44,136 bases of DNA. Origin: an uncultured Clostridia bacterium (GTDB lineage: Bacteria > Bacillota > Clostridia > UBA1381). The stretch lies in assembly GCA_944390495.1 (NCBI GenBank), contig CALXQE010000096.1, positions 24,001 to 68,136 of the forward strand. Direction: 5' to 3'. The notes below the pieces were generated by a model. The model saw only the letters and a list, made by a program, of their open reading frames with translations. It did not search any database and was not told the origin of the DNA. Shown in pieces: positions 1 to 44,136 of this stretch. Numbering within the stretch: the stretch's first letter is position 1; each line of letters begins with the position of its first letter. A program made the position numbers and the translations under genes.

Positions 1-1
1 A

Positions 2-121
2 AAAATAAATCCTCTTGAATGTATGGTAGTAACTGAACCGGCACTTATGTGTGACGGTGAAGATTTACCGGCTGATGAGAGGGATAAAAAACGTGCGGAA
101 TTAATAAGAAACAACATATAG
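2..121 (+). CDS. mcsB: Protein arginine kinase McsB, C-terminal end (partial)
   Basis: The reading frame is open from the window edge and stops at TAG 119-121, giving the last 39 residues of a protein. The tail pattern (hydrophobic stretch, then L-P-A-D-E-R-D-x-K-R-A-E-L-I-R) matches the end of McsB, the kinase that phosphorylates arginines on proteins destined for ClpCP. The gene lies 22 bases before clpC, the usual ctsR-mcsA-mcsB-clpC order of Firmicutes. No catalytic residue is inside the window, so the call rests on the tail and the context. Confidence 0.72.
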   Translation, partial: KINPLECMVVTEPALMCDGEDLPADERDKKRAELIRNNI

Positions 122-143
122 TTCATGAAAGGAGTGGATACTT

Positions 144-2600
144 ATGTTATTTTCAAATTTTACAGAGAAAGCAAGAATTGCGATAAGTGAAGCACATGAT
201 GCAGCGGCTATGATGGGACATAACTATATAGGAAGCGAACATTTGCTTATGGGACTTGTCCGTGAGGGAAGCGGTGTTGCATATTTGGCACTTACAAAGA
301 ATAATGTGACAGAAGAAAAGATTAAGGAAAAGATAGAGGAATATATCGGTATAGGTTCATCACTTCCGCAGAATACTGAACTTCCGCTTACACCGAGATC
401 AAAACGTATTTTGGAAATGAGTGCTCTTGAAGCGAGAAGACTTAACCACAAATACATTGGTACAGAGCATATTTTAATGGCACTTATTCGTGACGGTGAA
501 GGTGTAGCGGCAAAAATAATTGAATCACTTGGAATAAATCTTCCTAAGTTTTATACAGATACTGTGCGTTCAATAGAAGGCGATATTGAACAGGAACAGA
601 CAAGCTCAAACGGTGAGTATAAGCCTAATCCAAATTCAAAAACACCAACACTTGATCAGTTTGGACGTGATTTTACTGCTATTGCTAAGGAGGGTAAATT
701 TGACCCGGTAGTCGGCAGAACAAAGGAAATCGAACGTGTAACTCAGATTTTGTCAAGACGTACAAAAAATAACCCATGTCTTATAGGTGAACCGGGAGTA
801 GGTAAAACTGCTGTAATTGAAGGACTTGCTCAGAAGATTGCATCAGGTGATGTTCCTGAGCCTCTTAAGACAAAAAGGCTTGTATCGGTTGATTTGTCGA
901 GCATGGTTGCAGGTGCAAAATACCGTGGTGAATTTGAGGAACGTTTAAAGAAAGTTGTAAATGAAGTTCTTGAGGCAAAAAATGTAATATTGTTTATTGA
1001 TGAGTTCCATACAATAGTAGGTGCAGGAAGTGCAGAGGGGTCAATGGACGCATCAAATATATTAAAACCGTTTTTGGCAAGGGGAGAACTTCAGCTTATC
1101 GGTGCTACAACTCTGAAAGAATACAAGAAGTACATCGAAAAAGATGCAGCACTTGAAAGACGTTTCCAGCCTGTAACGGTAGGTGAACCCACAGTTGAAG
1201 AAACAGTTGAAATTTTAAAGGGCATAAGAGATAAGTATGAGGCACATCATGGTGTTACTATTACAGATGATGCACTTAGTGCTGCTGCAAAATTATCATC
1301 ACGTTATATAACTGATAGATTCCTGCCGGATAAGGCGATAGACCTTATTGACGAGGCGGCATCTAAAAAGAGATTAGGTTCACAGACAGAACCGGAGGAT
1401 TTAAAGGATAAGGAAAAGAAACTTGAAAAATTAAATTCTGAAAAACAAGAGGCTATTACAGCACAGGATTTTGAAAAGGCAGCAAAGATTCGTGATGAAG
1501 AAAATACTCTAAAGGATGAAGTTGAAAAACTAAAGAATGATTGGAAGGGTACAGGTTCATCATCAGGACTTGTTGTCGGCGAAGACGATATTGCGGAAAT
1601 CTTATCTGATTGGACGCATATTCCGGCTGCAAGATTAAAGGAAGAGGAAATGGAAAGATTGAAAAATCTTGAAAATATTCTTCATGCAAGAGTTATTGGA
1701 CAGGATGAGGCTGTAAGTGCCGTTGCAAAAGCTATTAAGCGTGGCAGAGCGGGACTTAAAGATCCAAAACGACCGATAGGTTCATTCCTGTTCTTAGGAC
1801 CGACAGGTGTAGGTAAGACGGAGCTTTCAAAAACACTTGCAGAGGCAATGTTCGGAAGTGAAAACTCCCTTATAAGAGTTGATATGTCAGAATATATGGA
1901 AAAGCATGCCGTATCTAAATTTATTGGTTCGCCTCCGGGATATGTAGGATTTGAGGAGGGTGGACAGCTTACAGAAAAGATTAGAAAACACCCATATTCT
2001 GTAATACTGTTTGATGAAGTAGAAAAAGCACATCCTGATGTATTCAATATCATGCTTCAGATTCTTGATGACGGTATTTTGACTGATGCACAGGGCAGAA
2101 AGGTTGATTTCAAGAATACGGTAATTATTATGACATCAAACCTTGGTGCTAAGGAAATTTTAGGTAATGTTTCATCTAAACTTGGATTTAAGAAAAATGA
2201 AGAAGACGGCAAGGAAATTTCAGAGCATGAAAAAATTAAAAATAAGGTTATGGAGGAAGTTAAACGTGCCTTTAAACCTGAATTTTTAAACAGAATTGAT
2301 GATATTATAGTATTTGACAGACTTACAGAGGATAACATTAAAGAAATTGCAAAGCTTATGCTTAAATCTTTGGAAAAGCGTCTAAAGGAAAATGATATAA
2401 GCGTATCATTCTCTGATGAAGCTGTTTCAAAAATTGCGAAATCAGGTTTTGATCCTGTTTACGGTGCAAGACCTTTAAGACGTGCAATTCAAAATGAGAT
2501 TGAAGATATGTTATCGGAAGAAATTATAGACGGAAATGTAAAGAGCGGTGACAATATAACAGTAGATGTCGAAGACGATAAGTTTATTGTTAAAAAATAA
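144..2600 (+). CDS. clpC: ATP-dependent Clp protease ATP-binding subunit ClpC
   Basis: This 818-residue AAA+ unfoldase feeds proteins to the ClpP peptidase in the cytoplasm. Two Clp-N repeats span about residues 1-145. The first ATPase module has Walker A GEPGVGKT at 215-222 and Walker B ILFIDE at 282-287. A UVR/coiled-coil insert lies around 410-475 (DFEKAAKIRDEE), which separates ClpC from ClpB, ClpA and ClpE. The second ATPase module has GPTGVGKT near 550 and VILFDEVEKAH, followed by a ClpB-D2-type C-terminal domain. The ribosome binding site AAAGGAG at 128-134 supports the ATG at 144. It is the last gene of the mcsB-clpC operon; the CtsR operator expected further upstream is outside the window. 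Confidence 0.97.
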   Translation: MLFSNFTEKARIAISEAHDAAAMMGHNYIGSEHLLMGLVREGSGVAYLALTKNNVTEEKIKEKIEEYIGIGSSLPQNTELPLTPRSKRILEMSALEARRLNHKYIGTEHILMALIRDGEGVAAKIIESLGINLPKFYTDTVRSIEGDIEQEQTSSNGEYKPNPNSKTPTLDQFGRDFTAIAKEGKFDPVVGRTKEIERVTQILSRRTKNNPCLIGEPGVGKTAVIEGLAQKIASGDVPEPLKTKRLVSVDLSSMVAGAKYRGEFEERLKKVVNEVLEAKNVILFIDEFHTIVGAGSAEGSMDASNILKPFLARGELQLIGATTLKEYKKYIEKDAALERRFQPVTVGEPTVEETVEILKGIRDKYEAHHGVTITDDALSAAAKLSSRYITDRFLPDKAIDLIDEAASKKRLGSQTEPEDLKDKEKKLEKLNSEKQEAITAQDFEKAAKIRDEENTLKDEVEKLKNDWKGTGSSSGLVVGEDDIAEILSDWTHIPAARLKEEEMERLKNLENILHARVIGQDEAVSAVAKAIKRGRAGLKDPKRPIGSFLFLGPTGVGKTELSKTLAEAMFGSENSLIRVDMSEYMEKHAVSKFIGSPPGYVGFEEGGQLTEKIRKHPYSVILFDEVEKAHPDVFNIMLQILDDGILTDAQGRKVDFKNTVIIMTSNLGAKEILGNVSSKLGFKKNEEDGKEISEHEKIKNKVMEEVKRAFKPEFLNRIDDIIVFDRLTEDNIKEIAKLMLKSLEKRLKENDISVSFSDEAVSKIAKSGFDPVYGARPLRRAIQNEIEDMLSEEIIDGNVKSGDNITVDVEDDKFIVKK

Positions 2601-2604
2601 TTTA

Positions 2605-2638
2605 AAAAATGCAGTGTTCAATGAACACTGCATTTTTT
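2605..2638 (+). terminator. Intrinsic terminator after clpC
   Basis: A perfect stem (AATGCAGTGTTC pairing with GAACACTGCATT) is followed by a T run. It starts a few bases after the clpC stop and closes that operon. Confidence 0.93.
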
Positions 2639-2653
2639 TGTATAATAAAATAT

Positions 2654-2770
2654 TTAACATTAACTTTACAAAATTAAGGTTGATTTTACAATAACCTCGA
2701 AAAATCGCTGTTTATTTTACATTGATTTAAGTTTAGTAGGATAGTGGATTTTACATTTTAAGTATATAAT
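2654..2770 (+). promoter_or_regulatory. pst operon promoter with PhoP-box-like repeats
   Basis: The -10 box TATAAT is at 2765-2770, but the position 17 bases upstream (TAGTGG) is a poor -35, as expected of an activator-dependent promoter. Upstream lie TTAACA at 2654 and TTTACA at 2665, 2685, 2716 and 2750. The first two are 11 bases apart, the spacing of Bacillus PhoP boxes (TT[A/C/T]ACA, N5). I infer PhoP control under phosphate starvation; phoP/phoR are not in the window. Confidence 0.6.
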
Positions 2771-2802
2771 AGTGGCATAACGTGAAAAGGAGAGAATAAA
2801 AA

Positions 2803-3723
2803 ATGAAAACAAAGAAATTAATAGCACTTACATTAACAGGAATTTTGGCAGTAGCTGCACTTGCAGGATGCGGAAGCGAAACACCGTCAACAACAGGCAG
2901 CGAAACATCATCAACACAGTCAGCTTCAAGCTCTGACTTCAAGGCTGACAGTGATATCACAGTAGTTTCAAGAGAAAACGGCTCAGGTACAAGAGGTGCA
3001 TTTATTGAGCTTATGGGTATAGAAGAAAAGGGCGAGGACGGCTCTAAGGTAGATAAAACAACACAAGAAGCTGTAATTGCTAACAAGACAGACGTTATGC
3101 TTACAAATGTAGCAGGTGATGAGTACGGAATCGGTTATGTATCACTTGGTTCACTTTCATCAGATGTTAAAGCTGTAAAGGTAGACGGCGTTGAAGCAAC
3201 ATCAGAAAATATTAAAAACGGTACATATAAAGTAGCAAGACCTTTCAACATTGCAACAAAGGCAGATGTTTCAGAGGTAGCACAGGATTTCATTGACTTC
3301 ATTCTTTCAAGCGAAGGACAGGAAATCGTATCTGATGGTTACATTAAGGTAAACGATGCAGCAGAAGCTTACGCAGGTACAAAGCCGGCAGGTAAGATTG
3401 TAGTAGCAGGTTCATCATCAGTTTCACCGGTTATGGAAAAGCTTAAGGAAGCTTATCTTGCAGTAAATACAAATGCTGAAATCGAACTTCAAACAAGTGA
3501 CTCAACAGCAGGTATGACAGGTGCAATGGAAGGTACATGCGATATCGGTATGGCTTCAAGAGAGTTAAAGGAAAGCGAAGCAGCAGAACTTACAGCTACT
3601 GCAATTGCACTTGACGGTATAGCAATCATTGTAAACCCTGCAAACCCAACAGAAGATATGACAAGTGCAGATATTAAGGATATATTCACAGGTACAAAGA
3701 CAACTTGGAGTGAAATAGCATGA
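2803..3723 (+). CDS. pstS: Phosphate ABC transporter substrate-binding lipoprotein PstS, circularly permuted
   Basis: The protein has 306 residues, starting with a lipoprotein signal with lipobox LAGC (Cys23) and a Ser/Thr-rich linker to about residue 50. All PstS motifs are present but in swapped order. The usual C-terminal half comes first: VVSRENGSGTR at 54-64, IGYVSLGSL at 110-118, then ARPFNIATK and the FIDFILSSEGQEIV helix to about 176. After a short linker follows the usual N-terminal half: VAGSSSVSPVMEKL at 201-214, DIGMASREL at 247-255, ALDGIAIIVNP and IFTG. The protein ends at TTWSEIA, exactly where canonical proteins continue into the SRE/DGSGTR segment. The stop overlaps the pstC start (ATGA), so this is not a truncated reading frame. 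It should bind phosphate outside the membrane and deliver it to PstCA. Confidence 0.93.
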   Translation: MKTKKLIALTLTGILAVAALAGCGSETPSTTGSETSSTQSASSSDFKADSDITVVSRENGSGTRGAFIELMGIEEKGEDGSKVDKTTQEAVIANKTDVMLTNVAGDEYGIGYVSLGSLSSDVKAVKVDGVEATSENIKNGTYKVARPFNIATKADVSEVAQDFIDFILSSEGQEIVSDGYIKVNDAAEAYAGTKPAGKIVVAGSSSVSPVMEKLKEAYLAVNTNAEIELQTSDSTAGMTGAMEGTCDIGMASRELKESEAAELTATAIALDGIAIIVNPANPTEDMTSADIKDIFTGTKTTWSEIA

Positions 3724-4577
3724 GAAAATATAAAGAAAAGATAATGAGCGGCGTATTTCTAATATGCGCCCTCACTTCTATTCTTGCGGTATTGCTGATA
3801 TGTGTGTTCTTATTTGCGAACGGTATCCCGGCAATGGGCAAGGTCGGACTTTTCAAATTCCTTGCCGGTACTACCTGGGCTCCGACAGATAATCCGGCAC
3901 AGTTTGGAATATTCCCAATGATTTTGGGAAGTATATATGTAACAGCGGGTGCGATTATAATAGGCGTTCCCGTAGGTATCTTAACATCAGTATTTATGTC
4001 AAGATACTGCCCTAAACCCTTATATAAAATCCTCAAACCTGCCACGGAGCTTTTGGCAGGTATTCCTTCAATCGTATATGGTTTCTTCGGACTTGTTGTT
4101 CTTGTTCCGTTTGTAAAGACTGTATTTGGAGGTAACGGTAACAGTATGCTTACGGCATCTATACTTCTTGGTATTATGATATTGCCTACAATTATCGGTG
4201 TATCTGAAAGTGCTATAAGAAGTGTTCCGGAAAGCTATTATGAGGGTGCTTTGGCACTTGGTGCAACTAAAGAGAGAAGTATATTTACGGTTATTTTACC
4301 GGCAGCAAAGTCGGGTATCCTTGCAGGTATAATACTTGGTATCGGTCGTGCAATAGGTGAAACAATGGCTGTAATAATGGTAGCAGGTAATCAGGCAAGA
4401 ATGCCGGCAGGTATTTTAAAGGGTGTCCGTACACTTACTTCTAACATAGTAATAGAAATGGGTTATGCGGCTGAGCTGCACCGTGAAGTGCTTATAGCAA
4501 CAGGTGTTGTACTGTTTGTATTTATACTTATTATAAACCTCTCATTCTCAGTAATTAAAGGGAGGAAAAACGGATGA
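3720..4577 (+). CDS. pstC: Phosphate ABC transporter permease PstC
   Basis: A 285-residue inner-membrane permease with about six hydrophobic helices, the first at about 8-33. The cytoplasmic EAA loop (YYEGALALGATKERS, then LPAAKSGILAG) docks the ATPase PstB, and IGRAIGETMAVIMVAG is the typical PstC ending of this module. It starts by ATGA overlap with pstS and ends by ATGA overlap with pstA, so translation is coupled through all three genes. Together with PstA it forms the channel for phosphate handed over by PstS. Confidence 0.95.
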   Translation: MRKYKEKIMSGVFLICALTSILAVLLICVFLFANGIPAMGKVGLFKFLAGTTWAPTDNPAQFGIFPMILGSIYVTAGAIIIGVPVGILTSVFMSRYCPKPLYKILKPATELLAGIPSIVYGFFGLVVLVPFVKTVFGGNGNSMLTASILLGIMILPTIIGVSESAIRSVPESYYEGALALGATKERSIFTVILPAAKSGILAGIILGIGRAIGETMAVIMVAGNQARMPAGILKGVRTLTSNIVIEMGYAAELHREVLIATGVVLFVFILIINLSFSVIKGRKNG

Positions 4578-5392
4578 AGCATTTAGGTTCAAAAATCATA
4601 AAGGGAATAGTTATATTTGCAAGTTGTTTGACTTTTGGTGTGTTACTGTTCCTTATAGCATACATACTTATAAACGGTGTGCCAAATCTTACACCGGAGT
4701 TATTTTCACTTAAATACACAACGGAAAATGTTTCAATGCTTCCGTCAATAATAAATACCATTATGATGACTTGCTGTTCACTTATAGTAGCTGTACCTTT
4801 AGGTATTTTTACTGCTATATATCTTGTTGAATATGCAAAAAAAGGTAATAAGATAGTTGGACTTATAAGAGTAACGGCAGAAACACTTTCAGGTATACCG
4901 TCAATCGTATACGGATTGTTTGGTATGTTGTTCTTTGTTACGTATCTTGAATGGGGATATTCAATTATTGCCGGTGCTGCAACACTTGCAATTATGGTAC
5001 TTCCGCTTATTATGCGTACGACTGAAGAGGCACTTTTGGCGGTGCCTGATTCATATAGAGAAGCAAGTTTCGGTGTGGGTGCAGGAAAGCTTAGGACTGT
5101 ATTTAAAGTAGTTCTTCCGTCAGCTATGCCGGGTATACTTTCAGGTGTTATCCTTGCAATAGGAAGAATTGTCGGAGAAACAGCGGCTCTGATTTACACA
5201 GCCGGTACTGTTGCGGATATTTCAAAGAGTCTGCTTTCATCAGGACGTACACTTGCAATTCATATGTATGTTCTGTCAAGTGAAGGTTTGTATACAAATC
5301 AGGCATATGCAACGGCAGTTGTATTGCTTGTATTCGTATTGATTATAAACTTTCTTTCATCGGCAATCGCAAAGAAATTTGCATCTAAGTAA
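4574..5392 (+). CDS. pstA: Phosphate ABC transporter permease PstA
   Basis: A 272-residue permease, partner of PstC, with about six hydrophobic helices. The EAA loop region reads SYREASFGVGAGKLRTVFK followed by LPSAMPGILSG, and IGRIVGETAALIYTAG is a PstA hallmark. The start overlaps the pstC stop (ATGA); a GGGAGGAAAAACGG ribosome binding site lies inside the end of pstC. pstB follows after 37 bases. Confidence 0.95.
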   Translation: MKHLGSKIIKGIVIFASCLTFGVLLFLIAYILINGVPNLTPELFSLKYTTENVSMLPSIINTIMMTCCSLIVAVPLGIFTAIYLVEYAKKGNKIVGLIRVTAETLSGIPSIVYGLFGMLFFVTYLEWGYSIIAGAATLAIMVLPLIMRTTEEALLAVPDSYREASFGVGAGKLRTVFKVVLPSAMPGILSGVILAIGRIVGETAALIYTAGTVADISKSLLSSGRTLAIHMYVLSSEGLYTNQAYATAVVLLVFVLIINFLSSAIAKKFASK

Positions 5393-5429
5393 GCTATATT
5401 GAATTGGGGAAAGGTAGGAATTTTCATTT

Positions 5430-6176
5430 ATGAAATTTGATATAAAAGATTTGAATCTGCATTATGGTGATTTCCATGCACTAAAGGGAATTGATATGCA
5501 GATACATGAAAATAAAATCACTGCTTTCATAGGTCCGTCAGGATGCGGTAAGTCAACATTTTTAAAAACATTAAACAGAATGAATGACCTTGTGGAAGGA
5601 TGTAAAATTGACGGCACAGTTCTTCTTGACGGAAAGAATGTGTACGGCGATATTGAGGTGAATGAACTTAGACGCCGTGTAGGAATGGTATTCCAAAAGC
5701 CAAATCCATTCCCAATGAGCATTTATGACAATATTGCATTTGGTCCGAGAACTCATGGTATTAAATCAAAGGCTAAACTTGATGAAATAGTAGAGCGTTC
5801 ATTAAGACAAGCGGCTATATGGGACGAAACAAAGGATAGACTGAAAAAGAGTGCCCTTGGCATGTCAGGCGGTCAGCAGCAAAGACTTTGTATTGCAAGA
5901 GCTTTAGCTGTTGAGCCGGAAGTTCTTTTGATGGACGAGCCGACATCTGCTCTTGACCCTATTTCCACATCAAAAATTGAAGATCTTGCATACGAACTGA
6001 AAGATAAGTATACAATTATAATGGTTACGCATAATATGCAGCAGGCGGCAAGAATTTCTGATATGACCGCATTTTTCCTTTTGGGTGAAGCTGTTGAATA
6101 TGACGAAACTCAAAAAATATTCTCAAATCCTACAGATAAGAGAACAGAGGATTACATAACAGGGAGGTTCGGTTAA
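5430..6176 (+). CDS. pstB: Phosphate ABC transporter ATP-binding protein PstB
   Basis: A 248-residue cytoplasmic ATPase, the usual length for PstB. Walker [10 protein letters not shown] is at 35-43, the Q-loop [15 protein letters not shown] is near 88, the signature MSGGQQQ is at 145-151 (Met where most members have Leu), Walker B LLMDE is at 166-170, and the H-loop is [19 protein letters not shown] is specific to PstB. It powers phosphate import through PstC and PstA. Its stop overlaps the phoU start (TAATG). Confidence 0.97.
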
Positions 6177-6814
6177 TGAGAGAGGAATTTCAAAAGCAGC
6201 TTGAGTTACTTAATGAAGAATTAAAAGTTATGGGTGGTCTTATTGAAAGTGCCATTGCTAATGCCGTAAAGGCACTTGACGGTGACGAAAATGCGATTGA
6301 GAAAGCTCATAAATATGAAAAAGAAATAAACAAAAAGGAAAGAGATATAGAATCGCTGTGTCTTAAACTGTTGCTTACACAGCAGCCTGTGGCAAGTGAT
6401 TTAAGACTTATTTCATCAGCACTTAAAATGATTACTGATATGGAACGTATCGGTGATCAGGCTGAGGATATAGCTGAAATTGCAGCATCTGTAAAAACAC
6501 AGCAGGATATAGATGTGTATAAATCAAAATATATTCAGCAAATGGCAGCTGCTACTATTGATATGGTTGATAAGAGCGTTGAAGCATTTGTAAAGAATGA
6601 TGTTGAGACGGCAAGAGATATTGCTAAATGTGATGATGTTGTAGATGAACTTTTTGTTCAAGTTAAAAATGAACTTATAAAGGCAATCAAAGATAATGTT
6701 AAAGAAGATATTGTTGATATACTTATGGTTGCTAAATATTTTGAGAGAATCGGCGACCACGCTGTAAATATCGGTGAGTGGGTAGAGTTCTCAATTACAG
6801 GTCATCATGAATGA
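6176..6814 (+). CDS. phoU: Phosphate signalling complex protein PhoU
   Basis: A 212-residue all-helical protein made of two PhoU repeats. Each repeat carries the metal-binding ERIGD motif: MERIGDQAEDIAE in the first half and FERIGDHAVNIGEW in the second. PhoU restrains the Pst transporter and the PhoR kinase when phosphate is plentiful. It is the last gene of the operon, translationally coupled to pstB by a TAATG overlap. Confidence 0.95.
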   Translation: MREEFQKQLELLNEELKVMGGLIESAIANAVKALDGDENAIEKAHKYEKEINKKERDIESLCLKLLLTQQPVASDLRLISSALKMITDMERIGDQAEDIAEIAASVKTQQDIDVYKSKYIQQMAAATIDMVDKSVEAFVKNDVETARDIAKCDDVVDELFVQVKNELIKAIKDNVKEDIVDILMVAKYFERIGDHAVNIGEWVEFSITGHHE

Positions 6815-6863
6815 GTATAATCTTCGGCGGTTTTCCCATTCTCTCCGTTGAGGCTTATAATAT

Positions 6864-6888
6864 AAAAGTCGGGTTACCGGCTTTTTTT
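6864..6888 (+). terminator. Intrinsic terminator after phoU
   Basis: The stem AAAAGTCGG/CCGGCTTTT contains one G-T pair and is followed by TTTTTTT. It closes the pst-phoU operon about 50 bases after the phoU stop. Confidence 0.85.
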
Positions 6889-6903
6889 CTTGCCTTGTTT
6901 TTG

Positions 6904-6932
6904 TTGACAAAATCACATTAAAAGGGTATACT
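6904..6932 (+). promoter_or_regulatory. Sigma-A promoter for the hydrolase-cysK operon
   Basis: TTGACA at 6904-6909 and TATACT at 6927-6932 are separated by exactly 17 bases, a near-consensus vegetative promoter between the phoU terminator and the hydrolase gene. Confidence 0.85.
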
Positions 6933-6966
6933 ATAAAAAATATATAAATTACGATGAGGTATGGGA

Positions 6967-7851
6967 ATGAAGCTTGTTGAAGATTTGATTATAGGCGGGG
7001 CTGAAGTTATAAAAATGTCGGAGCGTTTACAAAAAAACTTTGCAAAACATGAACGTAATAACGGCGAGCTTAAAGCTGATAAATTTAAAGGATTTAAAAC
7101 CGATGAAAGAGTTATTGACAGCTGTCATGTGGTAACAGTTTATAATGAGGAATGCACAAACAAGCATATTTTTTTCCTTCATGGCGGTGGATATGTAGCA
7201 GAAGCGACTTCATCTCACAGACGTGTAATTGAGGATATGGTAAAAAATTATCATCTGAAAGTTACATTTGTAGATTATCCTCTTGCCCCCGAAAATAACT
7301 ACAAAAGAACCCATGAAGCAGTAATGAAGATATATAAAAAAATTACAACAGTAAATTCAGATGATAAATTTTACTTGTTTGGTGACAGTGCAGGAGGAGG
7401 ACTTGCATTAGCTTTTCTGCAAAGATTACGTGATGATAAGGTTTTTCCGTTCCCTAAAAAAACTGTACTTGTATCACCATGGGTGGATCTTACAATGAGT
7501 ACAAAAGGAATAGAAGAGGCTGCCCAAAAAGATCCTCTGTTGTCAATGGATATACTTAATGAAGCATCATTAGATTACAGCGGCGGCGATAATAGGTCGA
7601 TGGCTGTAATGTCACCTTTAAACGGCAGAATGGATAATTTAGGAGATATATTTTTACTTGTGGGAACACATGAAATTTTAAATCCGGAATGCCGAATGCT
7701 TAAAAATAAACTTATGACGTCTTATGGAACTAATGTGACATTTTATGAGGGTGAAAAAATGGTGCATGACTGGATTTTGGCTGTACCTGTATATCCTGAG
7801 GCAATTAAAGCTATGGATATGATAGGAAATTTTTATAATGAGGAAGTGTAG
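6967..7851 (+). CDS. Alpha/beta hydrolase of the hormone-sensitive-lipase type
   Basis: A cytoplasmic esterase-like enzyme of about 294 residues. Counting from the in-frame ATG at 6961, the oxyanion-hole motif HGGG is at 74-77, the nucleophile elbow GDSAG at 141-145 (Ser143) and the catalytic His at HDW (His269). I prefer the ATG at 6967 because the GAGG at 6956-6959 is 7 bases before it but only 1 base before 6961. There is no signal peptide. cysK follows after 2 bases in the same transcript, but the substrate cannot be told from sequence. Confidence 0.85.
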   Translation: MKLVEDLIIGGAEVIKMSERLQKNFAKHERNNGELKADKFKGFKTDERVIDSCHVVTVYNEECTNKHIFFLHGGGYVAEATSSHRRVIEDMVKNYHLKVTFVDYPLAPENNYKRTHEAVMKIYKKITTVNSDDKFYLFGDSAGGGLALAFLQRLRDDKVFPFPKKTVLVSPWVDLTMSTKGIEEAAQKDPLLSMDILNEASLDYSGGDNRSMAVMSPLNGRMDNLGDIFLLVGTHEILNPECRMLKNKLMTSYGTNVTFYEGEKMVHDWILAVPVYPEAIKAMDMIGNFYNEEV

Positions 7852-7853
7852 AC

Positions 7854-8777
7854 ATGATATATAATAATATTACTGAACTAATTGGCAAAACTCCGATAGT
7901 ACGTCTTAATAACGTTGAAAAGAATAACAATTTATCCGCAGCACTGCTTGCAAAATTAGAATATTTTAACCCGGCAGGTTCTGTAAAGGATAGGGTTGCA
8001 CTGTCAATACTTGATAAGGCTGAAAAAGACGGTATTTTAACAAAGGATTCTGTTATTATAGAGCCTACATCAGGAAATACAGGTATAGGTATTTCGGCAG
8101 TAGCCGCATCAAGGGGATATAAGGTTATAATTGTAATGCCGGAAACTATGAGTATTGAAAGACGTAAACTTATGAAAATGTACGGTGCGGAGCTTGTTCT
8201 AACAGATGGCAGTAAGGGAATGGCCGGAGCAATAGCAAAGGCTGATGAGCTTACAAAGGAAATTAAAAACAGCTTTGTTGCAGGTCAGTTTGTAAACTCT
8301 GCAAACCCTAAGGCACATATTAATACAACAGGTCCTGAGATTTGGGAAGATACAGACGGAAAGGTTGATATATTTGTTGTAGGTGCAGGAACGGGCGGTA
8401 CAGTTACAGGAGTTGGTGAGTATTTAAAATCAAAAAATAAGGATATAAAAATTGTAGTTGTTGAACCGGAAACGTCTGCCGTACTGTCAGGAAAACAGGC
8501 AGGGCCTCATGGACTTCAAGGAATAGGTGCAGGTTTTGTTCCTGAAATTTTAAATACAGATATTTATGATGAAATAGTTACGGTAGAAAATGAGGACGCA
8601 TACAGCGTAGCAAGAGAACTTGCTAAAACGGAAGGATACCTTGTCGGTATTTCGTCAGGTGCAGCTCTTTGGGCGGCAATGGAAATAGCTAAAAGACCTG
8701 AAAATAAAGGTAAAAATATAGTTGTACTTTGTCCTGATACAGGAGAAAGATATTTGTCAACACCATTGTTTGAATAG
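7854..8777 (+). CDS. cysK: Cysteine synthase (O-acetylserine sulfhydrylase)
   Basis: A 307-residue PLP enzyme that makes L-cysteine from O-acetylserine and sulfide. The PLP lysine lies in NPAGSVKDRVA (Lys45), the substrate loop is EPTSGNTGIG, and the PLP-phosphate loop is GTGGTVTGVG near 180. The length and the ending PDTGERYLSTPLF are typical of CysK. It follows the hydrolase gene by 2 bases. No S-box or T-box leader precedes the operon. Confidence 0.96.
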   Translation: MIYNNITELIGKTPIVRLNNVEKNNNLSAALLAKLEYFNPAGSVKDRVALSILDKAEKDGILTKDSVIIEPTSGNTGIGISAVAASRGYKVIIVMPETMSIERRKLMKMYGAELVLTDGSKGMAGAIAKADELTKEIKNSFVAGQFVNSANPKAHINTTGPEIWEDTDGKVDIFVVGAGTGGTVTGVGEYLKSKNKDIKIVVVEPETSAVLSGKQAGPHGLQGIGAGFVPEILNTDIYDEIVTVENEDAYSVARELAKTEGYLVGISSGAALWAAMEIAKRPENKGKNIVVLCPDTGERYLSTPLFE

Positions 8778-8778
8778 C

Positions 8779-8807
8779 AAAACGACGGCTTTTTAGCCGT
8801 CGTTTTT
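8779..8807. terminator. Bidirectional terminator between cysK and the argS operon
   Basis: A perfect 11-bp stem (AAAACGACGGC/GCCGTCGTTTT) has a T run on the plus side and A's that read as T's on the minus side. It serves the convergent cysK (plus) and the small Cys-protein gene (minus). Confidence 0.93.
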
Positions 8808-8820
8808 GTATCTTAAAATA

Positions 8821-9033
8821 TTAAAGTGAAAAATCCTCCGGGTTAAAATCAGTTTTAAGCCGTTTCATGCGGCGTACGTGACGTTTTAAAATGTCATACT
8901 TAAACTTATCACACCCCTCTGTATTTAGAGGTATATTGACCTTTTTTAAGTCACAATACACATTATCATTTTCACTTTTATGTGCCATTTGGCACAGACC
9001 GCATATTTTATTTACATTCGGTGAGTAAATCAT
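8821..9033 (-). CDS. Small four-cysteine protein downstream of argS
   Basis: A 70-residue protein of unknown function. Its cysteines at 11, 14, 27 and 41 form CxxC-x12-C-x13-C, which suggests a bound zinc or an iron-sulfur cluster. The C-terminal third is basic (KFKYDILKRHVRRMKRLK). The ribosome binding site GGTGGAAGG stands just before the ATG, and the gene begins 23 bases after the argS stop, so it is co-transcribed with argS. I recognise no named family; similar short Cys proteins are common in Clostridia. Confidence 0.7.
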   Translation of the reverse strand: MIYSPNVNKICGLCQMAHKSENDNVYCDLKKVNIPLNTEGCDKFKYDILKRHVRRMKRLKTDFNPEDFSL

Positions 9034-9056
9034 AAGCCTTCCACCTATTTTTTTAA

Positions 9057-10757
9057 TTACATACTTTCAACAGTATCAATTCCGAGTAAATTAAGTGCCG
9101 TTTTTATAACTGTTGTTACAGCATCAACTATTGCAAGACGTGCTTTTCTTGTTTCTTCGTCCACATCGTCACGCATAATTGGATTTGTGTTGTAGAACTT
9201 ATTAAACAGCTTTGTAAGAGTTGTAACGTATCTGTTTATATAAAATGGTTCGTTTTTATCTGCTGCATCTTTAACAGCATCACCGAAAGCTCCCAAATGC
9301 TTTACAAGTGAATATGTTTCATCTGAAACAGCTTTTGAAAAATCAGCATTTTTAAAGTCAATACCATCTGCCTTTCTTAAAATGCTTCTGCCTCGTGCGT
9401 ATCCGTATTGACAGTAAGGAGCAGATTCACCCTCAAAGTCAAGCATAGTATCCCAGCTGAATATAATATCCTTTTCACGTGAATTTTTAAGGAATGTATA
9501 AAGTATTGCACCTATACCGATTTTCTTTGAAGCATCGTCAATATCGTCAATATTTGAACCGTTGTTTTTAATTATTTCTTTTGTTTTTTCTATTGATTCA
9601 TTTAAAACGTCTTCAAGGAATACAACGTCACCGTGACGTGTAGACATATTCTTTCCCGGAAGTTTTACAAGACCGAAACCAACGTGCTCACAGCCTTCGG
9701 CCCAGTCCCAGCCGGCTCTTTTCATAACAGAGAATATCTGCTTAAAATGTAGTGACTGAGGTATTCCCACAACATAGATATTTTTATAAAAATCATAAGT
9801 TCTGTGTCTGTAAAGTGCAGCTGCAATATCTCTTGTTGCATAAATTGTTGCACCGTCAGATTTAAGAATAATACATGGCGGTATATTAAGCTCTGACAGG
9901 TCAACTACCTGTGCACCGTCGCTTTCGGTAAGAAGTCCTTTATCCTTTAATATGTCAACAACTTCGTCCATCTTGTCTGAGTAGAATGCTTCGCCGTTAT
10001 ATGAATCAAATTCAACACCAAGCATATCATATACACGCTTAAACTCAACAAGACTTATATCACGGAAATATGTCCAAAGAGCAGTTGTTTCTTCGTCGCC
10101 GTCTTCAAGCTTTTTAAAGTAACCTCTTGCCTCGTCCTCAAGTTCAGGATGAATTTCTGCCTCTTCGTGGAATTTAACGTAAATTTTTAAAAGTTCGTTT
10201 ATCGGGTCTTTTTCGATAACTTCTCTGTCACCCCATTTTTTGTATGCACAAATTAGTTTACCGAACTGTGTACCCCAGTCGCCAAGGTGATTTAGTGACT
10301 TTACGTTGTAGCCTAAATGTTTATATATCTTTGCAAGTGAATTGCCGACAGCTGTTGAGAACAAATGACCGATGTGGAACGGTTTTGCAATGTTTGGTGA
10401 AGAGTATTCCACAAGAACGGTTTTTCCGTTTCCTAAATCAGATTTACCCCAATCACTGCCGCTGTTTTCTACTGCATTTATTGTTGAAGAAATAACTTTT
10501 TCACGGTTTAAAAAGAAATTTAAATATCCGCCTGTTGCCTGAGCTTTGTCGATTATTTCGTCATCTGCCAATTTTTCGGCAAGCTCCTGAGCAATTAGCG
10601 GAGGTGCTTTTCTCATAACCTTTGCAAGCGGGAAACAAGGAAATGCCAAGTCACCCATTTTTTCGTCAGGCGGTGTTTCTATTGCATTCTCAACAACTTC
10701 TCTGTCAAGGTCTGTAATATCAATTATCTTCTGTACTATATGCTCTTTAAAATCCAT
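9057..10757 (-). CDS. argS: Arginyl-tRNA synthetase
   Basis: A 566-residue class I tRNA synthetase that charges tRNA-Arg. The N-terminal Arg-specific domain (residues 1-90) precedes the catalytic core with SPNIAKPFHIGH (HIGH at 128-131). The second signature appears as GKNMSTRHG in place of KMSKS, as usual for ArgRS. A helical DALR anticodon-binding domain fills the last 130 residues or so. An AAGGAG ribosome binding site lies 8 bases before the ATG. No T-box motif was found upstream. Confidence 0.97.
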   Translation of the reverse strand: MDFKEHIVQKIIDITDLDREVVENAIETPPDEKMGDLAFPCFPLAKVMRKAPPLIAQELAEKLADDEIIDKAQATGGYLNFFLNREKVISSTINAVENSGSDWGKSDLGNGKTVLVEYSSPNIAKPFHIGHLFSTAVGNSLAKIYKHLGYNVKSLNHLGDWGTQFGKLICAYKKWGDREVIEKDPINELLKIYVKFHEEAEIHPELEDEARGYFKKLEDGDEETTALWTYFRDISLVEFKRVYDMLGVEFDSYNGEAFYSDKMDEVVDILKDKGLLTESDGAQVVDLSELNIPPCIILKSDGATIYATRDIAAALYRHRTYDFYKNIYVVGIPQSLHFKQIFSVMKRAGWDWAEGCEHVGFGLVKLPGKNMSTRHGDVVFLEDVLNESIEKTKEIIKNNGSNIDDIDDASKKIGIGAILYTFLKNSREKDIIFSWDTMLDFEGESAPYCQYGYARGRSILRKADGIDFKNADFSKAVSDETYSLVKHLGAFGDAVKDAADKNEPFYINRYVTTLTKLFNKFYNTNPIMRDDVDEETRKARLAIVDAVTTVIKTALNLLGIDTVESM

Positions 10758-10789
10758 TATATTAGCTCCTTAATACTTAATTCCACATT

Positions 10790-10818
10790 ATTATATCAAA
10801 TTAATGTCGTTTATGCAA
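10790..10818 (-). promoter_or_regulatory. Promoter for argS
   Basis: On the minus strand, TTGCAT (10818-10813) and TATAAT (10795-10790) are separated by 17 bases. The promoter lies between the terminator at 10821-10847 and the argS start, so argS appears to have its own short leader of about 25 bases. Confidence 0.7.
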
Positions 10819-10820
10819 GA

Positions 10821-10847
10821 AAAAAACCGCCATTGGCGGTTTTTTTA
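10821..10847. terminator. Bidirectional terminator behind htrA and its 3' RNA
   Basis: The stem AAAAAACCGCC/GGCGGTTTTTT has a 3-base loop and T runs in both directions. On the minus strand it is the first convincing terminator after htrA, so the htrA message or a separate RNA would end here. Confidence 0.9.
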
Positions 10848-11049
10848 AAACAAATACATTTGGGGGAGTAAATGTTTTTGGGGGGAGTTATCACAACTTG
10901 TATAAAGATGTAATAAATTTATAGAAACAAATATCTGTGTAGATATTTGTATCTTTTGGGGGGACCCTTGCCTTGGGGGAGGCAAGGGCATATGAAAAAA
11001 AGGATGGTATCGACTGTTTAAAAACAGTCGTCAATTAAAACTGGAATGC
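10848..11049 (-). ncRNA. Candidate structured C-rich RNA downstream of htrA
   Basis: About 200 bases without a convincing gene. Read on the minus strand it holds: a 9-bp hairpin (11030-11011, CGACTGTTT arms); an 8-bp perfect hairpin presenting TCCCCCAA in its loop (10988-10965, CCCTTGCC arms); a further TCCCCCC (10964-10958); a 10-bp hairpin (10950-10927, ACAAATATCT arms); two more C tracts (10886-10880 and 10867-10862); and then the terminator. Repeated UCCCCC in loops and single strands resembles C-rich regulatory RNAs of Gram-positives, which pair with Shine-Dalgarno sequences. It could be an htrA 3' UTR, a processed sRNA, or an attenuator for argS. No promoter of its own was identified. 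Confidence 0.45.
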
Positions 11050-12285
11050 TTAGTTAGTTTTATCCGCAACGTTTTCCATTAGACGGACCTGAACCTCCAT
11101 GGTTTCGCCGTCACGTAAAATCTTAAAGGTCAGATAGTCGCCTGCCTTTTTCTGATCGCGGATTTCGTTTACTTCATCGGCAGTAGATACTTTTTGTCCG
11201 TCAACCTCTAAAATCATATCGTTGACTTTAAGTCCTGCCTCCTCTGCACCGCTGCCTTCAGACACTGCTGCTATAAACAAACCATAACCGGTATCTTTAA
11301 TTGAAATACCTACAAGCGGTCTGCCTGTAACATAGCCTGTTGACATTAAATCGTCAATTATAGGTTTAGCTTCTGAGATAGCTATTGCAAATCCCATACC
11401 TTCAACACCTGTTGTTGACAATTTTACGGAGTTAATACCTATAACTTCACCATATTGATTAATAAGTGCACCGCCGCTGTTACCTGAATTAATTGCGGCA
11501 TCTGTCTGCAATAGGTTATAGGTTCTGTTATCTATTGTCATTGTTCTGTTTACAGCACTTATAATTCCTGCTGTAACAGAACCGGAAAATTCCTGTCCTA
11601 ATGGGTTACCGATAGCAACTGCTGTTTCACCAACCTGAACGGTTGTTGAATCACCCAAAGTTGCAGCTGTAAGCTTTGTATCGCCCGGATCAATCTTTAG
11701 CACTGCAAGGTCTGTTTGAGTATCTTGACCTACAAGCGTTGCACTAAATTCTTCACCGGTATTTAAAATTACTGATATTTCAGATGCACCGTCAATAACA
11801 TGTTGGTTTGTTACGATATATCCATCTTCTTTGAAGATTATACCTGAACCACTGCCCTGTTCAACAGTTTCGCCGCTTTGTGTAGGATCGCTTGAGTAGT
11901 AATATCTTCCGGTAAACGGGTCATAATACTTTTGAGGGGAAAGTGTTGTTTTGTTTATAACACCTACTACACTCGGACCAACTTTTGTGGCAATTTCCGG
12001 TATTGTAAGAACTTGTTTACCATTGTTGTAAGCTGTAAGCTGTGCATTTGAAGTTGTATTTGAATCAGTTTGAGCCATTTGTGCTGCTTGATTGGAAGCA
12101 CCGACTGACTGATTGTTGTCTTTCATCGTAAAGTACATGCCTGTACCGAACACTGCTGCTGTAAATACGCTTGCTGCAAGTGCTGAACATACGGCTGTTA
12201 GAACAATATGCGGTTTCTTTTCTTTTTTCGGTTTTTCATTGTAAATAATTAAATCAGTTGATTCTGTATAAGGGTATTTTTTCAT
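11050..12285 (-). CDS. htrA: Membrane-anchored HtrA/DegP-type serine protease
   Basis: A 411-residue surface protease for misfolded exported proteins. A basic N-terminus is followed by one membrane helix (about 27-50) and a Ser/Thr/Gln/Asn-rich linker. The trypsin-like domain has the triad His162 (TNQHVIDG), Asp192 (TDLAVLK) and Ser270 (GNSGGAL). One PDZ domain fills about 310-400 (SEGSGAEEAGLKVNDMILEVDG). There is an AGGAGG ribosome binding site before the ATG. No clear -35/-10 pair or CssR site was found. Confidence 0.95.
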   Translation of the reverse strand: MKKYPYTESTDLIIYNEKPKKEKKPHIVLTAVCSALAASVFTAAVFGTGMYFTMKDNNQSVGASNQAAQMAQTDSNTTSNAQLTAYNNGKQVLTIPEIATKVGPSVVGVINKTTLSPQKYYDPFTGRYYYSSDPTQSGETVEQGSGSGIIFKEDGYIVTNQHVIDGASEISVILNTGEEFSATLVGQDTQTDLAVLKIDPGDTKLTAATLGDSTTVQVGETAVAIGNPLGQEFSGSVTAGIISAVNRTMTIDNRTYNLLQTDAAINSGNSGGALINQYGEVIGINSVKLSTTGVEGMGFAIAISEAKPIIDDLMSTGYVTGRPLVGISIKDTGYGLFIAAVSEGSGAEEAGLKVNDMILEVDGQKVSTADEVNEIRDQKKAGDYLTFKILRDGETMEVQVRLMENVADKTN

Positions 12286-12446
12286 TTTAGGTCATCCTCC
12301 TGTCCCTTATAATAATTATTGTCAATTCATTTCTCTTTCATACTGTTATCTTTACTGTGATTATATCTTACAATACACTTTTGACACTGGTATGAATTAA
12401 ATGTAAACAGAAATGGTTTATTTTATGAACAAATTGTGAACAACTA

Positions 12447-12475
12447 TTGACAAATAAACATAATAAAGGTAAAAT
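12447..12475 (+). promoter_or_regulatory. Sigma-A promoter for the polA-znuACB-zur operon
   Basis: TTGACA at 12447-12452 and TAAAAT at 12470-12475 have a 17-base spacer. Transcription should begin near 12482, at the edge of the palindrome described next. Confidence 0.85.
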
Positions 12476-12480
12476 AAATT

Positions 12481-12503
12481 TAATTGCGAATAATTCGCAA
12501 TTA
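12481..12503 (+). promoter_or_regulatory. Perfect 11-1-11 palindrome, probable Zur operator
   Basis: The sequence is perfectly symmetric about base 12492. Its core TGCGAAT-A-ATTCGCA has the 7-1-7 form of Fur-family operators (Bacillus Zur TCGTAAT-N-ATTACGA, Fur TGATAAT-N-ATTATCA), keeping the inner AAT-N-ATT. It overlaps the expected transcription start of an operon that ends with zinc uptake genes and a Fur-family regulator, so autoregulated repression by zinc is the natural reading. It could also form an mRNA hairpin. Confidence 0.65.
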
Positions 12504-12519
12504 GAACGGAGGTATAAGT

Positions 12520-15123
12520 GTGAAAAAGTTACTTATAATCGACTCAAACAGTATTTTAAACCGTGCATTTTACGGCGTCAGGTATTTATCTGCAAAAGAC
12601 GGTACACCGACTAATGCAATATACGGATTTTTAAATATACTATTAAAATTAATAAAAGAACAAAAGCCGGATTATATTTGTGCGGCATTTGACGTTAAAG
12701 CTCCGACTTTTCGTCATAAGCAATATGAAGGATATAAGGCACAGCGTAAACCTATGCCTGAGGGACTTTCGGTGCAGATGCCTCTTGCAAAGGACGTTTT
12801 AGGGGCTATGAATGTGACTATACTTGAAAAAGAGGGTTACGAAGCAGACGATATAATAGGTACTGTTGCTAAGATATGTGAAGAAAGTGATATAAGCTGT
12901 TTTATTGCAACAGGTGATAAGGACGATTTACAGCTTGCAAGTGATAAAACAAAGGTAATATTAACTGTTACAAAGTCAGGATATAACGAAACAATTATAT
13001 ATGATGATAAGGCCGTAAAGGAAAAATATAATGTTACTCCTAAGGAATTTATTGATGTTAAAGCACTTATGGGTGACCCGTCGGATAATATACCGGGAGT
13101 TAAGGGCATTGGTGAAAAAACGGCAATGAGCCTTATCGAAAAACATCATAGCATTGAATATATATATGACCATATTGATGAAATAGGTTTAAAGGGAGCA
13201 ATGCTTCAAAAATTAAAGGACGGACGTGATATGGCGTTTATGTCAAAGGAACTTGCAACAATAGATATAAATGTTCCGATTGAATTTAATAAAGAGGATT
13301 GTATATTTACCGATTTTTCATCATGCGGTGAACTTTACGATATTTTAAAAAGGCTTGAACTTAACAGTATTATAAAGAAACTTGATTTATCTGCCGGCGA
13401 TTCGGAAAATACGGAAGAGGATATTTTTAAGGATTTTTCTTATAAAATTGGCGGGTTGGATTTATCAAAGCTTGAAAACGGCGATGCAGTTACGGTATTT
13501 ATTGATTTTAGCGGTAATGGTGTATCAACTGTTACGGTGGGAATTGGAAACGAAGCCTTTATAATAGAGGACAGTAATGAAATTAAAAGCTTTCTTGAAA
13601 ACGAAAAAATCAAAAAAATTATGTTTGACGCAAAGGAAAGCATTGTAAAGTTAAAGGGTAATATAAAAAATATATGCGATGACACGGCAATAAGTGCATA
13701 TCTTGTAGACCCTGCAAGAAGTGAGTACACAATAGAAAAACTTACATCGCAGTATTTTGGCATTGAGATTGAAAAACCGCAGGATAAACAGCTTTCACTT
13801 CTTGACGATGATGAGGGTAACAGAGGTGAATATACTGCAAAATGTGCAGTTGCACTTGGAAAACTTAACGAAAAAATACAGGAAAAAATAAAGGAAAACG
13901 GACAGGAAAAACTGTATCGTGAAATAGAACTTCCGCTTGTTACGGTACTTGCACATATTGAGATGAATGGTTTTTTGGTAGACGATAATCAGTTAAAGGA
14001 ATTTACCGATAAATTAGCCGAAAAAATAGATGTGCTTACAAAGGAGATATATTTACTTTCAGGTGAGGAATTTAACATTAATTCACCTAAACAGCTTGGC
14101 GTAATTCTGTTTGAAAAACTTTCTTTAAAGCCTGTAAAGAAAACAAAAACGGGATATGCAACAAATGCAGATGTGCTTGATAAGTTAAAGGATAAACACC
14201 CGATAATAAATCTTATTACGGAGTATCGTCAGCTTTCAAAGCTTAAAAGTACCTATTGTGACGGACTTAGTGCAGTGGTTAATCCGAAAACCCATAGGAT
14301 ACATTCTGTATTTACACAGACAGTTACTGTTACAGGACGTCTTTCATCAACAGAACCTAATCTTCAAAATATACCTACGAGAACTGAGATTGGCCGTGAA
14401 ATAAGAAAGATGTTTGTAGCACCTGAGGATTATTTGCTTGTAGATGCGGATTATTCACAGATTGAACTTAGAGTGCTTGCACATATTGCAGAAGATGAAA
14501 CAATGATAAATGCTTTTAAAAACGGCGAGGATATTCATGCCGTTACGGCGTCGCAGGTGCTTGGCATTCCCCTTAGCGAAGTTACAAAGGAACAGCGTTC
14601 AAGTGCAAAGGCTGTAAATTTCGGAATAGTTTACGGTATAGGTGAGTTTTCACTGTCACAGGATTTGCATATAAGCGTAAAAGAGGCAAAGGCATATATT
14701 GACGGTTATCTTGAAAAGTATCACGGTGTCAGAAATTATATGGAAACTATTAAGGAACAGGCGAAAAAGGACGGATATGTAAAAACACTCATGAATAGAA
14801 TACGATACATTCCTGAACTTAAATCACCGAATTTTAATATACGTCAGTTTGGTGAACGTGTGGCACTTAATACACCGATACAGGGTACGGCGGCTGACAT
14901 TATAAAACTTGCAATGGTAAGGGTGGATAACAGGCTTATAAACGAGGGATTAAAATCACGTCTTATACTTCAGGTACACGATGAACTTATTGTTGAAGCA
15001 CATAAGGATGAGGTTGACATTGTTAAAAAGATTTTGTCAGAGGAAATGCAGGGAGCTATGGAGCTTAAAGTTCCGCTTAAAGTTGATATGTCAGTAGGTA
15101 AGAGTTGGTTTGAAGCTAAATAA
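12520..15123 (+). CDS. polA: DNA polymerase I
   Basis: An 867-residue repair/replication polymerase. The 5' nuclease domain spans about 1-290 (DSNSILNRAFYG, GDKDDLQL, and the helix-hairpin GDPSDNIPGVKGIGEKTA). A 3'-5' exonuclease-like domain covers about 310-460, where the DxE metal site is replaced (FIDFSGNG), so proofreading is probably absent. The polymerase domain has VDADYSQIELR near 645, the O-helix RSSAKAVNFGIVYG, and QVHDELI near 820. The start is a GTG at 12520, placed by GGAGG at 12508-12512. znuA follows after 18 bases with no terminator, so polA is the first gene of the zinc operon. Confidence 0.96.
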   Translation: MKKLLIIDSNSILNRAFYGVRYLSAKDGTPTNAIYGFLNILLKLIKEQKPDYICAAFDVKAPTFRHKQYEGYKAQRKPMPEGLSVQMPLAKDVLGAMNVTILEKEGYEADDIIGTVAKICEESDISCFIATGDKDDLQLASDKTKVILTVTKSGYNETIIYDDKAVKEKYNVTPKEFIDVKALMGDPSDNIPGVKGIGEKTAMSLIEKHHSIEYIYDHIDEIGLKGAMLQKLKDGRDMAFMSKELATIDINVPIEFNKEDCIFTDFSSCGELYDILKRLELNSIIKKLDLSAGDSENTEEDIFKDFSYKIGGLDLSKLENGDAVTVFIDFSGNGVSTVTVGIGNEAFIIEDSNEIKSFLENEKIKKIMFDAKESIVKLKGNIKNICDDTAISAYLVDPARSEYTIEKLTSQYFGIEIEKPQDKQLSLLDDDEGNRGEYTAKCAVALGKLNEKIQEKIKENGQEKLYREIELPLVTVLAHIEMNGFLVDDNQLKEFTDKLAEKIDVLTKEIYLLSGEEFNINSPKQLGVILFEKLSLKPVKKTKTGYATNADVLDKLKDKHPIINLITEYRQLSKLKSTYCDGLSAVVNPKTHRIHSVFTQTVTVTGRLSSTEPNLQNIPTRTEIGREIRKMFVAPEDYLLVDADYSQIELRVLAHIAEDETMINAFKNGEDIHAVTASQVLGIPLSEVTKEQRSSAKAVNFGIVYGIGEFSLSQDLHISVKEAKAYIDGYLEKYHGVRNYMETIKEQAKKDGYVKTLMNRIRYIPELKSPNFNIRQFGERVALNTPIQGTAADIIKLAMVRVDNRLINEGLKSRLILQVHDELIVEAHKDEVDIVKKILSEEMQGAMELKVPLKVDMSVGKSWFEAK

Positions 15124-15141
15124 AACAGAGAGGAATATTTT

Positions 15142-15990
15142 ATGAAAAAAATTATAATATTTATGACAGCTATGTTGATGGCTGTTATGATGACGTCATG
15201 CGGAAGTGAAACAGCAGACAGTGGCAAACTAAAGGTATATACATCATTTTACGCAATGTATGATTTTGCAAAAACAGTCGGCGGTGATGATATTGAACTT
15301 ACTAATATTGTACCCGCAGGCGGTGAAGCACATCATTTTGAACCGTCAGCGGCGGATATGGCAAAATTATCAGAATGTGATGTGTTTATATACAGCGGCA
15401 ACGGTATGGAGGAGTGGGCAGAAGATATTGCCTCAACACTTCCTGAAAGCGTAAAGGTAGTTGAAACTTCAAAGGGACTTAGCGTAGATGAAAGTGATCC
15501 ACATGTATGGCTAAGCATTGAAAATGCAAAATCACAGATAGATGCAATATGCAGTGCGTTTTCAGAATCAGACAGTGAAAATGCAGAAAACTATATTAAA
15601 CGTACAGATGAATATAAAACAAAGCTTGACCTTTTAGACGAGGAATATAAAAACGCAGGACTAAGCGGCAAAAAACTGTTTGTTACTCACGGTGCATACG
15701 GGTATTTGTGCCGTGACTACGGAATGGAACAGGTTGCCCTTGAAGGTGTACAGGGTGAAAGCGACCCGTCACCGTCACAGATGGCACAGGTGGTTGACAT
15801 GATTAAAGTAGATGGTGCAAAGGGTATATTCTATGATCCAAACGGCAGTGATAAGACTGCGGCGGCGGTGGCAGATGAAGCAGGTGTTTTATCCCTTGAA
15901 CTTTGTACCTTTGAAACAGACTCAGAAAACAGAGATTATTTAACAGTTATGAACGCCAATCTTCAGGAACTTAAAAAGGGTTTGATATAA
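15142..15990 (+). CDS. znuA: Zinc ABC transporter substrate-binding lipoprotein ZnuA
   Basis: A 282-residue cluster A-I metal-binding lipoprotein whose signal ends with the Cys at residue 20 (MMTSC). Likely metal ligands are His64 (HHFEP), His121 (DPHVW), His183 (THGAYGYL) and Asp232 (YDPNGSDKTA). Three His plus one Asp is the zinc pattern; manganese proteins have Glu at the third place. There is no His-rich loop. It captures zinc outside the membrane for ZnuCB. Its stop overlaps the znuC start (TAATG). Confidence 0.9.
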   Translation: MKKIIIFMTAMLMAVMMTSCGSETADSGKLKVYTSFYAMYDFAKTVGGDDIELTNIVPAGGEAHHFEPSAADMAKLSECDVFIYSGNGMEEWAEDIASTLPESVKVVETSKGLSVDESDPHVWLSIENAKSQIDAICSAFSESDSENAENYIKRTDEYKTKLDLLDEEYKNAGLSGKKLFVTHGAYGYLCRDYGMEQVALEGVQGESDPSPSQMAQVVDMIKVDGAKGIFYDPNGSDKTAAAVADEAGVLSLELCTFETDSENRDYLTVMNANLQELKKGLI

Positions 15991-16730
15991 TGGATAATGA
16001 GATTTTAAATGTTAAAAATTTATATTTTGACTACACCGATACATCTGTACTTCGTGATGTAAGTTTCACTTTGAAAAAGGGTGATTTTTTAGGGATAATA
16101 GGTGCTAACGGTGCAGGTAAAAGTACACTTATTAAAATAATTTTAAAAATACTTCCATTTAACAGGGGAGAAATAAATCTTTTTGGTGAGGATTTATCAA
16201 AATTTAAGGATAATTTTAAAATAGGATATGTTTCACAAAAGGCGAATTCCTTTAACAGTGACTTTCCGGCAACTGTCAGGGAAGTAGTTATGGCAAATCT
16301 TTACAGCCGTAAGGGACTATTTAAAAGATATACAAAAGAAGACAACGAAAAACTTAAAAAGGTTCTTGATAAGGTCGGTATGGCAGGCTTTGAAAACAAA
16401 CTTATAGGAAAACTTTCAGGCGGTCAGCAGCAGAGGATATTTATTGCAAGAGCATTAATATCAGAGCCGGAGCTTTTACTGATGGATGAACCGACTGTCG
16501 GAGTTGATGCAAAATCAGTAAAACAAATTATGGATATTATATGCGAGCTTAATAAACAGGGAATGACAATTATAATGACAAATCACGATACACCGGAACT
16601 TGTCAGAGTGTCAAATAAGCTTTTAATTTTCTGTGAACACGGTAACGGTGAATTTGTAAGCCGAAATGACCTTACAGTAGCAGAAGTTAATGATATATTT
16701 GCCGGAAAGAGGGTGCATCATCATGCTTGA
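15990..16730 (+). CDS. znuC: Zinc ABC transporter ATP-binding protein ZnuC
   Basis: A 246-residue ATPase with Walker A GANGAGKST near 37-45, Q-loop GYVSQKANSF, signature LSGGQQQR, Walker B LLLMDEP and an H-loop TNHD. The C-terminus ends in a small His cluster (VHHHA), which may sense or bind metal. The start overlaps the znuA stop and the end overlaps znuB by 8 bases. Confidence 0.93.
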   Translation: MDNEILNVKNLYFDYTDTSVLRDVSFTLKKGDFLGIIGANGAGKSTLIKIILKILPFNRGEINLFGEDLSKFKDNFKIGYVSQKANSFNSDFPATVREVVMANLYSRKGLFKRYTKEDNEKLKKVLDKVGMAGFENKLIGKLSGGQQQRIFIARALISEPELLLMDEPTVGVDAKSVKQIMDIICELNKQGMTIIMTNHDTPELVRVSNKLLIFCEHGNGEFVSRNDLTVAEVNDIFAGKRVHHHA

Positions 16731-17532
16731 GATTTTTCAGTACGGTTTTATGCAAAAAGCTTTTTTGGTAGCTGTTATTATAGCTGTCATAGCACCTTGT
16801 ATCGGTACACCGATAGTATTAAAACGTCTTTCTGCCATAGGTGACGCAACATCACATTCAGCCCTTGCCGGAATAGCTTTTGGATTGCTTTTGGGTATAA
16901 ACCCTATTTTAGGAGCGGTAATATTTTCAGTAATAGCAGTGTTTGGAATTGAACTTTTAAGGCGGGTATTCGGTAAGTATTCCGAAATTGCAACAGTTGT
17001 CGTTATGTCGGCAGGTATCGGTCTTACGGCTGTTTTGTCAGGGTATATTACAAAGGGCTCAAGTAATCTAAACAGCTTCCTTTTCGGTTCTATTGTAGCT
17101 ATTTCTGATTTTGAAATGTACCTTACAATAGTTTTGGGAGTAATTGTTATGGTGGTTTCAATGCTCCTTTATAAAGAGCTGTTCTTTGTTACATTTGATG
17201 AAGAAGCATCAAAACTTGCGGGAGTACCTGTTGGAGCAATTAATATGATTACTATGGTACTTACTGCGGTTACTGTATCGGTTGCGTCAAGAATTGTTGG
17301 GGCACTTATGATTTCGTCGCTTATTGTAATACCTGTTGCATCGGCGATGATGATTGCTAAAAGCTATAAACAAACTATTTTATTAGCGGTACTTTTTGCA
17401 GAATTATTTACTATTGCAGGACTGTTTATGTCCTATTATATACCTGATTTGCGTCCGGGTGGAACAATCGTTCTTTTAGGTGTTATTTTCCTTGTTATAC
17501 TAAGTGTCATAACAGGCAAAAGGAGAAGGTGA
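16723..17532 (+). CDS. znuB: Zinc ABC transporter permease ZnuB
   Basis: A 269-residue ABC-3 family permease with about eight hydrophobic helices; the family signature region GDATSHSALAGIAFG is near 35-50. I take the ATG at 16723 (MLEIFQYGF), with GAGGGTG 7 bases upstream, not an in-frame ATG 33 bases earlier that would add a non-hydrophobic extension. The start overlaps the end of znuC, and zur follows after 4 bases. Confidence 0.92.
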   Translation: MLEIFQYGFMQKAFLVAVIIAVIAPCIGTPIVLKRLSAIGDATSHSALAGIAFGLLLGINPILGAVIFSVIAVFGIELLRRVFGKYSEIATVVVMSAGIGLTAVLSGYITKGSSNLNSFLFGSIVAISDFEMYLTIVLGVIVMVVSMLLYKELFFVTFDEEASKLAGVPVGAINMITMVLTAVTVSVASRIVGALMISSLIVIPVASAMMIAKSYKQTILLAVLFAELFTIAGLFMSYYIPDLRPGGTIVLLGVIFLVILSVITGKRRR

Positions 17533-17536
17533 TAGA

Positions 17537-17941
17537 ATGGATATACAAAAAACACTATCATCTGCCGGACTTAAATGTACCAAACAGCGTATTGCTGTTA
17601 TGGAGGTACTTTTATCGTCATCTGGACCGATTACAGCAGAGGATATACATTCACGTGTGAATGAAATGTCTTTGTCCACGGTATACAGAACGGTGGAAAC
17701 GCTTTGTAATAAGCATATTTTAGCTAAACATACTATCCAGGACAGTGATAAATTTTATTATGACATTGTCACTGAAAAACATCATCATTATGCAATATGC
17801 CTTGGCTGTAAAAGTATGAGATACATAGACCATTGCCCTGTGCATACTGCTGATATTGACGGTTTTACAGTAACGGGACATAAGCTTGAAATATACGGTT
17901 ATTGCAATAAATGTAAAAATAAAAACAGTGTTTCAAATTAA
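17537..17941 (+). CDS. zur: Fur-family regulator, probably Zur
   Basis: A 134-residue Fur-family repressor. A winged-helix domain covers about 1-75 (SLSTVYRTVETL is the recognition helix). The metal-binding dimer domain has KHHHYAICLGC, with structural-zinc cysteines 88, 91, 123 and 126, and regulatory-site histidines around 82-84, 99 and 103. It sits directly behind znuACB with AAGGAGAAGGTG as ribosome binding site, which favours zinc over iron or peroxide sensing. Its probable target is the palindrome at 12481-12503. Confidence 0.82.
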   Translation: MDIQKTLSSAGLKCTKQRIAVMEVLLSSSGPITAEDIHSRVNEMSLSTVYRTVETLCNKHILAKHTIQDSDKFYYDIVTEKHHHYAICLGCKSMRYIDHCPVHTADIDGFTVTGHKLEIYGYCNKCKNKNSVSN

Positions 17942-17956
17942 TGAAACACTGTTTTT
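17921..17956. terminator. Bidirectional terminator between zur and the pyridoxal kinase gene
   Basis: A perfect 15-bp stem AAAAACAGTGTTTCA/TGAAACACTGTTTTT surrounds the zur stop codon and just touches the end of the convergent kinase gene, with T runs on both strands. Confidence 0.92.
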
Positions 17957-18791
17957 ATTTTATCATTTTCATAAGGTCACCAAGGCATTCTTCAAAACAT
18001 ACTCCGTACCAATGCTCTTTTTCGTGACCTATCGTATGTTTAATGCAGTCAACAGTGTAATCTACAGCAATTTTAACGGCTTTTCCCATATCAAATCCCT
18101 TTACTAATGCACCGCAAAGTGTACTTGAAAATACATCTCCGGTACTATGATAGTAGCCTGGGATATTATCACCGAAATAGGTAGAAAATTCACCTGTTTC
18201 GCTGTTGTATGACATAACACCCTGTGAATTTTCATTGAAGCTTACACCTGTTAAAACTACTATCTTTGAACCAAGCTTTGAAAGTCTTATAAGCTTTTTT
18301 TTAATAAATTCTTCGTCATAGCCTTTTTCTACATATTCTTCATCAAGCAAAAGGGCGGCTTCGGTTAGATTTGGAAGGATAACATCAGCTTTTTTGCATA
18401 ACTTTTTCATTTCTGATGCAAATGACTTGTCAAAACCTGTATAAAATTTTCCCTTGTCGCCCATAACTGGATCTACTATTATAAGGTTATCTTCTGTTTT
18501 AAAGTCATCAAAAAAATCAGATACAATTTTAATCTGTTCAAATGAACCGAGATACCCGGTTGATACTGCGTCAAATTTAACGCCGATATTTTTCCAGTGT
18601 TTTGCGATATTAGGAATGTCACTTGTTAAATCACGATAAGTATAACCTGTAAAACCGCCTGTATGGGTTGATAATACGGCGGTGGGAACAGGACAGGCTT
18701 CAATACCCATTGCTGAAATTATAGGAAGTGCAACAGTAAGTGAGCACTTGCCGAAACAGGAAATATCCTGGATTGATACAATTCTTTTCAT
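17955..18791 (-). CDS. Pyridoxal/pyridoxamine kinase
   Basis: A 278-residue ribokinase-like enzyme that phosphorylates B6 vitamers to make PLP precursors. The N-terminus MKRIVSIQDISCFGKCSLT is the PdxY/PdxK type. The substrate region is PTAVLSTHTGGF, the central VDPVMGDKGKFY holds the phosphate/metal residues, and the catalytic Asp lies in STGDVFSS. It is a single-gene unit with its own promoter. Confidence 0.88.
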   Translation of the reverse strand: MKRIVSIQDISCFGKCSLTVALPIISAMGIEACPVPTAVLSTHTGGFTGYTYRDLTSDIPNIAKHWKNIGVKFDAVSTGYLGSFEQIKIVSDFFDDFKTEDNLIIVDPVMGDKGKFYTGFDKSFASEMKKLCKKADVILPNLTEAALLLDEEYVEKGYDEEFIKKKLIRLSKLGSKIVVLTGVSFNENSQGVMSYNSETGEFSTYFGDNIPGYYHSTGDVFSSTLCGALVKGFDMGKAVKIAVDYTVDCIKHTIGHEKEHWYGVCFEECLGDLMKMIK

Positions 18792-18822
18792 ATATTAACC
18801 CTCCGATTACTGCTTAGAAGTA

Positions 18823-18851
18823 ATTTTATAACATTTTTATATACTTGTCAA
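18823..18851 (-). promoter_or_regulatory. Promoter for the pyridoxal kinase gene
   Basis: On the minus strand, TTGACA (18851-18846) and TAAAAT (18828-18823) have a 17-base spacer. Confidence 0.8.
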
Positions 18852-18914
18852 CAAAATCATCATAAACCATTTAGCGAGTACATATTTTGTATTAAAAAGG
18901 ACGGAGGTAATAAA

Positions 18915-19781
18915 ATGGGATATGATTATTCAGATTTACTGCGTGAGGCGGAAAGTATAAAGGAGAGGAAAGTTAAGATATTTTCAGCAGGCAAAAGCAT
19001 TATGGGTAAAGATATATTATGTGTTAAAATAGGTAACGGAAATAAAAAACTTTTTTTAAGCGGTGCATACCATGGACTTGAATATTTAACGTCGGCTTTT
19101 TTAATGCGTTTTATAAGAGAGTATATAGATGCAGTGGAGGAAAAAAAGGAATATTTCGGATATGATGTTTCATCAATTTATGATAATGTTACATTATACG
19201 TTATTCCTATGGTAAATCCCGACGGAGTGGATATAGCCGTAAACGGACTTGATATAACTAATGAGTATCATAGAAAGCTTATAAGTATGGTAGGGATACA
19301 TAGTTTTAATAATGTATGGCAGGCAAATGCAAGAGGCGTGGATATAAACCACAATTTTGATGCTAATTGGGGAATGGTTGCAACAAAACCATCTCCAACC
19401 AAATTTAGCGGTGAATATCCTGAATCTGAACCGGAAACAAAGGCAGTAGTGGAACTGGTGAGAAAAGAAAAATTTGATATGCTTCTTGCGTTTCACAGTC
19501 AGGGACGTGAAATTTACTACGATTTTGACGGGCTTGCCGGTGCAAAATCACTTGAAACCGCTCAGAAAATGGCAAAGGAAAGCGGTTATGCTGTATGTAT
19601 TCCAAAGGGTACTGCGTCTTTTGGAGGTTGTAAGGATTGGTTTATAAAGGAGTTTGGCAAAGAGGGCTTTACAGTAGAGATAGGATATGGTAAAAATCCT
19701 TTGCCGATGAGTATGCTCTGCGATGTGTATGAAGAAAATGCAAGAATTATTCTTTGCGGAGCAATGGAACTTGGCGTGTAG
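18915..19781 (+). CDS. M14-family zinc carboxypeptidase (gamma-D-Glu-diamino-acid endopeptidase type)
   Basis: A 288-residue metallopeptidase without LysM or signal peptide. Zinc ligands are His53 and Glu56 (AYHGLEY) and a later His in LLAFHSQG; the general base is Glu in FTVEIGYG. VNPDGVD and RGVDINHNF are typical of peptidases that cut the peptidoglycan stem between D-Glu and diaminopimelate or lysine. GGAGGT precedes the ATG. It lies close to spoIIR and sleB, so a role in recycling or in spore peptidoglycan is possible but unproven. Confidence 0.87.
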   Translation: MGYDYSDLLREAESIKERKVKIFSAGKSIMGKDILCVKIGNGNKKLFLSGAYHGLEYLTSAFLMRFIREYIDAVEEKKEYFGYDVSSIYDNVTLYVIPMVNPDGVDIAVNGLDITNEYHRKLISMVGIHSFNNVWQANARGVDINHNFDANWGMVATKPSPTKFSGEYPESEPETKAVVELVRKEKFDMLLAFHSQGREIYYDFDGLAGAKSLETAQKMAKESGYAVCIPKGTASFGGCKDWFIKEFGKEGFTVEIGYGKNPLPMSMLCDVYEENARIILCGAMELGV

Positions 19782-19801
19782 ATTTTTCTACACGCCTTTT
19801 T
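19773..19801. terminator. Bidirectional terminator shared by the M14 peptidase and spoIIR genes
   Basis: The stem GGCGTGTAG/CTACACGCC contains the stop codons of both convergent genes (TAG on each strand) and is followed by a T run. Confidence 0.9.
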
Positions 19802-20399
19802 GTAAAAGAATTTGTTTTAATTCCTGAAATATTTCTACTACTTTAAATTTTACTACAATTTCGCCGTTTTTTTCTGTGATTATATCGTATGTGTTTTCAT
19901 CAAGATTTTCACGTAAAAGTGATTCACTTTTTTCGCTTAATTTTACCTCGTTGTTTTCGTTAAAGCATAGCGGTGGATACATAACACACCACCAATTTTG
20001 ACCTATTCCTTCACCAAGGACAATCCTTACACCGTAGTAATCACCGGCAGGAAGTGTAATTGATTTATAGCTTTTTTCTGGAAATGCAAATTTGCCGTAT
20101 TGAGCCTTGGCTTCATAGTTAAAGCCGTTTTCATAAAGTACCTTTTGAGCAGTTTTTTCGATTTCGTTAAGATTTTTGATAATTCCGTCGCTGCCGTTTT
20201 CTGATAATTCCATAGCACGCTTAAGTACAGCGTCCCTTACTTTAAGTTTTACTGCCTGGTCAGTGTCAGTGTCGCTGTTTGCTATAATATGAAGTCTTAC
20301 AAGATTATTCTGTAAATCTGCTTGAACACTGTCGGAATATGATGCCATAAGTATTGTTATACATAGAGCTAATGTAAAGGCTGCAATTATTTTATTCAT
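19788..20399 (-). CDS. spoIIR: Stage II sporulation protein R
   Basis: A 203-residue exported signalling protein made in the forespore; in Bacillus it activates the SpoIIGA protease and thereby sigma-E in the mother cell. It has an N-terminal signal/anchor helix (about 3-20), then the family signature LVRLHIIANSDTDTDQ near 34-49 and KLKVRDAVL, and later YYGVRIVLGEGIGQNWWCVMYPPLCF. A GAGGT ribosome binding site precedes the ATG. It is divergent from sleB; I found no convincing sigma-F box in the 129 bases between them. Confidence 0.95.
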   Translation of the reverse strand: MNKIIAAFTLALCITILMASYSDSVQADLQNNLVRLHIIANSDTDTDQAVKLKVRDAVLKRAMELSENGSDGIIKNLNEIEKTAQKVLYENGFNYEAKAQYGKFAFPEKSYKSITLPAGDYYGVRIVLGEGIGQNWWCVMYPPLCFNENNEVKLSEKSESLLRENLDENTYDIITEKNGEIVVKFKVVEIFQELKQILLQKGV

Positions 20400-20528
20400 A
20401 AAAAATACCTCACAATTAAATTATGTAAACGCGTTTCATTTCTAAGTATTAACATTTTTTCTTTATCAATACATATTTTTTGCGAAGAAAAGGAAATAAT
20501 AAATAAAAAATCACAAGGAGGAAGTTTT

Positions 20529-20993
20529 ATGAAAAAAATACTGTCTGCCGTACTTGTAATAGTTATTGCGGCTGCTGCGTTCATTTACATGATGCCGGAC
20601 AATGAAAATCAAACAGCTTATGCCGTAAATGCGTCAGATAATGACAAACAGCTGCTTGCAAGAGCCGTAAACGGTGAGGCAAGGGGAGAACCTTATGAAG
20701 GACAAGTTGCAGTGGCAGCCGTTATATTAAACAGGGTGCGTCACGCTTCTTTTCCCAATACCATTTCAGGTGTTATTTATCAGCCCGGTGCATTTACAGC
20801 CGTAAGTGACGGTCAGATAAACGTGCCTATTGATGAAAATTCAACTGTTTATAAGGCGTGCAGTGATGCACTCAACGGCTGGGACCCAACAGGCGGTGCT
20901 ATATACTACTTTAATCCAGATACTGCAACCAATGAATGGATTTGGTCACGTCCTTTAATTGTGCAGATTGGTAAACACAGATTTTGTAAATAA
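20529..20993 (+). CDS. sleB: Spore cortex-lytic enzyme SleB-like hydrolase (catalytic domain only)
   Basis: A 154-residue protein with a signal helix (about 3-20) and a single Hydrolase_2 domain. The probable catalytic Glu50 lies in LARAVNGEARGEPYEGQVAVAAVILNR. The N-terminal peptidoglycan-binding domain of Bacillus SleB is missing, as in many clostridial versions (CwlJ/SleB-like). It degrades cortex peptidoglycan at germination. AAGGAGG lies upstream, and ypeB follows after 16 bases, the conserved sleB-ypeB pair. Confidence 0.9.
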   Translation: MKKILSAVLVIVIAAAAFIYMMPDNENQTAYAVNASDNDKQLLARAVNGEARGEPYEGQVAVAAVILNRVRHASFPNTISGVIYQPGAFTAVSDGQINVPIDENSTVYKACSDALNGWDPTGGAIYYFNPDTATNEWIWSRPLIVQIGKHRFCK

Positions 20994-21009
20994 GAAAGGA
21001 TTGGCATAA

Positions 21010-22368
21010 ATGGAAAGAACAAAAACAATACACATTTGGCTGTATGCGGCACTTATTTCAGGACTTATAGCAGCACTTGTGTGGGGCTTTACAGCTTCAA
21101 AAAATGCTAAGGCACTTGAAATAACAACTGAAAATCAATATAACAGAGCATTTTATGACCTTGTTGAATATGTGGATAATATTGACACACTTTTAAGTAA
21201 GGCACAGCTTACAAAAAGTCCGTCACAGCTTGCTAAGCTATCAAGTGATATTTTCCGTCAGTCAGCAGAGGCAAAGTCATGTCTTGGTCAGCTGCCGACT
21301 TCGCAGGTGCAGCTTGAAAACACATCAAAATTCTTATCACAAGTAGGCGATTACACTTATGTTTTGTCACAGTCAATGATAAACGGTGAAGAAATATCAC
21401 AGGAAGAGTATGATAATCTTGCATCGTTAAATGAATATGCGGCAAATTTGAAGAAAAGTCTTTCTGATATTCAGACAAAAATTTACAGCGGTGAAGTAAA
21501 AATTTCTGCTGACCAAAAACATCCAAGCGGAGAGATTGTTGCAGATGCGGCAGGAGGAGATATATTTACAGACCTTGAAAATGTAGAAAAATCATTTGAA
21601 GAATACCCGTCGCTTATCTATGACGGTCCATTTTCAGAGCATATAGAAAACAGAGAATCAGTAATGCTTAAAAATGCTTCGGACATATCACAGGAAGAGG
21701 CACTAAACAGAGCAGAGGCATTTTTAGGAGATATGGGAAACGGTCTTATTTTTGAAGGACTATCTGAAAATACAGCAATTCAGTCATATACCTTCAGAAA
21801 GGATACAGACGACGGACAGATTTCAATAAGCATTACTAAAAAAGGCGGTTTTGTTTTATCATATCTTAACAGCCGAATGACAAACGAAGAAAACCTAACT
21901 ATTAAACAGGCACAGGAAAAGGCATCGCAGTTTTTACAAGAAAACGGTTTTTACAGCATGCAGAGCAGTTACTATGATAAGTCAGGAGGAGTTGCAACAC
22001 TTAATTATGCCTACATGCAGGACAATGTTACTTGTTACAGTGACCTTGTAAAGGTAAAAGTTGCACTTGACACAGGTGAGATAGTGGGTGTTGAAACGAA
22101 TGGTTATTTAATGAACCATACACAAAGGGATTTGGCACAGCCTAAAATTTCTGAAGATGAAGCGCGCTCGAAAATTTCCACAGGGCTTGATGTCACATCA
22201 GCAGGAATGGCACTTGTGCCTAAAGACAGTATGCGTGAAGTTTTATGTTATGAATTTAAGGGTTCATTTAACGGCAAAAACTTTATAGTGTATGTAAATG
22301 CTGATAACGGACGTGAAGAAGAAATATTCCTTCTAATTGAAACAGAAGAGGGTATTTTGACGATTTAA
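21010..22368 (+). CDS. ypeB: Germination protein YpeB
   Basis: A 452-residue partner needed to place and protect SleB in the spore. A single N-terminal membrane helix (about 9-28) is followed by a helical N-terminal region with the YpeB pattern (LSKAQLTKSPSQLAKLSSDI) and C-terminal PepSY-like repeats (EEALNRAEAFLGD; KQAQEKASQFLQENGF; EDEARSKISTGL). It is co-transcribed with sleB. Confidence 0.93.
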   Translation: MERTKTIHIWLYAALISGLIAALVWGFTASKNAKALEITTENQYNRAFYDLVEYVDNIDTLLSKAQLTKSPSQLAKLSSDIFRQSAEAKSCLGQLPTSQVQLENTSKFLSQVGDYTYVLSQSMINGEEISQEEYDNLASLNEYAANLKKSLSDIQTKIYSGEVKISADQKHPSGEIVADAAGGDIFTDLENVEKSFEEYPSLIYDGPFSEHIENRESVMLKNASDISQEEALNRAEAFLGDMGNGLIFEGLSENTAIQSYTFRKDTDDGQISISITKKGGFVLSYLNSRMTNEENLTIKQAQEKASQFLQENGFYSMQSSYYDKSGGVATLNYAYMQDNVTCYSDLVKVKVALDTGEIVGVETNGYLMNHTQRDLAQPKISEDEARSKISTGLDVTSAGMALVPKDSMREVLCYEFKGSFNGKNFIVYVNADNGREEEIFLLIETEEGILTI

Positions 22369-22389
22369 GAGGTTTTTTAATTGTTATCA

Positions 22390-22418
22390 TTGACTTTTCA
22401 TAGTGTTTGAGATAGAAT
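22390..22418 (+). promoter_or_regulatory. Sigma-A promoter for metK
   Basis: TTGACT at 22390-22395 and TAGAAT at 22413-22418 have a 17-base spacer. The leader is about 32 bases, too short for an S-box riboswitch. Confidence 0.75.
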
Positions 22419-22456
22419 ATATGTGGAAACTAATACTATGAAAGGAAATGAAGGAA

Positions 22457-23641
22457 ATGAGCAAAAGATTATTTACTTCGGAGTCAGTTACAGAAGGACA
22501 TCCCGATAAAATATGCGACCAGATTTCTGATGCAATACTGGACGCTATAATCGCAGAAGATCCTACTGCAAGAGTTGCTTGTGAAACAACTTGTACAACA
22601 GGTATAATTTCAATTATGGGTGAAATAACAACTTCATGTTATGTTGATTTTCCTAAACTTGCAAGAGAAGTTGTTCTTGATATAGGCTATGATAGAGCAA
22701 AATACGGATTTGACGGTACAACTTGTGCAGTTGTTACGGCGATTGACGAGCAGTCACCGGATATAGCACAAGGCGTAAATTCAGGTTATGAAAACCGCGA
22801 AGAGGGCGGAAACGATGACGAAAATTCAACAGGTGCAGGTGACCAGGGGATGATGTTTGGTTATGCCTGTGACGAAACTCCTGAACTTATGCCGATGCCG
22901 ATTTCTCTGGCTCACAAAATGGCAAAAAGACTTACAGAAGTGCGTAAGGACGGTGTCTTAGATTATCTTCGCCCGGACGGTAAGACTCAGGTTACGGTTG
23001 AATATGAAGATGATATGCCTGTAAGAGTTGATACAGTTGTTGTATCAAGTCAGCATTCACCTGATGTTGATATTAAAAAGTTAAGAGAAGATATAAAAAG
23101 AGAAGTAATTTTAAAGACTGTACCGTCAAACTTAATTGATGAGAATACAAAGTTCTTTATAAACCCAACAGGCAGATTTGTTGTTGGAGGCCCTAACGGT
23201 GACAGCGGACTTACAGGAAGAAAGATTATAGTTGATACCTACGGCGGTTATGCAAGACACGGCGGCGGTGCATTTTCAGGTAAAGACCCGACAAAGGTTG
23301 ACAGAAGTGCAGCTTATGCTTCAAGATGGGTTGCTAAAAATGTTGTTGCGGCAGGATTGGCTAAAAAATGTGAAGTTCAGCTTGCTTATGCAATAGGTGT
23401 TGCACATCCTGTTTCTATAATGGTTGATACTTTTGGTACAAATACCGTTCCGGAAGAGAAGATAGAAGCTGCTATTGCAAAAGTATTTGATTTAAGACCT
23501 CATGCAATTATAAAAGAGCTTGACCTTAGAAAGCCGATTTACAGAAAACTTGCAGCCTACGGTCACATGGGACGTGAGGATCTTGGAGTAAGCTGGGAAA
23601 AAACTGATAAAGTTAACGAATTAAAAGAAGCAATAAAATAA
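22457..23641 (+). CDS. metK: S-adenosylmethionine synthetase
   Basis: A cytoplasmic enzyme of 394 residues that makes SAM from methionine and ATP. The N-terminus [18 protein letters not shown], the central [12 protein letters not shown] and the loop [19 protein letters not shown] are diagnostic. I prefer the ATG at 22457 ([11 protein letters not shown], the family's usual beginning), with AAAGGA at 22441-22446 ten bases ahead; an in-frame ATG at 22448 would abut that ribosome binding site. It is a single-gene unit. Confidence 0.97.
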
Positions 23642-23661
23642 AAAAGATTTAATTAAAAAAT

Positions 23662-23690
23662 ACACCCCCAAGTAATATACTTGGGGGTGT
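23662..23690. terminator. Terminator between metK and the arabinose operon
   Basis: A perfect 12-bp stem ACACCCCCAAGT/ACTTGGGGGTGT. The plus-side tail is only TTTGAGTTTTA, but the minus-side tail is a good T run, so it works best for the minus-strand operon ending at 23714. Confidence 0.8.
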
Positions 23691-23713
23691 TTGAGTTTTA
23701 GTAATTTGTTTTA

Positions 23714-24532
23714 TTAATCTAACTTAGAACCACATTTTTTACAGAATTTCGCTCCCTCATAGTTAGCTGTTCCGCAAACTTTACATACAGGATCGGGATT
23801 TTGTACCGGTGGCTGAGGTGGCTGAACTGGGGTTTGTACCGGAGGCTGTACCGGTGGTTGATATGGAGCTGTTGGTGCTTTATATGCAAACGATGGCATA
23901 GCTTTTGCATCATTGTAGAATCCTGCAGCTACAAGACCAAGGAATAATGGTGCAAGTAATGAATACACAATAGCAACAAGACCATACAAAGATGCAAATA
24001 GGTAACCTACTATCGGAATCATTGAAAGTATTGACAATACAAAAGCTACAATTATATATGCAATCGGAACAATAAAAAGTGCACCGAAAAGCTGACCTTT
24101 TATTCCGCGTGTCTTTTCCATTGATTTTTTAAGTGCATCAAAGGCACTTATATCTTTATCCTCCATAAGAATGTAAGGGGTGTAAGCATAAGATAATGAT
24201 TTAATAACACCAAGAACTATACCTGCGATAGGGATAAGGAACCATAGGAATATCCAAAGGTACATCCAGCACATACCGCCGGCAACGTGTTTGAAATTTT
24301 TAAAACCTGCAAAAAGATGCTTTGAATCAACATCTTGTCCTCTGTAAGCTGTAAGGAACATGTATGCAGTTCCTGCACTTATAACTGCGTTTACAGGGAT
24401 TGTTATAATCGGTAATATACCGAAAAGAGTAACAATTATTGAAAGTAAAGATGCAAGAAGTGATAATCCCCAAAGTTTTACAGGTACTTTTGCAAGGATA
24501 TTAAGTGTTTTTTTATAAATAGAACCAATCAT
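23714..24532 (-). CDS. Zinc-ribbon multi-pass membrane protein
   Basis: A 272-residue protein of unknown function. The N-terminal 215 residues contain about five to six hydrophobic segments arranged like DUF975-type membrane proteins. A Pro/Gln/Val-rich linker (about 220-245) leads to a C-terminal zinc ribbon (CKVCGTANYEGAKFCKKCGSKL). GGGAGGT is the ribosome binding site. It is 26 bases behind araD with no terminator between, so it is probably read from the arabinose operon although its function is not obviously linked. Confidence 0.75.
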   Translation of the reverse strand: MIGSIYKKTLNILAKVPVKLWGLSLLASLLSIIVTLFGILPIITIPVNAVISAGTAYMFLTAYRGQDVDSKHLFAGFKNFKHVAGGMCWMYLWIFLWFLIPIAGIVLGVIKSLSYAYTPYILMEDKDISAFDALKKSMEKTRGIKGQLFGALFIVPIAYIIVAFVLSILSMIPIVGYLFASLYGLVAIVYSLLAPLFLGLVAAGFYNDAKAMPSFAYKAPTAPYQPPVQPPVQTPVQPPQPPVQNPDPVCKVCGTANYEGAKFCKKCGSKLD

Positions 24533-24558
24533 TTTATTTACCTCCCAAATATAATTTA

Positions 24559-25248
24559 TTATTTTTGACCGTAGTAAGCGTTAGCACCGTGTTTTCTGTA
24601 ATAGTGCTTATCTTGAAGTTCCTGAGGAGCTTCTTTAACTTCTGAATTGATTTTTTCTGTACGTGCAGCCATTTTTGCAACTTCTTCAAGTACAACGGCA
24701 TTATGAACAGCCTCCATACCGTCCTTACCCCAAGTAAAAGGACCATGATTTTTACAAAGAACAGCAGGCATTGCAACGTAGTCTTTGTCTTTGAAATAGT
24801 CAACTATAAGCACACCTGTATTTTTTTCGTATGCTTCGTCGATTTCTTCTTTTGTCAGATTTCTTACGCAGGGAATTGTACCATACATGTAGTCAGCGTG
24901 TGTTGTACCATAGCAAGGAATACCTCTGCCGGCTTGTGCCCAGCTTGTTGCCCAAGGTGAATGTGTATGCACTATACCTCCGATGTCTTTAAAAGCCTTA
25001 TAAAGCTCAACGTGTGTTGCAGTATCTGATGATGGGTTGTATTTACCTTCAACTTTGTTTCCGTTAAGGTCAACTATTACCATATCATCAGGTGTAAGTT
25101 TATCATAATCAACACCTGATGGTTTTATAGCGAAAAGACCGCTTTCTCTGTCAATTTCGCTTACATTACCCCATGTAAATGTAACAAGTCCGTGTTTTGG
25201 AAGCTGCATATTAGCTTCATATACTCTTTTTTTTAGTTCTTCAAGCAT
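24559..25248 (-). CDS. araD: L-ribulose-5-phosphate 4-epimerase
   Basis: A 229-residue class II aldolase-fold enzyme that turns L-ribulose-5-phosphate into D-xylulose-5-phosphate. Zinc ligands are His94 and His96 (VHTHSPWAT) and His168 (KNHGPFTWG); Asp75 lies in [21 protein letters not shown] and IKPSGVDY form the phosphate site. It lies 19 bases after the FGGY kinase in the same transcript, completing arabinose entry into the pentose phosphate pathway. Confidence 0.95.
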
Positions 25249-25267
25249 TATTAAATCCTCCCTGTAA

Positions 25268-26860
25268 TTATTTCATATTTTCTACGGCAGCCTTTTCTAT
25301 CGGTAAGCCATCTGCATATCTTTTTGCAAATTCGTTAAATCCTTTTACATCATCTGCTTTAGGTTCAAGGGTATAAACGCTTCCGCCTGCAAATACTTTG
25401 TTGTTAAGGAAATCAGTAAGAGTTTCACCATTTTGTTTTGTATTCATATAAGATGCAAGAAGTGCAATACCCCATGCACCGCCTTCACCGGCTGTTTCCA
25501 TAAGTGAAACAGGTGTGTTTATAGCAGCTGCCATAAAACTCTGACCTACATCCTTTGTTTTAAATAATCCGCCGTGACCGAACATTTTGTCTATTTGTAC
25601 ATTTTCCTTGTACAAAATATCCATACCAAGCTTTAGTGTTGCAAGAGATGAATAAAGATGTGTTCTCATCATATTTGCAAGGTTAAACTTACTGTCAGGA
25701 GTTCTTACAAACATAGGACGTCCTTCGCTCATGTGAGTAATATTTTCACCGGAGAAATATCCGTATGAAAGAAGTCCGCCGCAATCTTTGTCGCCTTCGA
25801 GTGCCTTAAAATAAAGCATATCGTAAAGTTTAGGCATACTGATTTGTAAACCGGCTTCATCGGCAAATTCACGGAAAATATTTACCCATGCGTTTAAGTC
25901 TGATGTACAGTTATTAACATGCACCATAGCAACGTCATCACCGCAAGGAGTAGTAACTATATCAATTTCAGGATATGCCTTTTCAAGAGGTTTTTCAAGG
26001 ACTACCATAGCAAATACAGATGTACCGGCAGAAACATTACCTGTACGTTTAGTAATGCTGTTGGTTGCTACCATACCTGTTCCTGCATCACCCTCCGGTG
26101 GACATAGCGGAATACCTGATTTTAATTTGCCTGACTCGTCAAGGAGTTTTGCACCTTCATCAGTAAGTGTGCCGGCTTTATCTCCTGCAACAAGCACCTT
26201 TGGAAGAAGGTCAATAATATTTTGTGAAAAGCCTTTCTTAGAAGAAAGGTTATCGAATTTTTCAATCATCTCTGCGTTGTAGTTTCTATTTGCACTATCA
26301 ATAGGGAACATACCTGATGCTTCACCTATGCCAAGTACAAATTCGCCTGTAAGCTTCCAGTGTACGTATCCTGCAAGTGTGGTAAGATATGTAATATCAC
26401 TAATATGTGGTTCATTATTTAAAATTGCCTGATACAAATGTGCTATGCTCCAGCGTTCAGGAATGTTAAAGTCAAACAGTTTTGAAAGTTCCTCTGCAGC
26501 CTCTCCTGTAATGCTGTTTCTCCATGTTCTGAATGGTACAAGCAAATTTTTATCTTTATCAAACGCCATGTATCCGTGCATCATTGCACTGAATCCTATT
26601 GCACCGATAGTTGTTATATCAGTTCCGTATTTTTCCTTTACGTCATCAGCCATATTCTTATAGCTGGTTTTAATGCCGGTCCATATATCTTCAAGAGTAT
26701 ATGTCCATATACCGTCTGTAAGGCGGTTTTCCCAGTCATAATTACCGGACGCTATGGGATTGTTGTTTGAGTCCGTAAGGACAGCCTTAATTCGTGTTGA
26801 ACCAAGTTCTATACCGAGAGCAGTTTTACCTGTCTCTATCATATTTTTTATTTCTTCCAT
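25268..26860 (-). CDS. FGGY-family carbohydrate kinase, probable L-ribulokinase
   Basis: A 530-residue sugar kinase. The N-terminal ATPase fold begins [15 protein letters not shown] (about 16-30); [13 protein letters not shown] and [16 protein letters not shown] are in the sugar-binding part, and [11 protein letters not shown] followed by [14 protein letters not shown] is the C-terminal FGGY half. Since araD is next in the operon, L-ribulose is the likely substrate, although the sequence is not the classical AraB type. AAAGGAGA precedes the ATG. The sugar specificity is inferred from context. Confidence 0.82.
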
Positions 26861-26893
26861 AATCTCCTTTTCCTTTCTTTTTTAACTACTTTA

Positions 26894-26922
26894 ATTATAA
26901 ACATTTTTTGGTGAATTAGCAA
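26894..26922 (-). promoter_or_regulatory. Promoter for the arabinose operon
   Basis: On the minus strand, TTGCTA (26922-26917) and TATAAT (26899-26894) have a 17-base spacer. I saw no clear AraR operator or cre site nearby. Confidence 0.65.
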
Positions 26923-27001
26923 TATAAAAAACAGAAAAATTTCTTAAATTATATAAAACAAACAATTTAGTTTACATAAAATGGTAATTGGTATAAATTC
27001 G

Positions 27002-27030
27002 TTGCATTATAGAAAGAGGTATGATATAAT
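27002..27030 (+). promoter_or_regulatory. Promoter for the DUF815 ATPase gene
   Basis: TTGCAT at 27002-27007 and TATAAT at 27025-27030 have a 17-base spacer. Transcription would start near 27037, which bears on the choice of start codon below. Confidence 0.75.
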
Positions 27031-27064
27031 AAAATAAGATATGTATATTTGGAAGGTGAAGAAG

Positions 27065-28210
27065 TTGGAATTATTCATATTCAATAAGATAGAGGATGAT
27101 CCGTGTATATGCGGTATTCTTGAAAAGGACAATGTAACTGTTTTACGAAGTATAATTGAGTTTTCCGAGACAGAGGGAGTTACGGAAAGTGCTATAAAGG
27201 AATATGTTGCTGTACGTCTTGCATGTGATGATAATATTTTGTCACGACTTGCACAGGCAGGTAAGAACATAGGAGATGATTTATATAGGCTTGCTATGTT
27301 TGATATAGAACAGATATACAAAAAATTGTTTTCAACACAGATTAAATATGTACCTTCCGGTAATGAAATAGGTTTTTATGATGGGTATGTACATTCTATA
27401 AGAAAGATAACGTCTGCCGCATCAGCAAAGAACTTGCTTGATCTTTTAATTAAACATTACAGGACTTTAGGCAGCGGTATACTTTCAAAATATGCAGCAT
27501 TTAAGTATGACGGCGAGCTTGTCGGTGTTTCAGAAACAGACACTATTACATTTGATGACCTTGTGGGTATAGAGTATCAAAAACAAGTACTAATAGATAA
27601 CACAAGTGCATTTGTAGACGGTAAAATGGCAAATAATGTATTGTTGTTTGGTGACAGAGGTACAGGTAAATCTTCATCAGTGAAGGCACTTTTAAATATG
27701 TTTAGTGATAAAGGACTAAGACTTGTCGAAATGCCAAAGCACTGTATAAAGGATATACCGGAACTTTCAAAGAAATTTGCTCAAAGCCCTAATAAGTACA
27801 TAATTTTCCTTGATGATTTAACTTTTGAGTCACATGAAACAGAGTACAGAGCGTTAAAGGTGGCAATGGAAGGACAGCTTCAGGCTAATCCTACAAATGT
27901 TCTTATTTATGCTACATCAAACAGACGTCATTTGATAAGAGAAAATTGGGCTGACAGACAGGGCGGCGAAGTACACGTTAATGACCAGATGCAGGAAACA
28001 TTGTCACTTTCAGAGCGTTTTGGTATAAGCCTTGTGTTCTCGGCTCCAAACCAGAAAGAATATTTGCATATTGTATCTGAAATGCTGAAAAGGTACGGAA
28101 TAGAAATGAATGCAGATATTGAGAAAAAAGCAGTAGTATGGCAAATGAATTACGGCGGACGAAGTGCAAGATGTGCAAAACAGTTCGTCACTTCATATAT
28201 TTCAAAATAA
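27065..28210 (+). CDS. DUF815 AAA+ ATPase
   Basis: An ATP-binding protein of about 381 residues whose role is unknown. A helical N-terminal half precedes an AAA module with Walker A FGDRGTGKSS, Walker B YIIFLDDLTFE, sensor YATSNRRHLI and an arginine-rich tail. I prefer the TTG at 27065, which has GGAAGGTGA 6-14 bases upstream; the ATG at 27041 would sit 4 bases inside the message without a ribosome binding site. An exported protein follows after 20 bases. Confidence 0.85.
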   Translation: MELFIFNKIEDDPCICGILEKDNVTVLRSIIEFSETEGVTESAIKEYVAVRLACDDNILSRLAQAGKNIGDDLYRLAMFDIEQIYKKLFSTQIKYVPSGNEIGFYDGYVHSIRKITSAASAKNLLDLLIKHYRTLGSGILSKYAAFKYDGELVGVSETDTITFDDLVGIEYQKQVLIDNTSAFVDGKMANNVLLFGDRGTGKSSSVKALLNMFSDKGLRLVEMPKHCIKDIPELSKKFAQSPNKYIIFLDDLTFESHETEYRALKVAMEGQLQANPTNVLIYATSNRRHLIRENWADRQGGEVHVNDQMQETLSLSERFGISLVFSAPNQKEYLHIVSEMLKRYGIEMNADIEKKAVVWQMNYGGRSARCAKQFVTSYISK

Positions 28211-28230
28211 ATAGAAAGGAAGAGATTAAC

Positions 28231-29367
28231 ATGAAAAAGTTTATTTTATCAGTCCTTACAGCGGCTACGATTATGTCCGGCACTGTATATGCTGCCGGAG
28301 TTGATGCTGTTTATGACGGCACAGCGGTAACTTTTGAAAAAGCAGGAAACAAAATTGCAATAGTATCTTGTTATGATAACGATGGTAAATTATGTTACAG
28401 TAATATATATAAGTCAGAGGACGGCAGTTTCAAAGCCGATATTCCTGATGAATTTGTACAGATGAAAAAGAGAGTTTATTTTGTTGATACAAAGGAATTT
28501 GATGATATTAATGTGGCAGCTACACAGGCTCCTGAGGCTATATCTACACCGTCACCGACAACTGCTCCGACTGAAACTCCGCAATCAACACCGGCTCCGA
28601 CAGAAAAACCGGCAGATAAGGATTATCCTTCAGTTTACGAAAAAGAGGTCGATGCACTTAACGCTCCGGCAGTTGTGAAAGAGGTAGATTTAAGATCTAA
28701 CGAGGACGGAGATTATTACGGTGTTACTATTCTTTATCACGGCGAAGAAATGACAGTGGGAGTTGAAACAGAGCTTGAAATAGCAACTGCTCCGTCAGCT
28801 TATGAATATATGAAAGGTCAGACAGCTCAAAGTTTAGAGGAAAGCGATGTTATTACTTTAACAGCCAATATAGCAGGTGATACCGTAAATAAAATCAATT
28901 TTCTGTATAGACCGCAGGAAGAGGACATTGTAACGTCAGATACTGATTTTGGTACAAATTTTGAGAAGCTTGTAACAGAAAATGGAAACAGTGTCGCAGG
29001 ACAGTGGAAACTTATGAAATACGGCGAAAAACCATCAAGCGACAGATACCAATATGTTTTCGGTCTTATAGGAAAGAAAAACGGTAATAATGTGACTCTT
29101 ATAAACAAAACTGGCAGTGAAGATACAGGTATAGAAGTTACAGTAAGCAGTGATTCTCTTGTTTATACATGCGATATGTCGGCTAAAGAAGACAGACTTG
29201 AAATTGGTTCAGTAGCTGATATAATTACAACTATCCCGTCAAATAGCTTTAACGATACAGGAAGTGTTGATGTAGTAAACGGTGATTACAGCTATAATTA
29301 CATGTTTGCAAGAGTAATTGACGGAATAGCTACTGATATTGTACTTTATAATAACTATAACGAATAA
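28231..29367 (+). CDS. Exported protein with Pro/Thr-rich linker, unknown function
   Basis: A 378-residue protein with a signal peptide (cleavage probably after TVYA, about residue 21), a short N-terminal domain, a low-complexity linker rich in Thr, Pro, Ala and Ser (about 95-125), and a C-terminal beta-rich region without recognisable motifs. The ATG at 28231 follows AAAGGAAGAG; an upstream in-frame ATG inside the DUF815 gene has no signal peptide directly behind it and is rejected. No terminator separates it from the gene before or after it. Confidence 0.75.
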   Translation: MKKFILSVLTAATIMSGTVYAAGVDAVYDGTAVTFEKAGNKIAIVSCYDNDGKLCYSNIYKSEDGSFKADIPDEFVQMKKRVYFVDTKEFDDINVAATQAPEAISTPSPTTAPTETPQSTPAPTEKPADKDYPSVYEKEVDALNAPAVVKEVDLRSNEDGDYYGVTILYHGEEMTVGVETELEIATAPSAYEYMKGQTAQSLEESDVITLTANIAGDTVNKINFLYRPQEEDIVTSDTDFGTNFEKLVTENGNSVAGQWKLMKYGEKPSSDRYQYVFGLIGKKNGNNVTLINKTGSEDTGIEVTVSSDSLVYTCDMSAKEDRLEIGSVADIITTIPSNSFNDTGSVDVVNGDYSYNYMFARVIDGIATDIVLYNNYNE

Positions 29368-29443
29368 ATTTAATAAACAACAAATGATGAACTCAACAAA
29401 TCCTATACGGTAAGAACCGTAGAAAGAGAGTAGGAGGAATTTT

Positions 29444-30421
29444 ATGAAAATACCGAAGAGAATAGGTGTACTAACTGCAGTAGTTTTTACATTTATGGGA
29501 GTTACTGCAAATGCACAGCCTGATATATCGGTTAAAATGTATTCAATAGCATCAAATAATACGGAATATGTTTCGTTTACGAAAATGAAACCGATGCAAA
29601 TTGACAGCCGTACTCTTACACCGGCAAGAGATATGGCACAGGCGGCAGGTATGACTGTTGAGTGGGATCAACCTACTCAAACGGCACTTTTAACATTAAA
29701 AGCTGATGCTAATTCAGATAAGCCTGTCGAAAGATATGCAGCCGAGCTTATAAGTAAAGTTAAAGGATATGGTCTTGACCTTACTCCGACAAGCATTACG
29801 GCGGCTATTACGCTAAATTCCAGTAAGGCTGTTATACGTTATAATTTTACCGATTCGGACGGGGATAATGTGCCGATGGGTAAAAACTATGAAATGCTTT
29901 CAAAGGCTATTTTTATAGAGGACGGTACTCTTATGATACCTATGCGTGACTCTATGGAAATGTTTGGGCTTGAGGTAAGCTGGAATCAGGAGGAATTATG
30001 TGCCTCAGTTGCAATTCCGGACGAAATTACTCAGCCTGAAGGACTTACTATAATTGCAAATCACGGCGAAGGACCGTATGCAGCAAAAGAGGAACAAAGT
30101 ACCCCGATAGATCCGCAAACGCAATATGGTGCATATATAGGTAATTTTAAAATAACCCATTACTGCACTTGCCCGATTTGTAACGGCGGATGGGGTTCGT
30201 ATACTGCATGGGCAGGAGAGGTAATACCCGGACAGACTATTGCGGTAAATCCGGAGATTATACCAAAGCTTAGCTGGGTATATATTGATGGATATGGATA
30301 CAGACGAGCAGAAGATACCGGAAGCGGCATCGGTCAGTATCATATTGATGTTGCAGTGCCGACTCATGATATGGCATTGGAATTGGGCGTAGTTTATAAA
30401 GATGTATATTTTGCAGAATAA
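29444..30421 (+). CDS. Exported protein with copper-amine-oxidase-N-like domain and 3D domain
   Basis: A 325-residue secreted protein with a signal peptide (to about residue 24, VTANAQ). A stalk-like domain of the Cu_amine_oxidN1 type, probably two repeats, spans about 30-185 (MQIDSRTLTPARDMAQAAGMTV and later LMIPMRDSMEMFGLEVSW). A C-terminal 3D domain follows from about 230 (ITHYCTCPICNGG, then AEDTGSGIGQYHIDV). 3D domains are the catalytic part of MltA/YocH-type wall enzymes, so a peptidoglycan or germination role is likely. AGGAGG precedes the ATG. Confidence 0.83.
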   Translation: MKIPKRIGVLTAVVFTFMGVTANAQPDISVKMYSIASNNTEYVSFTKMKPMQIDSRTLTPARDMAQAAGMTVEWDQPTQTALLTLKADANSDKPVERYAAELISKVKGYGLDLTPTSITAAITLNSSKAVIRYNFTDSDGDNVPMGKNYEMLSKAIFIEDGTLMIPMRDSMEMFGLEVSWNQEELCASVAIPDEITQPEGLTIIANHGEGPYAAKEEQSTPIDPQTQYGAYIGNFKITHYCTCPICNGGWGSYTAWAGEVIPGQTIAVNPEIIPKLSWVYIDGYGYRRAEDTGSGIGQYHIDVAVPTHDMALELGVVYKDVYFAE

Positions 30422-30427
30422 TATTTT

Positions 30428-30456
30428 AAAGAACAGCATATGCTGTTCTTTTTTTG
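30428..30456 (+). terminator. Intrinsic terminator after the 3D-domain gene
   Basis: A fully palindromic stem AAAGAACAGCAT/ATGCTGTTCTTT is followed by a T run. Confidence 0.9.
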
Positions 30457-30490
30457 CAGAAAACTGTACAAAAATACCTGTTTTCTTAAA

Positions 30491-30519
30491 TGGACAGTGG
30501 TATTTATCTGTGATATAAT
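30491..30519 (+). promoter_or_regulatory. Promoter for the arabinofuranosidase gene
   Basis: TGGACA at 30491-30496 and TATAAT at 30514-30519 have a 17-base spacer and lie just after the preceding terminator. Confidence 0.75.
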
Positions 30520-30547
30520 GTGAAAAGTTTGAAAAAGGAGGATTGAC

Positions 30548-32866
30548 ATGAAAAAGATAACGGTAACTGATAAAAAAATTGCAGATACAAGTGATTTTTA
30601 CGGTATATTTTTTGAAGATATAAACCATGCGGCAGATGGCGGACTTTACGGTGAACTGGTGCGTAATAGGGCCTTTGAATTTTCGCCTATGGATAATCCA
30701 GAATATCAGGCACTTACAGCGTGGAAAAAAATTGAACCTTATGGCACAGCTGTATCGCAGATGATTTCAAATAAGTCATCTTATTCGAAGAAAAATCCTA
30801 ACTATCTTGAACTTGATATAAAAACTGATGGACAAAGATGCGGTATTAAAAACTTGGGATATAACAGCGGTATTGCTGTTACGGAAGGTGATAGCTATGT
30901 ATTTTCCTGTTATGCAAAAAGTAAAGAAGTTTGCAGTATAACAGTTTCAATAGATGATGCCTACGGAACGACTATTACTTCACATAGTTTTGATATAACG
31001 GGTGATGAGTGGAAAAAGTATAGATTTGAGATAGTTTCTCCCAAAACTGATGTAACAGCTGTTCTTGCTGTTACGGTAACAAAAAGCTGTAAGTTTTGCA
31101 TGGATTTCGTTTCTCTTTTTCCGAAAAATACATATAAAAACAGAGAAAACGGTATGAGAAAAGACATAGCACAAATGCTTGCAGATTTGAAACCTAAGTT
31201 TATGCGTTTTCCCGGTGGATGTCTTGTACATGACGGAACTTTAAATAGTGACGACAGAAACTCAATGTACCGTTGGAAAAATACAATAGGCGATATTACG
31301 GCTCGTCCGGCAAGACGAAATAATTGGAGATATAATCAGTCTTTAGGCTTAGGTTATTATGAATATTTTGTTTTTTGTGAGGATATAGGGGCTAAGCCTT
31401 TGCCTGTACTGCCAGCGGGATATAATCCGCACATGGAACAGGCAGTACCTATTGATGAGCTTGGTGAATGGATTGAAGAGGCACTTGATTTAATTGAGTT
31501 TGCAAACGGTGATAAGTCTACAAAATGGGGAAAAGTAAGGGCAGATATGGGACATAGTGAGCCCTTTAATCTTGAATACTTAGCGATAGGAAATGAAGAG
31601 GTAGGTAAGGGATTTTGGGATAGATATGATTATTTTCATAAAGCTATTAAGGAAAAGTACCCTGATATTAAAATAATTAACTCGGCAGGACCTTTCCCTG
31701 GCGGCGGTGAATATGAACGTGGCTGGAGCAATTCACGCAAAAATGGCTCTGATTTTGTTGATGAGCATTACTATACATCACCTGAGTGGATGTTAGCTAA
31801 TTACCATAGATATGATAATTTCTCCGCTGACGGACCTAAGGTGTTCTTGGGAGAATATGCAACATGGGGAAATACATACTATAATGCACTTATTGAGGCG
31901 GCATATATGACAGGTCTTGAAAATAATGCTCATGCTGTCGGACTTGCTTGCTATGCACCTCTTTTGGCTAATGCTGATTATGTAAATTGGCAGCCTGATA
32001 TGATATGGTTTGATAATTACCGTGTTTACGGCAGTGCAAATTATTATGTTCAAAAAATGTTTATGAATAATACAGGTAATGATTTGCTGGAAGTAAAGGC
32101 TGAAAACTTTGGAGATGCCTTGATAATGGGTGATGATTGTATTACAGGTATGGTAGAAATAGAGGCAGACAGGTGCAGTGCTGATTTTTACGATATTTCT
32201 ATTACTGATATGGTTACGGGTAACGTGAAATATTATGATAATCTTTCCTTTGACAATGGTGGAAAAAGTTTTATAGATGAGGTTAATTCAAAGCACTACA
32301 AAATTAAATTTAAAGCTAAACGACGTATGGGTGATAAGGGCTTTAGACTGTATTTTGGTAAGCACGACGACAAGAACTTTATTCAATGGTTTATAGGAGG
32401 ATGGCAGAACCAGGATACTGAAATAAATGCACAGATTAATGGACGAGGCTCTTGTCTTGACCATAATATATTTTCAGTTATGACTGGCAGAGAATATGAT
32501 ATATGTCTTGAGGTAAACGGTAGGGAAATTACATCTTATATTAACGGAGAAATTGCAAATAAAGCGGTTGACCGTCAGCCTGTAATGGAGGAACTTTATT
32601 ATACAGCAGGATGTGACGATGAATATGTTTATATAAAGGCAGTAAATGTGCGTGACAGTGAAATTACGGTTGAGGTTTCTTTAGAGAGTGTTTGTAGTGA
32701 AGAAGCTGTGGTTACAGAACTTTACGGCAACAATTTAGATGATATGAACAGTTTTGATGAACCGAAAAAAGTATATCCGAAAGAGAAAACAATACCGTTA
32801 AATGCAAACGCTTTTACATATAAATTCATGCCGCAAAGTGTAACAATATTTAAAATAAAGAAATAA
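30548..32866 (+). CDS. GH51 alpha-L-arabinofuranosidase with extra modules
   Basis: A 772-residue intracellular glycosidase with no signal peptide, cutting arabinose from arabino-oligosaccharides. Beta-rich N-terminal part: FFEDINHAADGGLYGELVRNR is the GH51 beginning, and about 80-195 looks like an inserted CBM4/9-type sandwich. In the barrel, the acid/base is Glu350 (AIGNEEVG) and the nucleophile Glu436 (FLGEYATW). The C-terminal region contains a concanavalin-like insert (about 575-700: FRLYFGKHDDKNFIQWFIGG, then NGREITSYINGE). Common GH51 enzymes have about 500 residues, so this is the long type. It would supply the ribulokinase/AraD pathway at 24.5-26.9 kb. AAAAAGGAGG precedes the ATG. 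Confidence 0.92.
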   Translation: MKKITVTDKKIADTSDFYGIFFEDINHAADGGLYGELVRNRAFEFSPMDNPEYQALTAWKKIEPYGTAVSQMISNKSSYSKKNPNYLELDIKTDGQRCGIKNLGYNSGIAVTEGDSYVFSCYAKSKEVCSITVSIDDAYGTTITSHSFDITGDEWKKYRFEIVSPKTDVTAVLAVTVTKSCKFCMDFVSLFPKNTYKNRENGMRKDIAQMLADLKPKFMRFPGGCLVHDGTLNSDDRNSMYRWKNTIGDITARPARRNNWRYNQSLGLGYYEYFVFCEDIGAKPLPVLPAGYNPHMEQAVPIDELGEWIEEALDLIEFANGDKSTKWGKVRADMGHSEPFNLEYLAIGNEEVGKGFWDRYDYFHKAIKEKYPDIKIINSAGPFPGGGEYERGWSNSRKNGSDFVDEHYYTSPEWMLANYHRYDNFSADGPKVFLGEYATWGNTYYNALIEAAYMTGLENNAHAVGLACYAPLLANADYVNWQPDMIWFDNYRVYGSANYYVQKMFMNNTGNDLLEVKAENFGDALIMGDDCITGMVEIEADRCSADFYDISITDMVTGNVKYYDNLSFDNGGKSFIDEVNSKHYKIKFKAKRRMGDKGFRLYFGKHDDKNFIQWFIGGWQNQDTEINAQINGRGSCLDHNIFSVMTGREYDICLEVNGREITSYINGEIANKAVDRQPVMEELYYTAGCDDEYVYIKAVNVRDSEITVEVSLESVCSEEAVVTELYGNNLDDMNSFDEPKKVYPKEKTIPLNANAFTYKFMPQSVTIFKIKK

Positions 32867-32871
32867 AAAAT

Positions 32872-32910
32872 GAGCATACAAACCTTTTGGTCTGTATGCT
32901 CTTAATTTTT
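32872..32910. terminator. Terminator between the arabinofuranosidase and hppA genes
   Basis: The stem GAGCATACA/TGTATGCTC has additional inner pairing (AACC with GGT). T-rich tails stand on both sides, best on the minus strand, where it ends hppA. Confidence 0.85.
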
Positions 32911-32916
32911 CAGTTA

Positions 32917-35004
32917 TTAGAATAATCCCATACCGCCGAATGCAACAACGATTCCTGCAAATACGATTGAAACCATAGATAAAAGCTTAATCAATATATT
33001 AACAGATGGACCTGATGTATCCTTAAATGGGTCGCCGACAGTGTCACCAACAACAGCAGCTTTATGGTTGTCACTACCCTTGCCACCGAAATTACCGGCC
33101 TCAATATACTTTTTAGCATTATCCCATGCACCGCCTGAGTTTGCCATCATAATAGCCAAAGCAAATCCGGAAATAAGGGCACCGGCAAGCATACCTACAA
33201 CACCGTTGCAGCCAAGAACAAGACCTACAATTATCGGTGCTAAAATACCAAGTGCAGCCGGAAGTATCATTTCCTTTAGTGATGACTTTGTACAAATATC
33301 AACACATGTTTCGTAATCAGCCTCAGCTTTACCTTCCATAAGACCTTTGATTTCTCTAAACTGACGTCTTACTTCAACAACTATCTTTTGTGCCGCACGT
33401 CCTACAGCTTTCATGGTCATTGCACTAAATAGGAACGGAAGCATAGCACCTACAAACAGACCTATAAGAACAGCCGGATTTGTAACTGATAAATCAAGCT
33501 TAGCACCAAGTTCTTGAATCTTATCTGTGTAAGAAACTATAAGAGCAAGAGCTGTAAGGGCAGCTGAACCTATGGCAAAGCCTTTACCTGTTGCGGCTGT
33601 GGTGTTACCAAGTGAATCAAGAGCGTCTGTTCTTTCTCTTACAACTTCAGGAAGTCCTGACATTTCAGCAATACCGCCGGCATTGTCTGCAACGGGACCG
33701 TATGCGTCAGTTGCAAGGGTAATACCAAGAGTTGAAAGCATACCGACAGCTGAAAGACCTACTCCGTAAAGTCCCTGCTCAAAACTGTCACTTCCGCCTG
33801 CTGTAAAGTAGCTTACTATAACAGAGATACCTATTATAATTACAGGAATTGCAGTTGATGACATACCAAGAGCTATACCGTCAATAATAATTGTAGCAGA
33901 ACCTGTTTTTGATGATTCTGATAATTTCTTTGTAGGTTTATAAGAATCTGATGTGTAGTATTCAGTGAAGAAACCAATCAAAACACCTGCAAGAAGTCCT
34001 GAAATAACTGCCCAGAATACATTTGAGTTTTCAGGAAGTAGTGTGAATATAAGAACAGCAGCACCTATTGCTGAAAGAATAGAGCTTATATAAGTTCCGC
34101 GTCTTAATGAGCCAAGTAGTGATTTCTGGTCGGCACCTTCTTTTGTGCTTACAAAGAATGTACCGATTATTGAAGCAATAATACCAATAGCAGCAATAAG
34201 CATAGGTACAAGTACACCGTTAAAACCAAGACCTGCCGCAGCGGCAAGCGCACCGCAAGAGATGATTGAACCTACATAGGATTCGTAAAGGTCAGCACCC
34301 ATACCGGCAACGTCACCTACATTATCACCTACGTTATCTGCAATACATGCCGGGTTTCTCGGGTCATCTTCCGGAATACCTGCTTCAACTTTACCTACAA
34401 GGTCAGCACCTACATCAGCAGCTTTAGTGAATATACCACCGCCTACACGGGCGAAAAGTGCCATAGAGCTTGCACCCATACCGAAAGTAAGCATTGCAGT
34501 CATTATGTCGTTTATATCAAGCTTAAATACAAACTTTAATAGTATAAACCAAACACTTATATCAAACAATCCAAGACCTACAACCGTAAGACCCATAACA
34601 GAACCTGAAGCAAAGGCAATTTTAAGACCTTTGTTAAGTCCCTCTTGGGCACCGTTAGCAGTTCTTGTATTTGCATAAGTTGCGATTTTCATTCCTATAA
34701 ATCCTGATAGAGCAGAGAAAAATCCGCCTGTAAGGAATGCAAAAGGAACGAATTTGTTTAAAAGTCCTGTAAAAGCAAGTACAAGAAGTATAATAAACAT
34801 TACGATAAAGAATATACCGACTGTTTTATACTGTCTTTTAAGGTACGCCATAGCACCTTTTCTGATTTTTTCTCCTATGCTTTTCATTTTATCAGTTCCT
34901 TCCGGTTTCTTTTTGACCGAATAGAAATTGATAAATGAAAATAGAAGTGCCAGAATAGCACAGATAAATACCGCTACCGGAGCGATTGTTTCAAAGTTAC
35001 TCAT
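32917..35004 (-). CDS. hppA: Membrane-bound ion-pumping pyrophosphatase
   Basis: A 695-residue protein with about 16 membrane helices that couples PPi hydrolysis to Na+ or H+ export. The catalytic loop [20 protein letters not shown] and [21 protein letters not shown] are diagnostic, as is [14 protein letters not shown] near the end. [10 protein letters not shown] has Ala at the position where K+-independent enzymes carry Lys, so K+ dependence is expected. I take the second Met (MSNFETIAP), 8 bases after GAAAGGGG, not the ATG that overlaps the ribosome binding site 18 bases earlier. The pumped ion cannot be decided by eye. Confidence 0.95.
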
Positions 35005-35037
35005 GAAAAAAACCCCTTTCATATTTAATATACTTTT

Positions 35038-35066
35038 ATTTTATACTTATGCGTAATTATAGTCAA
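35038..35066 (-). promoter_or_regulatory. Promoter for hppA
   Basis: On the minus strand, TTGACT (35066-35061) and TAAAAT (35043-35038) have a 17-base spacer. Confidence 0.75.
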
Positions 35067-35093
35067 GATAAAACAGTAATTTGTAAAATAATA

Positions 35094-35122
35094 TTGACAA
35101 AAGTGTGCAATTATCATAAAAT
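35094..35122 (+). promoter_or_regulatory. Promoter for the CapA-like gene
   Basis: TTGACA at 35094-35099 and TAAAAT at 35117-35122 have a 17-base spacer. It diverges from the hppA promoter. Confidence 0.8.
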
Positions 35123-35155
35123 TATTATATTATAAATATAGTGGGAGAATGTTTA

Positions 35156-36199
35156 ATGAATATAAGAAAAGTAGTTATACTTCTTGCGGTGGTATTATTT
35201 GTAGTTGCTTTTGTCAGAGAAGGGGCAGTGAATCCGTTTGGCAAGAAGGAGGAGGAATATACACCGGATGTAAGAACTGTAACAATTACAGCAGTGGGGG
35301 ACTGTACTTTTGCAACTGATATTAATGCACCGAGTGACGGTAGTTTTGTTTCATACGTTGAGGCAAATAATAATGACTATTCATATTTTTTCAAAAATGT
35401 AGCACCTATTTTTGCGGAGGACGATTTAACAATAGTAAATTTTGAGGGAACACTGTCAAATCAAGGTCAGCGTGCAGATAAGCAGTTTGCATTTAGAGGT
35501 AAACCTGAATATGTAAATATTTTGACAAGTTCCAGTGTTGAGGCGGCGAACCTTGCAAATAATCATAGTGCAGATTATGGAGATGTAAGTCTTACAGATA
35601 CAATGAAATATTTAAATGATGCAGGTATTTCAAACTTTATCGGTACAAATACCGCAATAAAAGAGATAAACGGTATAAATGTCGGTATGGTTGGTATAAA
35701 CGCATTAAATGAAGCAGAGGCGGAAAAACTTGAAAAGGTTATAGGCTCGGTAAAAAGTCTTGGTGCACAGCTGGTGATAGTAAGTATACATTGGGGTGAA
35801 GAAAAATCTAATACACCAAATGAACAGCAAAAAGAACTTGCTCATAAGGCGATAGATTTAGGTGCAGACCTTGTTATAGGTACTCATCCCCATGTACTTC
35901 AGGGAATAGAGAAGTACAACGGTAAATATATTGCATATAGTTTGGGTAATTTCTGTTTTGGAGGAAATAATAACCCTGCTGATAAGGATACTGTGATATA
36001 TCGTCAAGTATTTACATTCGTTGACGGTGTAATGCAGGAAGATAATAATATGGTACTTATTCCTGCGACAATTTCAGGTCATGATGAATATAATGATTAT
36101 CAGCCGCAAATAGCAGAAGGTGACAGAAAGACGTTAATTCAAAACAGATTGCTTGAGTATTCATCACCGCTGGGAATGATGCAGCTAAATTTCAGATAA
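35156..36199 (+). CDS. CapA-like metallophosphatase-fold protein
   Basis: A surface protein of about 347 residues with one N-terminal membrane helix (about 4-22) and a PGA_cap/metallophosphatase domain. Conserved metal-site patterns are VGDCTF, NFEGTLS, NLANNHSADYG, IHWGEE, GTHPHVLQG and YSLGNFCFGG. Members take part in poly-gamma-glutamate export or are uncharacterised; with no capB/capC nearby, no capsule role can be claimed. The ATG at 35156 lies 7 bases after GGGAGAA; an in-frame GTG at 35141 would overlap that site. Confidence 0.85.
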   Translation: MNIRKVVILLAVVLFVVAFVREGAVNPFGKKEEEYTPDVRTVTITAVGDCTFATDINAPSDGSFVSYVEANNNDYSYFFKNVAPIFAEDDLTIVNFEGTLSNQGQRADKQFAFRGKPEYVNILTSSSVEAANLANNHSADYGDVSLTDTMKYLNDAGISNFIGTNTAIKEINGINVGMVGINALNEAEAEKLEKVIGSVKSLGAQLVIVSIHWGEEKSNTPNEQQKELAHKAIDLGADLVIGTHPHVLQGIEKYNGKYIAYSLGNFCFGGNNNPADKDTVIYRQVFTFVDGVMQEDNNMVLIPATISGHDEYNDYQPQIAEGDRKTLIQNRLLEYSSPLGMMQLNFR

Positions 36200-36217
36200 T
36201 TAATTTATATTTCACTA

Positions 36218-36247
36218 TTGACAAAATAACACCTAATCTATTATAAT
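36218..36247 (+). promoter_or_regulatory. Promoter of the TrpX-type ABC operon, with a dyad around the -10
   Basis: TTGACA at 36218-36223 and TATAAT at 36242-36247 have an 18-base spacer. An inverted repeat CTAATCT (36233-36239) and AGATTAG (36255-36261) brackets the -10, a possible repressor site. The promoter stands upstream of the terminator hairpin at 36305-36339, so that hairpin is inside the leader. Confidence 0.75.
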
Positions 36248-36252
36248 ATATA

Positions 36253-36373
36253 ACAGATTAGATGAGAACAGAATAGCAAATTTTTATTATTTAGGTAAGC
36301 TATGCCCTCATGGATTAATCTATATCCGTGAGGGTTTTTCTGTTTAATCTTCAAAAAGAAAGGAAGATGTAAA
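36253..36373 (+). promoter_or_regulatory. Transcription attenuator in the leader of the TrpX-type operon
   Basis: A strong intrinsic terminator (CCCTCATGGA 36305-36314, TCCGTGAGGG 36325-36334, then TTTTT) stands between promoter and first gene; only 34 bases remain before the start codon, too few for a second promoter. The very 5' end of the RNA (AGATTA-G-ATGAG, 36255-36266) can pair with CTCAT and TAATCT (36307-36321), which would open the terminator arm. A tiny frame, ATG at 36302 to TGA at 36329-36331 (MPSWINLYP), overlaps the hairpin and contains one Trp codon. The sensed signal is unknown; no T-box motif was found. Confidence 0.65.
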
Positions 36374-37399
36374 ATGAAAAATTTAAGAAAACTATTAACA
36401 ATGTCTATTGCGGCAGTTATGTGTGCAGGTGCTATTGCCGGTTGCTCAAATAGCGGCAGTATAGGCGGGGCTGACGGACCGACAGATATTAAAGTTACAG
36501 ACAACTATAAAATAGGTGTTTTGCAGTATGCAGACCATCCGTCACTTGATAATTGCCGTGAAGGTTTCAAGTTGGGACTTGACGAGGCAGGTATACAGTA
36601 CGAACTTACTGAACAATCGGCAAAAAATGATGACGCAACCAATACTCAGATTGCACAGCAGTTTGCATCACAGGGAATGGATCTTGTGTGCGGTATAGCA
36701 ACACCGTCAGCACAGGCTTGCTACAATGCCTGTTATGAATCAGGTATTCCTGTAATATTTAATGCAGTTTCAGATCCTGTTATGGCAAAGCTTGCTGAAA
36801 GTGATACACAGGCAATGAAGGGGATTACAGGTATAAGTGATATGCTGCCTGTTGAGGAACAGTTAAAACTTATACGTGAAATGCTTCCGGATGCAAAGAA
36901 AATTGGTATTCTTTATACAACAAGCGAGGCAAATTCAGTTGCAACAATTAAAAGCTATAAGGAAAAGGTTGGAGAATACGGATTTGAACTTGTTGAAAAG
37001 GGTATAACAAACGCAGCCGAAATACCACAGGCTATTGATTTGCTTGTAAATGAAGTTGACTGTATTTCAAATATGACAGATAATACAGTTGTAGCAAACC
37101 TTCCTGTACTTATTGAAAAAGCAACAGCTAAAAATATACCTGTATTCGGCAGTGAAGAGGAACAGGTAGGTAACGGCTGTATAGCGTCAGCCGGTATAGA
37201 CTATATTGAACTTGGTAAAAAAGCCGGTAAAATGGCTGCAAGAGTTTTGCAAGGTGAAGATATAACAACTATACCTTATGAAACTATGACAGAAAGCAAG
37301 GTAACTATCAATACTGATGTTGCCGCTAAAATAGGAGTAACAATCCCTCAGTCAATAACAGACAGGGCAGAGGTTAAAAACGCTCCGTCACAGTCATGA
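36374..37399 (+). CDS. TrpX-type ABC transporter substrate-binding lipoprotein
   Basis: A 341-residue lipoprotein (signal peptide with IAGC, Cys24, then a Gly/Ser linker) of the ABC_sub_bind family: IGVLQYADHPSLDNCREGFK, SDPVMAKL, KKIGILYTTSEANS, GSEEEQVGNGCIAS. Known relatives import tryptophan or other aromatic compounds (TrpXYZ) or remain unassigned; the ligand here is not certain. AAAGGAAG precedes the ATG. The stop overlaps the permease start by ATGA. Confidence 0.85.
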   Translation: MKNLRKLLTMSIAAVMCAGAIAGCSNSGSIGGADGPTDIKVTDNYKIGVLQYADHPSLDNCREGFKLGLDEAGIQYELTEQSAKNDDATNTQIAQQFASQGMDLVCGIATPSAQACYNACYESGIPVIFNAVSDPVMAKLAESDTQAMKGITGISDMLPVEEQLKLIREMLPDAKKIGILYTTSEANSVATIKSYKEKVGEYGFELVEKGITNAAEIPQAIDLLVNEVDCISNMTDNTVVANLPVLIEKATAKNIPVFGSEEEQVGNGCIASAGIDYIELGKKAGKMAARVLQGEDITTIPYETMTESKVTINTDVAAKIGVTIPQSITDRAEVKNAPSQS

Positions 37400-38301
37400 T
37401 AGATATAGCATCAATAGCAATAGGAATTTTAGAGCAGGGATTTATTTACGGAATAATGGCTATGGGTGTTTACATCACCTATACAATACTTGATTTCCCC
37501 GATTTGTCTGTTGACGGAACATTCCCTCTCGGTATAGCTGTATCGTTTGTAATGATAAACAGCGGACTAAATCCATGGCTTGCACTTATTGCAGCTTTTG
37601 CGGCAGGGGGTATAGCAGGTTCATTTACCGGATTTTTAAATGTGAAACTCAAAATCAGAAACTTGCTTTGCGGTATTCTTACAATGACTGCACTGTATTC
37701 TATAAATTACAGTATAGTCGGTAAGGCGTCAGATTTTTTGAGTATGGACGCAGTTACAATATTTTCACAGACTTCACCGATTTTCGGCGGTGCATTGGCA
37801 CCATTTTCTAAGCTTATAGTAATAGCTGTGATTGCAATTATTGCAAAGCTTGCACTTGACTGGTATTTACGCACAAAATCAGGATTTTTGCTAAGAAGCG
37901 TAGGTGATAATGAAGGACTTGTTATTACACTTGCAAAAAATCCAGGCACTATCAAAATAATAGGTCTTGCTATTTCAAATGGGCTTGTGGCTCTTGCCGG
38001 TGCCGTTTACTGTCAGTACGGTAAATCATTTAATGTATCGTCAGGTACAGGTACAGTTGTTATGGGTTTGGCAGCCGTTATTATAGGTGCAACTGTATTT
38101 AGAAAAATTAAGTTTGTAAAGGTTACCACAGGTGTAATTTTCGGTATGATTGTATATAAGGCTTGTATATCTATTGCACTTGCCGCAGGACTTCGTTCAC
38201 AGGATACAAACCTTATGATTACAATATTGTTTGTACTTACACTTGTTTTAAATGAATTTGTATTTAAAAAGAAGAAAGCCGGGGTGAAAAAAGATGCTTG
38301 A
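37396..38301 (+). CDS. ABC transporter permease of the TrpX-type importer
   Basis: A 301-residue BPD_transp_2 family permease with about eight hydrophobic helices. The motif PDLSVDGTFPLG near the start and the final Lys-rich tail are typical of TrpY-like permeases. It is coupled to the binding-protein gene by ATGA and overlaps the ATPase gene by 8 bases. Confidence 0.88.
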   Translation: MIDIASIAIGILEQGFIYGIMAMGVYITYTILDFPDLSVDGTFPLGIAVSFVMINSGLNPWLALIAAFAAGGIAGSFTGFLNVKLKIRNLLCGILTMTALYSINYSIVGKASDFLSMDAVTIFSQTSPIFGGALAPFSKLIVIAVIAIIAKLALDWYLRTKSGFLLRSVGDNEGLVITLAKNPGTIKIIGLAISNGLVALAGAVYCQYGKSFNVSSGTGTVVMGLAAVIIGATVFRKIKFVKVTTGVIFGMIVYKACISIALAAGLRSQDTNLMITILFVLTLVLNEFVFKKKKAGVKKDA

Positions 38302-39067
38302 GCTTTCAAACATACATAAAACCTTTAATCAAGGTACAATAGATGAAAAAGTGCTTTTTTCAGATTTTAACTTGACAATAAATGATGGAGATTTTGTCGG
38401 TGTAATCGGTTCAAACGGTTCAGGTAAAACAACGATGCTTAATATTGTTGCAGGAGATATGCCTATTGACAGCGGAAGTGTAAAACTTGACGGCGTGGAA
38501 ATAGGTAAGCTTAAAAATTATAAGCGTGCTGCAAAAATAGGACGTGTTTTTCAGAATCCTTCAATGGGTACATGTCCGTCTATGACGATATGGGAAAATA
38601 TGTCAATAGCTGATAATAAGGGAAAAAGTTTTGGTCTGTCCTTTGGTCTTAACAGAAAAAGAAAGGATTTTTACCGCAGTCAGCTTGAACTTTTAGGTAT
38701 GGGGTTAGAAGATAGATTAAATACTCAGGCAGGCTCGCTTTCAGGTGGTCAAAGACAGGCGTTGGCACTTATTATGGCTACTATGATACGTCCTGACCTG
38801 TTGCTTTTAGATGAACATACTGCCGCTCTTGACCCTAAGTCATCGGATACTGTGATGATGCTAACAGAGAAGATTGTTCGTGAAAAGAAAATAACAACAC
38901 TTATGGTAACACATAATTTGCGTCATGCAGTTGAATACGGTACAAGAACTATCATGATGCACGACGGTAATGCAATCATTGATGTCAGCGGTGCGGAAAA
39001 AGACGGGATGACTATAAATGATTATTTAAAGGTGTTTAACGAGATTAGTATTGAATGTGGAAACTAA
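38294..39067 (+). CDS. ABC transporter ATP-binding protein of the TrpX-type importer
   Basis: A 257-residue ATPase with Walker A GSNGSGKTT, Q-loop GRVFQNPSMGTCPSMT, signature LSGGQRQAL, Walker B LLLLDEHTAALDP (His where most have Pro, usual in this subgroup) and H-loop VTHNLRHA. It is the last gene of the three-gene importer operon. Confidence 0.9.
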   Translation: MLELSNIHKTFNQGTIDEKVLFSDFNLTINDGDFVGVIGSNGSGKTTMLNIVAGDMPIDSGSVKLDGVEIGKLKNYKRAAKIGRVFQNPSMGTCPSMTIWENMSIADNKGKSFGLSFGLNRKRKDFYRSQLELLGMGLEDRLNTQAGSLSGGQRQALALIMATMIRPDLLLLDEHTAALDPKSSDTVMMLTEKIVREKKITTLMVTHNLRHAVEYGTRTIMMHDGNAIIDVSGAEKDGMTINDYLKVFNEISIECGN

Positions 39068-39072
39068 TATAT

Positions 39073-39097
39073 AAAACGGGGCATTTGCCTCGTTTTT
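39073..39097 (+). terminator. Intrinsic terminator after the ABC operon
   Basis: The stem AAAACGGGGC/GCCTCGTTTT contains one G-T pair and is followed by a T run. Confidence 0.88.
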
Positions 39098-39205
39098 TTA
39101 TAAAATAAAAAGTGAAATGAAAAGTGAGATTTAAAGAGCTTTAAAGAGAATAAGCAAGATAATAGGAGATTGTATATTGATTTATTAAAAATTTTTAAAA
39201 AAGTG

Positions 39206-39234
39206 TTGACATTAGCACAAAAAGGTAGTAAAAT
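39206..39234 (+). promoter_or_regulatory. Promoter for rplM-rpsI
   Basis: TTGACA at 39206-39211 and TAAAAT at 39229-39234 have a 17-base spacer. Confidence 0.85.
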
Positions 39235-39239
39235 AGCCG

Positions 39240-39270
39240 TTGTGAGTTAAAGCATGAGAGGCTTTAACAT
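39240..39270 (+). promoter_or_regulatory. Hairpin in the rplM leader, candidate L13 autoregulatory site
   Basis: An 8-bp perfect stem GTTAAAGC (39246-39253) with GCTTTAAC (39261-39268) and a 7-base loop stands near the 5' end of the message. Firmicutes have an L13 leader at this place; whether this one belongs to that family was not tested. Confidence 0.5.
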
Positions 39271-39300
39271 AGGATAGATTAAGTATAGGAGGAAACTACT

Positions 39301-39741
39301 ATGAATTCAAGTTATTTGCAGAAGCCGCAAGACGTTGAAAGAAAGTGGTATGTTGTTGACGCAGCAAATAAGCCGCTTGGACGTGTTGCTGCAACAGTAG
39401 CAAGCATACTAAGAGGTAAGCACTTACCAACATTTACACCGAATGTAGATTGCGGTGACCATGTTATCGTTATTAACGCTGATAAGATTGTTCTTACAGG
39501 TAACAAAATTAATCAGAAGATTCGTTATTATCACACAGGCTGGGTAGGCGGAATTAAGGAAATCCACTACAATAAGCTTATGGCTGAAAATCCGGAAAAG
39601 GCTGTTATGTATGCAGTAAACGGAATGCTTCCTAACAACACTCTTGGAAGAAAGGCTCTTACAAGACTTCGTGTTTACAAGGGTGAAGATCATGAGCATC
39701 AGGCACAAAATCCTATCGCATGGACAGGCGAAATAAAGTAA
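39301..39741 (+). CDS. rplM: 50S ribosomal protein L13
   Basis: A 146-residue protein of full family length. Typical segments are [53 protein letters not shown] and [27 protein letters not shown] precedes the ATG. It is the first gene of the conserved rplM-rpsI operon, with rpsI 14 bases later. Confidence 0.98.
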
Positions 39742-39755
39742 GGAGGACAAATTAA

Positions 39756-40151
39756 ATGGCTAAAGAACAATACTACGGTACAGGTAGAAGAAAGTCTTCT
39801 GTTGCAAGAGTTCGTCTTGTTCCGGGCAACGGAAGTATTACAATAAACGGTAGATCAATCGACGATTACTTCGGTCTTGAAACATTGAAGCTTATCGTTC
39901 GTCAACCACTTGCACTTACAAAGACATCAGATAAGTTTGATGTAATCGCAAAGGTTGAAGGCGGCGGTTTCACAGGTCAAGCTGGTGCAATCCGTCACGG
40001 TATTTCAAGAGCTCTTCTTGAAGTTGATACAGAAGCTTACAGAGCTGATCTTAAGGCTGCTGGATTCCTTACAAGAGACTCAAGAATGAAGGAAAGAAAG
40101 AAGTACGGCTTAAAAGCTGCTCGTCGTGCTCCTCAGTTCTCAAAGAGATAA
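39756..40151 (+). CDS. rpsI: 30S ribosomal protein S9
   Basis: A 131-residue protein with the usual start ([19 protein letters not shown]), [20 protein letters not shown] and the essential basic tail RAPQFSKR, which reaches the tRNA in the P site. The tail is intact although a mobile element begins immediately downstream, so integration has preserved or restored the end of the gene. AAGGAGG precedes the ATG. Confidence 0.98.
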
Positions 40152-40271
40152 TCTGCGGGAATTTCACAACTTCAAAAAGCCTTTATTTACGAGGTTTTTG
40201 GAGCATTGGGATGTTGTGGATTGTCGCAAAAAGTGTACAACAAGTAACACACAAGCGACAAACAAGCAACA
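40140..40271 (+). other. Left attachment region of the integrated element, with arm-type repeats
   Basis: The element starts at or just inside the rpsI end. ACAAGTAACA (40240-40249), ACAAGCGACA (40251-40260) and ACAAGCAACA (40262-40271) recur with an 11-base period, one helical turn, as expected of integrase arm-binding sites. TTGTCGC at 40221-40227 is an inverted copy of part of the middle repeat. The exact core crossover cannot be fixed because the right end is outside the window. Confidence 0.6.
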
Positions 40272-40298
40272 AAATTCTCAATTAAATAAGAGATTAAT

Positions 40299-40337
40299 AG
40301 GGATGTTTTTCTGTACAAGAAAGACATCTCTTTTTTT
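40299..40337 (+). terminator. Intrinsic terminator between rpsI and the integrase gene
   Basis: The stem AGGGATGT-t-TTTCT with AGAAA-g-ACATCTCT is followed by seven T's on the plus strand. It would stop rplM-rpsI transcripts from reading antisense into the integrase gene. Confidence 0.75.
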
Positions 40338-41388
40338 AAATTTTGTTAATTGTATTTATAAGATCCTCAATATCCAAATGGGTGTATACTTTTTCAGTGA
40401 GCGTCATAGCACTGGAATGACCAACTATTTTCTTTATTGTTGTTTGGTCAACTTTTGCTTCTGCAAGCATTGATATGCAAGTGTGTCTGCAACAATGCGG
40501 AGTTTGTTCAAGCCCTAAATTTTTCATGAGCGGTAAGAAATAACTGTCGTAATAATTGCGATATTTGAATTGTTCGCCATTTTCCGTATGTAAAAGATAT
40601 TCGCTGTCCGTATCGTGATACCAAGATTTGAAGAATGGCAAGATCTTATCAGCAATTGGAACTTTTCTGATGCCATTTTCAGTTTTACTGGATAATACCT
40701 CAAAATATTGTTTGTCAAGAAAAACATCTTTCTTTTTTAAATTAAGAAGTTCTGATATTCTTACACCGGTATAAATTAGCATCAGTATAGTTTGATAATA
40801 CTTATCATCTTTTAATTCCCAAAAGCGTTTAATATCGTCTTTTGTAAACTTGTTTCTATCCATTTTGTTAGGATTGCGGTTTTTGTATTTTACTATATCT
40901 ACAAATTCCGAATAGTCTTTATAGCAAATATCGTTTTTCATAGCATAGCTATACATTTGACCAAACAATACCTTTAATTTTCGTAATGTAGGATAGTTTT
41001 TGCCGCAATTATCAACTACATACTGTAAATCAGCAAGTCTTATTTCTCTAAATGCTTTCTTATACAATACTCCGCATAGCTTATAAGAAGCATTATATCC
41101 GTTAATATTTGATTTTGATATTGTTGGAAATTTACTCTCAGACCATTTCTTAAATACTTCTTGGAAAGTTGTTTTTGTATTTAATAAATCAAGTGGATTT
41201 TTGTTGAACTCCGCAAGCATTTGAAGTCCGTCTGATTTTGTGGGTGCATAGCCTATGATTAAATAGTCTTGAACCTGTTTATCCTTTTCTTTGTCATAAT
41301 GCCAACCGGCAGTTTTTCTGACAAGGTACAGATTTCTTCTTTTTCCGGATAATTTTATGACGCTCCCATATCCGTTGGGTAATCTCAA
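40336..41388 (-). CDS. int: Tyrosine recombinase (integrase) of the mobile element
   Basis: A 350-residue phage-type integrase. Residues 1-65 form an arm-binding type N-terminus, about 70-170 the SAM-like core-binding domain, and the C-terminal domain holds the catalytic set Arg210 (YTGVRISELL), Lys235 (SSKTENG), His298 and Arg301 (PHCCRHTC), His324 (VGHSS) and Tyr335 (EKVYTH). The start is a TTG at 41388 behind AAAGGAGG. It points towards rpsI and ends at the attachment region, as integrases normally do. It should insert and, with Xis, excise the element. Confidence 0.93.
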   Translation of the reverse strand: MRLPNGYGSVIKLSGKRRNLYLVRKTAGWHYDKEKDKQVQDYLIIGYAPTKSDGLQMLAEFNKNPLDLLNTKTTFQEVFKKWSESKFPTISKSNINGYNASYKLCGVLYKKAFREIRLADLQYVVDNCGKNYPTLRKLKVLFGQMYSYAMKNDICYKDYSEFVDIVKYKNRNPNKMDRNKFTKDDIKRFWELKDDKYYQTILMLIYTGVRISELLNLKKKDVFLDKQYFEVLSSKTENGIRKVPIADKILPFFKSWYHDTDSEYLLHTENGEQFKYRNYYDSYFLPLMKNLGLEQTPHCCRHTCISMLAEAKVDQTTIKKIVGHSSAMTLTEKVYTHLDIEDLINTINKI

Positions 41389-41432
41389 TTCTCCAAAACC
41401 TCCTTTAAGTTAAATTATATATGATAAAGAGC

Positions 41433-42074
41433 TTATTGCTCGTTATCGTCTTTTTGTAGTGCTTTTCTTTCCACTTCTTCACGAAGCTTTTGTAATTTTT
41501 GCCTATCCAATTCATTACGTCGTTCTAAAAATGTTCTTCTATCCAACTTTTCATATACCTTATCTGTAAGAGTGCATTTACTGTATAATTTGATTTTCAT
41601 ATCTTCCCATGCTTGATATGCTTCATAGTCCATCCAATAAGTTTTTAACGCTTCTCTGTTGTTTAAAAATGTTTCCATAACAATGCAGAAATCAGCGTTG
41701 TACATGGCTTCCGCATCTTGACCGTCAAATGTAAAAGAGCATTGCCATTTCCCATCTTTACCAACTCTTTTAATTTCCATATTATAAGAAATTTCATTTT
41801 TTCTATCAATTTCAAAGAAAAATGCGAGAACATCAGATAAAGTTTCAACTTTTATATGAGAGGTATCATATCCTATCAAATAATTAAGTGTAGTATTTAA
41901 TACTTCCGAAATTTCTGCTAATGTAGAAAGAGGAATGTCAATTTCTCCGCTTTCGTATTTTTGTATTGTTCTTAAAGATTTGCCGAGTTTATCCGCTAAA
42001 TCTGATTGATTTATTCGATTATACTTGCGAACAGCAGCTATTCGTTCGCCTACAAGTTTATTTATTTCATTCAC
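41433..42074 (-). CDS. XRE-family repressor of the element
   Basis: A 213-residue protein with an N-terminal helix-turn-helix of the Xre/cI type (about 8-65: NQSDLADKLGKSLRTIQKYESGEIDIPLSTLAEI) and a C-terminal region without a recognised domain, ending in a charged coiled-coil-like tail. The start is a GTG at 42074 behind AGAGGTGA. It is divergent from the xis-like gene, with a shared operator region, and is followed 44 bases later by int. It probably keeps the element quiet. Confidence 0.85.
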   Translation of the reverse strand: MNEINKLVGERIAAVRKYNRINQSDLADKLGKSLRTIQKYESGEIDIPLSTLAEISEVLNTTLNYLIGYDTSHIKVETLSDVLAFFFEIDRKNEISYNMEIKRVGKDGKWQCSFTFDGQDAEAMYNADFCIVMETFLNNREALKTYWMDYEAYQAWEDMKIKLYSKCTLTDKVYEKLDRRTFLERRNELDRQKLQKLREEVERKALQKDDNEQ

Positions 42075-42094
42075 TATATATCACCTCTGAAGTT

Positions 42095-42123
42095 ATTATA
42101 CCATATCGAGTTATGAAATTCAA
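42095..42123 (-). promoter_or_regulatory. Promoter for the repressor-int transcript
   Basis: On the minus strand, TTGAAT (42123-42118) and TATAAT (42100-42095) have a 17-base spacer. Confidence 0.75.
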
Positions 42124-42127
42124 GTAC

Positions 42128-42218
42128 ATATACGAATTTTAATTACGTAATTTTTTAAAAAAAGTATTGATAAGGCATAAAACTTCGTATATAATATGAA
42201 CACGTATTAAAAGTACGT
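42128..42218. promoter_or_regulatory. Operator region between repressor and xis-like gene
   Basis: The region carries TATACGAA and its inverse TTCGTATA (42185-42192, on the -10), the perfect palindrome AATTACGTAATT (42141-42152), and ACGTA-N7-TACGT (42202-42218). The clustered ACGTA/TTCGTA elements flank both divergent promoters, as cI-type operators do. Confidence 0.5.
42167..42195 (+). promoter_or_regulatory. Promoter for the xis-like gene and the right-hand element genes
   Basis: TTGATA at 42167-42172 and TATAAT at 42190-42195 have a 17-base spacer. Confidence 0.8.
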
Positions 42219-42242
42219 AAAAGGTGCAGGGAGGTGATAAGT

Positions 42243-42479
42243 ATGAACGACAAGAGAACATTCGTAGAACTGCCGAATTTTACAGGGAGAAATGTTCCGA
42301 TAACTGAAATCGCAAAGGCGATAGGTAAAGATGCTCAATATGTAAGAATTGGATTGCAGCAAGGTATATTAAAGTTTGGATATGCAATGAAAATAGGAAA
42401 TTCAAGTGAGTTCAATTACTATTGCCCAGATAAGAAGGTGTGGGAAGAAACAGGATATTTTAGAGATACCTCAAAGTAA
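42243..42479 (+). CDS. Small Xis-like DNA-binding protein
   Basis: A 78-residue protein of the kind found beside integrases in Firmicute elements. It contains a helix-turn-helix-like part (ITEIAKAIGKDAQYVRIGLQQGIL) and ends with YYCPDKKVWEETGYF. The ATG at 42243 follows GGGAGGTGATAAGT; a GTG nine bases earlier lies inside the ribosome binding site. It is likely a recombination directionality or regulatory protein, by context. Confidence 0.7.
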   Translation: MNDKRTFVELPNFTGRNVPITEIAKAIGKDAQYVRIGLQQGILKFGYAMKIGNSSEFNYYCPDKKVWEETGYFRDTSK

Positions 42480-42524
42480 ACTTTGTTTGGGGAATTTTGT
42501 ATATTTATATGGAGGTGGTTATAT

Positions 42525-42821
42525 GTGAGTGGAAATTTCTTTAAGATGGATAATGATATTTTTAGGTGTGGGTTAACGGCTTATGAGTTTATAGTGTATT
42601 CGTATCTTATTATGAAAGCAGACAGAAAGACAATGACTTGCTATCCAGCGGTTACGAAAATTGCATCAGAATGTAATATGAGTGTATCGCAGGTGAGAAA
42701 AGTTACAGCGTCATTAGTAGATAAGAAATTTATAACAAAGAAAATGCGATACCGTAAAACTAATAATGGTAAAAATCATCAGACGAGCAATCTATATCAC
42801 ATAGAGCCATTGCCTGTATAA
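42525..42821 (+). CDS. Helix-turn-helix protein, RepA N-terminal-like
   Basis: A 98-residue protein beginning at GTG 42525, placed by GGAGGTGG at 42511-42518. The sequence (NFFKMDNDIFRCGLTAYEFIVYSYLI, then CYPAVTKIASECNMSVSQVRKVTASLVDKKFI) matches the HTH_36-type winged helix that usually opens replication-initiator-like proteins of Firmicute plasmids and ICEs. It stops after SNLYHIEPLPV, without the long C-terminal part expected of such proteins. Confidence 0.72.
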   Translation: MSGNFFKMDNDIFRCGLTAYEFIVYSYLIMKADRKTMTCYPAVTKIASECNMSVSQVRKVTASLVDKKFITKKMRYRKTNNGKNHQTSNLYHIEPLPV

Positions 42822-42848
42822 TACGGAGAGGGTATATCCGTATTATAC
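42816..42848. repeat. Perfect 12-bp inverted repeat between the two replication-type genes
   Basis: GTATAATACGGA (42816-42827) and TCCGTATTATAC (42837-42848) are separated by nine bases. The left arm contains the stop codon of the HTH gene. No T run follows, so it is not a classical terminator; it may be an operator, an RNA-processing hairpin or a replication structure. Confidence 0.7.
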
Positions 42849-42945
42849 ACCCACTCCTTGTATGATAAAGATGGGAAATAAATATATCAATAACCAGTTA
42901 ACAATACTCATTTATCAAAAACCACTACAACAAGAAGGTGAGATT

Positions 42946-43299
42946 GTGGATTTAGAAACAGAAAAATTTATTTATTATCTGGATAAATGTTATTTTCATT
43001 CGGAACGAGATAAAGAATTTTCATCTGAAACTGAAAAGAAACTAGCAAGAACAGCTATGGAATTACTTTGGAACAAGGAAAGTATAAAAGTGAATGATAC
43101 TACATATTCGAGTAAGGAAATAAGGCAAAAATTACTTGATGAAATGATGCCAGAGATTCTGGATAGAGCCGTTGAGGTTTATCGTGAAGCTAAGGGGGTA
43201 AAATGTGAATCTGCGTATCTGGCAGGGTGCATATTCAGAACGCTTATAAATTACGATGCGTATATTGAAAGATTATTCCGACAAACTTTTACGAATTAA
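42946..43299 (+). CDS. DUF6017-like protein, RepA C-terminal-like
   Basis: A protein of about 118 residues. The pattern AMELLWNKESIKVNDTTYSSKEIRQKLL, later AVEVYREAKGVKCESAYLAGCIFRTLINY, resembles the DUF6017 module that normally ends replication-initiator-like proteins, but I could not run a profile search. I choose the GTG at 42946, behind AAGGTGAG; an in-frame ATG at 42862 has no ribosome binding site. With the preceding HTH gene it looks like one initiator protein encoded in two pieces. Confidence 0.55.
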   Translation: MDLETEKFIYYLDKCYFHSERDKEFSSETEKKLARTAMELLWNKESIKVNDTTYSSKEIRQKLLDEMMPEILDRAVEVYREAKGVKCESAYLAGCIFRTLINYDAYIERLFRQTFTN

Positions 43300-43314
43300 A
43301 TTTTATAGACTATT

Positions 43315-43341
43315 ACACAGAAATGTGGTGCATCTCTGTGT
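43315..43341. repeat. Hairpin upstream of tnpV
   Basis: ACACAGA-a-ATG pairs with CAT-c-TCTGTGT around a five-base loop, 46 bases before the tnpV start. Function unknown; no T run follows. Confidence 0.5.
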
Positions 43342-43387
43342 GGTGGTTGAAGAAAGTATACTAAAACTTTTAGAGGAGGTACTATTT

Positions 43388-43744
43388 ATGAAAGAGAAAT
43401 TTGTTGAAAACGGAATTGAATATGTTAAAAACGGAGATTATTATGTACCGAATTTCAATGCGTCGGAAGAACAGTATCGAATAGGGAAATATGGTATGCT
43501 AAGACGGGCATATCTTAAAAATCACCGACATGCCAAATATTCTGTACTACTTATTACTGGTGAATTAAATAATCATCTGCATGATGTTGATGTTGAAGCC
43601 GGAAAAATTATTGACCAATTTATAAAATCAGCAAAGAAAAATGCACCTGAAAAAACAACTAAGCAGATGGAATGGGTTGGCTATATGAACAATGTAAAGA
43701 AGTGTGCAGAGGAGATTATATACAAAAAGATACTTTATATATAA
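43388..43744 (+). CDS. TnpV family transposon-encoded protein
   Basis: A 118-residue protein with the TnpV pattern: a start such as KFVENGIEYVKNGDYYVPNF, then RIGKYGMLRRAYLKNHR, LITGELNNHLHDVDVEA and a final MEWVGYMNNVKKCAEEII. TnpV proteins are encoded by Tn4451- and Tn1549-like elements of Clostridia; their function is unknown. The ATG at 43388 follows AGAGGAGGTA, which rules out the longer upstream reading frame. Confidence 0.85.
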   Translation: MKEKFVENGIEYVKNGDYYVPNFNASEEQYRIGKYGMLRRAYLKNHRHAKYSVLLITGELNNHLHDVDVEAGKIIDQFIKSAKKNAPEKTTKQMEWVGYMNNVKKCAEEIIYKKILYI

Positions 43745-43832
43745 TGTAATAGCAAGCACTGAATTTGGCATTACAAATTCGATTTTTAAGGGATACCCCT
43801 AACACCCCAAGTACAGAAAGGATGGTGAAATT
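43745..43832 (+). other. Candidate origin of transfer upstream of mobC
   Basis: The 88-base gap before mobC carries nested inverted repeats (TGTAAT with ATTACA; GAATTTG 43761-43767 with CAAATTC 43774-43780), followed by GGGATACCCCTAACACCCC. An inverted repeat next to such a C/A-rich segment, directly before a MobC gene, is the layout of MOBP-type oriT regions. The nick site is not proven. Confidence 0.45.
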
Positions 43833-44136
43833 ATGAGGAAAAGGGCAAAGACTTTTTCTGTAAGATTAAGTGATAAAGAATTTGAAAACCTTGAAAAAGC
43901 AATTAAAAAATGTAACATAACAAAATCTGAATTTGTACGAAAAATAGCCAACCAATATTTACCTAAAGAACGACCGCCGGATGAATATAATAAATTCATA
44001 GTGCTTTTAACTGAAATGGGTAATGAGTTATACAAGATTTTAAGTATGGCAAAGTCAACAGGTAAGGTAGATGTAGAAAGATTAGAAGAACAGGTTAAAA
44101 AATTTGATGAAGCAATCTTGATCATAAATAGATCGG
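43833..44136 (+). CDS. mobC: MobC-like relaxosome protein (partial, runs off the window)
   Basis: The frame is open from ATG 43833 (behind GAAAGGATGG) to the window end, giving 101 residues without a stop. The N-terminus FSVRLSDKEFENLEKAIKKC, then NITKSEFVRKIA, is a ribbon-helix-helix of the MobC type. The later part (FIVLLTEMGNELYKILSMAKSTGKVDVERLEEQ) is the usual MobC helical tail, nearly complete. MobC helps the relaxase open oriT DNA; a relaxase gene is expected immediately downstream, outside the window. Confidence 0.85.
   Translation, partial: MRKRAKTFSVRLSDKEFENLEKAIKKCNITKSEFVRKIANQYLPKERPPDEYNKFIVLLTEMGNELYKILSMAKSTGKVDVERLEEQVKKFDEAILIINRS

Follow-up and report, generated by a model that had tools for sequence, protein, structure and literature searches.

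Organization of the polA–zinc uptake locus

The window (the whole 44,136-nucleotide stretch of DNA analysed here) carries five plus-strand genes in the order polA–znuA–znuC–znuB–zur, which overlap or lie no more than 18 bases apart, as the first-pass annotation had described. The first gene, polA (12520–15123), encodes DNA polymerase I on the evidence of NCBIfam models above cut-off (NF004397/TIGR00593), with a full-length equivalog match to NF004397 of 1037.8 bits against a cut-off of 720; it is the only copy found in the genome, and the search of relatives returned one match per genome. Next come znuA (15142–15990, PF01297), a zinc-type ABC substrate-binding lipoprotein with AdcA and YcdH among its closest solved structures, znuC (15990–16730, PF00005), an ABC transporter ATPase, and znuB (16723–17532, PF00950), an ABC-3 family permease whose ATG start at 16723 is our own reading of the sequence, the mechanical open reading frame opening at 16690. 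Aligning ZnuA with the zinc-binding AdcA, whose metal-ligand residues we take from general knowledge, places a His at all three His positions (EAHHFEPS, DPHVWL and VTHGAYGYL) and an Asp at the fourth, where AdcA has Glu; the three-His zinc site seen earlier is borne out. The last gene, zur (17537–17941), encodes a Fur-family regulator (PF01475, 66.8 bits, cut-off 23.1) whose naming also draws on its co-occurrence with the operator described below. No terminator had been noted before 17921, and terminator scoring agrees: the only strong one is a bidirectional intrinsic terminator with a 20-bp stem at 17916–17961. Upstream, the divergent htrA (11050–12285, minus strand), for which no regulation is proposed, also neighbours the operator in three relatives where polA is absent from the site.

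Between htrA and polA lies a sigma-70-type promoter (12447–12475, plus strand) with a –35 TTGACA at 12447–12452, a 17-base spacer and a –10 TAAAAT at 12470–12475 (11 of 12 matches). Five bases 3′ of the –10 begins a perfect 11-1-11 palindrome, TAATTGCGAAT-A-ATTCGCAATTA (12481–12503, no strand assigned), with the 7-1-7 core TGCGAATAATTCGCA (TGCGAAT-A-ATTCGCA) at 12485–12499; both elements are confirmed as first described. A 7-1-7 form with inner AAT-N-ATT is common to Fur, PerR and Zur boxes, and we propose the palindrome as a Zur operator. A LexA box, which has the form CGAAC-N4-GTTCG, was ruled out on spacing. Perfect 11-1-11 palindromes are expected at 0.017 per dinucleotide-shuffled window, and shuffling the htrA–polA intergenic region produced one in 7 of 20,000 shuffles. 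Nevertheless, symmetry alone is little proof, because the window has two more such palindromes, at 2610 and 10822, which are possibly terminators; what is special about the one at 12481–12503 is its position and its conservation. The exact core TGCGAATNATTCGCA occurs once in the genome (2.32 Mb, 97% complete), and the search for further operators returned intragenic sites, namely both sites with one mismatch and the inspected sites with two.

The box and zur vary together among relatives

We located the polymerase, transporter and regulator genes in 100 relatives, whose genomes are mostly metagenome-assembled, and analysed 60 regions. With the core relaxed to TGCRAATNATTYGCA, 21 of the 70 family genomes contain the box, compared with 2 for a backwards control pattern. 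Of 43 regions from relatives, 11 have an exact match no more than 250 bp from polA, where shuffling gives a mean of 0.003. The genes polA, znuACB and zur are linked in 15 genomes, two of them (G053 and G037) by a linkage inferred across contig ends. In 14 of the 15 a box with at most one mismatch directly follows the –10 of polA; the fifteenth, G033, which has a contig break inside znuB, carries a two-mismatch site before polA. The znu–zur contig of G034 opens inside polA, and two box-bearing contigs stop before zur would be reached (G012 and G004). Conversely, none of the 28 polA genes with upstream sequence and without zur downstream is preceded by the box. A polA protein tree, built by quick search with SH-aLRT support, gave six independent pairs on starred branches; in 6 of 6 a change in the box is matched by one in zur (sign test, p = 0.031; labels assigned after inspection).

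The two ways in which the arrangement breaks up are informative. In G020, G022 and G028 polA lies elsewhere and is boxless, and the box remains between htrA and znuA. This is the opposite of a palindrome that accompanies polA even where the zinc genes are missing, the outcome which the first-pass annotation had named as fatal to its reading, and the search that it had proposed thus places the palindrome before polA in zur-linked genomes and before znuA where polA is absent. In G005, G008–G011 and G013 no zur was found, and polA retains a TTGACA-17-TATACT or TAAAAT promoter without the box, some of these genomes showing a remnant GCAAAT half-site; most near relatives in fact retain the promoter upstream of polA, whether the box is there or not. 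The box-like sequences that G018, G000 and other genomes show inside polA itself are matches within coding sequence.

Several neighbourhoods differ in other respects. Five of the zur-less genomes (G005 and G008–G011; loci L125–L129) keep polA–znuA in a neighbourhood without znuC, znuB or zur, leaving an orphan substrate-binding protein. Genus g15 has several genomes with polA–znuACB but neither zur nor box, and one of its members, G029, has a separate operon of a fur-type gene, znuA, znuC and znuB with its own box, TTGCGAATCAATCGCAA (L162:1309). In G022, G019 and G028 (L134, L136 and L153) the end of an apparent uracil-DNA glycosylase gene, identified by eye, lies upstream of polA, another repair context.

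A palindrome in this position could also act as an RNA or DNA hairpin, either as a leader attenuator or as a terminator of antisense transcription; its arms could form a stem closed by a 3-base loop, and it scores as terminator-like on the minus strand. Several conserved boxes, however, would break the stem. An A opposite C mispairs the RNA in TGCAAATAATTCGCA (L246), TGCAAATGATTCGCA (L253) and TGCAAACGATTCGCA (G028), the G029 box has A opposite A, and these mispaired sites still occupy the same kind of place. Nor would a hairpin be expected to vanish together with zur, and we reject this explanation as extremely improbable.

The box accompanies a wider Zur subfamily

Scanning our Zur alignment (A1) against named genomes returned 80 loci. 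At 48 of these a gene for an ArsP_2 permease precedes zur, and 47 of the 48 carry the box before the permease gene. The box is also present in 7 of 7 testable polA–znu–zur loci and in most znu–zur loci with enough upstream sequence. Because it is shared by all three arrangements, the box belongs to the Zur subfamily irrespective of the first gene. The ArsP_2 operons, found in Lachnospiraceae/Butyrivibrio (L191–L257), thus combine the same Zur subfamily and the same box before the first gene with a 10TM permease in place of the window's polA–znuACB. This permease (PF11449; e.g. L256:6376–7878) has a His/Cys-rich loop; although annotated as an exporter, it would be suspected of importing zinc if it were expressed in zinc starvation. 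Among the scanned loci, linkage to polA was seen solely in the window's family, of which Candidatus Avimonoglobus intestinipullorum is a member.

A similar operator is known from Clostridium thermocellum, where the DAP-seq motif of Fur_1691, TGCAAATcATTTGCA, lies before a zinc ABC transporter operon (PMC8457756) and differs from the window box by one base per half-site. The likeness is one of operator and gene context, as Fur_1691, like the window's Zur, adjoins a zinc ABC operon; unlike the window operon, however, its described targets do not include polA (PMC8457756). The znuACB operon of Firmicutes, as represented by the B. subtilis Zur regulon in the passages of a review that we consulted (PMC6103462), likewise joins a Fur-family Zur, zinc ABC transporter genes and a 7-1-7 promoter operator. 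The window operon differs from it in having polA first and zur last and in its box, TGCGAATNATTCGCA, and its genome in having a single convincing operator; those passages do not name polA among Zur targets.

The regulator itself falls below the NCBIfam equivalog cut-offs for PerR (NF052545, 62 against 180 bits) and Fur (NF051892, 61.3 against 220 bits), and NCBIfam returned no curated Zur model matching it; its gene lies with zinc transporter genes downstream of a 7-1-7 operator, and operator and regulator are co-inherited across relatives. C88, C91, C123 and C126 are invariant in 81 of 81 aligned sequences and are predicted to form the structural Cys4 zinc site, and H82, H84, C100, H115 and E118, candidate His, Cys and acidic ligands of a sensory zinc site, are equally invariant. 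The DNA-binding domain, in contrast, has no invariant Cys in alignment A1 and hence no such counterpart of the sensory Cys of B. subtilis Zur (C84; PMC5007448) or of E. coli Zur, in which it is located in that domain (PMC6103462). That C100 might stand in for it is a guess.

The genome has two Fur-family genes, that of the operon and a PerR-like one at C25:104425, adjoining a rubrerythrin-like gene. Given that second protein and the inner AAT-N-ATT that PerR and Fur boxes share with those of Zur, the palindrome might instead be read by the PerR-like protein, in which case the operon would answer to peroxide or iron and not to zinc. Against this, G008–G011 and G013 have lost zur and the box yet retain a remote Fur-family homologue, across many Clostridia the box accompanies zur, and it fits the motif of Fur_1691, the Fur protein with a zinc transporter as target (PMC8457756). 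We therefore consider a PerR-read box very improbable and regard it as very likely that 12481–12503 serves as operator for the Zur that the operon's last gene encodes.

Probable place of polA in a zinc-responsive transcript

The polA–znuA gaps of box-bearing relatives range from 4 to 498 bases, and no relative has a box there. Promoter-like sites are almost absent, with one weak site (G001) among the nine long gaps read fully, and these same gaps contain no convincing terminator, only one weak terminator-like match (G033). An internal zinc-responsive promoter before znuA, which as the sole such start was the other outcome named against the original reading, was rejected in view of the boxless gaps and the near absence of promoter-like sites. 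At L107, L109, L115, L124 and L130 the gaps are filled with dispersed inverted repeats (tagggg/ccccta types, for example), which stretch them to as much as 498 bases and leave the linkage intact.

With no box, convincing promoter or terminator between polA and znuA, polA transcription would very probably rise in zinc starvation. The boxless gaps, the single good promoter upstream of polA, which is the box-bearing one, and the single-copy polA together make it likely that polA transcription is under Zur control. A less probable alternative is that Zur governs znu through the box and polA is effectively not zinc-regulated, weak promoters or incomplete repression keeping the polymerase constant. 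This would suit a housekeeping gene that has been retained while box and linkage were repeatedly lost, and a box downstream of the –10, a position that may allow only partial repression. It sits less easily with the box-bearing promoter being the only good one and with a polA–znuA linkage that is widespread through much of the family.

Discussion

Taken as a whole, the claim that a Fur-family operator controls an operon joining polA, zinc uptake and Zur is supported at the level of sequence, which shows box, promoter and gene order together with the coupling of box and zur in relatives, and we consider it highly likely. From this arrangement we infer that the operon's own Zur would bind the box in a zinc-dependent manner, that the five genes would be co-transcribed and that the amount of DNA polymerase I would change accordingly. 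When zinc is plentiful, zinc-loaded Zur dimers would bind the 7-1-7 box, which covers roughly +1 to +22 just downstream of the –10, and would obstruct RNA polymerase at the sole promoter evident for polA–znuA–znuC–znuB–zur. As zinc falls, Zur would release the box and the whole transcript would be made, polA included; with zur itself in the derepressed transcript, this would constitute negative autoregulation.

The switch itself is an ordinary, known Zur switch, and what is new is the composition of its regulon. We found no paper placing polA in a Zur regulon in the literature searched, which gave partial coverage, and polA as a passenger of a zinc operon appears to be undescribed. Such a passenger, with basal expression sufficient when repressed, is the most likely role of polA here, a reading we favour because box or linkage has repeatedly been lost without loss of polA; polA can do without Zur control, since in several lineages the box is gone or polA has moved elsewhere. 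It is doubtful that the control is adaptive, with DNA polymerase I raised in zinc shortage as a true member of the family's zinc-starvation response; if so, extra polymerase might, for example, make up for zinc-dependent proteins of replication and repair that are failing.

The operator TGCRAATNATTYGCA is now defined for a wide clostridial Zur subfamily. A single-copy core replication and repair enzyme behind a zinc-sensing operator offers a natural system for examining whether the dosage of DNA polymerase I can depend on metal status, and the family supplies natural controls in genomes with polA outside the operon and in genomes without zur and box. In this family of gut Clostridia, production of DNA polymerase I probably follows zinc shortage, which might tie DNA repair physiologically to metal status.
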